64,000 nucleotides of DNA from the NCBI RefSeq assembly GCF_042453785.1, contig NC_091673.1, positions 10,821,501 to 10,885,500 on the forward strand, given 5' to 3'. The translations under genes and the position numbers were made by a program. Source of the DNA: Malus domestica (Eukaryota > Streptophyta > Magnoliopsida > Rosales > Rosaceae). The notes beneath the pieces are model-generated. The model saw only the letters and a list, made by a program, of their open reading frames with translations. It did not search any database and was not told where the DNA came from. Positions 1 to 64,000 of this stretch are shown here, piece after piece (positions within the stretch are counted from its first letter, which is position 1; each line of letters starts with the position of its first letter).

Positions 1-159
1 CCCGGACTGCATAACACAAAACACACATATGTATGTGTGTGTGTATATGTATATATATATAAACCACCCTTGCATATATAACATAACCAAAAAATGAGTG
101 TTGGAAACACTAGCCAAAATTAGAGCGTCAATCGAACATATTGAATAATCAGAACTTAC

Positions 160-510
160 GTCGTAGGCTTCGATATCCTTGATCCACTCGAGGTGAGAAG
201 GCACATCGTCGCATGACAAACCCACAAGCTTCACTCCCTTCTCTCGAAACTTGGGAGAATACTCGGCCATCTTCCCGAGCTCCGTAGTGCAAACCGGCGT
301 GAAATCGCCTACACGCATGCACATGCAACCACATAATCAAACTAATTAAGCAAATTAACAAGAGGAATTAGTAAGTAATTAAGGTTAATTACCGGGGTGG
401 GAGAAAATGATGGCCCAGCTGTCGCCCAAGTAGTCGTAGAGCTTGATCTTTCCATGGGTGCTTTCAGCTTCAAGGTCTGGGATGGTGTCTCCAATGGTGA
501 GTCCTGGCAT
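160..510 (-). CDS. PER1: 1-Cys peroxiredoxin, first two exons (partial)
   Basis: The product reduces peroxides with a single peroxidatic cysteine; the plant 1-Cys class is typical of seeds and acts in nucleus and cytosol. Exon 1 runs 510 to 393 and opens with [18 protein letters not shown], then the segment ending IIFSHP. Exon 2 runs 308 to 160 and carries [17 protein letters not shown], with the catalytic Cys in PVCTTE at about residue 46, and ends in WIKDIEAYD. Both borders have GT/AG sites and the codon for Gly is split across them. The rest of the gene lies beyond the left edge; positions 1-159 are intron 2. No break is seen in the visible part. The start is the only ATG that gives the family N-terminus. 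Confidence 0.93.
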
Positions 511-700
511 CTTCACAACTAGTAACGGACGCAAACTGCAACTCTCTGTGCTTTGTGAGAAAAAGGAGACATGTAGGGACTATATAAAGACTTGTGGGAC
601 CATTGCATGGGGAGAACGTGGCTAGGGAGTTGTCGCAGTTGGCCCCATGGCACTGGTTTTGGGATGTTGCCACGTGTCCAATATGAAGACAACGTGGCCA
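511..700 (-). promoter_or_regulatory. PER1: Promoter of the peroxiredoxin gene with seed/ABA-type elements
   Basis: On the minus strand a TATA box lies at 588-581, about 70 bases before the ATG. Further upstream are an RY core CATGCA (604-609), a perfect G-box CACGTG (671-676, ABRE type) and ACGTGG cores at 616-621 and 692-697. RY plus ABRE is the usual pair in late-seed promoters, which fits known seed expression of 1-Cys peroxiredoxins. The motifs are seen; their use is inferred. Confidence 0.6.
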
Positions 701-793
701 TTGGTTTCTGGATTAATGAGCGCATGGCAATCTCTTGAATTTTCATTATTCTTATTTTTATGTTATACATGTTATTTCGGTATCCTCAGCAAC

Positions 794-855
794 GGAGATG
801 TAGCTCACATCGCTTTGCATTCGAGAGGTACGGGGTTCGATACCCCGCATCTCCA
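794..855 (+). pseudogene. tRNA-Ala (TGC) relic lacking most of the D arm
   Basis: The acceptor stem GGAGATG/CATCTCC pairs fully, the T arm CGGGG-TTCGATA-CCCCG is intact and A 855 is the discriminator base. The anticodon loop TTTGCAT gives TGC. About 14-16 bases of the D arm after GCTCA are missing and the anticodon stem keeps only about three pairs. Box A is therefore damaged while box B (GGTTCGATACC) is complete. It is either a tRNA pseudogene or a tRNA-derived retro-sequence head. I see no SINE body after it. Confidence 0.75.
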
Positions 856-933
856 TAAGTTTACAAATTTCTTTTATTTTTTGGCTTTTTTTGGCTTTCC
901 TTTCCGGCGCAATATCTCACTTTTTCACTTACT

Positions 934-1071
934 CGGTCGCAGCTCAAATCGCTCAGCTGCTGAACGAGACACTCAGCCACGACTGCGGCGCCGTCCACAC
1001 GGCGACTGAAGCACTCGATTGCCTCTCGTAGCTCCCCCAATTCCCTTACTATTTCCTCTCCATCTCCACCG
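934..1071 (+). pseudogene. Importin-beta-like protein pseudogene, exon 1
   Basis: Read in one frame, this gives QIAQLLNETLSHDCGAV, then TATEALDCLS, a TAG stop at 1029-1031, and LPQFPYYFLSIST. That is the N-terminal HEAT-repeat start of plant importin-beta/karyopherin-like transport receptors. It ends at 1071 before a GTAATT donor and its split Gly codon is completed at 6416. No ATG is found where the family starts. The stop and lost start make it a pseudogene. The family call rests on recalled similarity across both exons. Confidence 0.7.
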
Positions 1072-1158
1072 GTAATTAAGCTTGCAACTCATGATAATAC
1101 GCGATTTATGGCTTCTTAGTGGAAAATTGGGTCGATTTGTGTGTTAATTTGATACCAA

Positions 1159-1647
1159 TGTTGATTATTGGCTCAAACAATAGTCAAAAGTGAAACAATA
1201 CTTTCGGCTACTTTTGTGGGTGTTGGTTGGCATGCTGCATGTGGGAGACAAACAAAAATGGATGCACTTATGCCTAATTCTTTTGACTTGATGAGCGGCC
1301 TTTGACCATTGGTTTCTTTGAGGAGCCATTTTCTTTGGCTTTAAAAGGAGAAGCAGGAGCAGCCCGTAATATATGAGAGGAAAAAGAGCAAGAAGCCATT
1401 CGGTAGAGAAAAGAATTTTCTCAAATTGTTTTGCTTTGTATTTTTTGTTTTTTCCCTTCCTATGATAAACACGATTGTATGTTCTCATTGATTATAGTGG
1501 AATACTCCGTGGTCTCCAAACTGGATGTAGGCATTGCCGAACCAGTATAAATCTTGGTATTCTTGTTGATATTTTTTTTCATTTATCTTTTGTTAGTTAT
1601 TGTGGTTTATTTTTTCACTCACACTTGGTTGACGCTACCGCACAACA
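1159..1647 (+). repeat. 5' LTR of copia 1
   Basis: This 489-base LTR is near-identical to the 3' LTR. I count about nine single-base or small differences, and it lacks a ~46-base piece found at about 6181-6227 in the other LTR. A TATA-like TTTAAAAGG lies near 1340. Confidence 0.93.
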
Positions 1648-1750
1648 AGTGGTATGAAGAGCCCAGTTTCTTGAACAGTGAACTGCTACAGTATCTGTGA
1701 ATGGTATTGTACCTGTGAAGAGTGCCGGTTTTGTGAAGAGTGCCAAGTAG

Positions 1751-4700
1751 ATGGCTGGAGATAAAGATGAATTTGTGAAGAATAAGGAGTCAGGATCGTC
1801 TTCATCGACACCTACATCCAATAAACATCCAACTACTACTACAAGGTTAGAGGTTGATAAAGTCAATGGCTCTAATAATTTTGGTATGTGGCAATGTGAA
1901 GTTATGGATGTGTTGTATCAACAAGAGTTGGATATGGTTCCGGAAGATAAACCAGAAGATATTGATGACAAGCAGTAGATGCGAATTAATCTTCATGCTT
2001 GTGCTACTATTCGATCGTTCCTTGATAAGGAGTTGAAATACCTGTATATGAAGGAAACTTCTGCTAAGGAGTTATGGACGAAATTGGAGGAGAAGTATAT
2101 GACCAAGAGCGCAGAAAATCGTCTCTTCTTGAAGAAGCGACTCTTTCGATTTCAGTATCGTCCAGGTATTTCTATGCACGAACACCTCAATGATTATAAT
2201 AAAATACTTGCTGATTTAGCAAACCTTATGTGAAAATTCCTAACGAGGATAAGACACTATGTTTGTTAAATTCATTGCCTGATGATTATGATCATTTGAC
2301 AACTACTCTGTTGTATGGAAAATCCGAGGTGAAACTTGATGAGGTTTCTACGACATTGGTGAATCATGAGTGTCGTAAGAAGGAACTGAAGACTCACAAT
2401 TCACAAACCGAGGCACTTGTTGCAAGGGGTCCAACAGAGGAAAGAAAATTTAGGAAGCGAGGAAAATCTCGTTCAAAGTCATGAGGGAAGTTTCCTGCTA
2501 AAGATGAATGTGCTTTTTGTCGCCAAAAGGGTCATTGGAAGAAAGACTGATCCAAATTGAAGAACAAAGAGAAGGAGAAAGCGAGTTCTGAAGCAAATAT
2601 TGCAAAATCTGGAGATGATGATTTTGAGTTTGCTTTGGCTAGTTCATATGCTGATGGTCACTCCAAGGAGTGGATTTTGGATTCAGGTTGTACCTATCAT
2701 ATGTGTCCCATTCGGGAATGGTTTTCTAGTTTCGAGGAGTTGGATGGTGGAGTGGTTTTGATGGGTAATAATAATGCCTGCAAAACACAAGGGATAGGCA
2801 AAATCTATTTAAAGATGCATGATGGAACAATAAGAGAATTAAGTGATGTTCGGTATGTACCAGATATGAAGAAAAATCTTATCTCATTGGGTGTATTGGA
2901 ATCCAAGGGTCTCAAGATCACCATGGAGGGTGGAGTTCTTAAAGCTGTATATGGGGCATTGGTGGTGATGAAAGGTACAAGATGAAATAACTTGTATTTC
3001 TTGCAAGGGAGTACAATTATTGGTGGAGCAGCTGTCACTGAAGCTGCTCACGCATATAACACAGACACCACGAGGTTATGGCATATGCGTCTTGGGCATG
3101 CTGGTGAAAAAGCGTTGCAAGGATTGGTGAAGCAAGGCTTATTGAAAGGTGCAAAGGCATGCAAATTGGAATTATGTGAGCATTGTGTGTTAGGTAAGCA
3201 AACTAGAGTAAAATTTAGCACTGCTATTCACCACACTAAAGGCATTCTTGATTATGTTCACACTGATGTTTGGGGGGACCTTCCAAGAATGCATCTTGGG
3301 GAGGTAGCCATTATTTTGTCTCATTTGTTGATGACTTCTCTAGAAGAATATGGGTGTACACCATGAAGCATAAAGATGAAGTCTTGAAGATATTCCTGAA
3401 GTGGAAAAAGATGATTGAAACGCAAAGCGGTCGAAAGATCAAGACTCTCAAATCAGACAATGAAGGTGAATATAAGTCTAATCTTTTCTCGAAAGTTTGT
3501 CAAGATGAGGGTATTGTGAGACACTTCACGATTAAGGAGACACCGCAACAGAATGGAGTGGCGAAGCGTATGAACCGTACTTTGCTTGAGAAAGTCCGGT
3601 GTATGTTGTCTAATGCTGGTTTAGGCAAGGCATTTTGGGCTGAGGCAATTACTTATGCAAGCCATCTCATTAATCGATTGCCAGCTGCTGCGAACGAGGG
3701 CAAAACGCCCATGGAGGTATGGTTTGGTAAACCTTGTACTGATTATAAGTTTTTACACATATTTGGTTGTCCTGCTTACTATTATGTCAGAGAAAGAAAG
3801 TTGGATCCAATAGCAAAGAAAGTTCTATTTATGGGCTTTAGCACTGGCGTGGAGGGATACCGACTCTGGTGTCCAGATGAGAAGAAATTTGTTGTAAACA
3901 GAGATGTGACTTTTGATGAGGCTGCTATGGTTAATCAGAACAAGCATGAAGGTGAAACTGAAGCGACCGAGACCATGAGTAGCTCAAAGTAGGTGGAGTT
4001 ACTGAAGACTCCAGTTGTTCCAGTAAGGTCTGATGTTACAAACACTAGTCTTATAGTTAATTATGATGATAAGGACAATGATGATGAAGAGGAAGCACCT
4101 ACCCAAGAGCCTCCACAACAACAAGACTATATTGCAACTAGAAGATCGAGAAGGGAAATTCGAAAACCTGCTCGATTTACTGATATTGTAGCATATGCAC
4201 TTCCCGTTATTGAAGATGATATTCCATCCGCCTACAAAGAAGCTGTCATGAGTTCAGAGTGTGAGTTGTGGAAGAAATCTATGGATGAGGAGATGAAATA
4301 TCTTCATAAAAATGAGACTTGGAAGTTGGTTCAGTTACCAAAAGGGAAGAAAGCAATTGGTTGTAAATGGGTGTATGCCAAAAAGATGGAATCTTTGAGA
4401 AAAGACAATGTAAGATTCAAAGCTAGATTGGTAGCTAAAGGCTACGCTCAAAAGGAAGGCATTGACTACAATGAGGTATTTTCTCCTGTAGTAAAACATT
4501 CTTCTATTCGTATTCTGTTGGCTTTGGTTGTACAGTTTGACCTTGAGTTGGCCCAACTTGATGTCAAGATAGCATTCTTACATGGTGAATTGGAGGAAGA
4601 GATTTATATGTCTCAGCCAAAAGGTTTTAAGGTTGCTGGAAAGGAAAATTGGGTTTGAAAATTGGAAAAATCATTGTATGGCTTGAAGCAGTCTCCAAGA

Positions 4701-5803
4701 CAATGGTACAAGCAATTTGATCGATTTATGATCGGGCAAACGTACACAAGAAGTCACTATGACCATTGTGTATACTTTCGCAAACTACAAGATGGAACCT
4801 TCATTTATCTGCTTTTATATGTTAATGATATGCTTATAGCATGTAAGAGCAAAGTGGAGATTGAAAGGTTGAAGACTCAACTGAGTAATGAATTTGAGAT
4901 GAAGGACTTGGGAGAAGCTCAGAAGATACTAGGTATGGAAATTGAAAGAGATAGAGCAAAGGGCAAGATTAGTCTGTGTCAGAAGCAGTATTTGAAGAAG
5001 GTACTACAACGTTTCAGGATGAATAAAAATTCAAAACCGGTTAGTACACCTCTTGCCCCTCATTTCAAACTTAGCGCTTCTATGTTTCCTAAAACTGTTG
5101 AAGAGAGTTAGTACATGGCTCAAATTCCTTATGTAAATGTTGTTGGTAGTTTGATGTATGCTATGATGTGTACTAAGCCTGATATTTCACAAGCTGTTAG
5201 TATTGTCAGTAAATATATGCATAATCCAGGAAAATGGCATTGGCAAGCTGTGAAATGGATTCTACGGTATATTCTGGGTACTGTGGAGGTTGATTTATTG
5301 TTCCAGCAGGATAAATTTACTGGTCAATATGTTGTTAGATATGTGGATTCTGATTACGCAGGTGATTTGGACAAGTGTAGGTCCACTATTGGTTTGGTTT
5401 TGTATTCACTATTGCTGGAGGTCCATTAAGTTAGAGGTCGATTCTGCAATCTACAATTGCTTTGTCAACTACTGAGGCAGAATACATGGCTGTAACAGAA
5501 GCTATAAAGGAAGCCATCTGGCTTCAAGGGTTGCTTGATGACTTAGGGGTTCAACAAGACCATGTGGATGTTCATTGCGACAGTCAGAGTGCTATTCATT
5601 TAGCAAAGAATCAAGTTTATCATGCACGTACGAAACACATTGACGTGAGGTTCCATTTTGTTCGTGAGATTATTGACGAGGGAGATATTATTCTTCAGAA
5701 GATTGAGACTGCTGACAATCCTACAGATATGTTGACAAAGCTAGTTTCGTTGCTCAAGTTTAAGCACTTCTTAGACTTGATTGGCATTTGTAAAATTTTT
5801 TGA
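1751..5803 (+). pseudogene. Broken copia gag-pol polyprotein of copia 1
   Basis: Gag starts with MAGDKDEFVKNKES at 1751. A CCHC knuckle region lies near 2510 but a stop cuts its last position. The protease motif LDSGCTYHMC is near 2690. Integrase spans about 3060-3800 ([13 protein letters not shown]). Reverse transcriptase lies about 4290-5110 and RNase H about 5330-5760 (STTEAEYMAVTEA). The polymerase active-site box reads YVNDM, with Asn where the family has Asp. Stops occur at 1976, 2482, 2548, 2983, 3990, 4656 and 5109, with frameshifts near 2231, 3285 and 5405. It cannot make an active polyprotein. Confidence 0.92.
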
Positions 5804-5871
5804 TTGCCCCATGGGGAATTGGGAGACGACTATTAGGAGTTCTACTTAGAGGTTTGAGCCAAGGTGGAGAT

Positions 5872-6410
5872 TGTTGATTATTGGCTCAAACAATAGTCAA
5901 AAGTGAAACAATACTTTCGGCTACTTTTGTGGTAGTGAGTGTTGGTTGACATGCTGCATGTGGGAGACAAACAAAAATGGATGCACTTATGCTAATTCTT
6001 TTGACTTGATGGGAGGCCTTTGACCATTGGTTTCTTTGAGGAGCCACTTTCTTTGGCTTTAAAAGGAGAAGCAGGAGCAGCCCGTAATATATGAGAGGAA
6101 AAAGAGCAAGAAGCCATTCGGTAGAGAAAAGAATTTTCTCAAATTGTTTTGCTTTGTATTTTTTGTTTTTTCCCTTCCTATTGTAAGTGAGTGAGCTTGG
6201 GTTATTCGGGTCTTTGGGAAATTGAGTGATAAACACTATTGTATGTTCTCATTGATTATAGTGGAATACTCCGTGGTCTCCAAACTGGATGTAGGCATTG
6301 CCGAACCAGTATAAATCTTGGTATTCTTGTTGATATTTTTTTCATTTATCTTTTGTCAGTTATTGTGGTTTATTTTTTCACTCACACTTGGTTGACGCTT
6401 CCGCACAACA
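5872..6410 (+). repeat. 3' LTR of copia 1
   Basis: This 539-base LTR begins TGTTGATTATTGG and ends CGCACAACA, and is followed by the target copy ACCAG. The ~46 extra bases relative to the 5' LTR suggest a deletion in the 5' copy. Confidence 0.93.
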
Positions 6411-6415
6411 ACCAG

Positions 6416-6600
6416 GAGGTGAAGATTGAGGTCAGAAAATTGCTGCGGCGGTGTACCTCAAAAATTTCGCCAGGCGAAATGTGGAATGCGAGAATCCGAA
6501 TTCGAAATCAAACGTCGGTAAGGAGTTCAAGGACCATCTGTTGCGAACAATCGGTTGTCAAAATTTTGGTTCAAGTGGTACGCATTTTCCCAAGTGCAAG
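6416..6600 (+). pseudogene. Importin-beta-like pseudogene, exon 2 after the copia insertion
   Basis: This continues exon 1 in phase after the acceptor AG at 6414-6415. It reads GGED, a TGA stop, GQKIAAAVYLKNFARRNVE and KEFKDHLLRT. A frameshift near 6540-6550 follows, after which the next frame gives EQSVVKILVQVVRIF. The similarity then ends. The native intron would be only about 92 bases (1072-1158 plus 6411-6415); the 5.25-kb retrotransposon fills it now. Confidence 0.7.
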
Positions 6601-6640
6601 AGCATTTTTCAGTACACCCCCGTACCTCTCGGATTCGGAT

Positions 6641-6710
6641 TTAACGTTGTTGTCTTTTGCCCCTATGGAAATTTGTAAACTTAACGTTGTTGTCTTTTGC
6701 CCCTAGGGAA
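6641..6710 (+). repeat. Direct repeat of 30 bases
   Basis: Two copies beginning TTAACGTTGTTGTCTTTTGC lie at 6641-6670 and 6681-6710, 40 bases apart, with one difference (TATGG/TAGGG). They lie just past the end of the importin-like similarity. Confidence 0.85.
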
Positions 6711-6894
6711 AGAAAATGAAGTCGTTCGACTAATTTTCGTAGATGATGGCGTTGTAATTATCTCTCTGTTTCGATGTGAAAAAAATGAGTGGAATGAGTT
6801 CTTTCGTGATAAATGCAAAATATGAATCCCAGATATTTGCTGACTCTAGTCAGATGTTCACAAGCACTGGATTCTCTTTTGGATAGGCCCTAAA

Positions 6895-7000
6895 AGGAGA
6901 AGGAAGGCTGGAATGCCAACAGGCATTTATTATTGAATTGAATTCACCCGACCTGATAGTACCCATTTTTGAAACGTCCAGTGTCAAAGTCACTGAATGG
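6895..7000 (+). other. Exon-like open stretch before a GTAAGT donor
   Basis: One frame stays open here and includes ECQQAFIIELNSPDLIVPIF, then ETSSVKVTEW directly before GTAAGT at 7001. An in-frame TAG lies about 20 bases upstream of this stretch. It may be a later exon of the decayed importin-like gene or something else. I do not recognise the peptide. The rest of 6720-7900 holds nothing I can name, apart from probable 3' UTR of the next gene. Confidence 0.25.
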
Positions 7001-7919
7001 GTAAGTCACCAATATCTAAAACGGATTATGTAATGTACTTTATCTGCTGGATTACGGGTGGGCATTTTACCAGAGGTTTCTATTGTATCAATCTACCCTT
7101 GTGTGATTCCTGTTGAAGCATGTACTCGAGGGTGGGTGCAGGGCGGACGATTTCAAGGCAGAAGATCATCAAGATTTTGTGATCCGCTGCCAAGCTTATA
7201 CTTTTTAAACCTATTCCCGATACTAAGTAGCAGCAAAAAATTTGTATCCATTTTTCATGATATTATGCATGGATTAGATATATCATGGCAAATTCTTCAG
7301 AAAGTAAAAAATATCAATTTCTAGACTAAAAGAACAACAAAAATAAAACCCGAAAAACTCTAAACTGAACTGACGGAACAAAAAATCCAACATAAAATTC
7401 GAGTTCGTTAGAAATAGCTCGAAAAGTTGATGAACAAGCTATGAAATGTAAATCGACATGCACATTTACAAAACTATAGGGTGAATGGAAACCCAGCCTT
7501 CCTATTCAAATAACAAGGAAGGAAACAGCAAGAAACGGAGCCCGTTCAAGAAATGCATCCTTACGTAGATAGACTATGTCTGTCTGTTGAGAAAAATAAA
7601 ATTTCGAATACCCGGATTGATCTCATCTCAAGTGTTGCGGCAAAGTTGTACCTCTTCCAGCTTACGATTTCATCCTTCCCTTACAGATAATCTCTCTGAT
7701 AAATAGGCGAGCATTGCAAAACGCAGTAATTAGTACGTCGTCGATCTTCAAAATATACCATATTAATATAGAAAGTAAAAGCATGAAATTTGAAGTTTGC
7801 CTCAAAGCCATGAACTAAGATCCTACTGCAGCTCACAACTAAAAGGCAGGTTTCATATCCATGTAGATAAAGTATATTAATTCATCAGAGAATAAAATCC
7901 ATAATTTCATCGGCCACAG

Positions 7920-10568
7920 TTAGACTTCCAATTTGCAAGCCTTAGAAAATAAAATTAATTGGGAGGCTAACTTACTTATCAATTCGTAAGTAACGATCAT
8001 TGTAGTTCCATAGAGTGACATATTTAAGAACCTTGGACCAAAACCTCTATAAAATCCCCGCCATCCATCCTCTTTAAGGAGTGTCTTTGACGTTTTCAGT
8101 ACTGATGGTCTCCCAGCACCATAGTTATCCATGACCTTCAAGTACCATATTGAAGAATTAGCCAAAGGGCTTATTTATTATTTAAGACTCTAGAAATTAT
8201 AGAGGAAAAAAACGGCTGTATATGCTAAATTACCTGAAGTCGTGTCTTGACTGTGTCAATAGGAGTAGTGATAATAGAGGAACAAGCACCAGCCATCATG
8301 CCGGCTGAAGCCTGAACTGTCACCATCTCCATATGAGACGGTTTCTTCTCTGCATCGTCTCTATAGCCCAAACTCCTATAACAATACAAAGGAGGTATAA
8401 CAATTACACAACATATTCGGCTGAAGTTAAGGAACTGCAACAGAACAAACTGTCCGCCAGGAAATTATATACACCTCCAGATCATGTGCTGTGCAGAACC
8501 ATAGGCACCCCACCAAAGTGCATTTGCTGGTGACTGGGTCAGAGCTGTTAATCCGAAGCCTCTGTACAATCCACGAAGACCTTCAGCCTTTTTCACATTC
8601 TGTATAACATCAAATGGTTTGTTGCAGGATGTAGTCCCAGGAAGTCCTTGCACCATTAGTCTTTGGCATATCTGAGAATGCACAATTGTAGTGACAAGGA
8701 CATAAACAGGTACATTCAATGCATGATATCAAAAGACAGAACTGAATACCACGCATCAATCACACTTTCTACTCTTATCCTACACACACAACTACCAAAA
8801 AGGTCTCATGTTTCCATTAGAGTCTTTTGAGCCATTTAAACCGTGAGGAAACAATAGCAAAATACTGCATCGCGGAAGTGGTGTATATGGCAAGCCTACT
8901 TTCATAGGGAATGACTCCCACCAAATAATTATAAACCAAAAGAAAGGGGAACGACGGTTTTTGATTTTGGGGATCTGTATATTCATCTCTTAAAAGGAAA
9001 TTAGAGTTGGAGATAAGAATAAAACAGTTTCAAGAAAACATATGCAGAATATTAGTTCGTTAGCCAAAAACAGTAAAAGGTATACAAGCATGACCTGCAT
9101 ACAAGCAATTCATCTACTCTTTCTTATGTATTCCGATCCAGTATTCATTTTCTTGCTCATAAACCGAAATACAATATATTAGGAAATGAGAAAGAACTGG
9201 TTGACCTACCACATCCAAAGGCACATAGTACACACAAGAAACTAAATTTGAGGACATTCCCGCCACACCATTAGCAATGCCAACACGTGTAGCCTCAGGC
9301 ATGTCTAGACCATCAGTGTATTTCAACATCATATCCTTTGATACTTCAAGTGATGTCAAAGCCAAGACCCTACCGGGCAACGATCCAATGGCAGATGTGC
9401 CAAAACCTCTAAATATGCCGGGGATGCCATCACATTTTAATATATGTCTAAATACTGATATTCCACTCATGTGAGAGAGTCCAGAACCAGCTACTTGCAT
9501 TCTAGTCTTTACAACTGCTGTTGGATGTAGCAAGGCCGACTGAGCTGTGAAGAGAATAGCCCCGATAATGTGAAACCTTGTCTTGTCCAACCTGATCGAG
9601 GTGAATAAAGTTAAAAAGACATTTAGTTCTAGTCCATCATAAGCACATCAGCAACTTCCCTTAAATTAAGGCGAGATAAAAGGCAGAACCTCATGTCTTC
9701 ATTGGCATAAATAAAAAGAATTAGAAAATGGTTGTGGTTGTGGTTGTGTTCTGTTTTCTTTTTCCAAGAAGAAAAAGAGGTTTTGAGATAAAAATACTTC
9801 TTGCGAAATGCATCGAAGACTTATTTTACCGTTGAGACTGCTTAGGCAAGTTGTACATGAGAGGTAGGCCGCCACAAGAGCTCTAAATCCAGCCAACTTG
9901 AGAATTTATAGTTCTACACTGACATTAAACTAACATAAACATGAGTAATCACTCTAGCCCAAAACTAATCAGGACTAAACACAGACAGTCAAGCATAATT
10001 TCATCTGAAAAATTGGTTAATATGCTAAAACTGGTGCATTACACAAGAACATTGCACGTATAGACCCACTAAAAAAAGACCATGCATACGAGTATGGCCA
10101 GTTAAGCAGAGCAGAGTGCCACCCTTGAACCCCGTTCGCAGCCCTATACACTAGAGTAGTTTAGAATATCGCCATGTGAAAAACCGATGAACAGTCGTTC
10201 CTCTATTCCCTCAAGAATCCAACAATCCAAGGGCAACAAACATAGTTGCCCAAATTGGCCTAACACAATCATAATAATTTGAAGTATACACATACGTATC
10301 CATATTGGCTATAGCGGATGTGCTCCCCTATACACCTAAGTTCAAGTTCCCTAGCAAGTTCACAGCTAAACTTAATTCTAAATTCCCTAGCAACAATTTA
10401 GATTAGTTTAAAGTAGAATATCGCTTGCATAAAAAAACAGAGTAGAGGAAATGAGATGGGAAGGAAAATAAAAAAAATGGGAGAAGGAGAAAGGAACCTG
10501 TCCCAGTTGATGTCAGTATCAGAAAGGGCCAGCTCCGGCACCGTCACAGGCTCCGTCTCCACCGCCAT
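7920..10568 (-). CDS. Mitochondrial carrier family (SLC25A44-like) protein, five exons
   Basis: This inner-membrane carrier is of the SLC25 family, closest in memory to plant SLC25A44-like proteins; the human relative carries branched-chain amino acids, and the plant substrate is uncertain. Exons are 10568-10498, 9591-9210, 8671-8475, 8375-8234 and 8135-7920, together 1008 bases or 335 residues, with GT/AG borders and matching phases. It starts MAVETEPVTVPEL and continues NWDRLDKTRFHIIGA. The three carrier repeats show HPTAVVKTR (acidic residue absent, as in relatives), VPLDV-ICQRLMVQG and TPIDTVKTRLQ. Each repeat also has a GxxGxxRGFG-type segment (IFRGFG, LYRGFG, FYRGFG). A GTAAGT inside the last exon (about 7975) could be an alternative donor and change the C-terminus. 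No break is seen. Confidence 0.9.
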
Positions 10569-10800
10569 GTTTTCCCGTCTCCGAAGCTTTTCCGTTTCTA
10601 TTTTCTTCCCCCACACTGTTTTTCCAGCTTTCAAATAGTGAATGTTTGTTTTTAGTGACAAATTCTGACTGCTGCAATTTGTGGTTCTAGAAACGGGGAT
10701 TCGCAGCTGAGGTTTTGTAAGGTACACGGCTGCCTGATGCTCCTCCTTCTGGGTTCCTACGGCGAGGCGGCAACCGCGTACTTAGCGCACTCCAAAAGAG
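10569..10800 (-). promoter_or_regulatory. Upstream region of the carrier gene
   Basis: This is the 5' flank and probable 5' UTR of the carrier. No clear TATA box is visible close to the ATG. The stretch 10820-10930 beyond it has no recognisable gene. Confidence 0.3.
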
Positions 10801-10938
10801 ACTAGAGAATTCTATTTAAAATTGATGATCCTTCTCCAGAATCCATTTTCTATTGAGCGATGGGCTTCGTTTCAGCGCACACTTGGATTGTAGGTCTCCT
10901 CAATTTCAAAGCCCACGTTAGCAGTACATTTTGTTTTT

Positions 10939-11087
10939 GGGGTGTGCAATCCACACACATTTTTTTACCTCTCACACACCCCTTGTTAATTTCTCGTCGT
11001 TGATATTCTTCAATTTATCTGATCTGACGGCCGAAAATTTGAAAGGGTGTGTGAGAAGTAAACAGGGGTGTGTAAATATCACATCCC
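10939..11087. mobile_element. Mutator-type MITE, 149 bases
   Basis: It is flanked by a perfect 9-base target duplication TTTGTTTTT (10930-10938 and 11088-11096). The ends are imperfect inverted repeats (GGGGTGTGCAATCCAC against GTAAATATCACATCCC), and an inner inverted pair ACCTCTCACACACCCC / GGGTGTGTGAGAAGT folds the element. It has no coding capacity. Confidence 0.8.
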
Positions 11088-11104
11088 TTTGTTTTTAACT
11101 TTTA

Positions 11105-11785
11105 TGGCATGTTACGTAATCATAATCGAAATGAAAAATGTAGAGAATTAGACTCGCGCGAATTTTGGAATCCAACTCCAAAATTTGAAGAAATTAGACT
11201 CCCGGCATTAGATAGTATTTCAATTGCAGGTCGTTGGGAAAATCCAAAATGGATCATATTGAAAAGGGCCAATAATTTAATTGATGTTATGTCAGTGTCA
11301 AAGGTTTGCTCTTTCATGGTCCTTGGGTGTTAATGAAGACTGTCGAATTTAATCTAAATGATCTGGAGGCTCACACCAGTTAGATCCGAAGTGGATCTCT
11401 GTCATTGATGAACTATTTCTATGCATGTATTCCAAAGAGCATGTTTTTTTGAATCTGGATCCTTTCCGAATCTTCTTTGTGACGATCCCATGGATCCGAG
11501 AATCGTATATATTCTTCGTACATCGTGCAGTTGGAAATCATTTTAAATTTTTTTATTTAAAATTGAACACAAACAGGAGGATGTACGATGAACGAATACA
11601 ATTCACGGGTTCCCAAGATCCTCACACAGAGGATTCAGAGAGGATCCTGTTCGTGCGTTTTTAGATGGTGGTTTTAATGCCTGTAGGGACCTCCGGTGGG
11701 AACTTGTAATAATAACTCATCATCATCATGGAAGTGTAAAAGGGTGAAAAGGACAAGATCCTTAAGCCATCTCCAACCGAGGGCT
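11105..11785 (+). repeat. Direct duplication, left copy
   Basis: This matches 16690-17385 in the same orientation with scattered changes; for example both carry GATGTTATGTCAGTGTCAAA and GGGACCTCCGGTGGGAAC. Similarity even reaches into the first bases of the Harbinger-like end (GCCATCTC). No gene is seen in it. The open frames here contain no family motif. Confidence 0.85.
11457..11648. mobile_element. Palindromic MITE of the GGATCCTCTCCG family (copy 1)
   Basis: The ends are inverted repeats near GGATCCTTTCCGAATC and GATTCAGAGAGGATCC, with an inner inverted pair around TTCGTACATCGTGC and GATGTACGATGAACGA. It lies inside the duplicated segment, and related copies are at 17034 and 63650. Confidence 0.7.
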
Positions 11786-11949
11786 GGCCAGAGCGCTCGT
11801 TTTAGCCCTCTGGCCCTCCAAGATATTAATATTTTAATGAACAGTACATGGTCATATTTGCTTCTGTCTCCAACCGAAGGCCAAAGGGTTAGAGGGCTCG
11901 TTTTAACCCTGTCACAAAAAAACCGTCTCTAACTGAGGGCCATAGGGCC

Positions 11950-12145
11950 AAACATAATTTATTATTTAAATTTAAAAACTACAACAACTTAAATTTAAAA
12001 CAACAACTTATATTTAAAAACTACAACTTATATTTAAAAACTACAACTAAAATTTAAAAACGACAAATTAAATTTAAAAACTACAAATTAAATTTGAAAA
12101 CAATATTAACTTAAATTTAAAAACTACAGCAACTTAAATTTAATA
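11950..12145. repeat. AT-rich short tandem array
   Basis: About nine degenerate copies of a ~19-base unit resembling AAATTTAAAAACTACAACT lie inside the Harbinger-like element. Confidence 0.75.
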
Positions 12146-12251
12146 TCCATAATCAACATCATCTTCATCATTCGCCATCGTAGGAGTATAGTTAGAGGTA
12201 AACAACTACCGTCGGCTCAAATTTCTTTTTTTTTTCCTATCAAAATAGGCC

Positions 12252-13099
12252 TTACTCATTGGAGTGTAATTCGAAGTGTTCCCTTTCCATATTCTTATCA
12301 TTCATCTCTTCTTGTATTTGTTTAGTCCGTTCTTCATGCCTACACTTCCTTTCTTCCGCCTTAAGAGCATTTTGCTCCGCCAATAATCGCAATGAGGCCG
12401 CCACTTCATGTTGAGCGGCGTAATCATCATTTGCCTTACCCTTTTCCTTCAACCTTCACGACTTGTTTCGTCCCATAGCCCCAGGTATGGAACCTTCACC
12501 CGAAGACGAATTTTCTACCCTTGTTTGTTGAATGGTTGGAGATCCATCTTCATCCATATCTGCAGCTGAGGATGCAATTCCGAACACCGGCGTAGGAGCT
12601 CTCTGTGGTGGATCTTCAAATAACACCCACCCTTTACAAATTTCCCAACAACTGTGAAATTGAAAGGGTTTCGAGCTGCTCTCCATATACAATTCCTCCA
12701 CTTGGCGTACCTAGAAAAAAATTAAAGGAAATTAATTTATGAAATTAAATGTAATATAATTAAATATTTAAAATAAATTGTGAAAACACTTACTTCGTCG
12801 TACTAATTAGCGCCGCTTTCATGTCTTCTTGCGACTGCTAACAATGCTTGATGCCATTTGTTCAAACTTGGATGAAGATGTTTCTTCCATCTTGAAGAAC
12901 AACTCTTGTGGTTTTGAATATTCATTGGAGTGGTGCCTTCATAGAACTCTAAGTATTTTTTGGACACAAGAGTCCAAACACCGTCATTTGTTTGACAATT
13001 CCCCCTCACACCATCTTCCGACACTCATCTATAAGCATTGCAAAGAGCTTCATCTTCTTTTCAAGTCCAAGCCCTACCTTTCATTGCAGACGAGGCCAT
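12252..13099 (-). pseudogene. Harbinger-associated ORF1 (Myb/SANT-like plus NAM-associated C-terminal domain), broken
   Basis: ORF1 proteins of PIF/Harbinger elements bind DNA and help the transposase. Exon 1 (13099-12794) begins MASSAMKGRAWT and reads WTLVSKKYLEFYEGTTP and SCSSRWKKHLHPSLNKWHQA, a trihelix/SANT-like region. A GTAAGT donor at 12793 and CTAG acceptor at 12711 bound an intron. Exon 2 (12710-12252) has KPFQFHSCWEICKGW, an acidic linker and a charged C-terminal coiled stretch. In-frame stops follow MASSAMKGRAWT, NAYR, ESGAN and GRNKS, so it is not functional. Confidence 0.8.
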
Positions 13100-13404
13100 C
13101 TGAAAATTATTGAAAAAATTGAAAGATTGATTTTTGAAAGAGGAAGGAAAATATGAGAATTGAAATGGTGTAGGAATGGTGAAAATTTTGTGAGGAATGG
13201 TGAATGAATGGTTTAGGTATTTATAGGAAAAAAAATATAATTTTTGAGAATTTAAAAAAAAAAATTTTTGAATCCAACGGTAACTAGCGCCAGCTAGCAA
13301 CGGCTAACTGACGTCAGCTAGCCGTTGGATTCAAATTCTTTATAAGAATTCCTGTCGATTATAACCGACAGGAATACATTTATTGTATTTAATGTAAATG
13401 TATT

Positions 13405-14091
13405 TGTAACAACCCGTCCCGGGATTTATGGAATGAAAAGGGTATTTTTGTATTTTCACTAGGTTTGGGGATATTTTCCTTTTAAAAATTGTTTTTGGGT
13501 CTTAATTGGTGAGCCCAAGGGGCCCACCCGTGAACTTTGTCCCCCAGCTCCTCTATTCTTTTGCTGCCACGTGGCTATTAGCATAGGGACGAGGAGCCGG
13601 CATGGGGCCTGGGGGTTATCGGACATTCACTAGTGATTATTATTTGCACAGCATACTAGGTTTCGGAAAACCTATGTTTATCATTTTATATGTGTTTTCA
13701 TAAAACCTGGGGGTTAGTACGTTGATACTTGTTTTACAATATATATATCAACTTGGTCCACTCATGTTTGTTTTGCGCCCCCTTCAGGACTTAGAATTGA
13801 GGCATACAAACCCGACATCAAGGCACTTCCGCATTGGCATCTTCAAGTCCTCTCGGTGTAGGACCCCTTCTTTTATTCTTTGAATTTTATATTATTTCTT
13901 TTCGTGTTCTAGTTAGTTGTATGCTCTGAACACGTTCTGTAAATGCATATTCATTATTCTTTTATATTTTTTAGTCTTATATATCCCTTGTTTTCAGCTT
14001 TTGCACTCAATAAATGACTTTTGTCACCCTCAGATATAGGCCAGTACGTGCCTATCCTGGTATTCGAGGAATATTGGGATCGAGGCGTTCA
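13405..14091. mobile_element. Solo LTR nested in the Harbinger-like element
   Basis: It runs from TGTAACAACCCGTCCCGG to GCGTTCA, 687 bases, with TG/CA ends and a perfect 5-base target duplication GTATT (13400-13404 and 14092-14096). The TTTTGCGCCCCCTTCAGG segment resembles one in the larger solo LTR at 14383, so both probably come from related gypsy families. Confidence 0.85.
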
Positions 14092-14382
14092 GTATTACTG
14101 TTGGTTATAACCGATAAGATTAATCAATTTTCTGGCCAGTCTTTTCAGATTTCATGGGGCCCTTTCAGATTCCACGACCCCTCTGGCCTAACCCTCGGTT
14201 GGAGACAATTTTCGGGCTATTTTCGGCCCTCTGGCCCTATAGACCCTTCGGTTAGAGATGGCCATGAAAAGGGTTAAAGGTCCAAAAGCAAAAAAATGGT
14301 TTGATTTGTCCAAAAACTCATTTCCAATCGATGGTTAGGCTATAATTCTGTGAAAGCCACCATGCCATTATTTGGCCAAAGG

Positions 14383-16636
14383 TGTCACAGCCCGTCCCGA
14401 ATTATTTTTATCGATGACATGAAATGACTAAATTGCCCTTGAGCGTGTTGATGGTGGTCTGTGTTATTGGGCTAAGGATTTGGACCAATTAAAATCTTTC
14501 CTAAGTGTTTGGACCCATTTAGGACTTAAGCTTTTGTTTGTTTTGGTTGGTAGCCCAAACTAGGACCACACACACACCCAAACAACCCCGTTGACCATTC
14601 TCTCTCTCTCATTCTCTAGGATTTTTCTGAAAGTCCGTACAACTGTACGGACAAACCTCAAACCAGACCATTTCTTTATGGATCGATGTTGAGGAGCCTG
14701 CTTTTGTGTTTCTTGTGAGCTTAGGAACCCATCCATACATTTCATTGGACGTGAAGCCTTCATTTTCCTGAGACACCAAGAACCCCGATTTTGAGCACTA
14801 TTTATGTGATCGTAATTGTGGACTTTTCAAGGAGTTTTGAGGTCCTAAGAAGCTTTAGAACATCTTCACGAAGCTCGGGGAAGAAAGTTGGAGTGTTTTG
14901 GACGTCGGGAAGCTTAGTTTGACGAGTTTCAAATTTTGGCCGGATTATCGAGGTTTCTCCAGCGAGATCCCGTGGATTTCAAGGCTTGAGAGGGTAAGAA
15001 TGTGTTCTACTCACTCTGAGCTTCATTTTGAGACAAATTTCATGGATTTTGGTGAAAAAAATGAGTGAGAAATGAAGGTTTGAATATTTTCCAGAAACTG
15101 GCGATCGCAACGGCACCGGTGAACCAAGGAAGACGAAGAAGAATATTCCATCAAGTCTGACGGAATATTCTAACGGCGTCAGGTAACACCATTAACTTTT
15201 ATTAAGGTTTTAACGGAATATTCCTAACGGCCGTTAGGCTCAGTTAGGGTTTGGCCGCGCGTGGGAGCGCGTCTAGCCGTGCCTTGGCCGACACGTGGTG
15301 GTGTGTGGGACGTCCAAAATTTATTTTAAAAATATGGGGATGTTCATGAGGTTGAGTAGATCACGTTGGTATATTCAAACACCCCATTTGAGCACTGTAT
15401 GGGAAGTTATTTCCTAATTTTGTGTATGTACTTTAAATAACGTTTATATAGTTGTTTCGCATATAGGTGAGACCTATCATGAGGACGAGCGCAGTCAAGC
15501 AAGGTTTGGGGGTTACGACCCTTCCACATATCAGTGAGTGGGCTTTTGGTTTTCAGTATATACTTATATACTTGGCCTTTTTCCCAGAAAATGCTTTTAA
15601 AATAAATTATATTTTGAAATGCCATGCATATTGAGTTATATTTAAAGTATGAATTACTATAGTATGCATAATGTGATTTGACGATATGGACGCTCAGGTA
15701 AGTACCAGGTAAGTTGTAGATTGTTTATATATGAATTGATGATTATGTGAGATGTGTTGAGAATTTATAAACCTGCACCCCGGTGTTAGTGCTCCTGCCC
15801 GTGGCCAGGGCAGAGACCTTCACGTGATGTTCACCTCTCGCACCATATGCTCACCTTGGATCCAAGTTAGGTGCACAGTCCTGTCGTATAGACCACTATA
15901 GGTGGTTTTGACTCGTAGGTGACCTGCGATTATTCGCACAATCTTCACGTGATCGTAGCACTAGAGCATATTTATTTATTTACACCCAATCCTGTCGTAC
16001 AGACCACCTTAGATGGTTCCGACTCGTGTGCAGGTATACTTGTTGAGCTATAGATTCAGTCGTACAGGCCACTTTAGGTGGATCTGGCTGATATATTATT
16101 TCACCTGAGTTACTTATTCTGTTATTTTGAGTTATTTGGCATGACATACTTAGGAATATCGTTTTCTGAGCATGGTTTTGAGATATGTATCTATATATAT
16201 ACATTCTATTTTCTGGGAAATCATACAGGTTTTACGACGAGGGGTTACAACTTTTGTTAAATGAAATGGTTTTGAAAAGCTTTGTTTTACCCACTCACAC
16301 TTTCTGTTTTGCGCCCCTCCAGGTTCTAGTTAGGAGTGCTTGTCGGTGACTTACGAGGAATTCATGGCAGCTCTGACAGATTATCACCAATGTAGGATTA
16401 TCTTTGTGATTGTATAATTAGTATTCGTCCTGCTGGACTGCACTTAGGCTACTTATGCTCTGATTGTGAACTTACACTTAATATCACACTTGCACCTTAT
16501 CTTATCTAATGCTCTAGTTGGTTTGGTTTTTAGTTATTTGTATTTCCTTATATCTCTATTGCTTCCGCACTGTGCACATGGCTACGTCACCCTCACGTGA
16601 TGCCCAGCATGTCTCGATCTAGGTCGGGGTGTGTCA
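14383..16636. mobile_element. Large solo LTR, 2.25 kb, gypsy-like
   Basis: It begins TGTCACAGCCCGTCCCG and ends GGTCGGGGTGTGTCA, with a perfect AAAGG target duplication at 14378-14382 and 16637-16641. No gag-pol is present. Three degenerate copies of a TCGTACAGACCACTTTAGGT-like unit lie at about 15884, 15994 and 16060, the first two followed by GACTCGT. Confidence 0.88.
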
Positions 16637-16689
16637 AAAGGGGCACAGCTCCTTAAATTCAATAATTAATTCAAATTTAACGACTTGAT

Positions 16690-17385
16690 TTGAAAACATC
16701 TAAAGATAGTTTAATTAAATAGTAGGGGACTCGCTTGAATTTTGGAATCCAACTCTAAAATTTTGAGGAGTTAGACTCCCGACATTAAATAGTATTTCGA
16801 TTGGGGGTCGTTGGGAGAATCCAGAATGGATCATACTGAAAAAGGCCAATAATTTAATTGATGTTATGTCAGTGTCAAAGGTTTGTTCTTTCATGGTCAT
16901 TGGTGTTAATGAAGACTGTCGAATTTAATCTAAATGATCTGGAGGCTTCTAACAGTTAGATTCGAAGTGGATCTCTGTAATTGATGAACTATTTCTATGC
17001 ATGTATTCCAAAGAGCATGTTTTTTTTGAATCCGAATCCTCTTTGAATTTTCTTTGTGACGATCCCGTGGATTTGAAAATTGTATCCGTTCATCGTACAT
17101 CATGCGGTAAAAAATCATTTTAAATTTTTTTATTTAAAATTGAACACAAACATTACTTGATAAACTAAACACACGATGTACGATAAACGAAGACAATTCA
17201 TGGGTTCCCAATATCCTCACATAGAGGATTCGGAGAGGATCCTGTTGGTGCGTTTTTAGATTGTGGTTTTAATGCCTATAGGGACCTCCGGTGGGAACAT
17301 GTACTAATAGCTCATCAGCATCTTGGAAGTGTAAAATGGTGAAAAGGGACAAGAACCTTAGGCCATCTCTAATGAAGAGGGTTGA
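16690..17385 (+). repeat. Direct duplication, right copy
   Basis: This is the counterpart of 11105-11785, 5.6 kb downstream in the same orientation. It ends at about 17385, where the sequence switches to retroelement-type DNA (TTGATGTGTATTTAAAC). Confidence 0.85.
17034..17246. mobile_element. Palindromic MITE of the GGATCCTCTCCG family (copy 2)
   Basis: This is the same element as at 11457, inherited in the duplication, with an extra insertion in the middle (TACTTGATAAACTAAACACA) that separates its inverted arms. Confidence 0.7.
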
Positions 17386-17617
17386 TGTGTATTTAAACTA
17401 ACCTAAATAATAGATTAATTTAAACCAAATTAAACTCGCAAGCGTACGAATCAATTGTAGTAATATGTACAAATACGAGGTCGATCCCACAATGATTGCT
17501 TTAACACCAATTTAACCGATTAATTACGCTAGACTTAATTAAACAAACAAAGGATATATTGAATTTAATAATTGAGTAATTGATTAAAACTAAAATTAAG
17601 AAGAAAAAAAATAAAAG
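17386..17617. other. Gypsy-type non-coding fragment, continued at 20592
   Basis: It contains a CGCAAGCGTACGAATCAATT stretch followed by a GAGGTCGATCCCACAA motif, familiar from the non-coding ends of plant gypsy elements. The sequence is interrupted by the solo LTR at 17618-20586 and resumes at 20592. Confidence 0.45.
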
Positions 17618-17648
17618 TGTGAGACCCTGTATTTTAAAATTAAAATAA

Positions 17649-18977
17649 GGGCAAAAAACTGTTTACTACCCTTATATTTCGTGGTTTTCAACATTTAGTA
17701 CATCAAGTTTTTTTCGTCCCAGAGTCATACCTAAAGTGTAAATTTTGGGACAGTCTCATACATCCGTTAGTCAAACTGTTAAGTTTGCCGTTAACAGTGA
17801 CACGGCTCCCATGTGGACAATGACTGGGCGCCATGTGTCATCTACGTGGAAATTTAAAAAAAAAATATATATATATTATAAAATAATAAATAAATAAATT
17901 TAAAAAAAAAAAGTTTTTTTTTTTTTCCCTTCTTCTTCCTTCATTTTCCTTCTTCTTCCTCTGAATCTGGGTAGCAGATTCGTTTTTTTTTCTTTCTTCT
18001 TCCTCCTTCCTTCTCCTTCTTCTTCTTCTTTCTTCATTCTCCTTCTTCCGAATCTGCCCATTTTTTTTTCTTCTTCCTCCTTCTTCCTCCTTCCTTCTCC
18101 TTCTTCTTCTTCTTCCTTCTTCTTCCTCTTCGAATCTGCCCAGTTTTTTTTTCCTTCTTCCTCCTTCCTTCTCCTTCTTCTTCTTCTTTGAATTTGCCCA
18201 GTTTTTTTTTTCTTCTTCTTCCTCCTTCCTTCTCATTCTTCTTCTTCTTCCTTCTTCTTCCTCTTCGAATCTGCCCAGTTTTTTTTTTTTCTTCTTCCTC
18301 CTTCTTCCTCCTTCCTTCTCCTTCTTCTTCTTCTCATTCGAATTTGCCTAGTTTTTTTTTTCTTCTTCCTCCTTCCTTCTCCTTCTTCTTCTTCTTCCTT
18401 CTTCTTCCTCCTTCTTCTTCATCGAATCTGCCCAGTTTTTTTTTTCTTCTTCCTCCTTCTTCATTCTCCTTCTTCTTCTTCTTCTTCTTCGAATCTGCCC
18501 AATTTTTTTTTTCTTCTTCCTCCTTCCTTCTTCTTCCTCCTTCTTCCTTCTCATTCTTCTTCTTCTTCTTCAAATCTGCCCAGTTTTTTTCCTTTTTTTT
18601 TCTTCTTCTTCCTCCTTCTTCTTCCTTCTTCCTTCTCCTTCTTCTTCTTCTTCCTTCTTCTTCCTCATTCTTCCTTCTCCTTCTTCTTCTTCTTCCGAAT
18701 CTGCCCAGATTCGTTTTTTTTATTTAATTTTATAATATATATATATATATTATTTTATAATTGTTTTTTAAAATTTCCACGTGGATGACACGTGGCGCCC
18801 AGTCATTGGCCAAATGGGCGCCACGTCACAGTTAACAGCTGACTTAACAGTTTGACTAACGGATGTATGAGATTGTCCCAAAATTTACACTTTAGGTATG
18901 ACTCTGAGACGAAAAAAAATTGATGTACTAAATGTTGAAAACCATGAAACATGAGGGTAGTAAACAGTCTTTTGCCC
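17649..18977. mobile_element. Mutator-like element with long inverted repeats and a polypyrimidine core
   Basis: A perfect 9-base target duplication TTAAAATAA (17640-17648 and 18978-18986) flanks inverted arms of about 220 bases. The arms start GGGCAAAA(A)ACTGTTTACTA and carry TTTAGTACATCAA and GTCAAACTGTTAA on both sides. The interior is the array at 17925-18722. No transposase is present. Confidence 0.9.
17925..18722. repeat. Polypyrimidine minisatellite (TTC-rich)
   Basis: About ten copies of a 55-125-base unit occur. Each has a spacer GAATCTGCCCAG, a run of eight or more T, then TTC/CTT blocks. One strand is almost pure pyrimidine for ~800 bases. The outermost spacers form short palindromes (GAATCTGGGTAGCAGATTC and CGAATCTGCCCAGATTCG). 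Long open frames across it are low-complexity artefacts. Confidence 0.92.
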
Positions 18978-19144
18978 TTAAAATAAATATTTATTTAGAG
19001 TTTTAGATGCCAATTTTATAGGTAAGTAATGGTGCAACATGGAAGCTGGAGGTGGTAGGGGTGGATATGTTTAAGTGCTTAGTCACTTATATTTCTTACA
19101 CGTGTGATTATAGGTTTGATGAATAAGCAATATAGGTTGCTTAG

Positions 19145-19487
19145 ACCTGGTTTGGTACTGAGGTGATTCTGAAAAAAATGGGTATAAAAAAAAACTAGGA
19201 GCTTTTTTGTGTTTGGTAAACATTCAACTTTAGTTTTTTTTTCACAATTTTGGGTGAAAAAAAGCTAAAAACACAAAGCTGCAAAACCCAACTTTGAAAA
19301 ACCGATTTTTTTTTCACATCTGTTTTACATAAAAGTTTACCAAACACTATAATACTGCTTTCTTTTTTCAAAAGCACTTTTACAAAAAAGTTTACCAAAC
19401 ATTCTGCTACTTTATTTCACAGCTGCTTATTCTCACAGTACAACAAAATCAACTTTTTTTCAAAGCGCAACAATACCAAACCAGCCC
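19145..19487. mobile_element. hAT-like MITE
   Basis: The inverted ends ACCTGGTTTGGTACTG and, from the right, GGCTGGTTTGGTATTG flank a T-rich and A-rich core. TTAG occurs on both sides as a possible target copy. A short relative is at 63861. Confidence 0.65.
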
Positions 19488-22400
19488 TTAGTCTTCATCA
19501 AAAAGTGGCTGCGTGGAAAGATTTTAGGACACCTGTTTATCCTTGCCTTTGAGACCGCCAAAACCATCCAATTGCAACTAAGTTGTAGCCGGTTTCCCTA
19601 ACCTATAAAATATAAATAGGAGCCTCACTCCATTGTTTTTGGAAGGGAGGCGGTGTGTAGCTTGTGAGCTCTCGTAGGAGAGAGAGATGGAGATAGCATG
19701 CAATGCATGCATTATGTAGAGATTGGTGTGTGTGCGCACACACACATACATAATTGTGTATGTGTGTGTGTTGTGCGTATATATTTATATATACGTTAGA
19801 GTGAGAGCTTGGAAAGAAAAGAAAAAGGGAAAGCTAGGGTTTGAGGTGTGCAGAGATGTTAGTTGGTTTGTCTTAGTTTGGATTATTGAGGTAAGTGGTT
19901 TATGTAATGTGTTTCAAAATATTCTTATTTTCTTATAAATGAAAACCACAAACTATTGTGGGTTTTATCTATTTATAAATCTCTATCTATTTTAAGTCAA
20001 GCATGTTGGATTTGTTGAAATGCTTTTGGAATTATTAATATGGTGATATGTGGATTATTTGGATATGTTCATGGAGCATGAGAACTTTAGTGTTGCATTA
20101 ATCCGAGGGATAAATGTAAACCTGACACGGGGACATTAGGGCAAGAAGGCAATTAGGGGTCACGTAATGAGTTATAAAGGATATAATGAACACATAAAGG
20201 GATGATGTGATATGGAATTACGTGGCTAAAGTTTTGATATTATTATCCTATTTTATAGTACGTTTAAAATGGCTTCGCTTGACTGACATATTTCATATTC
20301 TACTCATTGAGCGACGATGATTGTTGCTCACCCTTCACCTATTATTTTACAAATGAGTTATTTGGCAAGATAGGTGATAGACGAACTGAGCTTGTGTTAG
20401 ATGAGGGATCTAAGAGTTTTAATGTATTATTTTTGTACACCTGGTAAGGATTTTGGAGTATTTTTATAAGATGAATTTATTTTCCAACCCCCCGTTTCAA
20501 TTTCCTTCTATTTATTGAGCTTTTAACTCACGTTTCGGATTCGGGTTCGAGTTTTTTATTACCGACTCCGGGTCCAGGGCGTGACAAAAAGACAATTAAT
20601 TCAAATAAACACATGACACAAGAAGAAATTGAGAAACAATGGAAGTCTAAGGTTATGAATCCACCAACAACAATCCTATTTACTTTTCCTTGAGCCAACT
20701 ACTATCCAATTACCATACCAATGTTAAAGGTTGTTCTTTCTAAGGTATGAATTAATTTGTGGTCAGACATCAACTCTTGTATCTCTACATGATAATTATA
20801 TCCTATTGGTTAGACATACAATTAAACACATAAAAACCCATTAAGTGTAGAAGAATCATGTCAACCAAGTAGGACTAGTTTGATATTGGTCATCCTCATA
20901 GATTTATCTAAATATCTAGATGCAAAATTCCTAAAGGTGATCAATCATTAGAAATCCGAATCCAGAATAAAATACCCACAAAGATTAAGAATATAACATG
21001 GCATATAATCGGATAATAATTAACAAAGTACTTCACAATTATTCATGTCATGACTTCATCATAAACATTAGAAAATAACTTAGTTACACATAGATATTAA
21101 AAAAAAAAAAAAAGATAGAACCCGGAATCCATGGCAAAGCGCGTCCCTAAGCTCTTCTTCACAAATTGCGGAGATAGTGAATGGTAGTATGGTGTGGGGT
21201 GATTCTGAAATATGCGGGGCGCGGTGGATTTTTAGAGTGAGCTTAGGTCACCTTATTTATACTAGAAAAATCCTAAAAGGTCTGGGAGAAACTCCCTAAT
21301 GAGAAAATTAACTTAACAACACACAAATTTAACCCTCATTTGACAATTGTAGTATAAGTATAAGTAGGGATCGTTCGGGACCGGAGATTAGGAGGGCTTG
21401 TTAATAACCTCTAAACTGACTCAAAAACATAAAACTAAACTTAAAAATACTTAACAAGACTCAAAAGACTCAAAGCAAACTTAAAATACTCAAAACAGCT
21501 TAAAACAACTAAATAAACTTAAACTAGACACTAGGAATGACTTTGGACGAAAATTGACTTTTACTTGAATCAAAACATTTAAAAACACAAATTAAAACAG
21601 ATTCTAGCTGATTAGACACTCTAAAGTAAAGGGGGATTGAGTTTTGGACGAAGTTGAAACAAACAAACAAGTATGAAAAACTAGACAGATTGTAAAACAA
21701 ATTTGAGAAATAAGATGATGGATGGGATAGCTAGAGGCTTTTTCTCCACACATGACATGTATGCAAATAACTTAATTTCCAGTTACTACTTCATTGAATT
21801 ATGAATGACAATGCTCCAAATTAACCGTGACATCACTAATTAACTCTCAGATTTTCCTTGTCTTATTGGATTGGATGACATCATTCGACAACTCAAAACA
21901 TTCTTCAAAAGTTCCCTACATGACATTATAATAGAGATACAATCAAAGATCATTACGTTTAATGAAAATCATAAGCATTGACAAAGCACTTGCAACTATG
22001 ACATCATGTCACTCATGTTAGGAATTGAACTTAACACGATCGTTTATAAGCGACCTTCACTACATGTGAATATAAGTTTGTAACGATTATGTGAAACTTC
22101 CTTATATTCTAGCAACGGATTTATACATGCCAATTAAGTGTCGACCCTTAATTAACAAATACAAATAAGTTATCAATCAAATAGTTATGCCAATTGCATT
22201 CACGATTCAAGAGTTCATAACTGGAATTTATCAAATTATATTGCACACATAATCATGGCTTTGAAATCACCCCTAGCCAAGAGGGGGTTAGCCACTCATA
22301 TTTACAACAAAACAAAAGGAAATGAATTTAAACATTAGAAACAAAAGAAAGAAAACACCTAAGCGCTCCAACGATCCAAGTTGGACAGCAAGCACGTCGA

Positions 22401-22576
22401 AGCACTTTCCTTCCCTTCCTTTGTTACGACACAAGGTGTTGGTGAGTGTTTGAAGGTTTGTTTGTATGGAGGAATGTATGTGTTTGGATGAAGGTTGTGT
22501 TGAAATGGGAGTGAATGATCTAACCAAGTATGAACTAAATTTATGTTACACACACTTCCTTTTATAGAGGAAGTGC

Positions 22577-22890
22577 ATGGCAATGGAGGGGAACATGGAG
22601 TCGTGTAGCAATTTCGTGCAATGATGCAATGTAATAATGCATGAAATTTGAAATGATGGAGGGAACAAAGAATGGTGTAGCAATTGAGTGCAATGATTCA
22701 ATGTAATGATGCATGAAATCTGAAATGATGAAGGGAACAAGGAATAGTGTAGCAATTGAGTGTAATGATTCAAAATGATGCATGAATCTGAAATGATGGA
22801 GGGAACAAGGAATGGTGTAGCAATTGAGTGCAATGATTCAATGTAATGATGCATGAAATCTGAAATGATGGAGGGGACAAGGGTGATTAT
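22577..22890. repeat. 72-base minisatellite, about four copies
   Basis: GTGTAGCAATTGAGTG-type starts recur at 22603, 22675, 22747 and 22815, giving periods of 72, 72 and 68. Units contain AATGATGCATGAAAT and GATGGAGGGAACAA. Translated frames over it are repetitive artefacts. Confidence 0.88.
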
Positions 22891-25800
22891 GCATGGCATG
22901 GGTGGAAATGTGAGTAAGTGGTGAATCAATGAGTGCAAGGAGGTGAAAGGATATTGTGCACATGGTAGACAAAGGAAAGGAAGTGGAACGATGCAACAAA
23001 TGAGTCAATGGAGGGAACATGGATGATGATGCACGACATAGGAATCCAAAGGGAGTGCAATGGTGGTGCACGACAATGATGGAAAGGTGAATGATGGAGT
23101 GACACCCCTTTGTGGCTGAGCTCTTTGTTCTTTTTACATTAATTCTTCTTTCTCTTTAACACATTCCTAGCCTCTTTGGTCTTCAATTTCATCCATCCAC
23201 CTTGCTCCATGCATGTGCTATTCATTCCAAGCCCAGAACTGCTCCAAAATGCACCAAAATGCATCTTATTGCTTTATAAGGCCTATGGACCTACAAACAC
23301 ACGAAAATAGCTTAAAATACATAATTAACTAAGAAATAACAATATAAATGCATGAGAACAAGCTAACCCAATTGTATAAATATGCTCTTATCAACTTCCC
23401 CCACACTTAGCTTTTGCTAGTCCTCGAGCAAAACAAAACAAACGAAACAAACAAAACACAACCTAGATCTTCCAACATTTGCCTCAGGGATTTTTAATGA
23501 AACATGACATGTTAAAAATCATCATTCCCACAGTTTTTGGTCATCTTTACACTTGAGCACATACTTAATCACGATCACCACTTACTAGTTCACAACTAAC
23601 CAATTAAAACGATGTTTTGAATGTAATAACATGCCTTAGAGAATTTGCTCAATTTCTTACAAGATACTCTCTATTTTCACACACATTTTCTGACTACACA
23701 CCCTACACTAGTATATGTGAGAAGATTAATGTAAACATGAAAGACTAGGACTCACATATGTTATAACAAAGAAAGCAATTTTCTGGAGTTATTAAGCATG
23801 TTTAGATATGATCTCATGAATGGAATGCTACTACTTAGATGCGAGAACCAGTGACACCATATGCTCATACCAATTTCGAACTCCACAAATTGAAACACAC
23901 AACACTCAAGATTGAAGTCAAGGGTTGTAACAGGGCTTGAAGGTAATGGCTAATAAAGAAAGGATAGGAATAACAAACGTTCTTAAAGCGATAGCAAGCA
24001 AAGCAATGAAATAGACACTTGGAATTCACTTTCAAATGCAGAATCAACTTTTAAATACAAAGGGAAGATTCATGCAACACTTAGGGCCGAATTCAATGTT
24101 TTGGAATACATTGATAAAAAAGGAGTTCATTTTAAGTCATGCTTTACTATGCTTCAAGAACAAGGGTATGGATGGTCCTAAAACTAGGCTAGGTAAGGAT
24201 AGTGTGGATTAACAAAGAACATAGGCTTAACAAGGCTCAACGGGGTTAAACTTAAACACATAATGAAATAGTGGCATGACAATTTGGCTTTGGTGGTCAC
24301 TACACAATTTCATCTTGAATATGTGTTATGCAAATCAATAGCATGCTTTGAATGAAATAGGCATGAGTTCTAGCATCTGGAACTAAATGATGAAACGCCT
24401 TCTAAGTAGCAACCAAGCAAAGAATAATGAGATCATGCAACGACTTTAGAAAACAATGATGCACAGATTATTAACTCTCCAAATAAACGTTTAGGCTCAA
24501 GTCTCACAAGGTTATGGCGTTCATTTGAGTTCCTTCCTTCAAGCATGTTACAAAAACTGATTTTTCCTTTATGATTGCATGTAAATTCATAAATTATAAC
24601 CACAACCAAGCATACACTAGAGAGTAAATCAAATTTTCATCCATGTTTGCAACTCTCTTTAACAGTCATGTAATTAAAAACCAAATCCTCATCATTGTGT
24701 TGGAAGGTACCCTAAGACACAAATAAACACACAAAAACAACTCTTTTTGGGTTTTTCAAAACAATTTTTCAAATTTTTATGAGATTTTCGGATTTTTATG
24801 TCAAAACATACTAAAACACTCAAAAACAGCTTAAAAATACTTACAAACAGCAAGGAACAACACTAGAAGTAATGAGTGATAAACTCCTACGAATTTTATG
24901 CAAAACAACTTGGTTACCCCCACACTTAAATCAAACATTGTCTTCAATGTTTCAAGCATAAACTCACACAAAAACAAGCAAACAAATAAACAACGAATAA
25001 ACATGACAAGTATAGCGAAGTAAAAACCAGACAGAGTAGAGTTTAAGAACGCAAATCTGGTTTTGGAGATAGATGATCTTGTTGACTTTCCACAACTTTG
25101 ATCTCGAACTGGTTTGGAATTCTGAGTGAGGAATATTAGAGTTCCTTGGTTGTGCAGTCTGCATTCTTCTCTGCTTGTTTCTTCTGCACGGCATGCAGGC
25201 ACGAGGTATAGGTGATGGTCTGTTTCTTTCTTCAATCTTTCCAAGTGCCCTCCATTTGCTTTCTTTCTCCTTGTCCCTAGCTGAGGATGAATTAGCACAT
25301 TGTCTCCACATGCTTCGAGGTATCATTTTCACTTCCCTTATCTATTCTCCAGGCAGATGTGGTAGACGAAGAGGAAGCATAAGATGTTGAAGATGAGTAC
25401 TCGAGAGTAAGGCTAGGTAAGCAATCAGGAAGGGGTTCCAGGTAGTCGGTTCCAGATCGGAAAATTGATACCAAGTGCTGGCTGATTGCTCTCTTTCTCC
25501 TTGTCCCGCAGATGAACACAACGACAAAGAGAAGGATAGGGAGAAAGCATGATATGAGATACTCTTGCTTTCAACCTTCATGATATGAAATACTTTTGCT
25601 TTGGATGAGTTGTTTGCAGAGGTACCCCAAGGAATAAGGAACACTGAGTGACTCGAGAGGTTTCGTTGGGAAGGCATACTCGGAGATGAAGAAAGGTTAT
25701 GTATGTCTGCCTTGCAATGGAGGGTGAAGGTTGACATTTATAGGAATTAATAACCGGTACTATTCTTTCACTCTTGTCGGCAACCGTTGGATGATTTAGC

Positions 25801-26019
25801 AGTAAACTTCACGTGCCTTCTACTTCACAAGAAATCTTCGACAGATTGCTCGTAATTTTCGCAAGGCTAAGTGTGCATGTGACAGGCGTTGACACGTCTG
25901 AAAAAGCAAGTGCCTCTTCGATATTTGGAATCGGTGCTTCGACAAACTGCCCGTTATTTCCGCAAAGATGAGTGTGCATGTGACAGATGCTGACACGTCT
26001 GGAAAAGCAGATGCCTCTC

Positions 26020-26250
26020 CGATTTCTGAGCTTGCCTCTTCGAGTTCTGAGCTCGCCTCTTTGAGTTCTGAGCTCCGTCGAGTGCAGAGGTTGCATGTGA
26101 CAAGTGTGGACAAATTTGGAAAAGAAGATTGGCCCGTGGTTTCTGAGCAAGCCCAGCTTTTGAGAAAGCTAGCGCCACTTCGATTTTTGAATTGGCCTAT
26201 TCGATTTCTGAGCTTGCCTCTTCGATTTCTGAGCTAGCCTTTTCGATCTC
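26020..26250. repeat. Short tandem repeat around TTCTGAGCTTGCCTCTTCGA
   Basis: About seven copies of a 24-base-type unit (TTTCTGAGCTxGCCTxTTCGA) lie in two blocks, 26024-26090 and 26180-26250. They sit just upstream of the plus-strand ORF at 26394. Confidence 0.75.
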
Positions 26251-26393
26251 TGAAATCCCATCGAGTGCTGATTTTTATAGAGGCGTGCAGTTCGTTTCAA
26301 AGCACACTTAAATTTCTACCAGTAGAAACTCCCTTCATTGCACTTCTAAGATCTCGATTTGTCCGACCTCTTCTTTCTTCAACACCTTTGAAA

Positions 26394-27026
26394 ATGTCTG
26401 GCCCCTCCGACTGTCGTTTTGACTTGAACCTTGGTGAAGAGGCATCCATGCCTTCTCCAGACAACATATGGCGCCCATCCTTCATATCCCTTACTGGTCC
26501 TCTTACTGTTAGGGATTCGGTGATGAAAAATGATATGACTGCTGCGGTGGTGGCCCGGAACCTTGTCACTCCTAAAGATAACAGACTACTTTCCAAATGA
26601 TCTGATGAGTTGGCTGTTAAGGATTCTCTGGCTCTCAGTGTGCAGTGTGCAGGTTCTGTGTCCAATATGGCCCAACGTCTATTTGCTTGAACCCGTCAAG
26701 TTGAATAATTGGCGGCTGAAGTGATGAGTCTCAAACAGGAGATTAGAGGGCTCAAGCATGAGAATAAATAGTTGCACATGCTTGCACACAACTATGCTAC
26801 AAACATGAAGAGGAAGATTGACCAGATGCAGGAATCTGATGGTCAGATTTTACTTGATCATCAGAGGTTTGTGGGTTTGTTCCAACAACATTTGCCTTCG
26901 TCTTCTGGGGCTGTACCGTGTAGTGAAGCTCCAAATGATCAACCTCCGATACCTCATCCTTCTGTGGCTCTGCCGACTGCTGAGGCTCTGCCGACTACTG
27001 AGACTTCTCCTAAGCAGCCTTTGTGA
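26394..27026 (+). pseudogene. TE-associated ORF with DLNLGEE start and coiled coil, broken
   Basis: The reading begins MSGPSDCRFDLNLGEEASM, passes SVQCAGSVSNMAQRLF, then a predicted coiled coil (LAAEVMSLKQEIRGLKHENK and KRKIDQMQESD), and ends in a Pro/Ala-rich tail and TGA at 27024. At least four in-frame stops interrupt it between 26598 and 26770. I think it is a repeat-family ORF, not a host gene, but I cannot name its function. It lies antisense to the surrounding gypsy element, so it probably came in as a separate insertion. Confidence 0.5.
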
Positions 27027-27314
27027 AGGCTATCTCTTGTATTTTTCTGCCTCCTGTTCATTTTCACGAATTTTAATGTAAAAGTACCTTGCATATCTAT
27101 CAATGTTTAAAAAATAAACCCACACCAAAAACAATTAAACAAGCAACAAATAAAAATGACAATCATGGCAAAATAAAAATGCAGAAAAGGGAAGGTTTTT
27201 AGAAACGCAAAATTGATTGTGGAGCGATTCAAAGATCTTCCTTTTTTTTTAATACATGGGTTACCTCCCAAGAAGCGCTTGCTTTAACGTCTTCTAGCCG
27301 GACGAAACTTCCAT

Positions 27315-28382
27315 TTAAGCTTGAATAAGGCCCACGACATGGAGTGGTATGTCCTCTACGGCATGCTCCTCAAAATACTCATACATTGGCTCTATGAATG
27401 GAAGGGGATAGTAATCCTTCCCGATTGGGGCGTTGAGCATCCTTAGGTCAATGTAATCATTCCCACCAGCTTGGATTCGATTGGGGACCTGCACCATACA
27501 AGGTAACAACCTATTAGTTGAAATGGGAATTGAAATTGGAATAGGTGGTTTACCAATGTGTTGCAATGAAGTGACAGCACTGTAAACAGATTTTCCAAAT
27601 GTGCTTTCGGCCAGATTATGCATTTGGAGGTTAGTGGTATGTTCTTTGTGCTCCACTCCAATTTCCTCTTCGTTGGTGGTTGGAAATTCATCCTTCTTGG
27701 TTGGTGTTGAAGGTTCTTGTCCTATGTTTTCAACTACATCAATGGTAAAACAAGAACGAACATTAGTAAGATTCACATTAGATTCAGGAATTTTAAAGTG
27801 AATCATATCACCACCAAATGCCATTGTTAATGCTCCCTTGGCCACATCAATCTTAGTTTGAGCTGTTTTCATGAAAGGTCATCCAAGTAAGATTGATGGT
27901 GGTGGAGAGTGGGCTGCATCCTCCATGTCAAGCACATAGAAATCTGCAGGAAAAATCAAATGGTCTACCTGCACCAAAACATCCTCCAAAACTCCTTTCG
28001 GGTAGGCATTAGATCGATTGGCTAGTTGAATAACAACACCATCATGTTTAAGCTCTCCTAGATTCATAGATGCATAAACAGAATATGGCATGACATTAAT
28101 TGATGCACCTAGATCTAGCATAGCATGTTCAAACCTCGTATTTTCAATAACACAAGGGATAGTGAAACTAATTGGATCTTTGCATTTGGGTGGCAGCTTC
28201 CTTTGCAACATTGCAGAGACATTCTCATTCACATGTACCACCTCTTTCTCCCAAATCCGGTTCCTTGTTGTGCAAAGCTTCTTTAAAAACTTAGCGTACT
28301 TCGGGATTTGTTTGATGGCATCTAAGAGTGGAATATTGACTTGTACTTTTCTGAATGTTTCAAGGATGTCTTTTTCTTTCAA
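27315..28382 (-). pseudogene. Athila-type gag-protease remnant
   Basis: The minus-strand reading starts MKEKDILETFRKVQVNIPLL and continues KYAKFLKKLCTTR. The retropepsin-like centre is MLDLGASINVMPYSVY at about residue 93, then VDHLIFPADFYVLDME and ILLG. A TGA stop at about 27880 precedes PFMKTAQTKIDVAKGAL. This order is standard for Athila/Tat-type gypsy gag-protease. The reading ends at 27315 next to the distal pol tail, so everything coding for polymerase and most of integrase has been lost. Confidence 0.82.
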
Positions 28383-28533
28383 AATTTTGGGTCTCCATTT
28401 TTGGCTTTAATTCATCGTTTCTGATTGAATGTGCACCGTTTGCTATTTCTCCCCTCTGTTTCTTTGAACGTTGGGAACCTTTAAATTCCTACCATGGCCT
28501 GTTGTAATATTCTGGCATATTTATGGGAATTAG

Positions 28534-29355
28534 GTTGGAGATTTGGGTTATGCTTCAGAACTTGGAAATTATGCAGAGTATAGTGGAGCTCCAAATGAGG
28601 AAGAGGTGTTGCAATATGCAAGAGTTGTGGTCGATGTAAGAAGCTTTTCTTATCTTAAGAAAACCTCTTTCTTCTCTTACGAAAACCTCTTTCTTCTCTC
28701 TTGCTCACACACACACACTTCCACTCGTATGTACTTCGTCTGACTACTCAAGTTGCAACCATTACATGTAGCATACACTAACTGCCAATAAAAATCTCAT
28801 ATATTGCAGTGTGCAACAGCTGATCCAGATGGTCGTAAAAGAGCTCTAATAATTGGAGGTGGTATAGCTAATTTCACAGACGTAGCTGCTACATTCAGTG
28901 GAATTATTAGGGCCCTAAGGGAGAAGGTACCACCACATTTTGACATTCATATCATATAGATAGATTGGCCTAGTTGGTTTATTTTGTTTTTTATGCTCAA
29001 ACTGTTTCTCTTTTGCGACATCAAAGGAATCCAAGCTAAAAGCGGCAAGAATGCATATATTTGTGAGAAGGGGCGGTCCAAATTATCAAACTGGTTTGGC
29101 AAAGATGCGTGCTTTGGGGGAAGAACTCGGAGTTCCTCTTGAGGTATGCGAGGACTTTCTGGTTTTGACATTTGATATCAGTTGTTAACAAGCCTTACTC
29201 TTGAAGAACATTAAAAGGGTGATGTAAAACACAAATAGATTATAAGTTACGGGCTGCCAGCCTGACGTCGTTTCTCAATGCAGGTTTATGGCCCTGAGGC
29301 AACAATGACCGGAATTTGCAAGCAAGCAATTGAGTGCATCGTGGATGAAGCTTAA
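28534..29355 (+). CDS. ACLA: ATP-citrate lyase subunit A, last four exons
   Basis: ATP-citrate lyase makes cytosolic acetyl-CoA from citrate; in plants subunit A pairs with subunit B. Exons are 28534-28635, 28810-28926, 29027-29143 and 29284-29355, all GT/AG bounded and in phase 0. They read [18 protein letters not shown], then [40 protein letters not shown] and [20 protein letters not shown], ending DEA and TAA. No stop or frameshift occurs. The ATP-grasp N-terminal exons are not in the window: on the left lie 17 kb of TEs and then a minus-strand gene. It is therefore a 5'-truncated copy or a gene with an enormous gap; the first is more likely. Confidence 0.88.
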
Positions 29356-30044
29356 GAGTTTCTTGGTTCTTTGTATTATTTTTCAACCCTCGAAGTGTGT
29401 GTTATGATTTGGCCAAAAAGGCAAAAAGTGTGAATTGTGAGTTTATCCTGGCAAGATGAGCCGCATAATTTCTTCAGTTTTCCAATCTTTTCAACTATTG
29501 TGACTTATTTGTGATGATGGTTACATTGTGTTCTGTTTTGAAAGTAAATGGTCGCATTGCTTTCCTTCCTATCCCTCCGTTTTCTGCCCCTTATTTCAAG
29601 TTTAAACAAGTAAGAGGTAATAAGCAAAAGAAAATATTTGTCACAAAAATTATACAGATCTTTGAGGAATGAGGAAGTGAGTAATTTTTATTTTTAAACA
29701 ACGATATTCTACATGTAAGGGGATGTCGATAGTCTACTATGAGGGGAGGGGATGGATTGGGCTAAGAGAAAGTCTAAGATCCATGTGTTTGTTAATTTGA
29801 ATCTAGGATGTTCGATTTTATGACTTGTTATTGTTCAATAGATATTAGAGAATTTGAAATGTCATCATCTAGTTCTGAATGAATGTGTTTTAATTTTTTC
29901 ATATTTATTACTTTACAACTTTACGGAATTAATTTTCACATCCTTATTTTTCTCTTACACGCTACTTTTCATCTCTCACTTGTGTTGGATAAATAAAAAT
30001 AAAGAATCAAATGACGAAGTTGCATTGCAAGTTTTTCCTGGCAT
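29356..30044 (+). other. 3' flank of the ACLA exons
   Basis: Probable 3' UTR and AT-rich intergenic DNA. I see no gene, repeat or element end here. Confidence 0.4.
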
Positions 30045-30307
30045 ATATATAGAGGTAATTTAGCCCAAGGTCAATATAAACTTTACTTAAGCCATATATC
30101 TATGACATATTTTTATTTTAGACTTAATCAATGATATATTTTTATTAATTAGGCATAGGTCAATGATGAATGCCACATAGGCTTTAGGTCATTATAAAAT
30201 CCATGAAAACACCAAAATACCCTCCGAAGAAAAAGAAAGGAAGAAGAAGATGCCGCCGATTTTTACATACAACGAGCGAACGATGGAGAGAAAGAGAGAG
30301 AGTGACG

Positions 30308-30534
30308 ATGGAGAAAAGAGAGGGAGAGGCAGAACCAGAACAGAAGGAAGAGGAAGAGCAGGTAATGAATCCATGGATGGTGTCGGCCAAAGGTGGCGGG
30401 AAAATCGACTACAACAAGCTCATCGACCAGTTTGGCTGCTAGAGAATCGACCAGTTGCTCGTCAACCGCATCTGACACCTCATTGACTGTTCTCCCCACA
30501 TCTTCTTCTGCCGCGATGTCTACTTTGCCCATAG
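30308..30534 (+). pseudogene. Cytosolic tryptophanyl-tRNA synthetase, exon 1 copy
   Basis: It begins MEKREGEAEPEQKEEEEQ, then NPWMVSAKGGGKIDYNKL, IDQFGC, a TAG stop, RIDQLLVNRI, a TGA stop and HLIDCSPHIFFCRDVYFAHR. It ends at 30534 in front of a GT (AG/GT). The acidic head and the KGGGKIDYxKLIDxFGC block are characteristic of plant cytosolic TrpRS, which charges tRNA-Trp. The nucleotide-binding HIGH region and all later exons are absent. Two stops make it a pseudogene fragment. Confidence 0.75.
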
Positions 30535-30629
30535 GTCCCCCCTCTCTCTCTTTTAAGTTTTCTTCTTTTTTTTTTGAAAAAATTGCAAAAATTGAATTAG
30601 GGGTTGAATTTCGAATTTCTTAGATTGAA

Positions 30630-30881
30630 TTGTCGAGGAAAGGCTTTATTTTAGGCGGCCAGGGTTTGGAATTAGAGGCGAAGCATGGGGATTTAAAGGG
30701 GGTGTTAAGCCAGGTGTCGAGGATCTCGATGACAGAGTCGGGTGACGTGGACATGCTTGAGACGGCAAGGACGTTGGAGTTATTGATGGATCAGGCGTTC
30801 TGGGCGTCAAAAGGAGTGAGGCACATGGTAGCAAATACGCCGGGAAACTTGGTGGCGAAGATTGAGACTCCGACGCCGTAA
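30630..30881 (+). other. Unidentified exon-like ORF inside the same element
   Basis: An 83-codon open frame begins MSRKGFILGGQGLELEAKHG and includes TESGDVDMLETARTLELLMD, ending IETPTP and TAA. GC content and codon pattern look like host coding DNA rather than repeat. I do not recognise the family. It is not the next part of TrpRS, so it may come from a second host gene. Confidence 0.4.
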
Positions 30882-30894
30882 AAGTACATTAACG

Positions 30895-31275
30895 TAAAAG
30901 CACAACATGACATAGACACTGCAACGAAGTGTCTGAATTCACATAACAAGAAACAAACACTGCGTTGCAATGTCTAAATCCACAAACCTATTTGAAATCA
31001 CATAATAGGAAACAGACACTGCAACGAAGTGTCTGAATCCATAGAACTAGAAACAGACAATGCGTTGCAATGTTTGAATCCACAAACCTATTTAAATCTG
31101 AATGCACAATCACAGAATAGGAAACAGACATTGCAACAAAGTGTCTGAATCCACAAACCTATTTGAATCCGAATGCACAATCACAGAATAGGAATCTGAA
31201 TCCACAAACCTATTTGAATCCGAATGCACAATCACAGAATAGGAAACAGACATTGCGTTGCAGTGTTTGAAAAAT
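30895..31275. repeat. Degenerate minisatellite
   Basis: Units of roughly 50-70 bases are built from GAAACAGACATTGCAACGAA, GTGTCTGAATCCACAAACCT and GAATGCACAATCACAGAATA and repeat about six to seven times, in alternating versions (GCAACGAAG or GCGTTGCAA). Confidence 0.8.
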
Positions 31276-31631
31276 GAAGGTTGAAGGTGGTGGGAGGCAG
31301 GGGAGGTTGAAGGTGGTGGGACGCGCGATTTACAATGAAGGAGATGGAAACTTTTAGTGTTTTAAATGGTAATGACATCATTTGTAATTTTAATTTAATT
31401 GAGGTGTTTTAATATATCTTAAAATCATTGACTTATTTATAATTCTAATAAATTTGATTGACCTATTGTTAATATCATAACTTTTAATTGATTTTATACA
31501 AAATCACCCTATATATAAAATATGATGATGACACACTTTTACCCTTAAATGTAAAAAGCGAAAAACCCACTTTGCCCATCTATAACCGCCTTGTGACTTT
31601 CTCAGTCTCACTTTGCTCGTTTCCGTGAGCA

Positions 31632-31976
31632 ATGGCGCGTAGTGGTTTAGACCTCGGCGCTCCCAACGGTGCATTTAGCTCCGCTCAAATTTCAGAACAC
31701 AAAGAATCGACTAGTCCGAGCTACATCAACGACGACGACGGCGATGACGGTGGCGTGCAAGTCACGTGCTTCAGTGAGGTTGTCAACGAAACCACCTTCC
31801 ACCTCCAAATCATCCGCCTTCTCAAGCAGGTTCGTCTTCCATCCTCATCTCTCCCCTTTTTTGTTCAATTTCCTCCAGAATTTTTTTGTTCAATTTAATG
31901 CTGAATTGAACTGCCCAAGTCAAAATTCGGGCAACAAAATTCGTTCAATTTGTTGGTTAGAAAAATTTATGCATAT
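31632..31976 (+). pseudogene. Proteasome assembly chaperone 4-like gene, exon 1 and a cut exon 2
   Basis: Exon 1 (31632-31829) reads MARSGLDLGAPNGAFSSAQ, an acidic DDDGDDGG stretch and VQVTCFSEVVNETTFHLQII, then RLLKQ before a GT donor. This resembles the start of plant PSMG4-like proteins, which help assemble the 20S proteasome alpha ring. After a ~130-base intron, AATTTATGCAT (to about 31976) fits the first codons of exon 2, then the sequence changes abruptly. The rest of the gene is missing, probably through insertion or deletion at that point. The family call is from memory of the conserved block. Confidence 0.55.
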
Positions 31977-33590
31977 GGAGTCTACTACCAAGGTGACCCC
32001 TAGGGTAAATCTCTAGGGTAAGGCTCATTGTAATCTTTAGGGTAAGGGTATGTAAATCACCTTTCCCTTGATTTAAGGGAGGAGACTGATTGGGGTAATG
32101 TCTTAGGTAGGTAACATGCCTTATTCTTTCTTGTCGGCTGCTTGCTGCAACCATCCTTCCCATCTCTTTTCCCTCTCTCTTCTCATATATACCCAGACTC
32201 ACTCTTGTACAAACATACATGAAATATACATTGAAACTTTAAACCAGAAAATCTACAAAAAGGGTTAGAAGTCAAGCAACCAAGTACCAACTTGTAATTG
32301 AAAATTAATATAAAAAAATGAATTAACCAAACATTTAGAAAGATCCAAATGTTGAAGCCCAAAAACACAAAAAAGACAAAAAATATTGAATTGTATTACA
32401 AACCATGGATTAGATAGTGATCCCAAAAACCAAATATAACCAATAAGCACAAGTTCCATCATTAGTAAAAACCGATCAATTCATTGATTTTCATATGAGT
32501 GATACAAGTATTGGTATACAAAAGCAACATGAGGAGATAAGCCTCCAGGACGTGTAGGATTACAATGCAGAGCAACTAAAAGATAAACATTACAATTGAG
32601 AGCATTAATATCCTAATATCCAATAAACAGTAGCTTATATTTTTAATTTTTAAAACTACTCAAGTACAGAGCACTCACTGCTCTGGATTCAAAGAGAACC
32701 TCACACAATAAAATTGCTTCTCCATAAAACATAAATGATAGCTCTTGGAATTGACTGCAGAGTATAAAGTGGTAGCTTAAACAATTATGTATGGTTCAAT
32801 TTCAAAGCATTTACGAAGCCTAAAATTACTAAACCTTCCTTTCTTATTAACTTGTATAAGCAACAAGCCAAAAAGATTTTACCTTTAAATAGCAAGAAAA
32901 ACAGAAGCATCCCAGAAAAATAATTTCATCCTACAAATTCACAGCAAAAAGAAAAATACTGAAAAATAAAAGGCAAATAGAAAACTGATTAAAAAAAATC
33001 CTCCATATTTAATAATAATCAAGTTAAAGAATCCCCAATCACAGAATAATAAAGCCATGCACAAATACATATAGATTTAGCAAAATCAAACCCAAATTGG
33101 AGGCTGCGGAGTGCGAATGTGCAGGTGGAGGGGCTACTGGAGAAAAGTACTTGTAAATTCAAAACCAAATTTATATAAAAATAAAATAAAAATTTGAAAA
33201 AAAAAAATTCAACCTTAGAACATTGGGAGAAAAAACGGCAGTCTCGTGTGTTTGAGAGAGGAAGATTTAGTGTCGATTTGAGTTTTGGTGGAATGGATCT
33301 CTCCGGTTCTTGAATTTTCGGTGGTGGACAACAAGCGACGTGGAGATCAGGCCATGGACCGCGACAAAGCGATGGAGAGAGGGGTTAGTTGTTTGGGTAA
33401 ATAAATTTGGGTATCCTGTTGGGTCACGGTGGTGTGAAAGAAACGAGCAATCTGAAGGGCAGAGAGAAAGAAAGGGGAAGGTGAAGTGGAATGGTCTAGA
33501 ATTTCACTTGTTTGATATTTCATTCTGGTGCTATAATTTCCTGCGTATTTTTTGTTAGGTGCAGAGTGGGAAAGTTTAGGCGTGAAGCTA
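31977..33590. other. Unassigned AT-rich stretch, possibly LTR-derived at its start
   Basis: Positions 31977-32225 (AGGGTAAGG motifs, CTCATATATACCCAGACTCA) resemble the transcribed end of a copia LTR. The rest to 33590 is AT-rich with no family motif on either strand. Confidence 0.3.
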
Positions 33591-33594
33591 GAAA

Positions 33595-33895
33595 CTATTA
33601 TTTACGACGTACCATTCGTGCCATAAAAAGTAGGGACCCAAATATATAAAAAATTCAATTTACGACATAACGAAATGCTTTAAAAGAGAAGGAAAGTGTG
33701 TCGTGTAAATTGTCAAATACGACACACAACGGTTACGCCATAAATATTTTTATTCGACTTGCACAAAAGTGATGCCGTGAATGCTAGATTATGTGCAAGT
33801 ATTACAACATGAACTTTATGAATGTCGTGAATAATATCATTTAAGGCATGCTAGTACTGTACGCCATATATTTCAAGTCGTAAAAGACCCAAATT
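33595..33895. mobile_element. Fragment with CACTA-type subterminal motifs
   Basis: Short repeats such as TTTACGACGTACC, CGTGCCATAAA, ATACGACACACAACGG and AATGTCGTGAATAAT resemble the subterminal motif arrays seen at 49733 and 59643. No CACTA end is visible, so it is a fragment at most. Confidence 0.35.
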
Positions 33896-35036
33896 GTTCT
33901 AGAGTTTGTTTCAAAAATGATTGAAATGCATTTTTTGTTCAAAAATATGGTTGAGCGCCAAGTGTATCGAGTCTTGACCAGTAATGTCAAACGACTAACA
34001 TATTATACATATACTAAAACCCAAACTTGGGTGCACTGTTTTTCACTGTTCGTGAACAGTAAAATGACGGAAATGCCTTCCAAATTTTTCCCATCAGCAG
34101 TATCTTTTAGCTTTTCTACAGTACATTGACGATTCTGCCTTTGAACACCACGCGTCTGTCATTGGTGGTTCTTCCACTCCATTTCTACTCCGCCTTTTCT
34201 TTGGGTTCCCTTCTCTCTCTCTCTCTCACCATTTTCAGCTTTTCCTTATTTTGGAGCCTAGGTTTTTTCTCTCTCCCACGCCTTCGTTGTTTTCGCTATC
34301 CGTCCTTCACGTCTTTGTCTCGTCGATTATTCACGGCCGTTTTCTTCTCGGAAAACTAACGATCTCTGGTGAGTTTTTTTGCAGTTCTTGCCGTGTCTCA
34401 TTTCAATTTTTTTTTTCGTTGTTTGAGTGTGGCTTTGCGATGCGGTTTGATTTTTGGTTTCAGGAAAAGTTATCGATGCGATCTAAGGTGTTTTGGTGAG
34501 TTTTCTGCTTTTCTGATTGTATGTTGTTTGATTCTTTTTTCGTGCTTTGGGTCTGCCTTTCTGATCTGCTTTCATATTTGGTTTTAGCAAAAGAAGTTGT
34601 TTGAATTTTGGCCTTTCTGTCTGCAACCTTGCAAGCTGTTTGCGATCAAGGTATTTAACTTTTTTTTTTTTTTTTGGTGTTGGTTCTTTCTCCGATGATG
34701 GTTTGTTTGACTGGTCAGAAACTGAAATAAATAAATTATGAGATTTAAACTGAATTATGCTTCATTTAATTAAATCTTTGGTTTTGTTGGGTTGTCATTG
34801 TTTGCCCTGTTCTAAACTTATATGTCTTGGGTTGTCAATTTTTTTCGGTTGTCATTTTTTCCTTTTATTTTCTGCTGGAAGCACTATTATATTCATGCTA
34901 ATTTTGATGAAAAGGAAATGTGTGTTTAATTGAAGGATTAAATATGTATGAAGCAGGACATAGTATGCTATAATACATTTTTCCTTTTATTCTCTGTTTC
35001 TTCGTTGTCAATTTCATAGGATTTGGGTTTGGGCAG

Positions 35037-35177
35037 ATCAATCCTGCAAACCGCTTCAATAACATGTCTTGGAACTCAATTGGCCACTATCAGCGCAACC
35101 TCCATATTCTTGGTAAAACACCAGAACCAATCATCTCATGGCTTGAAAAGGAGGGAAAGACTAATCCAGGGCCATGA
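35037..35177 (+). other. Exon-like ORF carried by the Helitron
   Basis: After a GGCAG acceptor the frame reads INPANRFNNMSWNSIGHYQR, then NLHILGKTPEPIISWLEKEG and ends KTNPGP with TGA. It looks like captured host coding sequence but I cannot name the family. Confidence 0.35.
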
Positions 35178-35972
35178 CATAGCATTAACTCATCAGACAT
35201 AATCAACGTTTGGAAATGCTTTGTCTTATTTTTTTATTTGATTAACAATTCAAACTTATCTTTATATTTATTAGTATCTTGATTTCCTTGACAATTCAAC
35301 CATATCTTTTTTGTGTTTCTGTTTTTCTGGGTGTTTAATTTTATTTGAATTTCTTAATTTGTTCAAAGGATGCTTTGGTTAGTGGCCATCTTATTTAATT
35401 ATTTTTTTTTCTTTTGGTTTTTTAGCACCAATGGTATTGGTGAATGGTGAAGAGGTTTGTATGGGTTCATATATCTTAAACATGTAGTGAGAAGTGAGGG
35501 TTTTGTTTTAGTATTTTAGATAATTTGAGGAACATGTAGATACTATGATTTGTGGTTGCTTTCTTAAACCATGATAAAGCAGTCCATGTAATTTTAACAT
35601 AGATATAATTTTTTATCTAATGCATGAGTATATGAAATGTTAATACGATAAGATTTAAAATGCAAAGAGAGACAATGAACCATGTTTGATATTTTGTTTG
35701 TGTTGGTTGTTTTAAATTTGAGCTTTTTTGAGTTGGATTTATGTGTTTTGTTTAAGATATCATTTTTGGTTTATGAATGGTTTGCCAGTGCAAAAGTTTG
35801 CATATTTTTTTATGGTTGGATTCATGGGTTGTCTTAAGCTTTGAAGTTCTTAGTTTTTATCAAGAAATTTAATTTGGGTTTCATTTATTTGTGAAACTAG
35901 CACTTTTTTTGTGAAGATTTTCAGTAAATGATTGCTTATTTGGCTTTAAATTTGATCTCTTTAAATTTCCAG

Positions 35973-36265
35973 GTTGTCCTAGACTTTTTCAACAGTGCAG
36001 AGTTGTCTTCGGCAGAACTCGATAGCAACTCTAGGTCAGTCTGAATTGCCAGTAGATATGATTTTTCTTTAATTTATTCATCTTCTTTCGAATTTATGTG
36101 CAAATATTTTTGAAGCCCAAGTGTAAAGTATAAGTGTGGGTGTGGACACCCAATATGACTTTTACATGGTGTTGCTATCTTCTATTTGACAGAATTATAT
36201 TGGGGACTGTCTAAATTTTGGTTTTAGCTGCAGATGAAGCGAAATCAAAAGGTTATAAATTAGAG
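35973..36265 (+). other. Two small exon-like pieces in the Helitron
   Basis: Positions 35973-36034 (VVLDFFNSAELSSAELDSNS, AG before and GT after) and about 36228-36265 (AADEAKSKGYKLE, after TTTTAG and before GTATAA) have clean splice borders. A further one, AGGCTGAGCAAAAGGAGGAA before GTATGT, lies near 37635. They may derive from one host gene. Function unknown. Confidence 0.3.
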
Positions 36266-38639
36266 GTATAATTTAATTATTATATTTGATGCATCATTTG
36301 ATTAAATGAATATAGTAGGAACATTGATTTGACGTATGTGCTTTCGTAAGGAAAACTAAATTTTGTGTGTTTATAAGTGTGTATATACTCAATATTTATT
36401 TTAATTACAATGGAATTGACTGAAAATTATGGAGAATTAGTGTCAGTTTACACACATAAAGAAATAGAAGGAAAATGTAAGTAAAGAAAAATTAGAATGT
36501 AATACATAATATCTTTATCTGTGTGTGTGTGTGTGTGTGTAAGGGATTGATGACTAAATGTGCTACGTGAAGAGATTGCTTATTTCGTTAGTTAAGGGCA
36601 GCACTTGATAGAAGCATAACCAAACCCAGGTAAGAGTCACATTTTGGTTGCCTTCCTATCCTTATTTTTTGTATTTTTCACTCAGCTCTATGTTGTTAAC
36701 TGCAAATTTTGGTATTTTGTTCCCTTTAGTTTTATCTGCTAATTATTGTTCTACGAATTGTATTCTTCAGTTAATTAATGATTAACTAAAATGTCCCAAA
36801 AAAAAAAAAATCAAGCATTACAATGTTCGGGATGATAATTTACATCCAATATGATCATTAGCCAGTCGAGAACCTAATTTGGGAATTGGGTTTTAAAGTT
36901 TTAATAGTTTTGTTGTGTGTAAATTTCTTGCTTTGCCTACCAAGAATCTAAAAACTAAAGGCTTAGTTATTTTCCCCAAATGGTTTTCAATTTGTTGTTG
37001 GTAAACAAGAGCTACTGGACTATTATGCACAGGGGAATGGAAGGAAAGAAAAAATTCAAGCTTTTAATACAAATTGGAAATTGAGAGACACTAAACAAAC
37101 GATAGGTAAAATTGACCACTACTTTCTTTCCGTTTAAATATAAATCAATTGATTAAGTCTGTGTTTTAAAATGAAGTTTCAATTGTTTTCAAATTCTAAT
37201 AACGATCTCCTACGCTTTAAGATAATCTATTTAGAGTTTTGATCCACTTTTAATTACACAGAATTTCAATTTTTTTTCATATAAAGTTTCCATTTTGCTT
37301 GAGTAAGAGAAGAAGCTTTAATTTGGGTTTACAATTTTTCCCTTTGTAGATTTTCAAAGTAGGACCAAGCTTTAAAAAGGCACTTCAGGTTCTGGAATTA
37401 TTATTATTATTATTATTATTTATTTTTTGTTAAGCTTTGTTATATCAGGTTCTAAATTGCGCATACCATTTCTTTAAATTAGAGAAAATTAAGCACGATC
37501 TTGCTTATATACATATTGTTATTTTAAGAAACAATTTTGTTTGTCTTTTCTATAATAAGAACAGCAATTTACTTTTGGGTTTCGTTCTTAACTGATTTAT
37601 GAATTTATGCCCAAGTCTAATCTACTCCAAAGACAGGCTGAGCAAAAGGAGGAACGTTTAAGCAGGTATGTGTACTATGTGTTTTATTCGTTCTTAACTT
37701 CATTGTTGGTTTCTGTACTATTTTTCTGTGTCTAAAAATTTGAAATAAATATGATCTATTCACTATTGATTCTCATTCCAAGTTTTTTCCACAGAAAATA
37801 AAATAACAAATAAATATTTTGTTTCCCTTCTTCTACTTTGTTCTTTTGCAGCAAAACAAGCATGATTTTGTTGGTACTGCTTATTTAGGGAAGCAACGGT
37901 TTCATATTGTGAACTGTTTTGCGTGTTTATCACTTTATTCTTTATGGTTTCAATTTCCTAAATGAAGTTTGACATGTATGGAATTTCACAATTTACAACC
38001 ATAAACTTCATTTCTCCCACGGACCTTTTTTGTTCCTTATTGTTGATAGAGTTGTAAATAAATTTGCACATGTATGTAAATAGTATTGTCTACTGTATAT
38101 ACATATATATATAATTTTTTTAGAATATCTATGTGTTATACAATTTTCATTCCCGCAGCAACGCGCGGGCATCCTTGCTAGTCTTGTCTATAGCCGAAAC
38201 TTTGTTTTGCTTGTGTAATCTTAACTTCCTGGACAATGCTAAACCGTAAACATTGTTCAGTTTAATAAGAAATAAAATTGCAGAATATGTGTTTTGAAGC
38301 ACCTAAAACCAGGTGATGGATACCTTTTCAATGAAAAAAAGGCAACCTTTTGAAGCAAAGCATGATGGTTCTATCCTTTTTTTTTTCTTGACAAACAATA
38401 GTGTTGCTAGGTTCAATTGTTAGTGTTCGGGAGGAGGTGATGCGTAGAGATCGAACCCGCACCAAGGTGCATAGGCATGATTGTTTTCCGCCACTGCGGT
38501 CAAGTGTCATCTGAAACATTTATATCCTTTAAAGCTTTCTAGTTAGGAATAACACCTATATTTTTCCTTACAAGCAGGTGATGGATACCTTTCAAATGAA
38601 ACAATGGCAACCCTTTTGAAGCAAAGCATAACATTTCTA

Positions 38640-38915
38640 TAATAGCTGACACTTGTCAAGCTTAGATATAATGAGTTAGTTAGTATTGTTGTGATAAGAA
38701 GTGGTAGTTGAAGGGTATTTTGTAATAGTATAGAAGATGAAAATACTATAGAACCTAAAATGTAGTGCTCTAAGAGGAAGTATATTGTTGATAAAGAAAT
38801 ACAATAAGCCTTTCTCTTTCTCTCTCTCTCTCTCTTTCTTCCTTAATTCGATATCATCTCTTAGTTCCATAGTTCTTCCATTGTTGCTAGTATTTTGTTT
38901 CCTCAGAGATTAATA
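38640..38915 (+). repeat. 5' LTR of copia 2
   Basis: Starts TAATAGCTGACACTTG and ends CAGAGATTAATA. A CT microsatellite lies near 38812-38840, longer than in the 3' LTR. Confidence 0.9.
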
Positions 38916-39573
38916 TGGTATCATCGCCGGTGTTTGGCTTGCTGCTGTAGTCGGTCTTGAAGGTTCTTCCGCTGCAATCATTGAAAGATCTGGGTTATCG
39001 TTGCCTAAGAGGGTTTCTCGAAGATTTGTTTTTGATCTGGGTTTTGCGATGCGTTCTTGGTGAATCTGCTATTCTTAGGTGATATCTAATTGGTTCTTGA
39101 GATAAAGTTCTATTGCGATTTCTATGATTGATCTATGAGTAATTGATTTGTTGAAGTAATATGATGTGTTTGATGATGATTGTATTTGTGGTGAAGTTTG
39201 GGAATTTTTCTTCTGATGGATGAGTTCTGTGTTCTAGATTGTAATTGTGTTCAATAATTTTGTTGAATCTTGTGTGTTCCAGAAAGTATCAGTCTTTCTT
39301 GGTAGAGTTTGTGTGATTTCAAGAAAGTATCAATCTTTCTTAGGTGTTGGGCTAATTCAAGAAAGTACCAGTCTTTCTTGTTCAAACAGAAAGTATATGT
39401 CTTTCTTTCTTGTTGATAAAATTTGAAGAGTGTCAATCTCTTGGTAAACAGAAGAAATCAAAGAGTGTCAATCTCTTGGTGAATGATAGAAATCGAAGAG
39501 TGTCAATCTCTTGGTGAAAGGTAGAATTATTTTGTATAGAAAGCAGTGTGACTTAGTTGTTATGTAGTTAATC

Positions 39574-42500
39574 ATGGCTCCACCAAAAGTGGATAGTCTT
39601 CTTGGTATGCTTACCATTAAGTTGAAAGATGACAATTTTGCAAAATGGTCTTTTCAATTAGTGTCACTGCTTAAAGGTTACAAGCTCTTTGGTCATTTCG
39701 ATGGCACATATGTATGTCCACCTAAATTTGTCATTCATGCAGATTTAGGCATATTAAGGAGATTACACGGGGATTTATAGATTGGGAATCTACAGATATG
39801 GCTTTACTTAGTCTTCTTTTGGCTACCTTATCTGATGAAGCCATGTAATATGTTTTTGGTTGTAAGACTGCTGCTGATGCTTGGACCAATCTGGTAGATA
39901 GATTTGCTTCGGTGTCTAAGTCAAGGGTGAATCACCTAAAAATTGAGTTGCATACAGTCCAAAAAGGGACAGATACGATTGATAAGTTCATATTGAGGTT
40001 AAAGAATATTAGAGATCAGCTTAATGAAGCAGGGGAATTCATTTCAGATAATGATGTTATTATCGCTGGATTAGCTGGTTTACCTAAAGAGTACACTATT
40101 ATTTGAACAGTCATCTTGGCTAGGGAATCTTCCATTACACTAAAAGAATTTTGTGCTCAATTGCTTGGTGCTAAAAAAGAGATTGAAAGGGACACTACTA
40201 TCTTGTCTCAAATTTTTTCTGCCTTTTATATAAATGGTTCTGGTTCTAGTTCTAATTCTGGGACTTTTGGGTCTACTATATCTGGTTCTACTTCAAATCC
40301 TCAGAATCGTAGTCATATTCCAGCAACTACAGCAGGTGTTATTACTCAAGTTCCATACTTAGCTCCATAGCAACTAGAATATCTTGTCCCACCTCCGTTT
40401 TATCCTTTGCCTCAACAACATGTTCCGTTTTATCCACCACAGTTTGGTTATGGTTTTGCTGGTAATATGAGAGGTTTTCCACCTTCTGGATCTAACTCTC
40501 AGCAGTCTAACATCAATGGAGGTTAGAATGGTTCTAAAAACTTTCAGGGTTCAAAAGGACAAAACAATTATAGAAATAATGGTGGGTTCAAGGGAAAGAA
40601 TTTCAGACAGAATGGCAACCCTAGCTGGTTTGGGAACACAGACACAAGAACTAATGTGGTCATTGAATGTCAAATTTGTAATAAAAGAGGGCATACCGCT
40701 GTAAACTGCTATCACAGGAATAATAACAATGTTTATGCAACTGGATTTCAAATTTAATGTCAATTTTGTGGTAAAAGGGGTCATTCAGCTCTTGAGTGCT
40801 TTCATAGAGGAAACTATTCATTTCAGGGTCATCTTCCACCACCATCTTTCAATGCTATGAGTGCACAACAGACAACTCAATACGGACTTGCAAACTCTTG
40901 GATTGTTGATTCTAGAGCATCTCATCATATGACAGCAGATATGACTGGATTGTCACGAGTCATGCCATTTGAGGGATTTGAAAAGATTACAATTGGAAAT
41001 GTTACTGATTTATCAATTCAGAGTGTTGGTCATACTACTATAGAGACTGATAATCATTCTCTTATCCTCAAACATGTTTTACATGTTCCTCAGATTTCTT
41101 GAAGTTTATTATCTGTCAAACAACTATGTGCTGATAATAAATCTTGGTTTATTTGTGATGAAACTAATTTCTTTATGCAGGACAAACGGACAAAGAAGAT
41201 ACTGTATCAAGGAAAGAGTAAGCCAAGAGAATTGTTCCAGATTCCAATTTTTCAAAAGAGCAAGGGTTTATAATCTGCAGTTTCATTTCCAGCAGCTTTA
41301 GTGGGTTAAGTAGTGAAATCTTAACTTTGGCACCAGAGGCTAGGTTATCCTGCCAATGACATATTGTTTTCTATGCTAAAACAGTCTCAGGTTCCAGTTA
41401 GTATAGACCATAGTCAAAGTATATATGTGTCTTGTACTCAAGGAAAGATGTCCAAATTACCATTTCCATCTAGAACTGATAAATGTACCTTACCATTTGA
41501 AAAGATACATAGTGACGTGTGGGGTCATTCACCTGTAAAGTCTCTAGATGGTTACAGGAATTATGTACCGTTTGTTGATGAACGTACAAGATATGTTTGG
41601 ATATTTCCTTTGGTGAATAAGTCAGATGTGTTCTCTATTTTTATCAAATTTTATGCATTTGTACTAAATCAGTTTGGGATCTCTGTTAAATGTTTGCAAA
41701 CTGATGGAGGAGGAGAATATGTAAGTACACGGTTCAAGAATTTTCTTGCTCAAAAAGGTATAATGCACATGGTGTCTTGTCTTTACACACCTCAGCAAAA
41801 TGGGATTGTTGAGAGGAAACATAAACATATTGTAGAGACTGGAATTACTTTGCTTACATAAGCTGGATTACCATATGAGTTTTGGTATTTTGCATGTGCT
41901 CACTCAATGTTTCTCATAAATTGGATGTCATGCAAGACTTTGAATATGGTACCTCCATTTTACCTATTATACAAGAAACTTCCAGAATTACAGAGTTTAA
42001 AAATCTTTGGCAGTGCAGTTTATCCATGGATTAAACCCTATACTGCAAATAAACTTCAACCACGGTCTGTGATGTGTGTTTTCTTGGGATACTCAGGAGG
42101 ATATAAGGTGTACATTTATTACCTACAAACGCTGGTATACAAACTAGGCTTCAAATTAGAGCAATTTCTAGGAAGAATTATGCTGCATATTATGCTGATT
42201 TGCCTGAATTACAGTCTCTGAATATTGACAATGATTTCTCTGGAGGTTTTTCATTCCTAGCTAATATAATAGATTTTGAGGAACCTAAAATTTTTAAGCA
42301 AGCATCTGCTCATCAACAGTGGAAATTAGCCATGCAAGAGGAGTTCGATGCTTTAACAGCATAAGGCACTTGGAATCTGGTGCCACCACTAAATGACAGA
42401 GATGTTATTGGTAGCAAATGGGTGTTCAAAGTTAAGTAGAATCCTGATGGGACTGTTTCAAGATATAAAGCTCGGTTGGTAGCACAAGGCTTTACGGATT

Positions 42501-43770
42501 ACTCAGAGACCTTTAGTCTCGTGGTTTAGCATACAATTGTCAGACTAATTCTAGCTCTAGCTGCTCAATTTGGATGGTCACTAAGACAATTGGATGTTAA
42601 AAACGCTTTTCTACATGGTGATTTGGAAGAAGAGGTCTATATGAAACAACCTTAAGGGTTTGTTGATTCAAAGTATCCAAACTATGTTTGCAAATTAGTC
42701 AAGTTTTTATATGGTCTCAAACAAGCTCCAAGAGCTTGGAACTCTAAATTCACAAGTTATTTGCCATCTCTGGGTTTCAAAACCTCTCTTTTCGATACAA
42801 GTTTGTTTGTGAGATTTGATAACAAAGATGTGGTTATACTTCTGTTATATGTGGATGATATAATCCTAACTGGTTCAAGTGAGGCATAAATTCAGCAAGT
42901 GGTTCAAGATCTTGCAGAGGTATTTGATTTAAAAGATATGGGCAGAATCACTTACTTCTTAGGTTTGCAAATTCAGTATTAGGAAGATGGATCTTTGTTT
43001 TTCAAACAGTTTAAGTATGCAAGGGATTTGATGCATAAAGCTGGTATGGAGAATTGCAGACCTAATCCACACCTTCTAAACTACATACACAACTACTTAT
43101 CACAGAATGAGTGCCAATGACTGATCCTACTCAATACAGAAGCATAGTAAAAGCACTGCAATACTTAACCTTTACCAGACCTTACATAGCTCATTCAGTT
43201 AATGTGGTGTGCCAATACATGACTAATCCCATTGAGATGCATTTTCATTTAGTTAAACGAATTTTGAGGCATTTACAAGGCAAAATTACATGTGGTTTGA
43301 GATACACAAAATGCACAGACTTCTCTATAAATGCATACTCGGATTATGACTGGGCTGCAGACATCAACACAAGGCGGTCTATCATAGGTTATGTTGTTTT
43401 CCTAGGAAACAATCCAATATCATAGCATTCTAAGAAACAATCAACAGTTTCTCGTAGTTCAACAGAAGCAGAATACAAAACACTAGCTCACTGTGTTGCA
43501 TATGTGTTTTGGATCAGGTCATTTCTTAAAGACATTCATCAGGTGTTATCATTTCCTCCTTGCCTACACTGTGGTAACTTGTCTGCATTGGCAATCTATT
43601 CAAATGCAGTGTTTCATTCAAAGATAAAACACTTAGACACAGATTACCATTTTGTTCGAGAGAAAGTTCAGAAGAAAGACATTATGGTTCAATATATTCC
43701 CATTGAGGATTAGTTTGCTAATGTTCTAACAAAGGGTTTACATAGTCCTATGTTCATCAAACATTGTCAC
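39574..43770 (+). pseudogene. Broken gag-pol of copia 2
   Basis: Gag starts MAPPKVDSLLGMLTIKLK. Two zinc-knuckle-like CxxCxxxGH blocks lie near 40672 and 40760. Protease lies near 40895 (WIVDSRASHHMT, with Arg in place of the usual Gly beside the Asp-Ser pair). Integrase covers about 41470-42100 (YTPQQNGIVERKHK). Reverse transcriptase covers about 42300-43000 with an intact YVDD box near 42846, and RNase H lies about 43330-43700 (SRSSTEAEYK). More than ten stops and several frameshifts break it. Confidence 0.9.
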
Positions 43771-43910
43771 ACTCTGGCATTGGGTGCTTCTCGTACTGAT
43801 GCATCACCTGCAAGTTCTGTTTCAACAGCAACACTCACGAATCTTGTCCACTTTGTGAACCACGAGAACAATCTCAGCTTACTAGTTGCTCACTGAGTTT
43901 GAGGGGGGAG

Positions 43911-44175
43911 TAATAGCTGACACTTGTCAAGCTTAGAGCTAATGACTTAGTTAGTATAGTTGTGATAAGAAAAGGTAGTTGAAGGGTATTTTTGTAATAG
44001 TATATAAGATGAAAATACTATATAACCTAAAATGTAATGCTCTAAGAGGAAGTATATTGTTGATAAAGATATACAATAAGCCTTTCTCTCTCTCTTTCAT
44101 CCTTTATTCAATATCATCTCTTAGTTCCATAGTTCTTCCATTGTTGCTAGTATTCTGTTTCCTTAGAGATTAATA
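43911..44175 (+). repeat. 3' LTR of copia 2
   Basis: Starts TAATAGCTGACACTTG after the purine tract and ends TAGAGATTAATA before TTCTA. Confidence 0.9.
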
Positions 44176-44971
44176 TTCTATCCTTAAAAGCTTTCAAGTT
44201 AGGAATAATACACCTGTAATTTTTCCTTATAAGCAGGAAAACATACTTGGTTCTAGAACAGAAAACTCGGTTGAATCCTTTGTAACTTGTATTGAATTAT
44301 CAGAAAATCAAGTTTGTTGATATGATGAGTCTCAACTTCGATGACCAAGATGGTAAGATACTTTATCTGTTTGCTTGAGTGTGTTGAAGTTGGAAATTAG
44401 TAGCTAATGTACATGTTTCTTTTCAGGGATACTGAGAACAATTTTCGATGCACCACCAACCCATTACACAGTAAAAGTACAATCGATTTCGTTGCTCACC
44501 AAACATAACTTGGAGAAATATGAATCTGGGGACTTTGTAGCCGGAGGATACAAATGGTACAATCCTTTCTCACTATTTCTGAGAACAAGTTTTTACTGTT
44601 CCTTTTTTCATAAGCTTTGCGTTAATTGCTAGTGTTTTGTTTTTTTTTTGGAGTTGCGTTAGAGTACTATAACAGGAAACTGGTTTTCTTTCCGAATGGA
44701 AACAAGAATAGGAATGTGAAAGAGCACATCTCTCTCTACTTGGTAATGTCTGGAGCAATTGCTCCCCAGATTTCTTCGGAAGTGTACGCTGTTGTCAGGT
44801 TGTTTATACTCAATCAAAACAACGGCAATTACTTCGTTCTTCAAGGTACCATTTCTTTCTTTTAACTCAACGAATAAAAAGGGCTTATAGTTCTCATATT
44901 TGTGAAGCATCGTCTCATTTTCCAATCTTTTTAAAATATGCATTGCTCAGAACCAAAGGAAAGGCGGTTTC

Positions 44972-45510
44972 TGTTGAGGAAAAATTGGAGGACACAACTT
45001 TAACACAAGTGTTGGAGAGGCAAAACAAGTAAACAAATTGCTTGTATTACACTTACAAAATATTACAACACTCAAAACTCTCAAAGACATTTTAGAAGCA
45101 ATGACACTCACTCACTTTCTAGAGAGAAGCTCTAGACCACTCACCTTCCTCACAAGACTACTCTTACTTCTCACTCTTACTTGGTTGCTTGATCACTTCT
45201 TCGTTACAAGCTTACTTACACCATTACATATTTATAAGCTTGCTAAACCGATTTACTAAGTCGGTGGAATGGACTCATTTCATCCTAACATTGTTCTAGG
45301 CTTTTCTACAAACAGCCCATCAACATGGGCTTTGCTTATAACCTCACATATGTTACAATAGCTAGATAATTATGGCTTGTTAATATGCATGCATCCCACC
45401 GACACACTTATGCTAGAAGTTTCTAGCATGCATATGCTTTTTCCTTTGGTTCTTCATCATAGGCTAGACTTTATTCTTTAGGCTCTTTGGGTTGGTGTTG
45501 TACTTCAACA
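44972..45510 (-). repeat. LTR of copia 3 (3' LTR of the element)
   Basis: 539 bases, from TGTTGAGGAAAAATTGG to GTACTTCAACA. Confidence 0.9.
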
Positions 45511-45943
45511 CTCCTCCTCAACACTAGCTCATTCTTTCCTCCATGTTGAGTTAATGCCAGAGCTTTTTCTTGCACACCCATTTGCGTGATATGGACATCT
45601 CTTCGCTTTGGCACGAGATTCCATGCTTGATTTAGCTCTTTTGTAATGACCTCTTTTCCCAACTTTGAGCCATTCAAGTTTAACTATTTCTTCCTCTATG
45701 GCTACGTTGGCAAATTTAGAATTTGGCTTTGGGATTCCTGTTGACCTCCTTAGTTATGACTGTGGAGTTGATATTTCCATTTCACTAGGTCTTTCTTTTT
45801 CTGGTTGTTGATATACGCTAGTTTGCCAAGGGGTTTGAGGTGCTGTTTGCTTAATATCATCACCATTAAGTGAATCCTCAAACTCATATAGTCTCGATTG
45901 GATTCAAACAGTTTGTTCCCCCATCTTCTGCTGCAGCTTATCC

Positions 45944-48270
45944 TCAATGTATCTCAAATCCGGCAATGCCTCTATTTCTAAAGACCACAAAAAAATGCTT
46001 CATCAAAGACCACATCTCGTGATGTGTACATCTTCCAGTTGTAGGATCATAACATTTCCACCTTTTTCTTTGGCTGTCGTATCCCATAAAGATACATCTG
46101 ATTGCCTTCTTGTCAAACTTGCTACGTAAATGACTTGGAACAAATACGTAGCACAGACAGCCAAATACTCGAAAGTAACTAACTGTAGGTTTCATATCCC
46201 ATAGTTTCTCAAAGGGTGGGACAAGTTTTAACCTTGTTTGAGGAAGCCTGTTGATCACATGAGCTACAGTTCTCATTGCTTCGGCCCAAAACCTTCCTGG
46301 TACGTTCTTGGCATGGAGCATACTTCGACATATCTCTGCAAGATGTCGATTCTTTCTTTCCGCTACACCATTTTGTTGTGGCGTGTTAGCACATGTGAAC
46401 TGGTGATGTATTCTACATTCTCTTAGATACTGAGAAAACTCATTGGAGGTATATTCTCCTCCATTATCCGTGCGTATGCAACAGATCTTCTTTCCCACTT
46501 CTCTTTCAACTGTCTCCTTAAACTCTTTAAATTTTGAAAATGTTTCATATTTTTCTTTCATAAAGAAAATCCATACATACTTGGAGAAGTCATCAATGAA
46601 CGTCCCCATGTACCCATCCCACTTATCGATGGTTGCTTGACAGGCCTAAACACATCGGAATGAACCAACTCCAACAGTTATTTCACTTTAAACTTCGACT
46701 CTTCGTATGGTAGTTGATGTGCTTTACCATACTGGCATCCTGCATAAATTGTGTATGTTCTCATGTTAAGATGAGGTAGCCCCTTAAGCATTGACTTCTT
46801 CATCATCACATTTAACTTGTGATAGCTAACGTGACCCAATCTCATGTGCCATAAATCTACTGTCTCATTTTTCCTTGTTTTGTCTACGTATGCAGTTTCT
46901 ACTGACATTACATAGACTGATTGCAGTCGTCGTCCCTCCATTGTTGGCGTCCCTAAGATCTTAAGGTGTCGATACACATTCATATCTTATGGACCAAACA
47001 AGACATAATTTCCTAATGACGTTAGTTGCGGCATTGAAAGTAAATTTTTCTTCATACCTGGAACATGGTAGACATCCTGAAGTGGTACATGGTTAGTGTT
47101 GTATCGGGGCTTAATTACTGTCTTACCGATGTGAGCAATCGGTAGCCTCAAGTCGTTAGTCGTCACCACTAAGCGGCCTCTTTTGTACTCAGTCAAACTT
47201 TGTAATTTTTTCTCATCACCTGTCATATGGTTTGAGCAACCTGAATCCATGATCTAATCATTCTGGTAGTCAATCAACTCCGGACTTGCTGCTGTGAGAG
47301 CTAGCTCTTGCTTTTCCATAGCAACAGATGCTTCAGTGTCCCATTATTCCCCCAGGGCTAGAAACGCAATGACGTCCCAATCATCTTCAATATTCTCCTT
47401 TGAGCTGGCAACATTACTCTTTGTGAACTTTTTGAACTAGCAATTTTTCACCATGTGACCCTTCTTACCACAGTTGTAACATTTTCCCTCAAACCTTTTA
47501 TTATTCTGGGATTGACCACGGTTGTCGTGATACTTCAGAGCTCTCCCTGGCCAAGAACTCCCTCCTCATTGATGACTTTTTTCTTGTCACCATTTCTTTT
47601 CGATCCACCACTAGCACGTTGCTTAAAGTTGCTTTTACTTTTGGTGTAGAGCACTTCCTTTTCACCTTTTAACAAGACCCCTCCCATTTGCTTTGCCAAA
47701 ACTTCTTGATTGGTAAGCGAATTTTCAAACTCAATAAGTGATGGTTGGGTCGGCCATCCTTGTACAGCAGCAACGAAGCCTTGATATTTGGGTCTCAACC
47801 CATGGATAATTATTCTTTTTATCTTGGATTTTACAATGGCAGCATTAGGATCTAATTCAGAAATTTTACGGCAAATAAACTTTACCTTGTGGAAATATTC
47901 GACAATCGTCATGTCTTGTTGGGCCACTGATAACAACTCGTTCTTGAGAAGCTGCAGTCTTGTATCGTTCCTATTTGAAAAGAGTGTGGCGAAGGTGTCC
48001 CATGCTTCTTTTGGTGTTTTGGCTTTCCGTATGTGCTCCAACATGTCATCTTCAATTGTGGTTTTTAAGGCGAACATTGCCTTACTTGCCTAGATCTTCC
48101 ATTTCCGCAAAGTGCCGCTGGTGTCTTCTTTCAGCTGTGTAACTTCATTACCGCCGACGATATCCCAAAGATCTTGGCCTTGTAGGTAAGATTCCATACA
48201 TGTCGCCCATTTGTTGTAATTTTTTGTTGTTCAACTTCTTGATTCCTTTAACAACTTGAAGATCTCCCAT
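45944..48270 (-). pseudogene. Gag-protease-integrase of copia 3
   Basis: Gag begins at 48270 (MGDLQVVKGIKKLN), shifts frame, then reads DDMLEHIRKAKTPKEAWDTF (UBN2-type gag). A complete CCHC knuckle CYNCGKKGHMVKNC lies at about 47490-47449. Protease [11 protein letters not shown] is at 47250, a GAG-pre-integrase [14 protein letters not shown] near 46850, and integrase 46609-45944 with DNGGEY and [15 protein letters not shown]. Stops separate the parts. Only scraps remain between 45944 and the LTR, where polymerase should be. Confidence 0.9.
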
Positions 48271-48394
48271 TGTGTCGGTAGAAATTCGATAAGCCGAACA
48301 AGATTAGTCAACAATCTTGTGAAGCACTAAACTTCTCACGATTCTCGGAAGCTTCCTTAGATATGGTCCCTAATCGTACCGCTCTGATACCAAT

Positions 48395-48910
48395 TGTTGA
48401 GGAAAAATTAGAGTACACAACTCTAACACAAGTGTTGGAGAGACAAAACAAGTAAACAAATTACTTGTATTACACTTACAAATATTACAACACTCAAAAC
48501 TCTCAAAGACACTTTAGAAGCAATGACACTCACTCACTTTCTAGAGACAAACTCTAGACCACTCACCCTCTTCACAAGACTACTCTTACTTGGGTGCTTG
48601 ATCATTTTTTCGTTACAAGCTCACTTACACCATTACATATTTATAGGCTTGCTAAATCGACTTACTAAGTTGGTGGAATGGACTCATTTCATCCTAGCAT
48701 TGTTCTAGGCTTTTCTACAAACAGCCCACCGACATGGGCTTTGCTTATGACCTCACATATGTTACAATAGCTTGACAGTTCTATCTTGTTAATATGCATG
48801 CATCCTATCGACACACTTATGCTAGAAGTTTCTAGCATGCATATGTTTTTTCCTTTGGTTCTTCATCATGGGCTAGACTTTATTCTTTGGGCTGGTGTTG
48901 TGCTTCAACA
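48395..48910 (-). repeat. LTR of copia 3 (5' LTR of the element)
   Basis: 516 bases, from TGTTGAGGAAAAATTAG to GTGCTTCAACA. It is shorter than its partner through small deletions near 48590 and 48890. Confidence 0.9.
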
Positions 48911-50439
48911 GTTTCATGGGATGAAACTCGATTGGGAATTCGATCAATTTCTCTCCCACAAAGCTTTCACTGAAGCTTCAAATGGATTTCTCCTAGATGA
49001 CACTTATGTGTTGGGAGCAGAGGTCTTTGTTTCTAAAGAGAGAAGCAAAGGCAAAGGAGAGCGTCTATCAATGGTAAAGGATCCTGTTATGTACAAGAAT
49101 ACTTGGAGGATTGACAACGTATCAAAGCTAGATGCGGAATCCTACGACTAAAAAACATTCATTGCTGGAGACCAGAAATGGTATATAACACTAGACTTGT
49201 TAGACTTCGCTCTTGGTATAAGAAATTTCTCTCGAGGATATCGAAAACTTAAGCGCAGTATATCTGAAAATGTTGTAAATGAGTTGGTTGTTGGTGTAGG
49301 AAGATGCAGCTCTATCCCAATGGAAAAGGCAATGGATTTGGAACCCATCTGTCTTTTTTTCTGGCGTTAGCCGAACCGAAATCACTTCCTCCTAGCTGTC
49401 AAATATATGCAGGGGTTACTTTACGGATCCTAGACCAGCAGTATGGCTCGTGGTATATCTCTGGTAAAGATAAAAATTTTGCCCAATCCTACTGCTACAT
49501 AATCATACGAGCAAACAAGGATTAGAACATCTAACAAACATTCAATTAAGGGTGGTTTTATTGCTTCCGTCATGCTAAAATTCCCACCATGAAAGACGAT
49601 GAGACTCTAGTTCTTGGAGGTGTTTGAGTCGTGATGGTGTACCATGTTGGTGATACTTACTATTGAACCTGTGTTCATTTGAAAACCAATATCGAGAATT
49701 TCTGATTGCAACCTACTGAAAATGTTCACAATTTTTTGGTTACAAGAAAATATGGTAATTACGACACTTTTTTTACGACGCGTGATGCAGCCGTCGCAAT
49801 AACTATCAAATTTCATTATTTTATGCGCGCTAAGCTTTGGCGCTCTGTTGTTTGCGACATGAATAAGTTCCGTCGCACACACCTCTGTTGTGAATAAGTA
49901 GAAGAAAACAAAACACAACTGCACGCTCTCATCTCCTTCTCGCTCTCTTCCTCTCTAGTTCTCGTTCTCCGCCTATCTCCCTCTCTTCAAAGCATAGATC
50001 CTTCTTTGCCACTCTTGCCACAACCACTGATGCTGAGACACAATTGAACCAGGTAAGGATTTATGTTTCTTGTTCCTCTCTTAAATCTCCCCTTTCCCTA
50101 ACCCTAATATTTTTTGTCATCTCTTAGTCTTTTCTTTTTGCCGCTAGAAATTCGAATTCAACCTCATCCCTTCTGATTCGGTAATATTATTTGAGGAATT
50201 ATCTTCTAATTTGTTTTTTCTTGGTGTTGTTTCGTCATTTTTTCCCGCAAATTCCAGTCTTATCTATTCTCCATTAGTTCTCCCATTGTTTAGGGTTTCT
50301 TTTTGTCATTTCTATGTTCAATTTCATCACTAATTGCTTATATTGTTGGAGGATTTTTTGTAATTGGAGCTAGTCAAAGAAGTATGCTGGCTTGGTTTTG
50401 TTTATTTATTCTTTATTGGCACTGGTGACTCGGTCAGCA

Positions 50440-50840
50440 AGAGAAGCAGAAATTTGGTGGTGGATTAATTGGAGAAGGATGAGGAAGAAAGCATTGATGA
50501 ATGCAGAGATAATGGCGGTGCTTTTGTGAAGAAGCACGGGGTGGTCAGAAAAAGGTGAGATTTGTAGGGGAAAAGGGAAGAACTGTTTGGAAAGGATTGG
50601 TGAATGATGAGTAGAAATCAGAGCAAGACGGAGGAGAAAATGGAAAGCGAGCCTCTAAGAAAAAGTGAGAATGGGGTGTAGTTTAAAGGTAGAAGATGAA
50701 GTGGGGCATTTTGATGACATCGATACAGAGAAAGGTTTGCGAAGAAGCAAGAAAGTGGGTTATTTTCTTGGGGTCATAAAGGATCATACGAAGCAGGAAG
50801 AAAGAAAAGTAAATAAGCAGTCCAAGAAAGTAAGTAATTT
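50440..50840 (+). other. Unidentified sequence inside the CACTA-like element
   Basis: The segment is rich in charged codons (DEEESIDECRDNGGAFVKKH; HFDDIDTEKGLRRSKKVGYF) in broken frames. It may be another captured piece. Before it, 49920-50060 is CT-rich and UTR-like. Confidence 0.25.
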
Positions 50841-50997
50841 GTAAATTCTATGTTTATGTCATTTGTTGTCAATGTTGTGATTTACTCGTTTATGTTAATA
50901 AGTTACAACTTAAGTTAGCATCTGAAAGATTACCTAACTGTTTGAACAATCTCTAATTGAAATGTAATGCTTTATTTTACAAGTGCTATTTTTTCAT

Positions 50998-51810
50998 GAA
51001 CCTATTATATGTAAAAACATCCCTGGAATAGTTCCTGGTAATGGCTCGAAGTCATTTCTAATCTTGAATGTAAGTAAAATGATGTGGGAAATGCTCAATA
51101 CGTGTCCAATTTACAGGTTGGAAGAAAGCCATATGTATTCCTAGGCATGCCTTTGGCGATCAGTATCGAGCCTGATACAGTTGTCAAAGGGCCATGAAAA
51201 CTTGAAATGGTTTTTAGTAAGTAAATCTCAACATTCTAGATCATATGATTGTGCTGGTGAAGTAATTTCCCCTTGAATATGGTTTTCTGCTTCGCATCTA
51301 TCTGTTTGTAATGCTAAGTCCCAGAAGGAGTCTCCCCTATTGCACTTGATGTCTACAATTTCAAGGGGCCTGGTGTGGCCCTTTCTGTGTATAAATGCTG
51401 ATGAGGTTTGTGTTACCACAGTGGGCATCGCATACCTTTTTGTTCATTTAGGCAAATGTGCAGATAAACTTTACTAACAAAACCTTGGTTTTTTTGTAGT
51501 CTATTCCAGAGTTTGCCGACTTGTCAATGTCGTTGGCTCTTTCCAAGAAGTGGCCACTACACTTAAGCACCAAAAACACTATTATGAAAAAATAGTGAAG
51601 TACGATGGCAGGTAAATTTACCTTTGTTGGAAGAATTATTCAACATTCAACTATCAATTCTATATCATTTAGTTCTATAAGGAAATTATTACAAATGTTG
51701 AGTTATTTGACTGCCCCAGGTTTAAGGACATATTTGAGGAGGTTTAGGACGAGACGTGGAAGTATAAGTTTGAAGACAATTCTACATGGTTTGTATTATC
51801 ATGAGGACCT
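50998..51810 (+). pseudogene. NADP-dependent isocitrate dehydrogenase, captured exons
   Basis: Successive pieces follow the order of the NADP-IDH protein. Positions 50998-51037 read EPIICKNIPGIVP; from about 51119 RHAFGDQYRA, then after a frame change DTVVKGP and LEMVF; from 51326 VYNFKGPGVALSVY; 51500-51612 [19 protein letters not shown] and KYDGR; from 51720 FKDIFEEV. Introns with GT/AG between them are kept, so this is a genomic copy, not a processed one. Stops (after GP, VYK, EEV) and frameshifts abolish coding. The enzyme makes NADPH and 2-oxoglutarate; only the middle third is present. Confidence 0.85.
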
Positions 51811-52639
51811 TGACGTTGGAATATAGAACCTATTAACGTTTTGATCATGTATATATGTTTCATTACTGTAAGTGAAATACATTCTTTGATATCTAAGTGT
51901 TTCTCATTTTGTGAATTATGAATTTTATCAGTTTGGATTTTATTTTAGTTTGAAATATGTAGTAACATTTCACATGAAACAATAATGTGATTGTGGCGTC
52001 CCATTTGACGCCCAATATTTTTTTTTATACCTGGTGCCAATTATTTGCGACGCGTTACTTGCTGTCGCAAACCCCGTAGCAAATAGTATTTGCGACGCGC
52101 TAAAAACGTCACATATAATCGACCAACAATTACGACGCCTATGTATTGCGACGCGTCATTGGCCGTCGCAAGCTCGTCGTAAAAGGCTTGTTGCGACGCT
52201 TTTTGCTGTTTTTGCGACACGTTTTGACCGTCGCAAAAGGCCTTTTTTTTGTAGTGGTTGGTCGTAGCGAAAGATTTTAGGGTTTAATTCGTTTTGTGAT
52301 TCGGGTAGCCCAATCAGTCGTCCTCACGGTCCATTTTCTGAAAACATTTGAGTGTTTCTTAAAAAATGTGCTGAACTTGAAGACTGTAGTGTTCGGGGCA
52401 TGCCCATTTGGTGCACTCTTGAAATGTTGAAACTCATGTTGAACTTCTAGTATTTAGCAGAAAGCAACTGAATGTTTTCAGCAACATGACAATAAACCGT
52501 ATATAGACAACAATTTAATTTGTTTAGTGTCATCCAGTTCTATCTTTTATTAAAAGTTTGTAACCAACTCTATTTGCATGTTTTACCCTTGTGGAAACAG
52601 ACTCTTCGCAACGTAACAGTAAAGCTGTTTACGATAAAT

Positions 52640-52759
52640 TGTACTGGTCGAATGGATGACAACACGCTCTTTACTTGTTTGAGGTAAAGTGTTCTTCAAA
52701 AAAACAAAAAGAGCTTTCCCGTGGGTCAAGTGAAGCCTACTGCTTAAGATATGGTAAGC
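52640..52759 (-). pseudogene. ATG8I: ATG8i-like exon fragment (left block)
   Basis: The minus strand reads ILSSRLHLTHGKALFVFLKN and TLPQT before AAGTAAAG, the counterpart of the exon at 63449-63575. Part of the neighbouring intron is present too. It joins MATH sequence on its left and a Cassandra-like scrap on its right. Confidence 0.8.
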
Positions 52760-52806
52760 CAAAAGCGGACAATATCTTGCTATGGCACATCCGATCTAGG
52801 ATGTGA
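52760..52806 (+). other. Scrap similar to the Cassandra LTR end
   Basis: AAAAGCGGACAATATCTTGC and AGGATGTGACA match the last part of the LTR at 60638-60930. It bridges the ATG8i-like piece and the gypsy fragment. Confidence 0.45.
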
Positions 52807-52809
52807 CAT

Positions 52810-53766
52810 AGACAATTGAATCGGGTGACAGTGAAGAACCGTTATCCTTTACCTCAGATCGATGACCTATTCGACCAGTTGAAGGGTGCACATGTATTCT
52901 CTAAGATCTATCTTTGCTCAGGTTATCATCAATTACTTATCCGTGAAGATGTGACGAAGACTGCATTCCGCACTAGGTATGGACACTATGAGTTCCGTGT
53001 CCTGCCTTTTGGATTAACAAATGAACCTACAACATTTATGGATTTGATGAACAAAGTCTTCATACCGTATCTGGATCGGTTTGTGATTGTGTTTATTGAA
53101 GACATTCTAATTTATTCCAAAAATGTTGCTGAGCACAAGAAGCATCTGTGGGTGGTGCTGGAAAGGTTAAGAAGAATCAGTTGTATCCTAAGTTCAGTAA
53201 ATGTCAGTTTTGGCTTACCCAGATTAGTTTTCTCGGACATGTAGTGTGTGCTGAGGGAATTAGTATGGACCCTCAAAAGGTTTCAGCAGTGTCTACTTGG
53301 GAGCAACCGAGAAACATTACTAAAGTGAGAAGTTTTCTAGGTCTGGTTAGCTATTACAGATGTTTTGTACAAGACTTCTGGGTAATCTCCCTGCCTCTTA
53401 CTAAGTTGACTCGTAAGGGGGTCAAGTTCGAGTGGGATGAGATTTGTGAACAGAGTTTTCAGGAGTTTAAACGGGAATCACGAAAAAAACTACCCTACTC
53501 ATGATCTGGAGTTTGGAGCAGTAGTTTTTGCCCTAAAGACCTGGAGACACTACTTGTACGGCGAAAAGTGCCGCATCTTCACTGATCGCAAGAGCCTAAA
53601 ACATGTCTTCACTAAGGAGGATTTTAATTTAAGGCAGAGAAGATGGATGGAACTCATCAGTGATTATGACTGCACTATCAAATATCATCATGGACATTCC
53701 AATTTCGTACCGCTTTATGATGATGGAGTATCTGTGAGTGGACCCCTTCTAAATTGCAAGTTTTAA
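52810..53766 (+). pseudogene. Ty3/gypsy reverse transcriptase-RNase H fragment
   Basis: The reading has [64 protein letters not shown] (Glu in the active-site box), [18 protein letters not shown], then [17 protein letters not shown]. After about 53475 it jumps to [20 protein letters not shown] and DRKSLKHVF of the RNase H part. Frame changes at about 53170 and 53475, the lost inner part, and the missing gag, protease and integrase show a dead fragment. The type looks like a chromovirus. Confidence 0.88.
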
Positions 53767-54160
53767 ATAGTAGAAATGCATATATGAAAAGCAGGATTTA
53801 TTGATTACGTTTTATGAAACGTTTTATAAGATATTATGCTTACTTAGAATATTTTGGAATACCATATATTCTATCGAACCCATGTTCTTTGTAGGGTTTT
53901 TGATAAATGACGATATACTATTTAGAACATGTTTTCACACCCTTCTTTATAGTATAGATGATGGATGACTTTATACTATGAAAATGCTTTTGAAATATAT
54001 GTACCTATGTTTTAGAAAGACTATGTTTTATAAAGACTATGTTCAATGCTTTTGTGTGTATCTAGTGGTCACTGTATTGCCTTCGGGGCGGGCGCTGTTT
54101 TGTGCACATCAAAGATACTTACAACGCCATTCTCTTCTTTCTCTTCTTTCACATAATTGA
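53767..54160. other. AT-rich stretch after the gypsy fragment
   Basis: No coding motif. The GTGGTCACTGTATTGCCTTC stretch near 54066 may be LTR-derived. No border could be set. Confidence 0.25.
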
Positions 54161-54287
54161 CCTTCTCATCAAGTCTGATGTTTGGAGCTCTACATTCCTA
54201 AGCATAATGCCCGAACTTTGAGAATTATAACATTGAACTTGAGATTTTCATACCTTAAGTTTGAGCATCCTCTTCCATGACCTTTTG

Positions 54288-55082
54288 TTAAGCTTTCTCT
54301 TTTTTCGTAGTTGTTATGGTTGTTGAAGTTCCAACCACGTCCACGCCCATGTTCACGTTCGCGACCTCGGCCACGACTTCTTCTGTACTGGCTTCTCTCG
54401 TTGTTGAAGCTTTCTTCTTTCTTCTTTGGCTAGACATGCGTCTTGGGGAGCTGCTCATCATTTCCTTGCCTCTTCTTATGTTTCTCTTCATATGCTTGTA
54501 GCGAACCCATTAATTGCTCTATACTAATTTTTTCCAAGTTTTTAGTTTCTTCAATTGTCACGACAATGTGCTTGAACTTGGGGTCCAACGAGCGTAGTAT
54601 CTTCTCCATAATTCTAACATCTTCTAACTTTTCTCCGTTTCTTTTAATTGATTGGAAACAGCTAAGACTCTTGAGAAATAATCAGAGATTGATTCAGACC
54701 CTTTCATTTGTAGAGATTCAAACTCACCTCTTAATACTTGAAGACGAACCTTTTTCACTTGTTCGGCTCCTTTGTAAGAGGTTTGAAGCTTCTCCCATGC
54801 TTGCTTGGCAGAGGTTGCACTCGAGACCTTCTCAAAGCCATTATCATATAATGCTTGGTAGATGAGGTAGAGAGCCTTCTTGTCTCTCTTTCTTGAATCT
54901 TTCAAACTCTCATTTTGGGGTTGGGACAGAGTAGCTTCATCTTCTGGCTCAATGTAGCCTTTCCCCATGACTTCCCATACATCATGTGCTCCCAAAAGGG
55001 CCTTCATTTTGATACTCCAATTATCGAAGTTGTTGTTGTCGAGCACTGGAACTTGGAAGGCTGCCATAGTGTTGCTAGCCAT
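54288..55082 (-). pseudogene. Gag of copia 4
   Basis: Starts MASNTMAAFQVPVLDNNNFD at 55082 and includes WSIKMKALLGAHDVWEVM and AKQAWEKLQTSYKGAEQVKK, a UBN2-type gag. A frame change lies near 54624, then IMEKILRSLDPKF-like and Arg/Gly-rich sequence down to 54288. Confidence 0.82.
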
Positions 55083-55098
55083 AGCTTTGGTACCACTT

Positions 55099-55585
55099 TG
55101 TTGGGGTTTAAAAATGCTTCACTACTTTGGAGATGTTTATCTCACAAAGAAGAGTATGACGCAATGGAATTTGATAGGCAAGAGAAAGAAAAAACACTCA
55201 AAGTATTACACAATTTTTATTCTCACACAAACTTAGTACAAGAGGAAACACTCACTCTTAGAAGCTTTGTTAGTTCTTCTCACTTCTTACTCCTCACTTC
55301 ACTCTTTTTCTCACTCCTCTCTTGGTTGTTACATCACATAGCTTAGCACCTCACCTATTTATAGGCAAGGTTTGCCAACTTTGGCATTGCTAGAACTTTC
55401 TAGCTAATGCTTAACAACCACACATTTTTACAAGATTCAAGATCTTTCCACAAAAAGCCTTAGATATTTATGCATGCATTCCACCAACTTGAACTTTGCT
55501 AGAACTCTGTAGCATGTGCATGGACCTTTCTTTGTGTATGGGCTGGATCAATTGTCTTGGGTCAAGAAAAGATTACAATTCAACA
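55099..55585 (-). repeat. LTR of copia 4
   Basis: Ends TGTTGGGG and TTCAACA, 487 bases. No partner LTR is present in the window. Confidence 0.8.
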
Positions 55586-56466
55586 CGGATATCTCATGGA
55601 AGAGGTGTATTTGGAGCGGACATTTTTGTTTGTAAAGAAAGAAGAATAGGAAATGGAGAGCGTCTATCAATGATCAAGGATGCTGTTAAGTGCAAGTATG
55701 TTTGGAAGGTTGAGCAATTTTCAATGTTAGATGCTGAGAGTTAATACTCACAACTCTTAATTGCTGAAGACCAGAAATCGTATCTCCAATAGGTTTTCAA
55801 TTTACTCTCTTATCAATACCTTTTCTTTGCTGAAGTCAATTTTTAGCTAACTGAAAAGAGATGGATATACTTTAAGAGGTTTGAACTACATATGCAATTT
55901 GTACATACATAATGTTTACATTATCCCTTAAGGTGTCAAGTTGTAGTTTTCCTTATAATGTAAAAAACTGCTCATTTTTATTAAACTTGAAAGGTTAATG
56001 GAATCTTGAAATGTTCTCATATACCTCTTCTAATGGTCGCTGGAGGAAGATTCAGCTCTGTCCGAAAGGAAATTATGATGGGAAGGGTACTCATATTTCA
56101 CTTTACTTGGAATTGGATGGTTCAGAAGACCTTCGTGATTCTAAAGTGTTTGCTGAGTTTTCCCTGCGCATTGTAGATAAATCCCTTCCTTGAACAAGTC
56201 TTCTGAAGGTAAATTTGTCCTCTTTCAAGTTTAATTATGTATATAGTCCCATATAACATGAGGATTTATTCCGTGCCCGTGTAGCTAGCCGCTGGTTCAG
56301 TGCCGCAGATTAAAGTTTTGGTTGGTCTTGTTTCATTCCACTGGACACTTTCAAACATGCAGGCAAGGGGTTTTTGTTGAATGACACTTGCATAGTGGAG
56401 GCCAATGTCATTGTCCTCGGAGCTGCAAAAGCACTGCAGTCTGCTTGTCTTCAGTTTCAATGTTGC
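55586..56466 (+). pseudogene. MATH-domain gene, middle copy, truncated
   Basis: Pieces correspond to exons 4-6 of the intact copy: about 55586-55785 ([33 protein letters not shown], then a stop after DAES), about 56040-56195 (RKIQLCPKGNYDGKGTHISL and FAEFSLRIVDKSL) and about 56285-56466 ([20 protein letters not shown]). Exons 1-3 are gone, replaced by copia 4. It is more diverged than the other two copies. Confidence 0.82.
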
Positions 56467-57326
56467 TAAAATGATGTTAACTGACTTATGAATATGAATG
56501 AAAGTTCTGCGTCCACGATATGGTTTGTACTAAATGTGGCGCTTCTATAGAACCCTAGAGCAGCAATCCTTTCCCACCAGATGACTTGTGGTTGAAAGGC
56601 ATTTTTATCTTTGGATTTATGTTGGGCTCAAGTTTGTGCATTTGTTTCAAAAATGATTGAAATGCATTTTTTGCTCAAAAATATGGTTGAACGCCAAATA
56701 TATCGAGTCTTGACCAGTAATGTCATACGACTAACATCTCTTGTCTATAGCCGAAACTTTGTTTTGCTTGTGTAATCTTAACTTCCTGCTAAACCGTAAA
56801 CATTGTTCAGTTTAATAAGAAATAAAATTGCAGAATATGTGTTTTGAAGCACCTAAAGCCAGGTGATGGATACATTTTCAATGAAAAAAGGCAACCTTTT
56901 GAAGCAAAGCATGACGGTTCTATCCTTTTTTTTTCTTCACAAACAATAGCGTTGCTAGGTTCAATTGTTAGTGTTCAGGGGGAGGGGATGGGTAGAGATC
57001 AAACCCGCACCAAGGTGCATAGGCATGATTGCTTTCCGCCACTGCAGTAAAGCATCATCTGCAACATTTATATCCTTTAAAGCTTTCTAGTTAGGAATAA
57101 CACCTATATTTTTCCTTACAAGCAGGTGATGGATACCTTTCAAATGAAACAATGGCAACCCTTTTGAAGCAAAGCATAACATTTCTATCCTAAAAAGCTT
57201 TCAAGTTAGGAATAATACCTTTAATTTTTCCTTATAAGCAGGAAAACATATTTGGTTCTAGAACAGAAAACCTGGTTGAATCCTTTGTAACTTGTATTGA
57301 ATTATTGGAAAATCAAGTTTGTTGAT

Positions 57327-59465
57327 ATGACGAGTCTCAACTTCGATGACCAAGATGGTAAGATACTTTACATGTTTGCTTGAGTGTGTTGAAGTTGGAA
57401 ATTGGTACCTAATGTACACGTTTCTTTTCAGGGATACTGAGAACTATTTCGGATGCACCACCAATCCATTACACAGTAAAACTACAATCGATTTCGTTGC
57501 TCACCAAACATAACTTGGAGAAATATGAATCTGGGGACTTTGAAGCCGGAGTATACAAATGGTACAATCCTTTCTCTCTATTTCTGAGCATAGGTTCTTA
57601 TTGTTCCTTTTCTCATAAGCTTTGCGTTAATTGCTAGTGTTTACTTCTTTTTTTGGAGCTGCGTTGGAGTACTATAAATTGTTGTTTTGCTGCAGGAAAC
57701 TGGTTTTCTATCCGAATGGAAACAAGAACAGGAATGTGAAAGAGCACATCTCTCTCTACTTGGTAATGTCTGGAGCAACTGCTCCCCATATTTCTTCGGA
57801 AGTGTATGCTGTTTTCAGGTTGTTTATTCTCGATCAGAACAACGGCAATTACTTCGTTCTTCAAGGTACCATTTCTTTCTTTTAACTCAACGAATAAAAA
57901 GGGCTTATAGTTCTCATATTTGTGAAGCGTCGTCTCATTTTCCAATCTTTTTAAAATATGCATTGCTCAGAACCAAAGGAAAGGCGGTTTCATGGGATGA
58001 AACTCGATTGGGGATTCGATCAATTTCTCTCCCACAAAGCTTTCACTCAAGCTTCAAATGGATTTCTCATAGATGACACTTGTGTTTTGGGAGCAGAGGT
58101 CTTTGTTTCTAAAGAGAGAAGCAAAGGCAAAGGAGAGTGTCTATCATTGGTAAGCAAAGGCAAAGGAGAGTGTCTATCATTGGTAAAGGATCCTATTATG
58201 TACAAGAATACTTGGAGGATTGACAACGTATCAAAGCTAGATGCGGAATCCTACGACTCAAAAACATTCATTGCAGGAGACCAAAAATGGTATATAACAC
58301 TAAACTTGTCAGACTTCGCTCTTGGTATAAGAAATTTCTCTTGAAGATATCGAAAACTTAAGCACAGTTTATCTGAAAGTGTTGTAAATGTGATAGTGGT
58401 TGTTGCAGGAAGATGCAGCTCTATCCCAAGGGAAAGGGCAATGGAGTTGGAACCCATCTTGCTTTTTTTCTGGCGTTAGTCGAACCAAAATCTCTTCCTC
58501 CTGGCTGTCAAATATATGCAGAGTTTATTTTACGGATCCTAGACCAGAAGTATGGCCAGTACCATATCTCTAGTAAAGGTAAAGATTTTGCCTAATCCTA
58601 CTGCTACATAATAATACGAGCAAAAAGGATTAGAACATCTAACAAACATTCAATTAAGGGTGGTTTTATTGCCGCCATCATGCTAAAATTCCCACCATGA
58701 ACTACGATGAGACTCTAGTTCTTGGAGGTCTTTGAGTTGTGATGGCATACCATGTTGGTGATACTTACTGTTGAACCTACGTTCAGTGGAAAGCCAATAT
58801 CGAGAATTTCTTATTGCAACCTACTGAAAATGTTCACAATTAGTCAGTAGTGAAAGATTTTAGGGTTTAATTCGTTTTGGGATTCAGGTAGCCCAATCAG
58901 TCATCCTCACAGTCCATTTTCTGAAAACATTCGAGTGTTTCTTCAAGAATGTACTGAACTTGAAGACTGCAGTGTCCGGGGCATTCCCATTTGGTGCACT
59001 CTTGAAATGTTGAAACTCATGTTGAACTTCTAGTATTTAGCATAAAGTAATTGAATGTTTTCAGCAACATGACAATAAACCGTATATAGACAACAATTTA
59101 ATATGTTTAGTGTCATCCAGTTCTATCTTTTATTAAAAGTTTGTAACCAACTCTATTTGCATGTTTTACCCTTGTGGAAATAGACTCTTTGCAACGTAAG
59201 AGTAAAGCTGTTTATGATAGATATTCCTTCCCGGAGAGTCCTGTTAGCTTGGAGTCACCCTTTTACCCTTTTTTCCAATATACTATTGAACTGAGAATCC
59301 TTTTTGTTGATTGCAGCAAATCACTGGTTCAGTGTCTCAAATTCGATGAAGGGATGGATGAGATTTACTACTCTGGGATCATTCAACCAGACACACATTG
59401 TGTTGAATGATACTTGCATTGTGGAGGCAGACGTCACTATCCATGGAATTATTGATGTACTGTAG
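57327..59465 (+). CDS. MATH-domain protein with two MATH (TRAF-like) domains, six exons, intact
   Basis: Plant proteins with tandem MATH domains (ubiquitin-specific protease 12-like and RTM3-like relatives) mediate protein-protein contacts; the role of this one is unknown. Exons: 57327-57357, 57432-57561, 57696-57865, 57971-58289, 58409-58578 and 59317-59465, 969 bases and 322 residues, all GT/AG with matching phases. It starts [15 protein letters not shown] 1 spans about residues 18-140 ([52 protein letters not shown]). MATH 2 starts near 175 ([20 protein letters not shown]) and ends with [20 protein letters not shown] and [18 protein letters not shown]. If exon 5 is not spliced at 58578 the frame stops early at 58593. 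A 33-base tandem duplication lies in exon 4. Confidence 0.85.
58120..58185 (+). repeat. 33-base in-frame tandem duplication in MATH exon 4
   Basis: Two identical units encode [11 protein letters not shown] twice. The left block has a single unit (SKGKGERLSMV), so the duplication arose in this copy. Each unit ends in TTGGTAAGC/TTGGTAAAG, which could look like a splice donor. Confidence 0.9.
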
Positions 59466-59642
59466 CCAAATAGTATAATAGTACAAAATTCCTGCTATGT
59501 GAAACTTTGGGGGTGTAAAATAGTAAAGCTAGTCGAATAAGGTGTTAAAAACACATTCATTTCACTTGTGAATACCATTGTATCGTTTGTGACTACATGG
59601 TGAATAAATACATCATTGTCTGCTCTTCGTATACCCTTCTTT
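59466..59642 (+). other. 3' flank of the MATH gene
   Basis: Probable 3' UTR; an AATAAA-like AATAAATAC lies near 59604. It ends at the CACTA element's TTT target copy. Confidence 0.4.
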
Positions 59643-60310
59643 GACTACTACAAAATGGAGTTATTGTGTCATAGGTGATGTCGCTTTAATATAATATAAT
59701 GGCGGACAAGACATTTACGACACCTACTGAACATGACGTCGGATTTACTGTCGCTTGTAAGCATCATAAACTGTCTATGTCGCTTTTAACCTACATAAAC
59801 ATTTAATGTCACTTATAATAACCGGCATACATTTTAATAATTTTTAAATAATGGTGTCGCTTTAAAAAAATAGTGTCGCTTTTAAGCGACATAAAGTATT
59901 GGTGTCGCTTTGAACCAATGCAATGTTTTCTTATTTCCACGCAACTTGCAATCACTATCATGTCTATTAGGCTTGCTTCGGTTTGAACCGAGGCATAATT
60001 TTCTTATTTCGACTCCATTTTCATCAAGTCTATCAGGCTCACGTCGGTTTTAACCGACACATTTTTTTCCTATTTCGACACCACTTGCCTTTTAGTAAGT
60101 GTGTCAGACTACTTGACTTAGTGTCGGTTTTAACCGACGTGAAGTCCAAATATTTCGATGCCAAGTGCGTTTCAATCAGTGTGTCAGAGAAAAGCAGCAA
60201 TAGAGCTCAATATATTGGGGTAACAATGTAGTCCTTATTTCTCATCTCTAAACCCTTTTTGAAAACCTGTATTTACGTAATTTTTTTACAAAATTTCTTC
60301 TTCTTGAAAT

Positions 60311-61152
60311 GGGCAGTGGCCGAAAGGGCAATATTCCCCAGAGGGTTCCTCTCCCCCCCTCCTGTGTATGGAGCATCATCTTTTAGCAGCTCAAAAACTT
60401 CCCGTGCTACCAGTTTCAGTTTGCCATCTTTCACGAACCCTTCCCATACCAGTTACGAGCCAAGTGTTCCTTCTTATTATGGAGATAGCAGTTCCGTCGG
60501 TACAGCTCCACCTACTCCCAACTCAACCTATGATAATCATGTATGCAAACTTCTCAGTTGCCACCTCTAAATACTGTTTTGATGGGTTTGTAGCGCTCTT
60601 GAGGGTTAACAGTTTATATGGTGATGAACAGGTTTGCTGTTAGACCCCACATCGCTTAAGGGAGTGGATCTTCTATGCCTTATATGTACATACCCACCTC
60701 TTATAGCACGAGGCATTTTGGAGACTCACTAGCTTCGGGTTCCATAGGAACTTTAAAGTTAAACGAGAAAAAGGCCACAGCATTCCCAGGATGGGTGACC
60801 CCTCGGGAAGTTCTCGTGTGAGTTCCTAGAAACAAAACTATGATGGCATGGTTGGGGTCCAAAGCGGACAATATCGTGCTACGGCGGAGTAGAGCCTAGG
60901 ATGTGATGGGGGCTAGGTTGGGATGTGACATTTGCCCCATTTGCCTTACGAATCCGAAAGACATGGCCTTTGGTTGCGGGCATCAAGTACATTTTTGAAC
61001 TATAGTTTCAAGATGAGTTGAGACGATCATATTTTTAGTACCGTGTTCTTAGTGTTATGTTTTCGGTGCAGACATGCTGCAAATGCAGACAAGATCTTCA
61101 GTCGTGCCCAATATGCCGAAGTGCAATCCAAACCCGGATAAAACTGTATTAA
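60311..61152 (+). pseudogene. RGLG: RGLG-type RING ubiquitin ligase, last exons captured by CACTA
   Basis: RGLG proteins (copine/vWA plus RING) are E3 ubiquitin ligases acting in stress signalling. Exon a, from about 60311 to 60540, reads RKGNIPQRVPLPP, shifts frame at a run of seven C (60353-60359), then VYGASSFSSSK, GTAPPTPNSTYDNH. Exon b starts at 60632 with Val-Cys, is split by the Cassandra LTR, and continues from 60931 CPICLTNPKDMAFGCGHQ to 60986. Exon c, 61072-61152, reads TCCKCRQDLQSCPICRSAIQ and ends TRIKLY. All RING Cys/His positions are kept. The vWA domain is absent. Confidence 0.9.
60638..60930 (+). mobile_element. Cassandra-type TRIM solo LTR with 5S rRNA-like sequence
   Basis: 293 bases from TGTTAGACCCCACATCGC to GGGATGTGACA, with a perfect TTTGC target duplication (60633-60637 and 60931-60935). 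The inner part (AAAGTTAAACGAG, CCAGGATGGGTGACCCCTCG, GGAAGTTCTCGTGTGA) matches the 3' half of plant 5S rRNA, the mark of Cassandra elements. Confidence 0.88.
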
Positions 61153-61639
61153 CGACTATGTGCTTTCATGCCGGAGTTGGCTGACATTTTGTGTATTTGT
61201 TTATTTTTTCAATCACATTCTTTGTAATCCATTGCTTCAGGTGGTCAGGAGGTTACTAGGTTTGGTAAATGGTTGGTCAAATCCAGCGTATGGTGATGAT
61301 GATCCTTTTTTTTTTTTTGGTTGTTTAAGAAGAAAATGAAAAAGAAGTGAAGAGCTAGCCTCAAAGAAGTGAAGTTTTGGTGATTTTATGGACAACATCA
61401 TAATTATTTTATTTATGGAGATGTTAGTTAATGTCGGTTACGACCGACAATAGATCTACTATTTTATTTATTTAACTTACGTGATGTCGGTTTGGACTGA
61501 CAGTAAGTGTGATATTTTTATTGTGTATTTGTTACTTAAGGTCGGTTTTGACTGCTATCATATCAGATTTTCATGTCGCTTATAAGCGACGTAAGAGCCG
61601 ATGTCGCTTTTAAGCGACGCTGTTGTTCATTTTTATTTG

Positions 61640-62640
61640 GGATACTTTGGATGCGGTCCCTAATCCTTAACATTATTTGATTAAAATCTTAATGGTATTC
61701 AAAGTTTGATCAAAGTCCATTGACTTTGTACACCTCATTATATTACTATTAATATTTATATTTTTATAGTTTTGACATTAATTGTTTGATATTTTATGAG
61801 ATTCAAAATCATATAAATTTAAAATCCCTCATTATAATACTATTAGAAACGGTTACAATAAAAAGAGTTCAAACATTTTGATTGAATAAATGGATAAAAA
61901 CTATGTAAAAATAAGAAATAATAAATGGCAAAAGAATGTATCCATAGTGTTAAAAAAATTGGTACATTTTACAAAAAAATTGGTACATTTCACATATGAC
62001 AAAGTGGTACATTAATAAAGAAGAATGGGTACATTATAAATAAATTAGGGTATATATAAAAGATTAAAAAATTATGAGTACAAATGAATTTTCAAAAAAT
62101 ATAGGCCCTAAAAGAATTTAAAACATGGGTACAAAATAAAACTAAAAAGAAAATACTACAAATTTTAAAAAAATGTTGCAAATTAAAAGTGAGTACAAAC
62201 TAAAAATATAAATATATGATACAAAGTTTAGGCATAAAACATAAATATACCATATGTAATTTTTCTTTTATCATTGATTAAATATACAATGTCACGTGAC
62301 GGTATACACATGGGTACAAACACAAATAAAACTTAAAAAAAAGATGGGCACAAAAAGAAACTAATATATGGGTACAAATAAAAAATGAAAAGAAAATTGG
62401 TACAAATTAAAACATATTTGCAAATTAAAAATAGGTACAAACTAAAAATAAAAATATATGATTAAGAATTTAGCCATAAATATAAATATACTAATTGTAA
62501 CATTTTTAACACTAAAGGAATATATTTAAAAATAAAAATATTTTATTATTCAAATAATTAATGATGTTATTAATACCTAAGGACCTTGATAAAAAAATTA
62601 AAAATGTTTAATCAATGGAGTAACAAAAAGAAGGATGTGA
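61640..62640. repeat. AT-rich stretch with recurring GGTACAAA/GGTACATT motifs
   Basis: More than ten GGGTACAAA, TTGGTACAA or GGTACATT words recur at 20-60-base spacing between about 61960 and 62445 within the CACTA element. GGTCCCTAATCCTTAA at the left and TACCTAAGGACCTTGA at the right hint at a separate nested element, not proven. Confidence 0.5.
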
Positions 62641-62857
62641 AGCTAATATCTCATTTTTATTTTATATTACTTTGCTTCTTGGTGGCGGATTAAGGGGGCT
62701 AAGCGACATCATTACCCTTTTGGTGATGGTAGTATTGGTGTCGGTTCCTCTATTCGACATTGCATGATTTAATGTCAGATTTTTACCAAAAATCCGACAG
62801 TAATTGGTGTTTCTTGTTGGTTTTACACCGCCAGTGATATCCTCTTTTGTAGTAGTG

Positions 62858-63262
62858 TTTGTTTTCGGTTTCATTTTTCCTTCCATGGTGCTCGAGAGCA
62901 TAGAATACTCCAGACTTTTTAACCTTTAGATTTTAATTTCTTTATTTTTAAACAAAGATCTGAACGGTTAAAGCACACGCAGTATCCCATACTCTGGGAC
63001 ATCGCAGAAAATCCTTTCTTTTTTCGTTGAACTTCGATTTGGTTGTTTACAGAGGAAAAGATTGGAAATATATTGGGACATGAAAGATAAATGAGACAAT
63101 ACTGAATTGGAAAATGTTGCATTTAATAAAAGTTGTGAACTTTACAGAATTCACAATGAATCAAATATACAAAGAACATGATAATACAGAGTGAAGCGGG
63201 CCTCACATGCCTGTTCTGATAGGGACGAGGCGATTAGATAATTAGGGGAGGAGATGGCAAGA
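62858..63262. other. Spacer between the CACTA element and the ATG8i-like piece
   Basis: On the ATG8i strand this is the probable 3' flank. No gene or element end is seen. Confidence 0.35.
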
Positions 63263-63575
63263 TTAGCCAAAGGTTTTCTCGCTGCTGTAACACATCCAGG
63301 AAACGGTCATCCTCCTTGTAAGTTTCATAGATGGAATCCAAGCGACTGGCCGTAAAGAAATACACATAATAAAGTGTTAAAGTGACTCCGAAAACATGAT
63401 TCATGCGCGAAATTGTACTGGTCGAATGGATGACAACACGCTCTTTACCTGTTTGAGGTAAAGTGTTCTTCACATAAACAAAAAGAGCGTTCCTTGGGGT
63501 CAAGTGAAGCCTACTGCTTAAGATATGGATAAACTGTCCGACAGACATATCCCTAGGAACTAGGAATTTAGAAGA
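63263..63575 (-). pseudogene. ATG8I: ATG8i-like autophagy protein, last two exons, frameshifted
   Basis: ATG8 is the ubiquitin-like protein joined to phosphatidylethanolamine on autophagosomes. The exon from about 63571 to 63449 reads FLVPRDMSVGQFIHILSSRL, then HLTPRNALFVYVKNTLPQT, and ends ACAG before GTAAAG. The last exon starts after CGGCCAG near 63347 with SRLDSIYETYKEDDRFLDV. A short deletion then shifts the frame; in the shifted frame SSEKTFG and TAA (63265-63263) follow, giving the short Gly-ending tail of the ATG8i type. Earlier exons are not seen in 63576-64000. The frameshift and lost 5' part point to a pseudogene fragment. Confidence 0.85.
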
Positions 63576-63649
63576 AACAAGGAAACACGGGATAGAGGTT
63601 ATTCTCCTTAAAGTGAGAATGCATAAACAAGCAGCTAAAATTGACTGAG

Positions 63650-63849
63650 GATCCTCTCCGGATCCTCTTTGTGAGAATTTCGGGGACCCTCAAATCATAT
63701 TTGTTCATCGTACATCGTGTGGTCAGTTTTCGTTAGATACTGTTTATATTTAATTTTAAATAAAAGTATTAAAATAATTTCTAACAGTACGATATACGAT
63801 GAACAGACACGATTTGAGGATCCCCACAAAGAGGATCCGGAGAGGATCG
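63650..63849. mobile_element. Palindromic MITE of the GGATCCTCTCCG family (copy 3)
   Basis: Nearly the whole 200 bases fold into a hairpin: GATCCTCTCCGGATCCTCTT at the left pairs with AAGAGGATCCGGAGAGGATC at the right, and TTGTTCATCGTACATCGTGT pairs with the GATATACGATGAACAGACAC side. Confidence 0.85.
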
Positions 63850-63860
63850 TCGTTCACTAA

Positions 63861-63953
63861 GGGTTAGTTTGGTATTGCTGTGCTTTGAAAAAAAGCTGCT
63901 GTGAGAATAAGCGGCTGTGCTGTGAGAATAAGCAGCACTCCCAAACCACCCCT
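63861..63953. mobile_element. Short hAT-like MITE relic
   Basis: Ends GGGTTAGTTTGGTATTG and CCCAAACCACCCCTA are inverted, with CTAA on both sides. The AAAAAAAGCTGCTGTGAGAA core matches the element at 19145 in reverse. Confidence 0.65.
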
Positions 63954-64000
63954 AAAATTGTCCAAGAAGTAAAACATTGGGATTATACAAAGCTGCAGAT

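Follow-up and report, generated by a model that had tools for sequence, protein, structure and literature searches.

This locus raises the question of whether a transposable element of apple that carries the RING-coding tail of a ubiquitin-ligase gene still holds a usable gene or merely a passenger. The window, by which we mean the whole stretch of 64 kb of DNA that was analysed, contains a CACTA-like element at positions 59643-62857 with such a fragment between its ends. The best explanation, to which we assign a probability of about 0.85, is a decayed Pack-CACTA passenger, in which the tail of a RING-ligase gene was captured, the RING exon was split by a nested solo LTR, and no protein function is left.

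The ends of the element and the repeats next to them are the following:

59640-59642, no strand: left target site duplication, TTT
59643-59655, plus strand: left terminal inverted repeat, GACTACTACAAAA; base 1 differs from CACTA
59680-60139, no strand: left subterminal repeats (GTCGSTT motifs; palindromes at 59875, 60043 and 60123)
61433-61619, no strand: right subterminal repeats with two palindromes (61575, 61603); more motifs at 62701 and 62740
61630-62690, no strand: AT-rich stretch between the right subterminal motifs, limits approximate
62845-62857, minus strand: right terminal inverted repeat, CACTACTACAAAA in the minus-strand reading
62858-62860, no strand: right target site duplication, TTT

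When the ends were compared, the terminal inverted repeats were identical at 12 of 13 bases. On each strand of the 64 kb there is a single occurrence of the 12-mer ACTACTACAAAA, and these two are the ends of the element. The terminal base of the left repeat is G and not C, which counts against a CACTA-type reading. The duplication TTT/TTT has a length of 3 bp as in CACTA elements and is a weak test, because TTT is common in the A+T-rich window. The motif GTCG[CG]TT/AA[CG]CGAC showed 27 matches in the window, 20 of them inside the element, and ten of these 20 pair into five 16-bp palindromes. Sequences simulated from the element (500 Markov-1 runs) contained 0.37 motif matches on average and 4 at most, compared to the 20 observed; since the motif was picked only once the repeats had been seen, this simulation measures clustering and not discovery. 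Subterminal direct and inverted repeats of the CACTA kind are present in the element, and the accessible text of PMC8978399 lists such repeats together with a 3-bp target duplication among the features of CACTA elements. The AT-rich stretch contains an internal repeat (62080-62264 and 62322-62507, about 185 bp, matching at 78%, 242 bp apart) and is possibly another insertion. A match to a CACTA transposase was absent from the six frames of the element (Pfam, with X at stops), as is expected of a non-autonomous copy.

A MATH-like exon on the same strand as the captured fragment ends with its stop codon at 59465, and the element starts 177 bp downstream of it (PF22486, E 0.00097; 19.8 bits against a cut-off of 32). 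A further MATH-like piece is located at 57955-58341 (63.6 bits). On the other side of the element, an ATG8-like ORF was detected on the minus strand at a distance of about 0.4 kb (63234-63689; PF02991, E 9.9e-16). The end of this ORF reads FLDVLQQRENLW..., and in comparison to ATG8, a frame change presumably precedes the C-terminal glycine. Besides, a small element, perhaps a MITE, whose inverted arms of 37 nt are 86% complementary, was found at 63642-63856 with relatives at 11449-11648 and 17036-17243, and a long low-complexity purine/pyrimidine stretch with E/K/R-rich and S/F/L-rich frames occupies 17838-18788.

A local duplicate of these surroundings (44176-52754) resembles 57183-63528 in four collinear pieces, which are 89 to 94% identical. 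It was considered as an empty site and rejected. In the duplicate, the equivalent of 59222 is followed directly by that of 63410, and nothing in it matches 59223-63409; the missing stretch of about 4.2 kb exceeds the element and leaves no clean empty site. Because this gap is wider than the element, the duplicate neither shows nor denies the insertion.

Inside the element, three coding pieces are located on the plus strand, which terminate in ...CPICRSAIQTRIKLY and between which introns are retained. The second of them, the RING exon, is present in two parts:

60309-60540, plus strand: upstream exon piece, RGLG-like by presumed parentage; 5' limit approximate, donor CAT^GTATGC
60632-60637, plus strand: codons 1 and 2 (V-C) of the original RING exon; old acceptor AACAG^GTTTGC
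60936-60986, plus strand: remaining RING exon, PICLTNPKDMAFGCGHQ; donor CAA^GTACAT
61072-61152, plus strand: last exon, TCCKCRQDLQSCPICRSAIQTRIKLY and stop; acceptor GTGCAG^ACA

Joined in silico, the last two pieces encode 45 amino acids that match the RING family PF13920 (E 2.8e-09; 37.1 bits, cut-off 27), while each half of the RING alone, taken from the window, gave weaker matches below the curated cut-offs. The third RING of MIB1 (8v0d, E 1.3e-10) was the best of 15 solved sequences matched. When all six frames of the element were scanned against Pfam with X at stops, 0 families were found up to E 0.1; this is a blunt test, because the RING halves were missed too. All eight codons for the RING ligands are present as DNA, but not within one readable exon; their survival could reflect youth or constraint. 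In the upstream exon piece, one frame gives MGSGRKGNIPQRVPLPP and another continues with PPPVYGASSF...TYDNH. The change falls at a C7 run (60353-60359), and a misassembled homopolymer could account for it. That both frames belong together is our assumption from the RGLG sequence.

A fragment of a host gene thus sits between the terminal inverted repeats, as in Pack-CACTA elements. The initial annotation had proposed a CACTA element at 59643-62857 that captured the tail of a RING-ligase gene ending in TRIKLY. The exact ends are borne out by the terminal repeats (12/13), the target duplication and the subterminal motifs; the capture is supported by the PF13920 match and the position of the pieces inside these ends, and the RING-coding pieces do terminate in TRIKLY and a stop.

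If the RING pieces were instead the remnant of a local gene, CACTA-like ends would flank them by chance. Such an origin would be in line with the absence from the 64-kb window of a second copy showing that the unit moves as one (blastn returned only the element's own internal repeats and a 46-nt LTR match). However, the pieces are bracketed by terminal repeats, target duplication and subterminal repeats, and no other tblastn match of the three pieces within the window was better than E 0.25; we regard a local remnant as highly improbable. Searches in bacterial/archaeal and viral contigs gave 53 and 5 pattern matches, respectively, with 0 confirmed by tblastn, and 0 matches of the LTR core described below in the viral contigs; these collections are without plant genomes, so that misses there say little.

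The captured fragment was most likely derived from an RGLG RING ubiquitin ligase, a plausible parentage that was already named in the initial annotation and that we take from RGLG C-termini. RGLG ubiquitin ligases possess a copine/VWA domain before a C-terminal C3HC4 RING. The copine/VWA domain was found neither in the six frames of the element (X at stops, again a blunt test) nor in the 10 of the 74 listed ORFs that were scanned, and the fragment is therefore not an RGLG gene but at most a piece of one. With the RGLG ligases it would have the C-terminal RING coding pieces in common, which are split by the LTR here. In contrast to them, only the tail is present, and the N-terminal part, which bears a myristoylation motif according to the accessible part of PMC9224344, is absent.

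The interruption of the RING exon consists of a block with these features:

60638-60930, plus strand: nested solo-LTR-like block of 293 bp, TG...CA, with TTTGC on both sides
60745-60829, plus strand: 5S rRNA-like core of the block (RF00001, 14.6 bits, E 2.5; gathering score 38)

LTR retroelements in general have TG...CA ends and a 5-bp duplication. The block fits a short LTR in its length of 293 bp, its TG...CA ends (start TGTTAGAC, end ATGTGACA) and the 5-bp duplication TTTGC at 60633-60637 and 60931-60935. It sits two codons past the old acceptor (exon start 60632). If the flanks are joined without it, GTTTGCCCCATTTGC results, which reads V-C-P-I-C and is an uninterrupted exon start; the block was hence inserted in an exon and not in an intron.

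Most likely, the block is a Cassandra-type solo LTR. This name is tentative and leans on Cassandra LTR sequence, because the 5S match is weak: it was seen only at a lax Rfam threshold, as the sole match between 60600 and 60960 at E 10 or below, and at gathering scores Rfam gave no match anywhere in the window. The second LTR, PBS and PPT of Cassandra are absent, and since TTTGC closes directly on one LTR, the block is not a Cassandra element but at most a solo LTR. It resembles Cassandra TRIMs in being a short LTR with a putative 5S-like core near the middle (accessible parts of PMC10853983 and PMC7215508), and differs from them in the single LTR and in the weakness of the 5S match (E 2.5). 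In the portion of PMC10853983 available, the 5S similarity lies mid-LTR in Cassandra, and the 5S-like region of apple Cassandra comprises >100 nt. Recombination led to solo LTRs for BARE and to long tandem arrays for Cassandra, as the available portion of PMC7215508 states; this contrast speaks against the label of a Cassandra solo LTR, not against the insertion. Elsewhere in the window (52762-52806), blastn showed a stretch of 46 nt that matches the 3' part of the solo LTR at 80% and directly precedes an ORF that resembles a gypsy reverse transcriptase, as judged by eye.

A 5S rRNA-like core with a pol III promoter is the hallmark of Cassandra LTRs. The 5S-like core of the block might act as such a promoter and drive a short sense RNA, so that the solo LTR would form a pol III exon trap in the captured fragment. 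From 60745, the first run of at least four T occurs at 60992, six bases past the last base of the RING exon, and such a transcript would accordingly comprise the 3' part of the LTR and the RING exon sequence (about 250 nt). The weak 5S match (E 2.5) speaks against this scenario, which we hold to be extremely unlikely.

For the readability of the RING exon, the borders of the block are crucial. Read-through from the old acceptor into the block gives V-C-C-stop. The surviving RING half is preceded by ...GATGTGACATTTGC, and AG is absent at that border. Among the 27 AGs in 60546-60940, a single one, with its exon start at 60900, gives an open frame that agrees with the phase of the old exon. These three observations make a spliced RING product from the fragment unlikely, and because its RING exon is broken by a second mobile element, the locus most likely represents a dead gene fragment of the ordinary kind. 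Further claims of the initial annotation have to be revised in this light. The complete RING with every Cys and His holds for the codons (8/8) and fails for a readable exon, which is split by the 293-bp block. Three usable exons do not exist, as exon 2 is cut from its acceptor by the block and runs into VCC-stop, and exon 1 changes frame. The truncated RING product envisaged there is weakened by the split exon, the in-frame stop, the border without AG and the upstream frame change; the cryptic acceptor at 60900 would leave a narrow route.

By this route, the fragment might still be expressed. Transcription would start from a promoter within the element or come as read-through from the MATH-like exon, which would be sense because both have the same orientation, and splicing at 60900 would remove most of the LTR and lead to a small RING peptide. 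The exon start at 60900 is open and in phase into the RING half, exon 2 has a donor GT and exon 3 an acceptor AG, and the 17 bases preceding 60900 contain 6 pyrimidines, near the 7/17 of the old acceptor. In soybean, captured exons of a CACTA element were spliced into many chimeric transcripts, and CACTA cargo in an active gene can enter such transcripts by splicing (PMC1947982, accessible text). However, the old acceptor persists upstream and leads to VCC-stop, the upstream exon changes frame, and the acceptor of the last exon is richer in pyrimidines (10/17). Expression of a RING peptide by this route would thus be quite unlikely.

A further alternative, also raised by the initial annotation, is an action of the fragment on the parental genes via small or antisense RNA. 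Transcripts running on from the nearby minus-strand ATG8-like ORF into the element would be antisense to the captured pieces. No inverted copy of the exons was found in the window, and in 60290-61260 there is one 17-nt overlapping palindrome; due to the lack of an inverted cargo copy in the window, no hairpin RNA is expected from the locus. Such a regulatory role would likewise be quite unlikely.

The ends of the element, the nested block, its flanking duplication and the in-frame stop are read directly from the sequence; the RGLG parentage, the Cassandra name, the loss of function and the following order of events are our interpretation. A non-autonomous Pack-CACTA element would have taken up the end of a gene for a RING ubiquitin ligase, introns included. 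After the capture, a Cassandra-type TRIM would have landed in the RING exon, and a solo LTR would be what is left of it. A frame change would also have arisen in the upstream exon, and the present fragment is most likely a passenger without protein function. The retained introns support a captured gene fragment, as introns are also kept in the fragments captured by PACK-MULEs (accessible text of PMC4717578).

Pack-CACTA or Pack-TYPE elements, as described in the available part of PMC8903248, share with the apple element the non-autonomous content, the CACTA terminal repeats, the 3-bp target duplication and the host exons with introns, whereas the cargo is split here by a nested retroelement. 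Tgm-Express1 of soybean is likewise a CACTA element with captured gene fragments and retained introns; in contrast to the apple element, it lies in the intron of an active gene, carries five gene fragments, and its chimeric transcripts were demonstrated (accessible text of PMC1947982). The apple element holds one fragment and lies downstream of a gene piece. Literature searches for Pack-CACTA with RING finger, apple or transduplication, and for RGLG with CACTA, transposon or gene fragment, retrieved no such element among the matches listed. PMC9266383, the one listed paper with both RGLG and CACTA, mentions them in unrelated places of the text available. The matches to the peptide strings that were listed (10 of 242) were all unrelated.

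By itself, the element leaves the knowledge of RGLG ligases and CACTA elements as before. It is a tidy example of the decay of a captured gene, in which the metal-binding residues all survive though a nested element split the exon, and it serves as a warning that a RING which is complete by residue count is not the same as a readable domain.
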